From: Spirochaetota bacterium
GTDB lineage: Bacteria > Spirochaetota > Spirochaetia > DSM-27196 > PWMO01
DNA length: 36,353 bases
Direction: 5' to 3'
NCBI GenBank assembly: GCA_009908925.1
Contig: JAAAOH010000125.1
Location: 1 to 36,353, forward strand
Below are positions 1-36,353 of this stretch, piece after piece (position 1 is the stretch's first letter; each line of letters opens with the position of its first letter). Below the pieces are notes generated by a model. That model was not told where the DNA came from. It saw nothing but the letters and a program-made list of their open reading frames with translations, and ran no database searches. A program made the position numbers and the translations under genes.

Positions 1-791
1 GGGAACTCGTACTCGATGTCGAAGGCGTCCTTGGCGTAGTGGGCAAGCTCGTCGGGGCCGTGCTGCTTGAAGCGCAGCTTGTCGGGGCGGATGCCGAGCT
101 TCTCGTAGTACTTGATGCGCTGATCCTTCCAGTACTCGAACCACTTCTCATCCTCCGTCGGGTGGACGAAAAACTGCATCTCCATCTGCTCGAACTCGCA
201 GGTGCGGAAAATGAAGTTCTTCGTGACGATCTCATTACGGAACGCCTTGCCCACCTGAGCGATGCCGAAGGGGATCTTCACCCGCGAGGTCTGCACCACG
301 TTCTTGTAGTTGACGTAGATGCCCTGCGCCGTCTCCGGGCGCAGGTACACCAGGGACCCCTCGTCCTCCACAGGGCCGAGGTGCGTCTGGAACATCAGGT
401 TGAAGCGCCGGGGTTCGGAGAGCGGATTCCCCTTCGGGCTCGTCATCGACTTCTGGTTCTCTTCGGGAAGGTGATCGAAGCGGAACCGTTCGTTGGTCAC
501 CGTGTCCTCGACCATGAGGTCGACGAAGCTCTCCACATGTCCGGAGGCCTCCCACACCCGCGGATGCATCATGATTGCAGCGTCGAGGCCCACGATATCG
601 TCGTGGAGCTGCGTCATCTCCCTCCACCAGAAGCCCGAGAGCCGATTCTTGAGCTCCACACCCATCGGACCGTAGTCCCAGGCGGAGCTCAGCCCGCCGT
701 AAATATCGGAGGACTGAAAAATGAATCCCCGTCGTTTCGCAAGTGATACGATTGCTTCCATTCGCTTCTGGTCTACGGTCTCGTCAGCCAT
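1..791 (-). CDS. glyS: Glycyl-tRNA synthetase (class II), N-terminal part; truncated by the left window edge
   Basis: Minus-strand reading from ATG at 791 gives MADETVDQKRMEAIVSLAKRRGFIFQSSDIYGGLSSAWDYGPMGVELKNRL..., typical GlyRS N-terminus. Not in the ORF track, probably because it is open at the edge. Confidence 0.93.
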   Translation of the reverse strand, partial: MADETVDQKRMEAIVSLAKRRGFIFQSSDIYGGLSSAWDYGPMGVELKNRLSGFWWREMTQLHDDIVGLDAAIMMHPRVWEASGHVESFVDLMVEDTVTNERFRFDHLPEENQKSMTSPKGNPLSEPRRFNLMFQTHLGPVEDEGSLVYLRPETAQGIYVNYKNVVQTSRVKIPFGIAQVGKAFRNEIVTKNFIFRTCEFEQMEMQFFVHPTEDEKWFEYWKDQRIKYYEKLGIRPDKLRFKQHGPDELAHYAKDAFDIEYEF

Positions 792-839
792 GTCTATCCT
801 TCCTCACTCAGTTTCTGTTTCTGTATTCCGTCATCTTCG

Positions 840-2306
840 CTATTCGGTGGTCGCCATGTGCTCGCGCAGCAGCTCTTTCGCCCGGGCCACCCTCTGTTTC
901 GCGGTCTCCGCGCCCACCAGCCGGATGGAACCAAACAGCGGCGGCGACACCCGGGACCCCGTCAGCGCAACCCGCAGCGGCATGAGGAGGTTGCCGATCT
1001 TGGTGTCGATCTCCTCCGCCCGCACCCGAAAGCGCTCCTCGTTTTGCTCATCATCGCGCGAGTCGAAACCCTCGAGCAGCTTCTCGGCCTCCTCGAGCAA
1101 CGCAAGCGTCTGGCCGGCGTCGTGCTTCTTGGGGATGGCCTGGGTGATGTCGTAGTCGTGTACATCCCGATAGAGGAACCGAAGGAGATCCGGCGCATCG
1201 CCGAGGGTCTTCATCCGTTCCTTTATGAGCGGCATCGCGCCGCGCAGGATTTCGAGCTCCCCGTCACCAGGCGGGTCGGAGACCAGGCCGTCGGCCGTGA
1301 GGTACGGCAGCACCAGCTCCTCGAGCTCATCGTCACTCTTTTCCCGTATGTAGACGCCGTTGAACCACTCGAGCTTCTTGTAGTCGAAGACCGCCGGCGC
1401 CTTGTTGATTTTCTCCAGGGAAAACAGTGCCTCCAGGTCCGCTGTGGAAAAGAATTCCCGCGAATCGTCGTAGGCCCAGCCAAGAAGTGTAACGTAGTTG
1501 ATGATGGCCTCGGGGAGGTAGCCCTGCCGCCGAAACTCCACCGCGCTCGTCGCACCGTGGCGCTTGGAGAGCTTCTGCCCGTCCTTGCCCATCACCATCG
1601 GGAGGTGGCAGTACATCGGCGGCTCCCATCCGAAGGCCTTGTAGAGCAGCACATGAAGTGCTCCGGAGGGAACCCACTCCTGCGCGCGCAGGATGTGTGT
1701 GATCTGCATGTAATGGTCGTCGACGACGTTTGCCAGGTGGTAGGTCGGAAGGCCGTCCGACTTCAACAGCACCGGGTCGGCCGGGATGTCTTTGTTCTTG
1801 CGCTTCACCCTGCCGAGCACCACGTCCTCGAAGCTCGTATCGCCCTCCAGCGGCACCTTGAAGCGAATAACCGGCTTCCTGCCCTCCGCCTCGTAGGCCG
1901 CCCGCTGCTCCTCGGTAAGCTCCCTGCTTCGCCGGTCATAGCCCCCGGACGCCTCGCGCATCGCTTCCAGCTCTTCCGGGGTCTCGTACGCCTTGTAGGC
2001 CAGCCCCTTCTCGATGAGCTCCGCGGCATGCTTTCTGTAGAGGCCCTCGCGCTCGGACTGCACGTAGGGCTCGAAATCGCCACCGACGTCGGGCCCCTCA
2101 TCCCAGTGGATGCCGAGCCAGTCGAACGTTTCATAGATGTCGCGCAGCGCGCGCTCGTCGTAGCGCTCCTGGTCGGTATCCTCGATGCGCAGTATGAAAC
2201 GGCCACCCGCAGAACGCGCGAAAAAGTAGTTAAACAGGGCCGTACGGACCCCACCGATATGTTGAAGCCCCGTGGGCGACGGGGCATATCGAACGCGTAC
2301 GCTCAT
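840..2306 (-). CDS. gltX: Glutamyl-tRNA synthetase
   Basis: APSPTGLQHIGGVRTALFN (HIGH region), FILRIEDTD, KLSKRHG (KMSKS-like). Confidence 0.97.
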   Translation of the reverse strand: MSVRVRYAPSPTGLQHIGGVRTALFNYFFARSAGGRFILRIEDTDQERYDERALRDIYETFDWLGIHWDEGPDVGGDFEPYVQSEREGLYRKHAAELIEKGLAYKAYETPEELEAMREASGGYDRRSRELTEEQRAAYEAEGRKPVIRFKVPLEGDTSFEDVVLGRVKRKNKDIPADPVLLKSDGLPTYHLANVVDDHYMQITHILRAQEWVPSGALHVLLYKAFGWEPPMYCHLPMVMGKDGQKLSKRHGATSAVEFRRQGYLPEAIINYVTLLGWAYDDSREFFSTADLEALFSLEKINKAPAVFDYKKLEWFNGVYIREKSDDELEELVLPYLTADGLVSDPPGDGELEILRGAMPLIKERMKTLGDAPDLLRFLYRDVHDYDITQAIPKKHDAGQTLALLEEAEKLLEGFDSRDDEQNEERFRVRAEEIDTKIGNLLMPLRVALTGSRVSPPLFGSIRLVGAETAKQRVARAKELLREHMATTE

Positions 2307-2721
2307 AATTACCTCTGACTGAAGACTGTGAACCGACCCGCTACGCGGGAATTATATTTGCGCCCACCCCGCCGGTCAACCGAGGGGTCGGGCGCGCCCC
2401 CACCTGCGGTAGTCCCCGCCCCGGCACGCCCCTGCATTCGCACCGCGGCCCCCTGCCTCGGGACATGCCCGTCGTGCCTCCCCGAGCAAGCTCGAAGGTC
2501 GGCAGCCGGCCATGCCCCGGGCGCGGGGCCGCCGTGATCGAGGGCGTGGCGTGCCAGTGCGCCTCACCCGGCTTCGTGCATGTGACTTCCATTCCGTAGG
2601 GTGGGTGGGGTCGGGCTCTCCGCTGCAATGCCGCCGCGCGTGAGCACGCCGGCATTTCCGCTTCGATCCCTCGCGTCCTCGCGGGCCGGGCGGCGCCGGC
2701 GGCCCGGGGTTCGCACTGTCG

Positions 2722-3081
2722 CTATAACCGCTCCACCAGCTGAACGCGCACCCCGTCGGGGTCTTTCACGAATGCGAAGCGCACGTGCGGGGCCGGCGAG
2801 ATCGGACCGTCGACGGCGACGCCCTTGCGCTTCATATCCGCCATCGCTTCGTCGAGCGAGGCGACTTCGAGGCCGATGAACACGCCCTCGGCGCCGTTTG
2901 TAATGTGCGCCTCGCCGTCGTAGAGCAGCTCGATCTTGGGCTTCTCGTCCTCGCCGAGCATGACGACCTGCGTGCCCTCACCTTCGTGGCGGGTGCTGAT
3001 CGAAAGCTCGAGAACTTCGGTGTAAAAGGCAAGCGACCGCTCGAGGTCGCGCACCTGTAGGGTTATCCAGCAGAGTTCCAT
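2722..3081 (-). CDS. VOC/glyoxalase-fold protein (lactoylglutathione lyase-like)
   Basis: MELCWITLQVRDLERSLAFYTEVLELS ... FAFVKDPDGVRVQLVERL. Confidence 0.85.
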   Translation of the reverse strand: MELCWITLQVRDLERSLAFYTEVLELSISTRHEGEGTQVVMLGEDEKPKIELLYDGEAHITNGAEGVFIGLEVASLDEAMADMKRKGVAVDGPISPAPHVRFAFVKDPDGVRVQLVERL

Positions 3082-3172
3082 GGCTGCAGTTTATCACGCT
3101 TTCATATGCGGGGCCGATAGCGAGCGGTTCGCCTCCCTTTCCTGGGTGCCGTCCTCTCAGTACCTTTCCCCG

Positions 3173-4756
3173 ATGCGCACCGTGTGGTGGATAAAGCGCG
3201 ATTTTCGACTAGCGGACAATGCCGCGTTGACGGAGGCCTGCCGGCGAGTCCGGCGCGATGGCGGCGAAGTGCTGCCTGTCTACGCGTTCGAGCCGTCGCT
3301 GCTCCAGGCTCCGGAAACAGGGGCCCTCCATGTCCACGTCATCCTCACAGCGCTCCAGGCGCTGCGGGAAGCTCTGCGCGGTCGGGGCGCCGAGCTCCTG
3401 GTGTTGCACGGAGAGGTGCCGGCGGTCTTCGAGAAACTTCTCAAGAATCAAGCCGGCGACGACAAGGCGATCGCAGCAATTCTCGCGGAGGAAGAAACGG
3501 GAACACGAGTGACTTTCCAGCGGGATACGCAGATGCGCCGGTGGGCCGAAGGGCGCGGGATTCCGTTTCGGGAGTTTCCGCACAACGGTGTCATCCGTGG
3601 CCTCACCGATCGGGACCAGCGTATGCCGCTTTGGCGCGCTCGGATGAAGGCACCCGCGGAGCCCGCACCGACGACAATCCCCATGTCGGCGCAGACGCGC
3701 AGGTGGTGCGCCGCCACCGCCATACCCGAAGCGTCCGATCTCGGCTTCCCGCAACCCGAAGGTGCGGTACAACGCGTCGATGAGCAGGCCTCCCGGATCG
3801 TTCTCGATAGCTTTCTCTCGATTCGCGGAAGGGAATACTCGAAGGGCATCAGCTCGCCCGAACCGGCGCGTTACAGCGGCAGCCGGCTGTCACCCCACCT
3901 CGCCTGGGGCACGATTACTCTGCGGCAGGTGTTACACCGACTGGAGGAGCGGGTGGCGCAGATCAGAAGGGTTCGCGAAGAGAGTTCGGAACGTGCTGCA
4001 GCGCTGCGCGGTTGGCTTGGCCCGCTGAATGCCTTTCGGTCGCGGCTCTACTGGCACGATCACTTCTGCCAGCGACTGGAGACTGAACCAGACATCGAGT
4101 TCCGGCCCCTGAACCGGGTCTACGAGGACCTTCCCTACGACGCCGGTACCGACCTCGAGGAGTGCCTGTGGGCGGGCCGCACCGGCTTCCCCATGGTCGA
4201 CGCCACGGTCCGGTCACTGAGCACAACGGGATTCTGCAACTTCCGCATGCGGGCAATGCTCGTATCCTTCGCCACGTACGCCCTGCATATCGACTGGCGA
4301 CGCCTGCGCGATCCCATGGCGCGCATCATGGCCGACTATCTTCCCGGGATTCACCTTTCGCAGTTACAGATGCAGGCGAGCGTGGTCGGGATCAACACAG
4401 TTCGCGTGTACAATCCCACCAAACAGCTGCTGGATAACGATCCCTCATGCCGCTTTGTCCGCCGTTTCGTTCCCGAGCTTCGTGACGTTCCACCGGAGGC
4501 GATCATCGCTCATGCGGTGCAGGGAGTCGACAGTCCGTCGCATGGCCTGCAGGGACGAGCCACCGACGCCGCCGAGGCCTGGACGGACGATAGCGGTGGC
4601 CTGGGCGACTACCCGCCACCGGTGGTCGACTTTCGCAGTGCAGTCAAGACAATGCGCGGGGAAATCTACCGGCGCAAGAGGTCCGCTGCAGGGAAACAGG
4701 AAGCTGAGCGCGTTTTGAACAAGCACGGTAGTCGCCGTCGCCGCGGGCGGAGCTGA
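3173..4756 (+). CDS. Deoxyribodipyrimidine photolyase/cryptochrome family protein
   Basis: MRTVWWIKRDFRLADNAALTEA N-domain; SGSRLSPHLAWGTITLRQVLHRL and VDATVRSLSTTGFCNFRMRAMLVSF FAD-domain motifs. ORF is open from 3080, but ATG 3173 matches the family N-terminus. Confidence 0.88.
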   Translation: MRTVWWIKRDFRLADNAALTEACRRVRRDGGEVLPVYAFEPSLLQAPETGALHVHVILTALQALREALRGRGAELLVLHGEVPAVFEKLLKNQAGDDKAIAAILAEEETGTRVTFQRDTQMRRWAEGRGIPFREFPHNGVIRGLTDRDQRMPLWRARMKAPAEPAPTTIPMSAQTRRWCAATAIPEASDLGFPQPEGAVQRVDEQASRIVLDSFLSIRGREYSKGISSPEPARYSGSRLSPHLAWGTITLRQVLHRLEERVAQIRRVREESSERAAALRGWLGPLNAFRSRLYWHDHFCQRLETEPDIEFRPLNRVYEDLPYDAGTDLEECLWAGRTGFPMVDATVRSLSTTGFCNFRMRAMLVSFATYALHIDWRRLRDPMARIMADYLPGIHLSQLQMQASVVGINTVRVYNPTKQLLDNDPSCRFVRRFVPELRDVPPEAIIAHAVQGVDSPSHGLQGRATDAAEAWTDDSGGLGDYPPPVVDFRSAVKTMRGEIYRRKRSAAGKQEAERVLNKHGSRRRRGRS

Positions 4757-4791
4757 CACCCGCACCCGATCACCTCAGGATCACCGCCGGC

Positions 4792-5610
4792 TCACGCCGC
4801 CCGGGTCCCGTCCGAAAACACCCATGTACTCGCGTCGCGCACGAGCTTGGAGAGAACGATAACCTGGAGGTTCCCGCGATTCTTCTCCACTTCTTTGTTC
4901 CATTGTTCGGGCGTGTATTTGGACTGAAACCGCTTCTTGCGCTCCACAACGATGTTGTTAACCTGGTTATCGCTGACGGTGAATGCGTCGAGAAGATAGA
5001 GAGTCAGGAGAGCGAGAACGTCGTTTTTCGTGCGCCGCTGGAGATCGACGAGCACCTCCTTGGCGTTCTCCGACTCCTGGTTGAGCATCAGCGCGAATGC
5101 GTAGGACCAGTCGATCCACTCGCGGTCGGCACACTTCGGATGGTTGCGCATCTCGCCGTAGTAGCTCTTCATGTCCCCGGCATCATTGCGCAGAAGATGC
5201 GGGATGCCGAGGTGCAGCGCGAAGCGGGGAACCAGAGGCGGGCGGTTCTCCCGCAGGAACTGCTCGAGTTGTGTTATCTTTTCGGGCTGAGAGGTGATGA
5301 CATAGGTGTTGATGAGAACACGAAGATGCTGCTTACCGAGACGCTTCTTCGTGAATACACGGTCCTCGATATAGTCGATGAGACCATACCAGTCCTCGCG
5401 CTCGAGCAGCGTGAACAGCTTCCAGTTCCAGAGGAAGTAACCGTTGAGCCCGGCAAGCACTGCTACGAAGACAACGGCAACCGTCCAATTCTCGGCCCAG
5501 AACATCCGGGTGTAGTCCCAGCCAAGCATGAAGAAGGGAATCAGGAAGATAAACAGAAACGAGACGACGATAATCGCGTTGAAGACGAGAAATATGACCT
5601 TAAACTTCAT
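4792..5610 (-). CDS. Hypothetical membrane protein with two N-terminal hydrophobic segments
   Basis: 272 aa ORF; hydrophobic stretches IFLVFNAIIVVSFLFIFLIPFFML and WTVAVVFVAVLAGLNGYFLW, then a soluble helical region. Confidence 0.75.
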   Translation of the reverse strand: MKFKVIFLVFNAIIVVSFLFIFLIPFFMLGWDYTRMFWAENWTVAVVFVAVLAGLNGYFLWNWKLFTLLEREDWYGLIDYIEDRVFTKKRLGKQHLRVLINTYVITSQPEKITQLEQFLRENRPPLVPRFALHLGIPHLLRNDAGDMKSYYGEMRNHPKCADREWIDWSYAFALMLNQESENAKEVLVDLQRRTKNDVLALLTLYLLDAFTVSDNQVNNIVVERKKRFQSKYTPEQWNKEVEKNRGNLQVIVLSKLVRDASTWVFSDGTRAA

Positions 5611-5681
5611 CTCGTTTTACCCTATAATGCATCGTGGCAAAGTCTAAATGATCGCCACGACGTGGTCAACGGACGGTAATA

Positions 5682-6839
5682 ATGGAGCACGTGCTTGTTC
5701 ACAGCGTAGCACCCGGCAAGTATTTCGATAAGGAAGTCTACCTCGACGACCGCTACATCCTCCTCTCCCCCGACACGCCGTTCACGGAGCGGCTCCGAGA
5801 CCGCATGCTGCAATGGGGCTTTGAGTACCTGCTGACCGACGGCCAGCAGGTGGATACCCCGGGCGCCGGACCGGGCGCCGAGGCTGCGGAAAACGCACCG
5901 CTCGTGGCCGTTGAAGAAGGCGTCCGCGAGGGTGAGATCCTCAGAGAGGTCCAGAGCGCCTATACCAGCGCGCTGAACTTCACCGAGAAGCTCTTCACGA
6001 ATTTCGTGACGAAGAGTGAACTGCCCCAGGCTGCCGTTACCGACAAAATCAAGGAGCTCAACGATCTCGTTCGCGGACACCGGCAGCAGGCGCTGCGCCT
6101 TTCCCACCTGCGAAACGAGGACAAGAACTACGTGGTCGAGCACTCGGTGAAGACGACCATGCTCTCGCTCGCAATCGGCAACACGGTAAAGCTCCCGCAT
6201 CACAAGCTCATCGAGCTCGGGACGGCATCTCTTCTGCACGAAGTCGGCATGATACGACTGCCGCCGCAGCTCTACATGACTGACCGTCAGTTGAGCGATC
6301 AGGAACGCAAATCCATCACCGCTCACACTCTGCTGGGATTCAAGATCCTCAAGCAGTACTCATATCCGCTCAGCGTCTGCCTTGCGGTGCTCGAGTGCCG
6401 GGAGTATCTCAATGGTGCCGGTTATCCGCGCGGACTCACCGGCGAAAAGATTTCCTTCTACGCGAAGGTCATCTCGGTCACAAGCTCCTTCGCAGCGCTG
6501 ACCTCCGATCGTCCGTACCGTGAGGCCCGCGATGGTCACGCATCGATGCTCGAGCTCCTTAAAGGGCGGGACACCCTCTACGACGCGACGGTCTTGAAGG
6601 CACTTGTCGCGAATCTTTCCATCTATCCGCTGGGGACTTTCGTTGAGCTGTCAAACGGCTATCGCGGGATGGTCGTCGATACGAGCTCGGACAGTCCGCG
6701 TGCTCCCGTCGTCCGTCTTATGCGCTCACCCGACGGCGAGCGCTACGTGGATCAGCCTCATGTGAGAACCATCGAAGAGGACTACCGCATTGCCCGCTCG
6801 CTGAGCACCGACGAAGCCCAGGAAATCAAACAGGCATAG
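5682..6839 (+). CDS. HD-GYP-like domain protein, probably degenerate
   Basis: LLHEVGMIRLPPQLYMTDRQLSDQERKSITAHTLLGFKIL ... REYLNGAGYPRGLTGEKISFYAKVISVTSSFAALTSDRPYREA matches the HD-GYP layout with changed metal ligands. Confidence 0.85.
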   Translation: MEHVLVHSVAPGKYFDKEVYLDDRYILLSPDTPFTERLRDRMLQWGFEYLLTDGQQVDTPGAGPGAEAAENAPLVAVEEGVREGEILREVQSAYTSALNFTEKLFTNFVTKSELPQAAVTDKIKELNDLVRGHRQQALRLSHLRNEDKNYVVEHSVKTTMLSLAIGNTVKLPHHKLIELGTASLLHEVGMIRLPPQLYMTDRQLSDQERKSITAHTLLGFKILKQYSYPLSVCLAVLECREYLNGAGYPRGLTGEKISFYAKVISVTSSFAALTSDRPYREARDGHASMLELLKGRDTLYDATVLKALVANLSIYPLGTFVELSNGYRGMVVDTSSDSPRAPVVRLMRSPDGERYVDQPHVRTIEEDYRIARSLSTDEAQEIKQA

Positions 6840-6845
6840 CAAATC

Positions 6846-8513
6846 ATGCACTCTGTATATGTATCTCTACCAGACGGAACCACACGGGAATTTCCAAACG
6901 GCACGCGTGTAGCTCACATTCTCAGCGAGACCGACTACACGGTCGACGGGGAAGCGATAATTGCCGTGCTGGCAAACAATGAGCTGACCAGCCTCTACTA
7001 TCGCCTGGATGTGAATACGACACTCGAGGCGGTTACCATGAGCACCACGGAGGGCCAGCGGATCTACCGCCGCAGCCTGTGCTTTCTCCTTGCGATGGCC
7101 GCCCAGGACGTATGTCCGGACCGGCATCTCGTCATCGGTCATTCGCTGGGGAACGGCTACTACTATCGCTTCGAAGACGAAGACCGGGTCGGCGACGCCG
7201 AGGTTGCACGACTCGAGAAGCGGATGCGGGAGCTCGTTGAAGAGGACATTCCGATCGTCCGGCGTCTCGTCTCCTACACCGATGCCCTCGAATACTTCGA
7301 GCAGAACGGCATGCATGATACGGCGATGCTGCTCAAGCATCGAAACGATGCGAAGATTCCCGTCTACACCTGCGGCGGCATGATGGACATCTCGCACGGC
7401 CCCCTCGTACCGCAGACGGGCACGCTTGTGCACTTCGAGCTTCGCACGTACGAACCCGGCTTCATTCTGCGCTTCCCCCGCGACAGCGACCCATACAACA
7501 TGGGCCCCTTCGAGGCGAGCCCTATCCTGTTTTCGGTGTATCAGGAGTACAAGCAGTGGGGAAAGATCCTCAACGTGAGCTCAGTCGGGAAGCTCAATGA
7601 CCTTACCGTCACGGGAGGCATCCGGGATTTCATCCGGGTCGCCGAGGCCCTGCAGAACAAGAAGATCGCAGAGATAGCCGACCGCATTCACGAGCGCCGC
7701 GATGAGGCACGAATCGTGCTCATTGCCGGTCCTTCATCCTCGGGGAAGACCACATTCGCCAAGAAACTCTCCATACAGCTCACGGTACTCGGCTTCAAGC
7801 CTGTCGCCATCGGACTTGACGACTACTTCGTGCCGCGGGAACAGACGCCGCGCGACGAAGACGGGAACTATGACTTCGAACACATAGACGCCATCGACAT
7901 CCCGCTTCTCAACGAGCACCTCGAGGAGCTACTCGCCGGGCGCGAGGTCGAGCTTCCGCACTTCGACTTCAAGACCGGCGAGCGCTCCGTGTCCGGCGGG
8001 CATCGCATCCGGCTTCCCGAACGCGGTATTCTCATCATGGAGGGCATCCACGGGCTGAACGATCACCTTACCCCGCGCATAGATGCCTCGCAGAAATTCA
8101 AAGCCTACGTATCGGCGCTGACCCAGCTCAACCTCGACGATCACAACCGGATCTCCACCACCGATAATCGTCTCATCCGACGCCTCGTGCGCGATCACCA
8201 ATTCCGTGGGCATGACGCCCTCGAGACACTGCATATGTGGCCGTCGGTCCGTCGCGGTGAGAATCGCAATATCTTTCCGTTCCAGGACTCAGCAGACGTC
8301 GCGTTCAACTCGGCCCTCGACTACGAGCTCGGCGTGCTGCGGAATCACGCGCTACCGCTGCTCGACGAGGTGAAGCCCTACCACGACGTCTACCATGAGG
8401 CGATTCGACTTCTCTCGTTTCTCGAGAACTTCACCCCGATCCCGGAGAAACACGTGCCGGATGATTCAATTCTGCGGGAGTTCGTCGGGGAGAGCGGTTT
8501 TAGCTACAAGTAG
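6846..8513 (+). CDS. Nucleoside (uridine) kinase with N-terminal TGS/ThrRS-like domains
   Basis: MHSVYVSLPDGTTREFPNGTRVAHIL (TGS-like); kinase P-loop IVLIAGPSSSGKTTFAKKL; IGLDDYFVPREQTPRDEDGNYDFEHIDAIDI. Confidence 0.9.
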   Translation: MHSVYVSLPDGTTREFPNGTRVAHILSETDYTVDGEAIIAVLANNELTSLYYRLDVNTTLEAVTMSTTEGQRIYRRSLCFLLAMAAQDVCPDRHLVIGHSLGNGYYYRFEDEDRVGDAEVARLEKRMRELVEEDIPIVRRLVSYTDALEYFEQNGMHDTAMLLKHRNDAKIPVYTCGGMMDISHGPLVPQTGTLVHFELRTYEPGFILRFPRDSDPYNMGPFEASPILFSVYQEYKQWGKILNVSSVGKLNDLTVTGGIRDFIRVAEALQNKKIAEIADRIHERRDEARIVLIAGPSSSGKTTFAKKLSIQLTVLGFKPVAIGLDDYFVPREQTPRDEDGNYDFEHIDAIDIPLLNEHLEELLAGREVELPHFDFKTGERSVSGGHRIRLPERGILIMEGIHGLNDHLTPRIDASQKFKAYVSALTQLNLDDHNRISTTDNRLIRRLVRDHQFRGHDALETLHMWPSVRRGENRNIFPFQDSADVAFNSALDYELGVLRNHALPLLDEVKPYHDVYHEAIRLLSFLENFTPIPEKHVPDDSILREFVGESGFSYK

Positions 8514-8567
8514 GACTGCGACCGGCCGCCGCCCGCCGTCGCTGTCCGCCGTCGCCGCCCGCCGGTC

Positions 8568-8604
8568 ATCACCCGCGGTCACGGCCCCCCGAACCGCGGG
8601 TGAT
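8568..8604. repeat. 12-bp perfect inverted repeat spanning the aat stop codon
   Basis: ATCACCCGCGGT - 13 nt - ACCGCGGGTGAT between convergent genes. Confidence 0.7.
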
Positions 8605-9304
8605 CGCCGAGCTCGGCCTGCCAGTCACCTTTCACGGTGGGCCGCTCGAGGGAGCCGGCGAGCAGCTCGAGGAACTCATCACGCGCCATGTCCCTCGCAC
8701 CAAAGCGGTCCAGGTGCTCAGTGTACATCTGACAGTCCACACAGTCGAAGCCCCGTTCGGAAAGCACGCGGACGAGGGTCACGAACCCCGCCTTCGATGC
8801 GTCGGACACGCGCGCGAACATCGACTCACCGAAGAACATGCCCCCCAGGCTGACCCCGTAGAGCCCGCCGGCAAGCTTGCCCTCGGCCCAGACCTCGAGC
8901 GAGTGGGCATAGCCCAGGGTATTGAGCGTCTCATATCCCTCGATCATGTCGTCGGTGATCCACGTGCCGGCCTGTCCGCTGCGGGGAGCGACGCTGCAGG
9001 CGGCAATGACCTCGTCGAAGGCGCGGTCCAGCGTGAAGGCAAAGCGACCGCGATTCAGGGTCCGCCGCAGACTCTTCGGGATGTGGAGCTCTTCGGGGAA
9101 GAGGACGAAGCGGGGATCGGGAGACCACCACAGAATCGGCTCGCCGTCGGAGTACCACGGGAAAATGCCCTGCGTATACGCCGACAGCAGCACACCGGGC
9201 GAGAGGTTGCCGCCGGCTGCCACCAGGCCCTCCGCGCCGGCCTCTCGCGGCGAGGGGAATGCCACACGCTGATGCTCACCGAGATACGGAAAGCCTTCGC
9301 TCAT
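8579..9304 (-). CDS. aat: Leucyl/phenylalanyl-tRNA--protein transferase
   Basis: GLVAAGGNLSPGVLLSAYTQGIFPWYSDGEPILWWSPDPRFVLFP and LAGGLYGVSLGGMFFGESMFARVSDASK. Confidence 0.96.
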   Translation of the reverse strand: MSEGFPYLGEHQRVAFPSPREAGAEGLVAAGGNLSPGVLLSAYTQGIFPWYSDGEPILWWSPDPRFVLFPEELHIPKSLRRTLNRGRFAFTLDRAFDEVIAACSVAPRSGQAGTWITDDMIEGYETLNTLGYAHSLEVWAEGKLAGGLYGVSLGGMFFGESMFARVSDASKAGFVTLVRVLSERGFDCVDCQMYTEHLDRFGARDMARDEFLELLAGSLERPTVKGDWQAELGDHPRFGGP

Positions 9305-9352
9305 GCAACAACGCTGCTACAGCGGCACCGGACGAGCGCTGTGGCCGGCGCT

Positions 9353-11752
9353 CTACGCATCGTCGCCGGAGCTTTCCGGAGCTTCGAGTGCCGGCCGCTC
9401 GTCGGATTCGATCTCCTCCGGCTGCGGTGTGCCCTCCGCCCGGATGACGATATCGTCTTCCTCGACGTCCACCACGGCGGTGCCTCCGTGCTCGAGCTCG
9501 CCGAAAAGCACCGCGTCGACGAAGAATGCCTTCACCTTGTCCTCCACGAGACGGGAGATGTTCCGAGCACCGAACTCCTCGGAATACCCGTGCTCGGCCA
9601 GCCACTTGAGAGCGGCGGGGCTGACCTCCACCTCGACCTTCTTCTCCGCAAGCTGCGAGTTGAATCCCTTGATCTCTTTGCTGACGATATTCTCGAGCAC
9701 CTCGGTGGCGAGGGCATTGAAAATGACGACCTTGTCCAGGCGGTTTCGAAACTCGGGGCTGAAGATGCGCTGCACCGCGTCGTTCACCGCCTCGTTGGTG
9801 ACCTGCCGCTCGCCGAATCCGATCATCGGCTTTCCGATCTCCCGGGCGCCTGCGTTCGAGGTCATGATGATGATGACGTTTCGGAAATCCGCCTTCTTGC
9901 CCGTGTTGTCGGTCATCGTCGCGTAATCCATCACCGAGAGCAGGATGTTGAAGATATCCTGGTGCGCCTTCTCGATCTCGTCGAGCAGGAGCACGGCATG
10001 AGGCGTCTTACGGATGGCATCAGTAAGTAGCGCTCCTTCCTCGTAGCCGACATAGCCCGGAGGCGATCCGATGAGGCGCGAGACGGTGTGCTTCTCCTGG
10101 TACTCGCTCATGTCGAACCGATGCATGGCCACACCGAGTGTCGAGGAGAGCTGACGCGCAAGCTCGGTCTTCCCCACGCCGGTGGGACCGACGAAGAGGA
10201 AGTTCGCTACCGGCTTGTCCGGGTTGCGGAACCCTGCGCGCGAGCGCTTGACTGCCTCGACAACCGAGGCGATGGCATCGTCCTGGCCGAAGACGACCTG
10301 GTGGAGGTCTTTGTCGAGATGCGCCAGTCGGTCCTTCTCGGAAGTGCCGACGCTGCGCTCGGGGATCTTGGCGATCCTGGAGACGACCTTCTCGATATCG
10401 TGCTCGCTGATGGTAACGGGCTCGGCGTCGTGTTCCGAGGCCTCCACGCGCATCCGGATGTAGGCGCCGGCCTCGTCAATGACGTCGATCGCCTTGTCGG
10501 GCAGATGGCGGTCCGTGATGTAGAGATGCGAGAGATGTACCGCCGCCTCGAGTGCGTCGTCGGTGTAGGTAACGTTGTGGTACTCTTCGTACTTGTCGCG
10601 CAGCCCCTTGAGAATCTCCACGGTCTCATCCTCGCTGGGCTCGGAGACCTCTATTTTCTGAAAACGGCGAGAGAGCGCCCGGTCCTTCTCGAAGTACTTC
10701 TTGTACTCTTCATACGTCGTCGAACCCACGCAGCGAATTCGTCCGGAGGAAAGAGCCGGCTTGAGCATGTTGGAGGCATCCATCGATCCGCCGGCAACCG
10801 CGCCCGCTCCGACCACGGTGTGAATCTCGTCGATGAACAGGATGACGTCGTCTCGCTTTTCGAGGGCCTTGATGACCTGCTTCATCCGTTCCTCGAAATC
10901 ACCGCGATACCGGGTGCCTGCGAGCATTCCGCCCATGTCGAGCGCGAGCACGCTGTAGTCCTTGAGAACCGACGGCACGGTGCCGTCCGCTATCCGCTGG
11001 GCAAGCCCCTCGGTTATGGCGGTCTTCCCGACGCCGGGATCACCGAGGTGGACGGGATTGTTCTTCATGCGACGGCAGAGCACCTGCACGGTGCGCTCGA
11101 GGATATCCTCGCGGCCGATGAGCGGCTCGAGCCTGCCCTCTCGCGCCTGCTCGGTGAGGTCGGTCGTGAATTTGGCGAGGGCGTCCTTCTTCTTCGCTTT
11201 GCCGCCTTCTTCCTCGCCCTCCTCGGCTTCACCGAGCCCTGGCGCGCCCTCTTCCTCTTCATCGGTATCGGAAAAGGCCTCGTCGCTCTCGACCTCGTAG
11301 TCCTCTTCCTCCACGTCCTCACGCTCGGTGGAGGACACGCCATGAGAGATGATCTGCAGCAGATCGATACGCTGAAGACCGGCCTTCTTCAGAAAGTAGG
11401 CACCGAAAGACTCATCCTCGTCGAATATGGATACGATGATGTCACCGATATCAACCTCTTCCTTGGAGGCTGCCTCAGTGTGGAAAACCGCACGCTCGAT
11501 GACGTTTTGAAAGCCGAGCGACTGCAGCGGGTCGGCACCCTCGAGCACCGGCACCTTTTCCTTGAGGTGCTGGTCGAGCTGGGTCCGCACGCCGTCGGGA
11601 TCCACGCCGCATTCGGCGACGATGTCACGGGGATAGTCGAAATGAAGCGCCGCATAGAGTACGTGCTCCGGCGTAAGATACTCGTGATTGCGCTGCTTCG
11701 CTTCCTGATATGCCGCGTTCAGGATGGCCTGAAGTTCTCGGTTTATTCGCAT
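9353..11752 (-). CDS. clpA: ATP-dependent Clp protease ATP-binding subunit ClpA
   Basis: Two AAA+ modules ([28 protein letters not shown]), ClpA N-domain [36 protein letters not shown]. Start moved to ATG at 11750-11752 instead of ORF start 11788. Confidence 0.96.
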
Positions 11753-11766
11753 GGGTGAGCCCCTGT

Positions 11767-12072
11767 TTATTCCTTCTCGATCGTACACTTGAGCGGATAC
11801 TGCCGCTCCCGGGCCATCTTGTGTGCCTGGTTGACCTTCGTGGTGGCAACATCATATGTAAACGACCCGACGTTGCCCTTCCCGTTCTTGTGGACATGCA
11901 ACATGATTTTCGTCGCATCCATCACGGTCTTGCGAAAGACCTTCATCAGCACCTCCACCACGAACTCCATGGTGGTGTAGTCATCATTGTGGAGGAACAC
12001 CCGATACATGTCGGGCTCTTTGACTTCTTCCCTGGTTTTCTCTTTTGTGTCTTCCGATTGTCCAGGAAACAT
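11767..12072 (-). CDS. clpS: ATP-dependent Clp protease adaptor ClpS
   Basis: YRVFLHNDDYTTMEFVVEVLMKVFRK ... HVHKNGKGNVGSFTYDVATTKVNQAHKMARERQYPLKCTIEKE. Confidence 0.96.
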   Translation of the reverse strand: MFPGQSEDTKEKTREEVKEPDMYRVFLHNDDYTTMEFVVEVLMKVFRKTVMDATKIMLHVHKNGKGNVGSFTYDVATTKVNQAHKMARERQYPLKCTIEKE

Positions 12073-12149
12073 ATCTCTCCGCTTGACCCGGTCTTATCGA
12101 TTCGAATACAGCCGAAAGATAATAGCAGGCGCTTCAGCCGGTCAAACGG

Positions 12150-12443
12150 TCACTTCATGCGCCGGTACGCGCGGACGTACGCGCAGGTCGGCGGCATCAG
12201 TCGGTCATACTTCGCGTGGAAGATGGTGACCTTGCGACAATCGGGGTTTACCTCGAAACGGCACCCGTACACGGTGCAACGTCCGGTTGCGGTATCCAGG
12301 TAGCGACAGGGCTGCGAATAGTCGATGAAGACACCGCCGCCGTTGAGGCGGCTGCGCTTGTAGCAGCACAGCCCGCAACCGGTGCACAGCGACTCCCATC
12401 GCGCGCGCCGTCGCCGCAGGCCGGCGGTAAGGCGTTTGAGCAT
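12150..12443 (-). CDS. YkgJ-type cysteine-cluster protein (putative zinc/iron-chelating)
   Basis: CTGCGLCC motif followed by spaced cysteines (PCRYLD, GRCTVYGCRFEVNPDCRK). Confidence 0.8.
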   Translation of the reverse strand: MLKRLTAGLRRRRARWESLCTGCGLCCYKRSRLNGGGVFIDYSQPCRYLDTATGRCTVYGCRFEVNPDCRKVTIFHAKYDRLMPPTCAYVRAYRRMK

Positions 12444-12449
12444 CCGGGT

Positions 12450-14558
12450 TTAGAACTCCCTCGGCCCGAAGTAACCCGCCTCGTCCCGGCCGCTGCGGCG
12501 GATCAGATAGGCCTCCACCTCCAGCGGAATATAGACGCGGCCGAAATCGGTGTTGCTTCCCGAAGTAACCCGCAGCGTGTAACGCCCACTGGGCCTATCA
12601 ACCACATCGTCCGGTATGCCCCGAATGCCGTCGTCCTGGTAGAGGAACATGCTCTCGCCGCCGGACTGCGAGCTCAGGTACTCCAGTGCGTCGTCGCGCT
12701 GTCCCTGCGCTACATAGACCACATAGAACCGGATGTGATTGTTGCGAAGCAGGGCGGCGAGCTCCTGGAGGCCGTAATTCTGAAAGGCGCCCTGCCCGAG
12801 CTCTCCGTTGGTCACGAACACGATGGCCCTGTGCTCACGAGTGTCGAGGAGGGACGTTGCCGAGAAGTAGAGTCCCCGGTCGAAGGACCACTCGGGTGAG
12901 AAGCCCTCTGGCGAGGCCGCGGCGGTGGCTACCCGCGCGGTAGATGACCCCGCCGGCGCCTCGAGCACGGGAGATACTCCCGCCGACACTACCCGCAGGG
13001 ACGCGTTTGCCGCCGACGCAAGCTGCGTGGCGGCCTCCCCCATCGCCTCCCGATCCTCTGCCATGGAACGCGACTTGTCGAGAAGCAGCGCGATCTGGCT
13101 GCGGTCGATGGCGTGGGCGGCCGCGATCAGCTCCGGCCCGCCGACCTGCCGGCCGTCCTCGGTCAGGTAGAAGTTGGTTTCGTCGAGTCCGACGATGGGA
13201 TTCCCGAGGCGGTCTTCCACCGCAACGTCGACGTACACCTCCGGGAAGTTATCCGCAATGACCCGCTCGATCTGCACGTGCAGACCGGAGTACAGGCTGG
13301 GAACACGGGAGAGAAAATACAGCTTGTTCTCATCGAAGTCCGTTGCAAGGAGGTTGCCGTTGGCATCGATGACACCCGATGTCACCCGATCCGAAGATCC
13401 GGCGACATCGGAGACCTCATGCAGAACCTCTTCCTCCGGGTCGAGCCGAACCAGCTGTGGGCCGTCGGCTATAAGAAGCTCTCCGTCCTCGATAACCGTC
13501 ATCTTCTCCGGCGAAACGAGTCCGAGCCCGCTGATGCTGCGCAGGTGGTTCCCGCTCTCATCGAACACGTGCAGGCCGCCGTCCGATGCGTCGGCCACGA
13601 AGAGACGCCCGTTCAGCCAGGCGATGCCGGTCGGCTCCCGCAGCCCGGAGAAGTCACCCTGAGAGGACGCCCCGAAGCACTGCACGAACTCACCGTCGAA
13701 ATCGTACTTGCATATCCGTCCGTTGCCCCAATCGCTCACGTAGATGAAACGCTGCCCGTCGGTCGCGAGGTACTGCGGCCCGAGGAGGTTGCCATCCCCC
13801 GTGCCCTGCCCTCCGAAGGTGAGCATCTTGTTGCCGCGCATGTTCACTTTCGAAACCCGGTCGCCACCGAACTCGCTGATGAAGAGCACCCCGTCGTGAT
13901 GGAGCACGTCGAAGGGCTGATCGAAGCCGGCCAGCCCCCCGCGCAGGCGCTGCTCGAGCACGCCGTTCGCGTTCAGGAGGATCACCTCCTGGGTGGCGAA
14001 GGAGGTTACGTAGAAGCCCCCGTCCCGACGCGGCTCTATCGAGACAGGCCGCCGGAACACGGCGCTTTCTCCCTGCACACCCTCGAGCTCACTCATCACC
14101 GCCCACTCACCCGGTTCGTAGAGCTCCGGCATCACCCCCTGTCGTGCGTTCACGATGTCGAGCAGCGACCGAAGGTGCGCACCTCCTGCGCCTGCGTCGA
14201 CGATGTACTCCCACTGGTTCAGCGCGGCGTCCACAAAACCCGCGAAGTAGTAGGCGCGCCCGAGCCAGTAGCGGGTGTCCATCACCTCCGGGGCGAAGCT
14301 CAAGCTTCGGCTGAAAGAGAGGATGGCATCGTTATAGCGCCCGTTATGAAATGCCCGAACGCCGAAGCGGAACTCCTCCTCCGCCTCGATGCGGTCCATG
14401 TTGATGTCCTGGGCCTCGAGGTGAAGGGCGGCGGGACCGAACGTACCGAGGACGACAAACATACCCAGGACGAGCAGCAGGAGCAGCGTGGATCGCGCGG
14501 CGGGAGCCGCAGGGAAGCAGCCGGCGCGGGCCGTTTTCGAAGCGGTGGGCTCTGTCAC
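12450..14558 (-). CDS. Secreted/anchored TPR + NHL-type beta-propeller + VWA-like protein
   Basis: N-terminal hydrophobic segment; TPR-like FRFGVRAFHNGRYNDAILSFSRSLSFAPE; repeated propeller-like segments; VWA-like IALLLDKSRSMAEDREAMGEAA. Confidence 0.75.
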   Translation of the reverse strand: MTEPTASKTARAGCFPAAPAARSTLLLLLVLGMFVVLGTFGPAALHLEAQDINMDRIEAEEEFRFGVRAFHNGRYNDAILSFSRSLSFAPEVMDTRYWLGRAYYFAGFVDAALNQWEYIVDAGAGGAHLRSLLDIVNARQGVMPELYEPGEWAVMSELEGVQGESAVFRRPVSIEPRRDGGFYVTSFATQEVILLNANGVLEQRLRGGLAGFDQPFDVLHHDGVLFISEFGGDRVSKVNMRGNKMLTFGGQGTGDGNLLGPQYLATDGQRFIYVSDWGNGRICKYDFDGEFVQCFGASSQGDFSGLREPTGIAWLNGRLFVADASDGGLHVFDESGNHLRSISGLGLVSPEKMTVIEDGELLIADGPQLVRLDPEEEVLHEVSDVAGSSDRVTSGVIDANGNLLATDFDENKLYFLSRVPSLYSGLHVQIERVIADNFPEVYVDVAVEDRLGNPIVGLDETNFYLTEDGRQVGGPELIAAAHAIDRSQIALLLDKSRSMAEDREAMGEAATQLASAANASLRVVSAGVSPVLEAPAGSSTARVATAAASPEGFSPEWSFDRGLYFSATSLLDTREHRAIVFVTNGELGQGAFQNYGLQELAALLRNNHIRFYVVYVAQGQRDDALEYLSSQSGGESMFLYQDDGIRGIPDDVVDRPSGRYTLRVTSGSNTDFGRVYIPLEVEAYLIRRSGRDEAGYFGPREF

Positions 14559-15220
14559 GACAGTCTCCTTACCTCGTCCCAGTGCGAGGCGATCTCATCG
14601 TTGTCAGGCGCGAGCTCATGCGCTCTCTTCAGGTAAACGCGGGCGTCGGCAACGTCTCCAAGCTTGAAGTACGTCCACCCGAGGGAGTCGAGGTACGCCG
14701 GGTTGCCGGACGCAATCTCAACCGCCTTCTTGCAGTACGACAGCGCAGCCTGAAGGCGGATGCCGTTGTCGGCCATGATGTAACCAAGCGAGTTGAGAGC
14801 CGTGGGATTGTCCGGGTCGATCTCGAGCGCCTTTTCGAGCTGCAGGATGCTCGCGCTGGTCTTCCCCTGCGCGTACTGTACGTGAGCGAGGGCGGCATGC
14901 ACCTTTGCGGAATCGAACCCCTCTTCGAGCAGGCGAGAGAACTCGAACTCGGCGAGTCTGTGACGATCAGTCACGGTATAAATGTAGCCGAGGAGCATGC
15001 GGCCCTGATAGATATGAGTGAAATCTTCGTCTCCGGTGACAACCTGCTCGAGATAGAGGACCGCCTCGTCGAAGCGCTCGAGGTTCGTGTAGCACAATCC
15101 GAGGTAGTATGAGAGCTCCGGATGCTGCTCGGGGTTCACATCCACAGCGAGGAAGGTCTCGAGTGCTTCCGCGTAACGCCGTTTTGCCAGCAGCTGCAGG
15201 CCGTCTTCAATCGATGCCAT
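14555..15220 (-). CDS. TPR repeat protein
   Basis: Tandem TPRs, e.g. ALEIDPDNPTALNSLGYIMADNGIRLQAALSYCKKAVEI. Overlaps the next gene by 4 bp. Confidence 0.85.
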   Translation of the reverse strand: MASIEDGLQLLAKRRYAEALETFLAVDVNPEQHPELSYYLGLCYTNLERFDEAVLYLEQVVTGDEDFTHIYQGRMLLGYIYTVTDRHRLAEFEFSRLLEEGFDSAKVHAALAHVQYAQGKTSASILQLEKALEIDPDNPTALNSLGYIMADNGIRLQAALSYCKKAVEIASGNPAYLDSLGWTYFKLGDVADARVYLKRAHELAPDNDEIASHWDEVRRLS

Positions 15221-15225
15221 AGCGC

Positions 15226-15978
15226 TTATACCGTCGAGTCGACGTAGAGGGCCCTCCGGTAGTCCTCCTCGGATGGATGGCTGACCGGATTAATCATCAC
15301 CGGTGTGACCGAAATGGCACCGTGATGAACGGCGTACCAGTCGGTCCCCGGCACGAGCTCGGGATCAGCAGGATATCCGCCCATGAAGAAGTACACGTCC
15401 CCGTGCGGCGTGCGGAACTCCGAGAGCTTATCGTGGTACATCCGCACTGCCGGCGAGGTGACTTCCACCGGCTTGTCGCGCTCGGGCGTGTTCGGCGCGT
15501 TAATGTTCACGAAATGCTCCCCGTTCCACAGCTCGAGGAGATCATCCAGATGATCACGTATGAACTCCGCAAGCGGCTCGAAGTGCAGCGCGCCGCGGAA
15601 ACCGTCAACCGAGAGCGCAATTCCGGGCACGCCCATGATCGCGGCCTGGCGGGCCGCGGCCACGGTACCGGAGTAGATGATGTCCGTACCCAGGTTGGGG
15701 CCGATGTTGATGCCGGAGATCACCACGTCGGGCCGCTCGGGCAGCACGCCGGAGACAGCCAGGATGACGCAGTCCGCGGGTGAGCCGTCGGCGGCGAGGA
15801 TGCGCTCACCCATCTCCCGGCATTTGATCGGGTCCTTTATGGTGATGGAGTGCGAGGTGGCGCTTCGCTCGCCGTCCGGCGCGAGAATCCAGGTTTCATG
15901 GTGTGGCTCGAGCGCCTCTCTGACCGCGTGGAGTCCCGGGCTGTCGATGCCGTCATCGTTGGTCAGCAGTATTCGCAT
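15226..15978 (-). CDS. surE: 5'-nucleotidase SurE
   Basis: [23 protein letters not shown] ... [16 protein letters not shown] ... [29 protein letters not shown]-like segment. Confidence 0.97.
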   Translation of the reverse strand: [250 protein letters not shown]

Positions 15979-17128
15979 TCTCCCTCCACTGCACGTTTAC
16001 TCCGTCTGCCGGCGAGGCCACAAAGGTATCGGTGCGAAAGCCGAATATTCGGTGATAATTCTCCAAAACCTCATGATACGCGGCGCGGGCGTCGGACTCA
16101 AGCAGCGTCACCGTGGAGCCGCCGAACCCTCCGCCGGCAAGCCGGGCGCCGTACACCCCTTCGATCCCCGCGACGTGTTTCACTATCCAGTCCACCTCCG
16201 GGCAGGACACCTCGTACTGGTCGCGAAGGCTCTGATGGGAGTGGGAGAGCAGTCGCCCCGCCTCCTGCAACCGCCCGTGCATGAGCGCCTGGGCCACCTC
16301 GCCCACCCGTCGTCCTTCCTGTATGACGTGGATGCAGCGGCGGCGCACCGTCTCCGGCATGCGTCCCATTTCCTCGTTTATCTCCGAGACTCTGTAATCA
16401 CGCAGGGCGGTTCCCCGTCGGCGGCGCGAGAGCACCGACAGCCCCTGCCGGCATTCCCCCGCACGGGCGGAAAACGTCGATTCGGTCGGAAGCTGCGGGA
16501 CGCCGGCAACGGTCACCTCGAGCACCGCGCTGCCGAGCTCGAAAGGTATGAGCTGCGGCTCATCGAAGCGTGTGTCGAAGAGTACCGCGTAGCCGTCACG
16601 CGCGAGATGGGCGGAGGCAAAGGGGGCAAGCCCCGAGCTGCGGGGTGAGTAGCCGGTCTCTCCACGCTTTGCACAGATCCACAGTTCCTGATCCGCGATA
16701 TCCAGGGAGAAGAGCTCCCGAAGACCCGCCAGTGTGGCAACGGCAATGGCCGCCGAAGCCGAGAGGCCGGCATCCGCCGGCACGTCGCCCCCGACGGTGA
16801 GATTCAGGCCGCTCAGCGCGACTCCGGTGCCCAGAAGCTCGGCAATGGCGCCCTTCAGCACGTTCGCCCAGCGGTCTTCACGCCGGTATTTCAGATTTGG
16901 TATGCTGGTGCGCTTCCGCTCGTCGTAATCGGCGGCGTAGAACCGCAGTGAGGAGTCACTGCGCCGTGACATAGCAACCCACATGCGTTGCGGAATCGCA
17001 GATCTGAGTACCGGGCCTCCACTTACCTCGGTGTGTGAGCCCATGAGGGTGATGCCTCCAGGGGCGGAAACCACGATTTCTGCCGCATCACCGTATTCCG
17101 CCTCATGAGCGGCGGCGTAGTCTTTCAT
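15953..17128 (-). CDS. Galactokinase-like GHMP kinase homologue, probably divergent or inactive
   Basis: VSAPGGITLMGSHTEVSGGPVL, GDVPADAGLSASAAI, RLAGGGFGGSTVTL. Start placed at MKDYAAAHEAEYG; overlaps surE by 26 bp. Confidence 0.85.
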   Translation of the reverse strand: MKDYAAAHEAEYGDAAEIVVSAPGGITLMGSHTEVSGGPVLRSAIPQRMWVAMSRRSDSSLRFYAADYDERKRTSIPNLKYRREDRWANVLKGAIAELLGTGVALSGLNLTVGGDVPADAGLSASAAIAVATLAGLRELFSLDIADQELWICAKRGETGYSPRSSGLAPFASAHLARDGYAVLFDTRFDEPQLIPFELGSAVLEVTVAGVPQLPTESTFSARAGECRQGLSVLSRRRRGTALRDYRVSEINEEMGRMPETVRRRCIHVIQEGRRVGEVAQALMHGRLQEAGRLLSHSHQSLRDQYEVSCPEVDWIVKHVAGIEGVYGARLAGGGFGGSTVTLLESDARAAYHEVLENYHRIFGFRTDTFVASPADGVNVQWRENANTADQR

Positions 17129-17220
17129 CCGGAGGCCCCCCACAGTTTATGCCACGAACTATTCTACCCCGAAATGGGGGCGTTGTTCAACAAACTCTCT
17201 TTTTGCGATATGCTCGCGCG

Positions 17221-18825
17221 ATGGGTCTGGTACTTGCTGCATTTTCGGGTCTGGTTACCGCGCTCGCGCTTCCCAATGAGCTCTTCCCCGATGGAAGCGC
17301 CCTGCTCGGCGCGGTTTCGGTGGTTCCCTACCTCCTCGCCCTTGCCGGTGCGCGCTCGCTGAGGGAAGGCTCCCGGATGGGCGCCGTCTACGGGGCGGTC
17401 TCCACACTCGGGGCGAATTACTGGCTCGCCTTCTTCGAAGACTTCTCGGTGTGGACGCTCGGCGGTACCACACTCGGGTATACCCTCATCCACGCGTTTC
17501 TGGCAGTGGTGCTGGTGCGCTTCCTTCGAGAGGAGCGTCTGTGGCGCCCCTTCGCCGTGGCGGCGGCCTGGACGGGCTACGAGTACCTGAAGTCGGTCGG
17601 CTTTCTCGCCTATCCCTGGGGCCTGCTTGCCTACCCGCCGAGCAACATTCTCGTATACGTGCAGCATGTCGAGATTACCGGTATCTGGTCCCTTTCGTTC
17701 ATAACCGCCGCGGCAAACGCGGTGCTCGCCGAGCCGTTTCTGCGACTTCGCGCCGGTGTCGGGCGCCCCTACGCCGGTTCCCCGCGGACGTTCGGTCAGG
17801 GGATCGCCGCCGCGGCTGGGCCCGCTGGGTTCGTGCTGCTGCTCATAGCCCTCGCCGTCGGATTCGGGGTATGGCGATTCGCCAATCCGTTGCCGATTGC
17901 CGGGCACATGAGCGCGGTGCTCGTGCAGCAGAACGTCGACCAGTGGCGCGCCGGACAGGAGGAAGCAAGCCTCCGCCGCGGGCAGGAGCTCACCCGCGAG
18001 GCACTCCGGGAGGCCGATCAGCGGCCGGACCTCGTCGCCTGGAGCGAGACATCCCTGCAGCGTCCCTATCTGCGGTATCAGGACTTCTACCGCACCCATC
18101 CCGCCGGTGACCCCTTCACGGCCTTCCTGCGGGAGATCCAAACACCGTTTCTCACCGGTGCGCCGGTTATCCTCGACGCAGAGAACTGGGAGCTCATGAA
18201 CGGAGCCATCCTCCTCTCGCCCTCGGGTCGACTCGTCGACCACTACGGCAAGCAGCACCTCGTGCCTATGGCGGAGAACATACCGTTCTGGAACTTCGAG
18301 CTGGTGAGACAGTTCTACCGCAACGTCATCGGCCTCACCGGCAGGTGGAGCGTCGGCAACGAGTATACGCTGTTCGAGGTTCCGGTGGCGGACCCCGGCG
18401 TGCAGAGCGTGCGTTTCGGCGCGCCCATCTGCTTCGAGGACTCCTTCGGTTATCTGACCCGCGGATTCGTGTACCTCGGGGCGGATGTTCTGGTGAACCT
18501 TACCAACAATGCATGGTCGCGGACGGACTCCGCGCAGATCCAGCATTTCGTCTCCGCGCGCTTTCGTTCCATCGAGAACCGCCGGTCACTGGCCCGCTCC
18601 ACGAACTCCGGGCTCACCGCTGTGATCGACGCCTACGGACGCGTCACCGCCGAGCTGCCGATGTTCGAGCCCGCCGCGCTCACTGCGGAGATTCCCATCT
18701 ATGATACGAAAGAGCTCACCATCTACACCCGCTACAGCGACTGGCTCGGGAAGCTCCTCCTCGGGATCAGCATGCTTACAGCGGCAGCGCTCTTCCTGCG
18801 CGACCGCGACTACCGGCGTCTTTAA
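17221..18825 (+). CDS. lnt: Apolipoprotein N-acyltransferase, copy 1
   Basis: Multiple hydrophobic segments; WSETSLQRPYL, YGKQHLVPMAE, PICFEDSFGYLTRGFVYLGADVLVNLTNNAWS. Start at ATG 17221 (MGLVLAAFSGLVTALALP). Confidence 0.92.
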   Translation: MGLVLAAFSGLVTALALPNELFPDGSALLGAVSVVPYLLALAGARSLREGSRMGAVYGAVSTLGANYWLAFFEDFSVWTLGGTTLGYTLIHAFLAVVLVRFLREERLWRPFAVAAAWTGYEYLKSVGFLAYPWGLLAYPPSNILVYVQHVEITGIWSLSFITAAANAVLAEPFLRLRAGVGRPYAGSPRTFGQGIAAAAGPAGFVLLLIALAVGFGVWRFANPLPIAGHMSAVLVQQNVDQWRAGQEEASLRRGQELTREALREADQRPDLVAWSETSLQRPYLRYQDFYRTHPAGDPFTAFLREIQTPFLTGAPVILDAENWELMNGAILLSPSGRLVDHYGKQHLVPMAENIPFWNFELVRQFYRNVIGLTGRWSVGNEYTLFEVPVADPGVQSVRFGAPICFEDSFGYLTRGFVYLGADVLVNLTNNAWSRTDSAQIQHFVSARFRSIENRRSLARSTNSGLTAVIDAYGRVTAELPMFEPAALTAEIPIYDTKELTIYTRYSDWLGKLLLGISMLTAAALFLRDRDYRRL

Positions 18826-18827
18826 CG

Positions 18828-18863
18828 AAAAACGCCCCTCTGCCGACGGTGTCGGCTGAGGGG
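18828..18863 (-). terminator. Rho-independent terminator for rpmE between convergent genes
   Basis: Minus-strand hairpin CCCCTCAGCCGAC-ACC-GTCGGCAGAGGGG (one internal mismatch) followed by CGTTTTTCG. Confidence 0.75.
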
Positions 18864-19005
18864 TCGTTCTCGCGCGTGTGTGGTCCCGGCAGGGGGACGG
18901 CTCGTTGGCGGGCGGCAGGTAGCCCGGCGGCGGGCGGGCCGGCGCCCGGCTATCCGGCGACGGACACTACCGCGCCCGTACGATACGAGCTCTGTGCCGC
19001 CCCTG

Positions 19006-19251
19006 CTACTTGATGTTGTAACGGCGCTTGAAGCGCTCGACGCGACCGGTGGTATCGACGAGCTTCTGCTTACCCGTGAAGAACGGATGCGAGGCGCTCG
19101 AGATTTCAATGTCGAAGACGGGATACTCGTTGCCGTCCTCGTACTTGATAGTCTGGCTGGTCTTTGCCGTCGAGCGGGCCATGAAGAGGGTGCCCGATGC
19201 GGTATCTCTGAACACCACTGGGCGATACTCGGGGTGAATGTCCTTTTTCAT
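19006..19251 (-). CDS. rpmE: 50S ribosomal protein L31 type B (no zinc-binding Cys motif)
   Basis: [35 protein letters not shown] ... [28 protein letters not shown]. Confidence 0.95.
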
Positions 19252-19334
19252 AGTCTCACTCTTCTCCTGTATTGGTCTCTTTCCGTATGGGTCACTGTAA
19301 GCTATCCGTTTCTCAGCGAGGCGTCCAGCGCCTG

Positions 19335-21290
19335 CTACTCCATCGTCGATGAAGTGTTCATCGACCGAAGGAAGGCCTCATTGTTCTTGCTTTTCTTCAT
19401 CCTGTCAATGAGGAGCTCGATGATCTCCGCATCGTCCATGGGGTTGATCACCTTCCGCAATATCCACATCTTCTGCAGCTCTTCCTCGGTGAGCAGCAGA
19501 TCCTCCCGCCGCGTGCCGGACTTCTTGATGTTGATGGCGGGGTAGAGCCGGCGGTCAGCAAGGCGGCGATCGAGGTTGATTTCCATGTTGCCGGTTCCCT
19601 TGAACTCCTCGAAGATGACCTCGTCCATGCGGCTTCCGGTCTCGATAAGGGCCGTCGCCACGACAGTCAGGCTGCCACCGTCCTCAATGTTCCGCGCCGC
19701 GCCGAAAAAGCGCTTCGGCTTGTGCAGCGCGTTGGAGTCGACACCACCTGAGAGGATCTTGCCCGAGGTCGGCACCGTCTGGTTATACGCACGGGCGAGG
19801 CGCGTGATCGAGTCGAGCAGGATGATCACGTCCTTCTTGTGCTCCACGAGCCGGCGAGCCTTTTCGAGAACCATCTCGGCAACCTGCACGTGACGTGTTG
19901 CCTGTTCATCGAAGGTGGAGGACACCACCTCCGCGTCGACATTGCGTTGCATGTCGGTGACCTCTTCGGGGCGCTCGTCGATGAGCAGCACGATGAGGTA
20001 GGAGTCCGGATTGTTCGTGGTGATGGCGTTCGCGATCTTCTGAAGGACGATGGTCTTACCCGTTCGCGGCGGAGAGACGATGAGGCCGCGTTGCCCCTTT
20101 CCGATGGGAGTGAACAGATTGATCATGCGCGTGGTGATGTCCCCGTTGGGCATCTCCATATCAAGGCGTTCATCGGGATAGAGCGGCGTAAGGTTGTCGA
20201 AGGGAATCCGGGTCTGGGCAACCGACGGGTTGTCGAAGTTGACCGATTCCACCCGAAGCATGGCGAAAAAGCGCTCCCCCTCCTTCGGTGGCCTGATCTG
20301 ACCGAATACCGTATCGCCGGTTTTCAGGTTGAAGAGCCTGATCTGCGAGGGTGAAATGTAGATGTCGTCGGGGCCCGGAAGATAGGAGTTCTGCGGTGAG
20401 CGAAGAAAGCCATAGCCGTCGGGGAGTATCTCGAGGGAGCCGTAGGCGTAGATAGTGCCGTTCGACTCGGTGTGGGCCTTGAGAATGGCAAAGATGACTT
20501 CCTGCTTCTTCAGAGACAGGAGGTTGTCCTGGCTTATGCCCATCTTCCCGGCAAACTGCCTGAGCTCCTTCATGTTCATGTTGCTCAGGTCGTTGATGCT
20601 CAGGCTGCGGTCTTTGTTTCCACCGCCGCCGCCACCACCGCCGTTTCCGCTGCCACCACCGCCGCCGCGGCGGGATGAGCGGTTGCGCTTACCGCGGTTG
20701 CGTCCGGAGCTGCCGTTTCCGCCACCGCTGTCGGATTTGTTTGAGCTTCCCGAGTCGTCGCCATCAGAGGGCGAGCTCTTCTGCCCCTCGTTGGAGCGTC
20801 CCTCGTTGGAACGCTGCTCGCCGGAGCGCTGCTCCTCGCTGCGGTCACCGTTCTGCTTCGAGCGGTCTCCGGCGTCGGTGGAATCCGCGCCCTGCTCGGC
20901 TTCGGCCGGCGCCTCCCCATCGGCACGTGCAGGCTCATCAGCCCGCGACTCCGCCTCTGCTCCAGCTGTCTCGCCGGCATCCGCGGGGTCACCGGCCTCT
21001 GCCGACGCGGCAGCCTCACCGCGAGCGCCCCCGCCGTCCTTTATGAGCGCTACGCGGACCTTCTTCTTCGGCTTCTTCTTCTCCGATGAGGTGTCCTCGG
21101 TGCCCTTGGGCCCGTTCTCGTCGGGGGAAAAGCTACCGTCTGTCGATTGATTCTGGTTCTGGTCCTGGTTCTGATCGCCACCTGCAGTCTGCAACTCGAA
21201 CTCCTGCTGTATATCTGTCGATCCGTCCACGCTGCTGTCCTCCCCGGGAGCACTTTCCCGAGTATCACCATTCTTTCGCACAAAAGCCAT
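19335..21290 (-). CDS. rho: Transcription termination factor Rho with long N-terminal low-complexity extension
   Basis: [83 protein letters not shown]. Confidence 0.97.
20620..20672 (-). repeat. GGN-type trinucleotide tract encoding a poly-Gly run in Rho
   Basis: Plus strand reads ccaccgccgccgccaccaccgccgtttccgctgccaccaccgccgccg; encodes [19 protein letters not shown]. Confidence 0.85.
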
Positions 21291-21335
21291 TGGAAACTCC
21301 AGACGGTTCTTAAGTGGTGGAATGCGTCATATGAT

Positions 21336-21364
21336 GCGGACGAGTGCTAACACACTTCGTCCGC
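21336..21364 (-). promoter_or_regulatory. Hairpin in the predicted rho 5' leader
   Basis: gcggacga ... tcgtccgc 8-bp perfect arms plus a GTG/CAC inner stem. Confidence 0.5.
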
Positions 21365-21427
21365 GGTTACACCTGTTTTATGCTTGATTTCGACGGAACG
21401 TGCTCTTGGACTAGAAGGTTCCCTGAC

Positions 21428-21456
21428 AATATAGTCGGTCACCCCCATGCTGTCAA
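21428..21456 (-). promoter_or_regulatory. Sigma70-type promoter upstream of rho
   Basis: Minus strand TTGACA (21456-21451), 17-bp spacer, TATATT (21433-21428). Confidence 0.75.
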
Positions 21457-22697
21457 GCAACCTCCGAAAGAGCCTCGCGGACCAGAAGAAGGGCGCTGAT
21501 CGCAGACCACCGCCGCACACGATCCCGGTCGCGGGGCAGAAACACATGCCTCGTCTCGAGAACCCGGCCGTCGAGCGCGACCGCAAGCCAGACCGTCCCG
21601 ACGGGTTTCTCCTCCGTTCCTCCTTCGGGACCCGCTATGCCGGTGATAGCAACCGCTATTCCGGCTTCCCCGCCGCTGCGCTCAAGTGCGCCGAGCGCCA
21701 TTTCCCCGGCCGTCTCCGGACTGACCGCACCGGTGTCCGCCAGCGTCTGTTCCGAGACGCCGAGGAGCCCGATCTTCGCCGTATTCGAGTACGCCACGAA
21801 TCCGCCCCAGAACCCCTCGGAGCTGCCCGGCACGTCGGTCACCAGCTTTGCGACAAGCCCGCCGGTACAGGACTCCGCGCACACCAGTCGGCGCCCGGTT
21901 CGCCGCAGGTCATTCAGCACTACCTCGCCGATCTCCGCACGCCCCTCCACGATACGCTCGGCGCCGAGATCCCCGCGGAGCCGTGTGAAAAACGCCTGCC
22001 GGGCGGGCTCATCCCCGCCGCGCAGGCGCAGGAGGATCCGATATCCCTCGGTGTTCGTACCCCACCGCAGGCTCTCCGCGCCGTGACGTTGCAGAGCCTC
22101 TTCGAGCTCGGATTCCGGGACCATGAACGTCGTCGCCCAGGAAATCTCTTCCTCCCGCACGCCGAAACGGGCCCCGAGGATCGATCGCAGATGACGATCC
22201 ACCATCGTCTGCAGCTCCCGCGGCGGACCGGGAAGCGCCACGACAGTGCACCCGTCGACCTCGCCGACGAATCCCGGAGCGGTTCCTGCCTCGTTGGGAA
22301 TGACCTCGAAGCCCGCCGGGATGAGCGCCTGCTTGCGGTTGGTATCCGAGATCTTCCGGTGCGGAAACCGGTTCAACAACCACTCCCAGATATCCTCGTG
22401 GAACTCGAGCTCTACCTGCGCCGCTTCCGCTACCGCCTCTCTCGTAAGATCGTCGGACGTGGGGCCGAGGCCTCCGGTTATGATGACCGTGCCCACCCGC
22501 GGGAAGAGATCCAGGAACTCACGCCGATAGGCGTCCAGCTCGTCGGGTACGAGCGAGATTCTGTCGACCGTCGCACCGAGCTCTGTGAGCAGTTCCGAGA
22601 GGAACTTACCGTGACGATCGAGGGTTCTGCCTTCGGTCAGCTCGTCACCGACACAGAGAATCGCCGCTCTTGATTGTCGCTCAGACACGGTGGGCAC
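21453..22697 (-). CDS. cinA: CinA family protein (nicotinamide-nucleotide amidohydrolase-type C-domain)
   Basis: AAILCVGDELTEGRTLDRHGKFLSELLTELGATVDRISLVPDE; C-terminal ESCTGGLVAKLVTDVPGSSEGFWGGFVAYSNTAKIGLLGV. Confidence 0.95.
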   Translation of the reverse strand: MPTVSERQSRAAILCVGDELTEGRTLDRHGKFLSELLTELGATVDRISLVPDELDAYRREFLDLFPRVGTVIITGGLGPTSDDLTREAVAEAAQVELEFHEDIWEWLLNRFPHRKISDTNRKQALIPAGFEVIPNEAGTAPGFVGEVDGCTVVALPGPPRELQTMVDRHLRSILGARFGVREEEISWATTFMVPESELEEALQRHGAESLRWGTNTEGYRILLRLRGGDEPARQAFFTRLRGDLGAERIVEGRAEIGEVVLNDLRRTGRRLVCAESCTGGLVAKLVTDVPGSSEGFWGGFVAYSNTAKIGLLGVSEQTLADTGAVSPETAGEMALGALERSGGEAGIAVAITGIAGPEGGTEEKPVGTVWLAVALDGRVLETRHVFLPRDRDRVRRWSAISALLLVREALSEVA

Positions 22698-22699
22698 TC

Positions 22700-23116
22700 T
22701 CAGACACGTTGCGCGGACTCTTTCAGCTGTTCCACCGGGGCGGAGAACACATCTATCGAGTCGGAGTTACGAAGCATGTCGCATTTGCCCTCGAAGACCA
22801 CACCGTCGGCAATCCTGAGCTTCGCGGTGCGCACGTTTCCGTAAATCTTTCCCGTCGGGAGCATCTCCACCTTACGAGCTGCCTGAACGTTGCCGTGGAC
22901 CTCACCGGCGATTACGATCGCATCGGCGGTTACATCGGCGCGTACGTAAGCGCCTTCCTCGATATAGAGAAAGCCCTCGGCGATGATTTCCCCCTCGAAA
23001 CGGCCGCTGATCTTCACCGGCTGGGTGAATCGCATGCGGCCGTTGAACGACGTTCGCTTGCCGAGCCGCGTAGAAATGCGCGGCAGGTCCTTATTCTTTC
23101 GTGCGTTTTTTGCCAT
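22700..23116 (-). CDS. Bactofilin (polymer-forming, DUF583), copy 1
   Basis: RFTQPVKISGRFEGEIIAEGFLYIEEGAYVRADVTADAIVIAGEVHGNVQAARKVEMLPTGKIYGNVRTAKLRIADGVVFEGKCDM. Confidence 0.88.
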   Translation of the reverse strand: MAKNARKNKDLPRISTRLGKRTSFNGRMRFTQPVKISGRFEGEIIAEGFLYIEEGAYVRADVTADAIVIAGEVHGNVQAARKVEMLPTGKIYGNVRTAKLRIADGVVFEGKCDMLRNSDSIDVFSAPVEQLKESAQRV

Positions 23117-23119
23117 CTG

Positions 23120-23341
23120 CTATTTCGTTTGCATGACGAACACGCCATCCCACTCCTCGGGAGGCGGGTTCTCGATGTAGTGCCGGCACCGCTCCGCGTA
23201 CACGCGGGCGGGACCGTCGGAAGGGTCAACCTCGAGGGCCCGCTCAAAGCTTGCAAGCGCCTCCTCGAAGTTCATGAGCTTATAGTGCCTGCGCCCGTCG
23301 GCGAAGTGGTCCAGAACACGGCGCTTCTCTTCGGTTATCAC
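23120..23341 (-). CDS. Small TPR-like protein resembling the C-terminal module of class III adenylate/guanylate cyclases
   Basis: 73 aa: YKLMNFEEALASFERALEVDPSDGPARVYAERCRHYIENPPPEEWDGVFVM. Confidence 0.7.
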   Translation of the reverse strand: MITEEKRRVLDHFADGRRHYKLMNFEEALASFERALEVDPSDGPARVYAERCRHYIENPPPEEWDGVFVMQTK

Positions 23342-23381
23342 CCCTTAATATCCCCCGGCTTCAGCCTCACGTCCGTCGGTC

Positions 23382-24119
23382 TCAGCCGTCGTGCAAGCCG
23401 GCCTGCCTCTGGTAATTGTCGAAATGCTTCTGGTACTTCTCTTCGAGCATCTCCAGGGTCGTCTCGCGGGCCTTTATCTCGTCGCCCTTGCTCTGCAATT
23501 CCTGGATCTCCTCTTCGAGACCCTCGAGTGTCGCGAGTGTGCCTTCGGATTCCTTTCGGACGAGCTCCACAAACTTCTTCACGCCCTCTTCATCCGAGGG
23601 GTCGAGCTCCTTCGCTGCGCTCAACAGTTCGTGCACCGGCTGGCGGAGGTGGCGCGTGAAGTATACCAGCGACTGATTCAGCGACTCTGCGACGGCTATC
23701 CGCCGCTCCCGTTCGATGACCTGCTGGGCGAGATCCCGATGGCGAAGCACCGCCTTGATGCGGGCAAGCACCTCGGAGAAGTTGAATGGCTTCGTGATGT
23801 AGTCTTCGATTCCGAGCTCGAAGCCCTCGATTTTGTCCTTCACGTCGTCCATGGCGGAGAACATGATGACCGGCACTTCTCTCACGTGCTCGTATTCTTC
23901 GTCCTGCTTGAGCGCACGGGTTACTTCCCACCCGGAGAGCTTTGGCATGATGTTGTCGAGGATGATGAGATCCGGCTCGATATCCGCCGCTATGTCGAGA
24001 GCTTCCTCACCGTCGCGCGCTTTCTCTACGGAGAAACCGAGCTTCGAGAGCATAACGTCGAAGAAGTCGAGATTGATCTGTTCGTCGTCGACGATGAGAA
24101 TCGTTCCCTTATCGTCCAT
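23382..24119 (-). CDS. Response regulator: receiver domain + DHp-like helix/coiled coil
   Basis: ILIVDDEQINLDFFDVML ... PDLIILDNIMPKLSGWE ... VIMFSAMDD ... YITKPFNFSEVLARI; C-terminal coiled coil. Confidence 0.88.
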   Translation of the reverse strand: MDDKGTILIVDDEQINLDFFDVMLSKLGFSVEKARDGEEALDIAADIEPDLIILDNIMPKLSGWEVTRALKQDEEYEHVREVPVIMFSAMDDVKDKIEGFELGIEDYITKPFNFSEVLARIKAVLRHRDLAQQVIERERRIAVAESLNQSLVYFTRHLRQPVHELLSAAKELDPSDEEGVKKFVELVRKESEGTLATLEGLEEEIQELQSKGDEIKARETTLEMLEEKYQKHFDNYQRQAGLHDG

Positions 24120-25785
24120 CGGAAGCACCTTTCCTTTTGATTGTCTCAGAACGACCGCCTGCTGTCAATCTGATCATTCCCCACCTGATAATTCCCGCCC
24201 CGAGTCCGAGAACTGAAAGAGCCACTGCACCCCAGGCTGCCCAGTCGCCCCATCGCGTGTAGAGCGTTGTACCTGCAGTGTAGACCGGAACATCGCGAAC
24301 CATATAGTCCTCGGTGAACGGCTCGAGCAAGCCCTGCATTCGGCCGTTCGGATCGATCACGGTGGTCATACCGCTGTTCGTGCTTCGGATCACCGAGCGC
24401 TGATTCTCGGTTGCGCGGAATACCGCCATCGCCATGTGCTGCATCTGCGCCGGCACGGAATAGGACCATCCGTCGTTGGTAAGGTTCACGATGACCTCGG
24501 CGCCGCGACGCACGAACTCGCGTGACAGATACCCGAATGTGTCCTCGAAGCAGATCGGCGTGGAAAACTTCACCCCGTCGCTCTCGAAAATGGTGTACTC
24601 CTGCCCCGCAGCCCAGAACGTCGTGTCGTTTTCCACGAGAAGGCGATGGAGCCTGGGAAACGAGCGCTGGTAGGGGAAGTGCTCGGTGAAGGGAACGAGG
24701 TGAAGCTTTCGGTACACGCGCCGGAACTCCCCGTTGTCATGGAGCAGAACCGCATTGTGGTCCACCCGCTCGAGCTCACCGTCGAGGTTCCGGCTGAGCA
24801 CCGCGTCGCTGTTCCCGATGACGAACGGGACCGCCTGCACGCCCAGATAGGCGCGAAGCTCATCGACGAGCTGGTACACCTCCGGATCCTGACGATAGCG
24901 CGTGTGGAAACCGATGGCCGGCACGAAGGACGTCTCCGACCACACCACCACGTCAGGGTCGTCCCCGAGCGCGGCGTTACTCTGTCGAATGAGAGCGGTG
25001 AGAGAATCCCGATAGGCCTCGAGGCCGCCACGCCAGGGGTCGATGTTCTGCTGCACCATCGCCACCCGCCAGCTCCGCGCATCCGAGTAATCGACGCGCG
25101 CGGCGAAGCCGTAGCCGAGGGCAATTGCAAACAGAGCTATGTAGGCGGCCGCGTCCATGCGGTGGGTGCGAACGAACTCACCGAATCGCCGTGGACCCTG
25201 TCTCATGCCGGCGGCAATGAAAGCGGAGGGGAACACGACCAGCAGTGAGACGCCCCAGACTCCGGTGAGCGCGGAAAGACGCACAAGCGGGCTGAAGAGA
25301 TACTGGCTGTAGCCGACAATTCCGTAGGCATAGCCGAGGAAGCCCTGAAGCCTGAGGTATTCATACGCGATCCAGATCGCTATCTGCAGCAGATAGCCGT
25401 AGCGCGGGAACAGCCTGTCGGCCAGCTTCAACAGTGGGAATAGCAGCAGGAAGTAGACTGCGTAGATCACGGGGACAATGAAGATTGCCAGCGGATGAAA
25501 GTTGAGCAGCCAGTAGTTGAGCAGCGAGTAGGTTACAAACCCGTACAGCGCCCCGTACAGCCACACCGTCGACCACCGACTCCGTCGGACGACCATGAAC
25601 AGTGGAACGAGAGCAATGTACGCAAGGGGGAACCATCCCCAGTCCGATACGAGACTCGGGAAGGCGAACGAGAAGAGAGCGGCCGACGCGACGATCAGGG
25701 CGAGGTCCGTGAGCAGCTCGGCACTGCGTGTCGAAATTGTACTCTGCAGACTGCCGCGCGAAGCCGCTAGCTCCTTAGCGACCAT
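24109..25785 (-). CDS. lnt: Apolipoprotein N-acyltransferase, copy 2
   Basis: WSETSFVPAIG, YRKLHLVPFTEHFPYQ, TPICFEDTFGYLSREFVRRGAEVIVNLTNDGWS. Confidence 0.92.
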   Translation of the reverse strand: MVAKELAASRGSLQSTISTRSAELLTDLALIVASAALFSFAFPSLVSDWGWFPLAYIALVPLFMVVRRSRWSTVWLYGALYGFVTYSLLNYWLLNFHPLAIFIVPVIYAVYFLLLFPLLKLADRLFPRYGYLLQIAIWIAYEYLRLQGFLGYAYGIVGYSQYLFSPLVRLSALTGVWGVSLLVVFPSAFIAAGMRQGPRRFGEFVRTHRMDAAAYIALFAIALGYGFAARVDYSDARSWRVAMVQQNIDPWRGGLEAYRDSLTALIRQSNAALGDDPDVVVWSETSFVPAIGFHTRYRQDPEVYQLVDELRAYLGVQAVPFVIGNSDAVLSRNLDGELERVDHNAVLLHDNGEFRRVYRKLHLVPFTEHFPYQRSFPRLHRLLVENDTTFWAAGQEYTIFESDGVKFSTPICFEDTFGYLSREFVRRGAEVIVNLTNDGWSYSVPAQMQHMAMAVFRATENQRSVIRSTNSGMTTVIDPNGRMQGLLEPFTEDYMVRDVPVYTAGTTLYTRWGDWAAWGAVALSVLGLGAGIIRWGMIRLTAGGRSETIKRKGASDGR

Positions 25786-26069
25786 GAAGCGTCTTTGAGC
25801 TCTTTCCCGGGTCGAAAGACGACGACCCCATGATTCTGAACACTGACGGTTTCGCCGGTCTTCGGATTGCGCGCCCGCTCACGACCCTTTCGGGTGCGGA
25901 TCTCGAATGTGCCGAACCCGCGAAACTCAACGACACGGTCCTCGAGCAACGCGCCTTTCACCTGAGAAAAGAAGGAGTCGATGATACGCTGTATCTCCTT
26001 CTTGCTGACGTCGCTCGTTTCGGCGATATTATCGACAATTTCAGCTTTGGTAAGCTTGTCCTTTGCCAC
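25767..26069 (-). CDS. HU/IHF family DNA-binding protein
   Basis: KLTKAEIVDNIAE ... VVEFRGFGTFEIRTRKGRERARNPKTGE. Overlaps lnt-2 start by 19 bp. Confidence 0.94.
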   Translation of the reverse strand: MAKDKLTKAEIVDNIAETSDVSKKEIQRIIDSFFSQVKGALLEDRVVEFRGFGTFEIRTRKGRERARNPKTGETVSVQNHGVVVFRPGKELKDASWSLRS

Positions 26070-26118
26070 GTGCGCTCCTAACGCGGAAGATGGCAGCTCG
26101 ACGCAAGAGGAAGCTCAC

Positions 26119-26379
26119 CTAGAGGGCGTTGAGCTTTTTCCGAAGACGAGATTTTGTGCGAGCTGCGGTGTTCTTGTGATATACGCCTTTGCCGGACGCC
26201 GTATCGATGAGCTTGGTCACCGACTGCAGGCGAGTTTCCGCCGCGGACTTGTCTTTACCGTCGACCGCTTCGAGAAAACTGCGGATTTCCGAACGTACTT
26301 TGCTGCGCATCACGCGGTTACGCATGCGGCGTTTCTGGCTCTGCCGATAGCGCTTGGCTGCAGATCCCTTTAATACCAA
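26119..26379 (-). CDS. rpsT: 30S ribosomal protein S20
   Basis: SAAKRYRQSQKRRMRNRVMRSKVRSEIRSFLEAV ... KGVYHKNTAARTKSRLRKKLNAL. Confidence 0.95.
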   Translation of the reverse strand: MVLKGSAAKRYRQSQKRRMRNRVMRSKVRSEIRSFLEAVDGKDKSAAETRLQSVTKLIDTASGKGVYHKNTAARTKSRLRKKLNAL

Positions 26380-26417
26380 GACTTACTCCTTCAATTCTTG
26401 TCCTTCAATGAGGCTGT

Positions 26418-26446
26418 AACGTATCAAATCCCGCACCTCCTGTCAA
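26418..26446 (-). promoter_or_regulatory. Sigma70-type promoter upstream of rpsT-HU-lnt
   Basis: Minus strand TTGACA (26446-26441), 17-bp spacer, TACGTT (26423-26418). Confidence 0.65.
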
Positions 26447-26500
26447 GCAAAGGCCCGGCCCTTTCTTTTCCCCCGGTATCATTGTACTTTTACGTCATCT

Positions 26501-28264
26501 ATGTTGGGCGAGTATCGTACCCTCCTGCCCTTCGTCAGAAAATACCGATGGTACTACATTTTCGGGGTTTTGACGCTGGTTGTAACGAGCGGGGGGCAGC
26601 TTTTCATCCCGCAATTGATCCGCCGGGCAATAGACACAATGACTGTCACCGGCTTTTCTCTCTCGACGGTAGGGCGCTACATGGTGATGCTCGTCGCCCT
26701 CGCGGCGGTTATCGCGGCCGCCCGCTTCGGGTGGCGGTACTTCCTGCACGGTGCCTCGCGCCGGATCGAGGCCGAGCTGCGCGAGCAGCTGTTCGGCAAT
26801 CTGCTGAACCTCTCGTCCAGCTACTATCGCGAGACCACCACCGGCGACCTCATGGCCCGCGCCACCAACGATCTCAAGAACGTTCGCATGGCCGCGGGGA
26901 TGGGCCTCGTGGCCTTTGTAGACGGGGTCTTCATGACCCTGGCAATCCTCATCATCCTCTTTTCGCGCCACCCCCGCCTGACACTCATTGTCGTGCTTCC
27001 CCTGCCCTTCGTCACCGTCGCCATACTGTTTGCAGGACGCCTGATGTCGAGGCTGTTCCGACGGGTGCAGGAGAGCTTTGCCGAGCTCAGCTCCGACGTG
27101 CAGGAGTCGGTCACCGGCGTGCGGGTCATCAAGACCTTCGGAAAGGAAGGCTACTTCAATCGCCGCTTCGCGGACTCCAACGATGAATACCAGCGCCGGA
27201 ACCTCGCCTACGTGCGGGTGCAGGGAATGTTCTTCCCTGCGGTCACCTTTCTCTCGGGACTGACCTCCCTTCTTCTGCTGCGCTTCGGCGGGGCGGCGGT
27301 CGTGCTCGGCACCGTAACGCCGGGTGAGTTCGTGGCCACCCTCACCTACCTCGAAATGCTCGTCTGGCCGATGATGGGCGCGGGCTTTCTCGTGAACCTC
27401 ATCGCACGAGGCGGGGCGTCGCTCAAACGCCTCAACGCCGTAATCGACCGCGAGCCGGATATCCGCAGCCCCGAGCGGCCGGTGACCACGGTCGATTCCA
27501 GCAGCGTCAGCGTACGGGGGCTAAGTTACCGCTACACCGAGGACGGCGATGAGGCGCTCTCCGACATCGACCTCGAGGTACCTGCCGGGCAGACCGTCGG
27601 AATCCTCGGGCGCACCGGCGCGGGAAAGTCCACCCTCGTGTCCCTGTTTCCGCGCATACTCGACCCGCCGCCGGGCACTGTGTTCGTGGGATCGCACGAT
27701 GTACGGAACTATGACCTGCAGGCGCTTAGAAGCGCCTTCGCGGTGGTCCCCCAGGACACCTTCCTCTTCTCGGCAACGATTTCGGAAAACATACGGTTCG
27801 CCGCCGAGGCCGCCGGAGACGAGCTGGTATCACGCGCGGCGGATATCTCGACGATAAGCCGCGATCTCGCGGATTTCCCCGATGGGTGGGAGACCCTGGT
27901 CGGCGAGCGCGGGGTCACCCTTTCCGGGGGGCAGAAGCAGCGCGTTGCCATCTCCAGGGCGCTTGCGGCACAACGGCCCATCCTGGTGCTCGATGACGCC
28001 CTCTCGGCGGTGGACACCGAGAGCGAGGAGAAGATCCTCTCGCGGCTTATGTCAGAACGGCATGGAATGACCAACATCATCATCGCGCATCGTGTGTCGG
28101 CGCTGTCGCGCAGCGACTACATATACGTGCTCGACGAGGGCCGTATCATTCAGCGCGGTACACACGATGAGCTGATTTCGGCGGCGGGCATGTACCGCGA
28201 CATCCACGAGCTGCAGCAGGCCGAATCGCGCGAGGAAACGCATCCGGGAGGCCCGCGTGGATGA
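26501..28264 (+). CDS. ABC exporter half-transporter (TMD-NBD), degenerate Walker B catalytic residue
   Basis: GRTGAGKSTLVSLF; VTLSGGQKQRVAISRAL; ILVLDDALSAVDTE (Asp in place of catalytic Glu). Confidence 0.93.
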   Translation: MLGEYRTLLPFVRKYRWYYIFGVLTLVVTSGGQLFIPQLIRRAIDTMTVTGFSLSTVGRYMVMLVALAAVIAAARFGWRYFLHGASRRIEAELREQLFGNLLNLSSSYYRETTTGDLMARATNDLKNVRMAAGMGLVAFVDGVFMTLAILIILFSRHPRLTLIVVLPLPFVTVAILFAGRLMSRLFRRVQESFAELSSDVQESVTGVRVIKTFGKEGYFNRRFADSNDEYQRRNLAYVRVQGMFFPAVTFLSGLTSLLLLRFGGAAVVLGTVTPGEFVATLTYLEMLVWPMMGAGFLVNLIARGGASLKRLNAVIDREPDIRSPERPVTTVDSSSVSVRGLSYRYTEDGDEALSDIDLEVPAGQTVGILGRTGAGKSTLVSLFPRILDPPPGTVFVGSHDVRNYDLQALRSAFAVVPQDTFLFSATISENIRFAAEAAGDELVSRAADISTISRDLADFPDGWETLVGERGVTLSGGQKQRVAISRALAAQRPILVLDDALSAVDTESEEKILSRLMSERHGMTNIIIAHRVSALSRSDYIYVLDEGRIIQRGTHDELISAAGMYRDIHELQQAESREETHPGGPRG

Positions 28265-30338
28265 GGAAAAGGTAATCACCGGATACGATCCCGACGTCGT
28301 TCGCCGGCTCTTCGCCTTTGTGCGACCTCATCTGCGTGTACTCATCACCGCCGTCGTGGCGCTCGCGGTGGCGACCGCCGCGGAGCTCGCGTTGCCGGTG
28401 GTTATTCAGCGGGCCGTCGACCAGGACCTCCTTGCCGACTACCTCCGCGGTGATGCCGAAGATATGCAGAGCGTTGCCTCGGGACACGCCGGCATTGATC
28501 CCATCGTCATAGGCGAGACAGCCTACGTTCTCGAGAGCTCCCTCACCGCCCTCGCCGGCGTGAATAAACGCGGTCTGCAGGAGCGCGGCATGCTCTCCGA
28601 GCGCTCTCATTACGTGTTTCGCCTCGAAAATGCCCGCGACCGCGCCGTTGTTGCCGCCTATCCGGATATCTTCACCGTCGGCGGCGAAGATGCGATCTAT
28701 GCCGCCGCGCCGACTGCGGACCTCTCCATTCTGACCGAGGAGGAGCTACGCAGCATCCGGTCCGCGGACCTCCGGGCGGTATCGAGGAAGAGCGTGCTCT
28801 TTCTCGGTCTGCTGGTCACGGTATTCGTGTTCACCTTCGCGCAGGTCTATCTCATGGCGGCGACCGGACAGCGCGTAATGAAGGACCTTCGCACGCAGCT
28901 CTACGACCACGTCATCCGCCAGCGCCTGGCCTTCCTCCATCGAAACCCCGTCGGCCGTCTCGTCACGCGTATCACCAACGATGTGGAGACGATAAACGAG
29001 CTCTTCACGAACGTCCTCGCGAATCTGCTGAAGAATGTTTCCATTATGGTCGGCGTGGTGATTACCGTGTTCCTGCTCAGCCGCCGCCTCGGTCTCATCG
29101 TCATCTCCACCCTGCCCCCGGTGCTGGTGGTCACCTGGTTCTTTCGCACCTACGCGCGAAATGCATTTCGAAACGTTCGCCTCTGGGTCTCCCGCGTAAA
29201 CGCCTTCCTCTCCGAGCACATCTCGGGAATGACCGTCGTTCAACTCTTCACCCAGGAAGGCCGGGTGGGAAAGAAGTTCCGGGATCGAAACGAGTCACTT
29301 CTCGGCGCGAGTCTGGGGGAGATGTATGTCTTCGCGACCTTCCGACCCATCATCGACCTGCTCTCCTCCGCCTCGGTGGCGGTGGTGATCTATCTCGGGG
29401 CGGCCTCGGTGCTCGAGGGAGTCGTTACCCTCGGGATGCTCATCGCGGGGATCGAGCTCATCCGGCGGTTCTACCGCCAGCTCATGTCCATATCCGAGCA
29501 GTTCGTCGTGTTACAGAGCGCACTGGCCGGCGGAGAGCGCATCCTCGAGCTTCTCTCCGACAAGCAGCGCATCCCCGACGAGGGAACCACCCCGCCGCCC
29601 GCGCCGGTCGCGGGAGAAATCGTCTTCGATGACGTGACCTTCTCCTACCGCCCCGGTGAGCCGGTACTACGAAACCTCAGTTTCCGGATTCCGCCGGGCA
29701 ACAGCGTGGCCATTGTCGGCTATACGGGAGCGGGAAAAACCACTATTGCCAACCTCCTTTCGCGGCTCTGGGATATTGAAAGCGGTCGGATTCTCATAGA
29801 CGGAGTCGACATCCGCGACATGCCCATTGACGAGCTTCGAGGACTCGTGCAGCCCATCGATCAGGACGTATTCATCTTTCGGGACACTATCCGGGAGAAC
29901 ATTGCGCTGGGAGAAAACTTCCAGGACGGGCGCCTGGAACGGGCCGCAGAGGCGGTCCAGGCCGATGCCTTCGTGCAGCGGCTGCCCGAAGGCTACAACA
30001 CGCGGCTCGACGAGCGGGGGGCAAACCTCTCAGTCGGCCAGCGTCAGCTCGTGTCCTTCGCGCGGGTGGTCGCCCACGACCCGGCCATCATCATCCTCGA
30101 TGAGGCAACGTCGAGCGTGGATACCGAAACGGAGCGCCTCATCCAGCACGGCATGCAGGCACTTCTCCGGGACCGCACCTCCCTCGTCATCGCCCATCGA
30201 CTGTCCACCATCAAGAATGCCGACCGGATTCTGGTTCTCTCACACGGGGAGATCGTCGAACAGGGAACGCATGAGGAGCTACTCGACGAGGACGGGGTCT
30301 ACGCTCATCTCTACCGTCTGCAGTACAGCGGCGGTTGA
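28257..30338 (+). CDS. ABC exporter half-transporter (TMD-NBD) with large extracytoplasmic insertion after TM1
   Basis: GYTGAGKTTIANLL; ANLSVGQRQLVSFARV; AIIILDEATSSVDTETE. GTG start overlaps the previous stop. Confidence 0.93.
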   Translation: MDEEKVITGYDPDVVRRLFAFVRPHLRVLITAVVALAVATAAELALPVVIQRAVDQDLLADYLRGDAEDMQSVASGHAGIDPIVIGETAYVLESSLTALAGVNKRGLQERGMLSERSHYVFRLENARDRAVVAAYPDIFTVGGEDAIYAAAPTADLSILTEEELRSIRSADLRAVSRKSVLFLGLLVTVFVFTFAQVYLMAATGQRVMKDLRTQLYDHVIRQRLAFLHRNPVGRLVTRITNDVETINELFTNVLANLLKNVSIMVGVVITVFLLSRRLGLIVISTLPPVLVVTWFFRTYARNAFRNVRLWVSRVNAFLSEHISGMTVVQLFTQEGRVGKKFRDRNESLLGASLGEMYVFATFRPIIDLLSSASVAVVIYLGAASVLEGVVTLGMLIAGIELIRRFYRQLMSISEQFVVLQSALAGGERILELLSDKQRIPDEGTTPPPAPVAGEIVFDDVTFSYRPGEPVLRNLSFRIPPGNSVAIVGYTGAGKTTIANLLSRLWDIESGRILIDGVDIRDMPIDELRGLVQPIDQDVFIFRDTIRENIALGENFQDGRLERAAEAVQADAFVQRLPEGYNTRLDERGANLSVGQRQLVSFARVVAHDPAIIILDEATSSVDTETERLIQHGMQALLRDRTSLVIAHRLSTIKNADRILVLSHGEIVEQGTHEELLDEDGVYAHLYRLQYSGG

Positions 30339-30386
30339 GTACGGGAGAAGTCGACCCAGGCCCCCGGGAAGGGACCGGACGCGCCC

Positions 30387-31322
30387 CTATTCGACGGGTA
30401 TGCTCTCGCCGCTGATGCTCCAGCGACGTCCGTCGCGATCGTAGGAAAGCTGCTCGCCGGATATGGTGATGTAGCGCCCCTCATCCCGCGAGAACAGGCG
30501 CACTCGATTGGAGATTACGTTCACATCGCAGACCTGAAAGTTGCTTCCATCGTAGGTTATGCGTGCTCCGTCATTCGGCAGCTTCTGCTTCTGCTCGGTG
30601 TAATGATCGTACTCATAGGCGAGGCAGCACAGAAGTCGGCCGCAGGGACCGGATATCTTCATCGAGTTGAGAGAGAGGTTCTGCACCTTCGCCATCTTGA
30701 TCGAGACAGGCCGCAACTTATCGGTCAGTCCGTGGCAGCACAGGACGCGTCCACACACCCCGGTGCCGCCGAGCACGCGGGAATCATCGCGCACCCCGAT
30801 CTGGCGCAGCTCTATTCGCATCCGGAACTCCGACACAAGATCCTTGACGAGGTCTCGAAAATCCACGCGTGACTCCGCGGTGAAGAAGAACAGGATCTTC
30901 GGTTCGTCGAGGACATAGTGGGAGCTGACAAGCTTCATGGCCAGACCGTGGCTGTCGATCTTCTGCCGGCATACCTCGAATGCCTCTTCCTCCCGGCGCA
31001 GGTTGTCCTCGAACCGGGCAACATCGGCGTCGACCGCGACCCGCAGGATTTCCCGCTCCTGATCCCACGAAGCGGAGTTCTCCTCCTGCACCGGTCCGAG
31101 AACACGGGCGATGTCGCCGCCGTAGCGGGTGTTCACGACCAACAGGTCGCCACAGTTCACCTCGGCGACGTCGCTGTCTTCACCCAGCCGGCAGAGCTCG
31201 GTCTCGCTGGAGTGCAGAACCTTCACGACGAACGGAGTATCTTTACCTATCACATCGCAGAGCCCGCAGGATGCGTGGGTTGATGGTGAGGCGTTGAGTA
31301 CGCCATGCAGACTATCGGCCAT
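30387..31322 (-). CDS. ricT: PSP1 domain/RicT-type protein
   Basis: CGRVLCCHGLTDKLRPVSIKMAKVQNLSLNSMKISGPCGRLLCCLAYE. Confidence 0.88.
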   Translation of the reverse strand: MADSLHGVLNASPSTHASCGLCDVIGKDTPFVVKVLHSSETELCRLGEDSDVAEVNCGDLLVVNTRYGGDIARVLGPVQEENSASWDQEREILRVAVDADVARFEDNLRREEEAFEVCRQKIDSHGLAMKLVSSHYVLDEPKILFFFTAESRVDFRDLVKDLVSEFRMRIELRQIGVRDDSRVLGGTGVCGRVLCCHGLTDKLRPVSIKMAKVQNLSLNSMKISGPCGRLLCCLAYEYDHYTEQKQKLPNDGARITYDGSNFQVCDVNVISNRVRLFSRDEGRYITISGEQLSYDRDGRRWSISGESIPVE

Positions 31323-31336
31323 GGGTGTCCTTTCCT

Positions 31337-31828
31337 TCAGTGCGAGAGATCGACGAGCAGCCCGTGGATCTCTTCGACTCGGCTCATCAGCTCCATTTGC
31401 GAGCCCTGGCTCTGCAGCATTCCCTGCACGAGCCGATCAAGTTTCTGATCGATCACCTGGACGATGGAGAAGCGCTTTCGGTTCAGGACGTTGCCGCCTG
31501 ACGTGTGCTCTTCGACGTTGAGGGTTCGTGACACGGTCCGGCGCACGAATGATTTCACCGCCTCGCGATAGTTCTGGACCGCGGTGAACGTACCCTTCTG
31601 CAACAGCTCGTCACCGAGCTCGTGAATGGAGTCCAGGAGCTGCTCTATCTCTTCCGAGCTTACATCGTCACGAGAGTTCGGGTCAAAGGCCGGTTCTTCG
31701 ACTTCCCGCTGAAAGATGGATCCGAAGTCGGGCGCTTTCGGTGCCTCGCCACCGCGTGCCCGTTCGCGTCGAGCGTTTCGACGAAACGAGAAGAAGCCGT
31801 CGTTTTCGATGCGTTCCATTGCCGCCAT
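31337..31828 (-). CDS. YaaR/DUF327 family protein
   Basis: YREAVKSFVRRTVSRTLNVEEHTSGGNVLNRKRFSIVQVIDQKLDRLVQGML ... RVEEIHGLLVDLSH. Confidence 0.78.
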   Translation of the reverse strand: MAAMERIENDGFFSFRRNARRERARGGEAPKAPDFGSIFQREVEEPAFDPNSRDDVSSEEIEQLLDSIHELGDELLQKGTFTAVQNYREAVKSFVRRTVSRTLNVEEHTSGGNVLNRKRFSIVQVIDQKLDRLVQGMLQSQGSQMELMSRVEEIHGLLVDLSH

Positions 31829-31833
31829 ATGGG

Positions 31834-32298
31834 CTACCTGCTCGGAAGCCGGGATACTGAGGACCGCGCAGCCTGATCCACAGACCGGCCCGCGTATCGC
31901 CCGGCCCCGGGGATCGCGAAATTGCTGATCGGGGAGGGCTCAGGCCGCGAAACCTCACCCTCTCCACGTATCGCGAGAGTCCCGTCGATCACGACGCCCT
32001 CCTCGACAATCAGGCGGGGAGCGTAGATGTCGCCGACCACCATGGCGGAGGAAAGGATGATAACCTTTTCGCTGGAGGAGATGGTTCCCCTCACGATCCC
32101 GCCGACGACAACCGTACCGGCGTCGATGTTACAGTCGGCTCGACCGTCCTTGCCGACGAGCACCTTCCCTTTTGTCTTGATGGATCCGGAGAAATCGCCG
32201 TCGATGCGCAGCAGCCCGGCAAGCTCGAGGTGGCCGCGAAAGTGGGTACCTTCGCCGACGATTGAGTTAATGAACGAATCTTCGGAGTTGTACCCCAT
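31834..32298 (-). CDS. Bactofilin (polymer-forming), copy 2
   Basis: HFRGHLELAGLLRIDGDFSGSIKTKGKVLVGKDGRADCNIDAGTVVVGGIVRGTISSSEKVIILSSAMVVGDIYAPRLIVEEGVVIDG. Confidence 0.92.
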   Translation of the reverse strand: MGYNSEDSFINSIVGEGTHFRGHLELAGLLRIDGDFSGSIKTKGKVLVGKDGRADCNIDAGTVVVGGIVRGTISSSEKVIILSSAMVVGDIYAPRLIVEEGVVIDGTLAIRGEGEVSRPEPSPISNFAIPGAGRYAGRSVDQAARSSVSRLPSR

Positions 32299-32314
32299 GT
32301 AAAGATCTTACCTG

Positions 32315-33382
32315 TCAGCGTATCCGGTTTCCGGACCACCGTTTGAAATCATTTGAAATCTTGAGGAACGCGGATGGATCGACCACGTCGGTGCCAAGCC
32401 AGATCTGAAAGTCCAGGTGAGGACCCGTCGAAAGACCGGTATTGCCGAGACGACCGATGCGCTGGCCCTGGAACACCTCATCCCCTTCGGAAACGTCCAC
32501 TGTCTGGAGGTGGGAATAGCGCGTGCGGAACCCGTACTTGTGCCGCACCCACATGTACAATCCGTAGCCCGGGTCTACACCGAGCTCCACAACCTTGCCG
32601 TTTGCCGTGGCAACCACCGGGATACCGGGCGAGCCGGCGATGTCGAATCCCTTGTGGAGGTACCACTGGTGCGTTACCGGGTGGATGTTCGGTCCGAACT
32701 CCATGGTCACGCGGCCCAGGCCGGAGGCAAGCGGCCACCTGTTCGGTATATCCGAGAGTAACTGCTTCTGCGCTTCGAGTACCTGTTGGATGTCCTGCAG
32801 GGGGCGGACAGACGCCTCGAGCATGCTGGCGAGGTTCTCAAGCTCCTGGATTTCCTCGATCTCGCCGGGAGCCACCTCGCGAACATTCAGGAATGCCGAG
32901 AGATCCCCACCGGAGTCCTCTTCGGACGAAAGTTGATCCTCTGAGGCGAGGTCCAGCCCTTCGAGCGTCTGAGAAAGTGACTGGCTGAAGACTTCGGCGA
33001 CCTTCGAGACCTCCGCTACTTCATCGCGGACGGCTTCAAGGCTCGCCTCGGTTGTGCTGAGGGCCTCCGACTTCTGGGTGATGAGGCGTGAGGAGCCCGA
33101 GAAAACGGTGGAGAGGTAGAAAAAGCCACCGATCAGCCCCACGATAACGAGACCAATGAATGCGATGGCGAAGGTGTTGATCTGGAAGTTGACGACGCGC
33201 TTTTCGGAGTGGGGAATGAACATGACTGTGAATCGCTGCTTGCCGAGCTTCACAAAGCCCGTTACGACCTTCGTCACACCGGCGGCCGCACGCTGCACGA
33301 TTCTCAATACCGGAGAATGACCGGCAGTTCTGTCATGAGTAGTATCCGAATTCGCTGGCAAGGTCCTCTCCTCTTCCCACAT
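32315..33382 (-). CDS. Membrane-anchored M23 family metallopeptidase (LytM)
   Basis: HKGFDIAGSPGIPVVATANGKVVELGVDPGYGLYMWVRHKYGFRTRYSHL ... GRLGNTGLSTGPHLDFQIW. Start placed at MWEEERTLP because ORF start 33430 overlaps a predicted promoter; exact start uncertain. Confidence 0.9.
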   Translation of the reverse strand: MWEEERTLPANSDTTHDRTAGHSPVLRIVQRAAAGVTKVVTGFVKLGKQRFTVMFIPHSEKRVVNFQINTFAIAFIGLVIVGLIGGFFYLSTVFSGSSRLITQKSEALSTTEASLEAVRDEVAEVSKVAEVFSQSLSQTLEGLDLASEDQLSSEEDSGGDLSAFLNVREVAPGEIEEIQELENLASMLEASVRPLQDIQQVLEAQKQLLSDIPNRWPLASGLGRVTMEFGPNIHPVTHQWYLHKGFDIAGSPGIPVVATANGKVVELGVDPGYGLYMWVRHKYGFRTRYSHLQTVDVSEGDEVFQGQRIGRLGNTGLSTGPHLDFQIWLGTDVVDPSAFLKISNDFKRWSGNRIR

Positions 33383-33420
33383 TATCGGCACGAGTTGGCC
33401 GCAATTCTCCTCTTTAAGCG

Positions 33421-33449
33421 AACTTAGCATGCCCCTCGAGCTTTGTCAA
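33421..33449 (-). promoter_or_regulatory. Sigma70-type promoter for the M23-bactofilin-DUF327-ricT operon
   Basis: Minus strand TTGACA (33449-33444), 17-bp spacer, TAAGTT (33426-33421). Confidence 0.65.
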
Positions 33450-33470
33450 ACACACCAATAGTGTTCAAAG

Positions 33471-33499
33471 TTGACTAGCGGGCCGGGTCGTGCTATGTT
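33471..33499 (+). promoter_or_regulatory. Sigma70-type promoter for the TatD-like gene
   Basis: TTGACT (33471-33476), 17-bp spacer, TATGTT (33494-33499). Confidence 0.7.
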
Positions 33500-33550
33500 T
33501 TCGCAAGAACTGGCCTACAAGTTCGATACCCTTTCATCAACGGAAGTACT

Positions 33551-34321
33551 ATGAAACTGTTTGATTCCCACGCCCATATCGGGTTGATTAATGAAGACCC
33601 GATCGAACAGCTTATGATCGTTCAGGAAGCTCGCCAGGCCGGCGTGCAGGGAATTCTGAGCATCTGCAATAATCTGCGGGACTTCTTCCAGGTCTATGAC
33701 AACCTCAAAACGGCCACGCACGTATATCACAGTGTCGGGGTATCACCATCCGAAGTCGTCAATCCCGGCAAGGATTGGGAGATGCAGGTCGAGGAAGGCA
33801 GCAAGCTCGACCGTGTCGTGGCCGTCGGCGAGACAGGCCTGGACTACTATAGAAAATTCGGCAATAAGGATGCGCAGGTCGAGTTGTTCATTCGCCAGCT
33901 CGAGCTCGCGGCAAAGCTGGACCTGCCGGTTGTCATCCATAACCGCGAAGCCGGACAGGACGTGCTGGAAATTCTCACCGATCGCATCCCGGCGCGCGGC
34001 GGCGTTCTGCACTGTTACTCCGAAGACTGGAACTACGCCGAGCAGGCGCTGGAGCTGCCCCTCTATATATCGTTCGCCGGAAACGTGACGTATCGCAATG
34101 CGCGCAATCTCCACGAAACGGCTAAGAATATGCCCCTCGACCGGATCCTCATCGAGTCCGAGAGCCCCTTCATGGTGCCTGCCGCCCATCGGGGCAAGCG
34201 AAACCGGCCCTCCTATCTCGTGGAAACCCTCAAGTTCATTGCGGAACTCCGCGAGCAACCGGAAGAAGAAGTCGCCGAGGCTCTTTACGAGAACTCACGG
34301 AGGCTCTTCAACATAGGCTGA
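33551..34321 (+). CDS. TatD family hydrolase-like protein
   Basis: FDSHAHI, VVAVGETGLDYYRK, LPVVIHNREAGQDVLEIL, GVLHCYSED, RILIESESPFMVP. Confidence 0.9.
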   Translation: MKLFDSHAHIGLINEDPIEQLMIVQEARQAGVQGILSICNNLRDFFQVYDNLKTATHVYHSVGVSPSEVVNPGKDWEMQVEEGSKLDRVVAVGETGLDYYRKFGNKDAQVELFIRQLELAAKLDLPVVIHNREAGQDVLEILTDRIPARGGVLHCYSEDWNYAEQALELPLYISFAGNVTYRNARNLHETAKNMPLDRILIESESPFMVPAAHRGKRNRPSYLVETLKFIAELREQPEEEVAEALYENSRRLFNIG

Positions 34322-34422
34322 CAAGCCGCGCGCTTGACCGCCCCCACGGAAACGAGTACAAACACTCAAAATGCGCACCTCCGACGGCCGTTGCAGCCGT
34401 GGGTAGGACGCGGGGAGTGTGA

Positions 34423-35508
34423 GTGCGAGTCTTCTTCGTCGGAACAACCACAGTTGAGCACGCCCTACTGTGGCGACTATCAGCAAGCCGGCGCATTGCC
34501 GGTCTCTACTGCGCGTCGCCGGGACCGGCCAGACTCGGTCTTGCGAAACTCCTCGCCGGCGGACGAATGAACGTCGGGGAGCTCGCGGCGGCCTGCAACG
34601 CTCACCGCGTTGACCTCGCGATTCTCCGCTCCGGCGATGAGCTAACCTCTGCCCTCTCACACGCGCTCTCGGAGGCGGGCATCACCGTCCTCGGCACAGC
34701 TGAGCTCGATGAGCGGATCGCGCTCGCCGAGGGTATACTCGAGTCGGACGGTCTCATGCAGAAGCCGCGGCCCGGGCCAGCGGGGGCCGTCGGGACAGCC
34801 GAAGGGATCGAGGCACCCGAGCTCTCGGTGTTCGCGCTCACCGACGGTACGACCGCGCGCGTGTTTCCCGCCTGCGAGCGTCACGCGGCAACAGGCAGAC
34901 ATCGGCCGGCAGGCGTTCCTCAGAGCGCGGGCGCCGTGGCACCGGTCCCCTGGGCCGATACCGCCCTCACCGGACGCATCGAGCGCGATATCGTCAATAG
35001 AACGGTCGAGACCCTCGGGTCGGCCGGCTTTCTCCACCGGGGTATCATCCGCTTCACTGTGAGAGTCTCCGCCGACGGGCCTCTCGTTGAGTGCGTGCGT
35101 TTCGGACTCTCAGAGCCCGAAACGTCGGTGCTTATGCCACTTCTCGACATCGACCTCGGGACGGTACTCGAGGCAGTCGTCGAGGGCAAGCTGAGCTCAG
35201 TGCCCTTCAGCTTCCGCAACGGCTCTGCGATCGCAATAGTCCTGACCAATGACACGGAGGTATCTCTCCCGATTGCGAAGCCGGTTGTTGCAGTCCCGGG
35301 GTTCGAGGCTCGTGATACCATCGTGTTTCTCGCTGAGCACGAGGGGGGACCGCGGTCTCTGACTGTCCCGCCCGGGGGCTCACTTACGGCCGTAGGTATA
35401 GGCCGGGATGCCCTCCGCGCGCGCGACCGCGCCATGCGGCTTGCCGGCGAGTTGTCAGAATCGGGATTCTCTTTCAGTAAAGAAGTCGGACAGGATATGT
35501 TTCGCTGA
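34423..35508 (+). CDS. PurD-like (phosphoribosylamine--glycine ligase) homologue lacking much of the ATP-grasp core
   Basis: N-terminal MRVFFVGTTTVEHALLWRLSASRRIAGLYCA; LSVFALTDGTTARVFPACERHAATG; RGIIRFTVRVSADGPLVECVRFGLSEPETSVLMPLLDIDL. GTG start. Confidence 0.72.
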   Translation: MRVFFVGTTTVEHALLWRLSASRRIAGLYCASPGPARLGLAKLLAGGRMNVGELAAACNAHRVDLAILRSGDELTSALSHALSEAGITVLGTAELDERIALAEGILESDGLMQKPRPGPAGAVGTAEGIEAPELSVFALTDGTTARVFPACERHAATGRHRPAGVPQSAGAVAPVPWADTALTGRIERDIVNRTVETLGSAGFLHRGIIRFTVRVSADGPLVECVRFGLSEPETSVLMPLLDIDLGTVLEAVVEGKLSSVPFSFRNGSAIAIVLTNDTEVSLPIAKPVVAVPGFEARDTIVFLAEHEGGPRSLTVPPGGSLTAVGIGRDALRARDRAMRLAGELSESGFSFSKEVGQDMFR

Positions 35509-35529
35509 CATCTTCCCGTTTCGCCGCGA

Positions 35530-36353
35530 CTATCCGTCTCGCCGGCGCATTTCGTACATCAGGATGCCCGCCGCGACGGATACATTGAGGGAATCGACGT
35601 GACCACGGGTGGGTATGGAGACGAGCTCGTCACACCGCTCGCGCACAAGGCGGCTGAGGCCCTCTCCTTCGCTCCCGAGCACCAGTGCGACACGACCGGT
35701 AAGGTTCAACGAGGACACAGCAGTGCCGTCCGTGGCTGCACCGTAGACCCAGAAATCGGCGTCCTGCAACCGGTCAAGCGCCTGGGCGATGTTGGAAACC
35801 GTGAGACGGGGCACGTAGGCCGCGGCACCGGCAGAGGTTCTGGTGAGAGTCGCCGTGTCGGGGGCCGCTCGCCGTTCCCGGCTGATGACGAGGTCCGCAC
35901 CGAACTGATCGGCGCTGCGCAGTATCGCACCGACATTGTGCGGATCGGTGATACCATCGAGCACGACGGCCAGGGAGACCGTTGCCTCGAGCGTCGTCAG
36001 AAAGCCCTCGAGCGTCTTCGGGCTTCCTTTTGGGGCCGCGGTGCCGACCAACACCGCTCCGCGGGCCTCCCCGCCGCCGAGACGGGCGAGGTCGTCTGGA
36101 CCGACGTGCTCAACGGGCAGCCCCCGCTCGCGTGCCTGCTCCTCGATGTCACGTGCTTTCCTGTTCCGGCCCGCAATGTAGACCGTTCCCGAAAGGCGTG
36201 AGCTTCTGAGCGCCTCGAACACCGCGTGATAGCCGGAGTAGACGCTTCGCCCCCCACCGCCGGCTCCGGCTCCGGCTCCCGCTGCGGCTCCCGTTGCGGC
36301 TCCGGCTCCGGCGTCGCTGCCGGCGCCGTGGTCAGCGGGGCTGCTGCCGCCCG
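35530..36353 (-). CDS. rlmB: TrmH/RlmB-type 23S rRNA 2'-O-methyltransferase; ORF open past the right window edge
   Basis: DPHNVGAILRSADQFGADLVI, VALVLGSEGEGLSRLVRERCDELVSIPTRGHVDSLNVSVAAGI. Frame stays open upstream of 36222 through ...GGGGRSVYSGYHAVFEALR. Confidence 0.88.
   Translation of the reverse strand, partial: GGSSPADHGAGSDAGAGAATGAAAGAGAGAGGGGRSVYSGYHAVFEALRSSRLSGTVYIAGRNRKARDIEEQARERGLPVEHVGPDDLARLGGGEARGAVLVGTAAPKGSPKTLEGFLTTLEATVSLAVVLDGITDPHNVGAILRSADQFGADLVISRERRAAPDTATLTRTSAGAAAYVPRLTVSNIAQALDRLQDADFWVYGAATDGTAVSSLNLTGRVALVLGSEGEGLSRLVRERCDELVSIPTRGHVDSLNVSVAAGILMYEMRRRDG
36262..36311. repeat. Imperfect GGCTCC hexanucleotide repeat
   Basis: ggctccggctccggctcccgctgcggctcccgttgcggctccggctccgg. 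Confidence 0.85.

Follow-up and report, generated by a model that had tools for sequence, protein, structure and literature searches.

A PurD-like protein without the ATP-grasp lid at the native purD position of a spirochaete with a foreign-type purine gene cluster

De novo purine synthesis is a near-universal pathway, and PurD (GAR synthetase) is normally an active ligase within it. Biosynthetic operons can be replaced horizontally, a process known as xenologous displacement. The PurD family, represented by the TIGR00877 profile and by the Pfam domains GARS_N and GARS_A, has a lid (B) subdomain as part of its ATP-grasp module. For the Aquifex enzyme, nine charged residues are assigned to substrates or metal: E100, K103, K143, E185, E192, D212, K214, R287 and E292 (PMC8880213). 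Prozymes are paralogues that have lost catalysis and serve to activate a live partner; the cited accounts outline this for AdoMetDC of T. brucei (PMC5201418) and for the deoxyhypusine synthase of trypanosomatids (PMC3663545). A limited search of titles and abstracts in the open-access literature for PurD or ATP-grasp found no description of a PurD pseudoenzyme.

The window analysed here is a stretch of DNA of 36,353 nucleotides, and the features under discussion are listed in Table 1. A reading of the sequence alone had proposed an intact frame of 361 codons with PurD-like N- and C-terminal parts. Both proposals hold. The frame is open from its GTG start, and the spacing of the GGAG element ahead of it has the same layout as that ahead of active purD in relatives (G002, G003, G004 and G009). 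The translated protein matches GARS_N (2.9e-9), GARS_A (6.1e-8) and the solved PurD 2ip4 (1.5e-25), and it has the domain order of PurD. Unlike family members, it scores under the equivalog cut-off of TIGR00877 (112.8 versus 288 bits). By these matches, the protein is homologous to PurD at both ends, far beyond chance.

Table 1. Positions of the PurD-like open reading frame, its parts and neighbours in the window, and of the purine cluster on contig C160
Feature	Position	Strand	Description	Evidence
Lid-less PurD-like putative pseudoenzyme	34423..35508	+	361 aa, GTG start	Profile, PDB and AlphaFold matches
GGAG, Shine-Dalgarno-like	34414..34417	+	5 nt 5′ of GTG	
N domain, residues 1-109	34423..34749	+		
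P/A/G-rich linker, residues 112-128	34756..34806	+	Replaces ~60-residue ATP-grasp lid (B) subdomain	
Retained ATP-grasp half, residues 129-279	34807..35259	+	Catalytic residues lost	
C-terminal domain, residues 280-361	35260..35505	+		
tatD	33551..34321	+	Conserved upstream neighbour, 81-82% identical in same family	
rlmB	35530..36222	-	Conserved, convergent, on the downstream side; 52% identity within the family	
purL-purC-purF-purM-purN-purD	C160 8757-17143	-	Foreign-type complete cluster, beside native treXYZ	

Homology of full PurD length, with the lid included, is not present. The match to a family HMM built from 26 orthologues stops at model position 96, resumes at 182 and continues to 415 (of 416), and alignments of solved PurDs to the protein skip ∼60 residues. 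The other five frames of the stretch give no significant match to the family HMM; a compensated frameshift that hides the lid is ruled out, as the PurD signal is confined to the one frame. The missing part corresponds to approximately residues 112–172 of a typical PurD, which we take to be the lid (B) subdomain from knowledge of the PurD fold and from the points at which alignments with solved PurDs break. What remains comprises the N domain, the larger half of the ATP-grasp module and the C domain, and the initial description of a PurD that has lost its ATP-grasp core is therefore overstated, although a subdomain of that module is indeed gone. Similarly, the P/A/G-rich linker that had been placed at about residues 100–130 exists, but it is only 17 residues long (about 112–128), since residues 96–108 still align with the helix that closes the N domain. 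In the AlphaFold model, pLDDT is low at residues 116–129.

The AlphaFold model as a whole, made from an alignment with 30 full-length PurDs, has a pLDDT of 80.8 and a pTM of 0.83. Its best 15 PDB matches by Foldseek are all PurD, and the TM scores by query length are 0.79–0.83 for 14 of the 15 chains. The absence of a structural match, which had been named as an outcome that would speak against a PurD relationship, was thus not encountered. Because the input alignment consists of PurDs, the model shows compatibility and is not a proof: the predicted protein is compatible with a lid-less PurD fold in its retained domains.

At the amino acid level, the active site differs extensively from that of the family. 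Mapped by alignment, the equivalents of Aquifex E100, K103 and E185 are D96, I99 and A126, and K143 is deleted; D212, K214 and R287 are represented by R153, A155 and G228. Thus seven of the nine charged ligand and metal residues are altered or absent, and only E192 and E292 (E133 and E233 here) are unchanged. The N-domain motif GxGxREHA reads GTTTVEHA, PGNAGT reads SPGPAR, and the NTGGMGA loop reads VPQSAGA; the PE of GDPE persists. Among 60 polar, Gly or Pro positions that are invariant in the 26 orthologues, 37 are changed and 23 kept. The loss of catalytic residues proposed at the outset is borne out, and its extent had been understated. With two of nine charged residues and 23 of 60 invariants kept, GAR ligase activity is very unlikely.

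The PurD-like frame occupies the genomic place of native purD. In relatives, both within the same family (those with a purD match) and across the order, the gene order is tatD-purF-purM-purN-purD-rlmB; G003 is the genome in which the pur genes lying between tatD and purD were all read, and in the others they were deduced from spacing and purM matches. In the window, the same tatD and rlmB flank the frame directly, with a gap of only 101 bp after tatD (34322–34422), in which no traces or fragments of purF, purM or purN were found. All same-family relatives with a purD match have a normal purD of 414 aa. These PurDs are 67–93% identical among themselves, and the protein described here is only 26–30% identical to them. 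By its position, the frame is judged to be orthologous to native purD. The assignment depends mainly on synteny, because tree placement is unsure from the length of the branch: in the best tree the protein groups with its own family with a support of only 56/41, and its end branch is very long (7.4 in the drawn tree and flagged as 10 in the unrooted tree, the median being 0.48). A scan found no convincing promoter or terminator of its own near the frame. It lies in the same direction as tatD with no terminator-like site in the scanned stretch, and co-transcription with tatD is possible.

A search for orthologues with the same deletion, which had been suggested as a check, found none in 61 relatives, at the level of the order (46 genomes) or class (395 genomes), or in the genome_contigs collection. 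The converse outcome, orthologues that restore the lid, did not occur either; the genus is represented by one genome, and no genome of the genus restores it. PurD-like proteins with 21–32% identity are also present in phage records MT838306.1, MT835784.1 and 12 others, all from human faeces and unannotated beyond 'Bacteriophage sp.'. These may represent phage-borne purine genes or bacterial contigs.

A full-length purD, whose presence elsewhere was also to be checked, is found on a second contig of the same genome, C160, in a complete cluster of foreign type. Gene names on C160 were read from translations, and those of purD, purC, purF and purM are also backed by searches. In searches of the genome, purM, purC and purF were found on C160 only, and no native purF, purM or purC was found outside it. 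A second GATase_6 match, in a 626-residue frame on contig C137, is probably GlmS, judging from its length. With 100/100 support, the C160 PurD is separated from every native PurD of the class; it branches among those of Bacillota, Fusobacteriota and others. The contig itself is host DNA, since the adjoining treXYZ matches the family at 57–61% (TreY is 61% identical to the same-family TreY); in the family, treXYZ is not beside pur genes. GC content is similar to that of the host, and contamination is ruled out by the native treXYZ together with the composition.

Synteny and the C160 cluster together show a native purD left behind after replacement of its operon by a foreign one, a cause that the sequence-only reading had missed. 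As in other xenologous displacement, a foreign purL-C-F-M-N-D stands in place of native purF-M-N-D. The difference is that one displaced gene has stayed, without a whole subdomain and apparently constrained rather than gone. In another family of the order, f8, a purC-purF-purM-purN-purD cluster (G029:C22, 4848–10945) is related to that of C160 and encodes a PurF 68% identical to the C160 protein. One genome of the order, G038, has a native purD on contig C13 and a foreign-type purM-purN-purD on contig C47 (2738–7503); this double set is either a second acquisition or contamination.

The displaced gene could be a functionless relic, dispensable after arrival of the foreign operon, which by luck or recency has not yet acquired a stop codon. 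Redundancy and operon replacement account for relaxed constraint and for the deletion without any new function, and the gene is a singleton in one genus. In addition, open frames persist more easily in GC-rich DNA, and the intact frame alone is therefore weak evidence; 32 of 20,000 Markov copies of this GC-rich stretch were open end to end. Decay was accordingly simulated, starting from the 26 active PurDs and stopping at the observed share of lost invariant polar residues. The neutral loss of 37 of 60 invariants takes ∼1.4–1.7 substitutions per codon, and therefore 4–9 stops on average would be expected, with the hydrophobic core reduced to 50–67%. In the simulations, means of 3.8–8.7 stops were obtained, and 50–67% of hydrophobics were kept at 80 core columns, compared with no stops and 86% in the actual sequence; none of 3,900 simulations match it in both respects. 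The core test uses an alignment at 26–31% identity and the simulations leave indels uncounted; these would damage a relic further, but the gaps outside the lid are few and in frame. For comparison, the active C160 PurD (43% identity to the reference) retains 84% of the core hydrophobics and 92% of the polar invariants.

Other measures bear on the same question. A branch codon model disfavours ω = 1 (2ΔlnL of 36 over all columns and 33 when the deletion flanks are left out). The estimate of ω is ∼0.25–0.34 only if the branch is 6–8 substitutions per codon, and saturation at synonymous sites keeps it from being firmly fixed. The frame uses codons much as the host does (z = 4.5); its codon-usage gain is the lowest among 20 genes of the window, yet near those of the photolyase and RlmB genes. 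Stops, frameshifts and lost structural constraint, the marks of a pseudogene, are not seen, and a plain pseudogene is disfavoured by the site-pattern simulations. The relic explanation is accordingly considered unlikely, although it is the most serious of the alternatives. In a variant of it, a long-kept pseudoenzyme may have died only recently; a codon model with a late neutral phase gave a phase length of zero, a weak result since the branch is saturated. The indirect evidence, judged from a single sequence, suggests that purifying selection on a folded protein continues. The original suggestion of a maintained non-ligase protein rather than fresh decay is in this way supported, with core hydrophobics at the level of an active enzyme and catalytic residues lost.

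Two further explanations are much less probable. Another kind of enzymatic activity might reside in the C domain and what is left of the ATP-grasp module, for which the two persisting acidic residues and the PE remnant could be cited. However, the lid that clamps ATP is gone with its lysines, the equivalents of D212, K214 and R287 are lost, and the NTGGMGA loop is replaced, and such an activity seems improbable. An assembly or binning artefact might be considered, in which the contig is a chimera or an ordinary purD was damaged during assembly, as the gene is carried by a single assembly, a fragmented MAG with 82% completeness and 6% contamination. Yet misassembly could not produce a divergence that extends along the entire protein while a single frame stays open, the expected neighbours are present at normal identity, and the same-family relatives with a purD match all have the normal gene. 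This makes an artefact highly improbable.

The history proposed for the maintained protein begins with horizontal acquisition of purL-C-F-M-N-D, now beside treXYZ, which replaced native purF-M-N-D. Native purD was stranded and, freed from catalysis, lost the lid and most of its substrate and metal residues. The remaining scaffold of N domain, half ATP-grasp and C domain would still be expressed and soluble, with selection for its folding. Its role would most likely be by binding and not by catalysis; it might modulate the foreign PurD or PurF in the manner of a prozyme, or serve as a scaffold or to bind a ligand. That the stranded gene encodes an expressed, folded pseudoenzyme with a binding rather than a catalytic role is the favoured interpretation and a reasonably probable one. 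The protein possibly binds a partner in purine synthesis. The more specific proposal, that the lid was excised from the displaced PurD to give a non-catalytic regulator or scaffold that aids the foreign enzymes, and thus a prozyme born of xenologous displacement, is speculative and rather doubtful.

As with prozymes, a dead copy is kept together with a live enzyme for the same reaction of a biosynthetic pathway. The prozymes outlined in the two cited accounts are paralogues (PMC5201418; PMC3663545), whereas in this genome it is the native gene that is dead and a foreign xenologue that is live. If functional, the protein would show that pseudoenzymes can arise when the native copy is freed by replacement of its operon and not by duplication.

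Apart from the purine genes, the window has two paralogues of Lnt (apolipoprotein N-acyltransferase), at 17149–18825 on the forward strand and 24109–25785 on the reverse strand. They are ∼5 kb apart, 558 aa each, and 32% identical.
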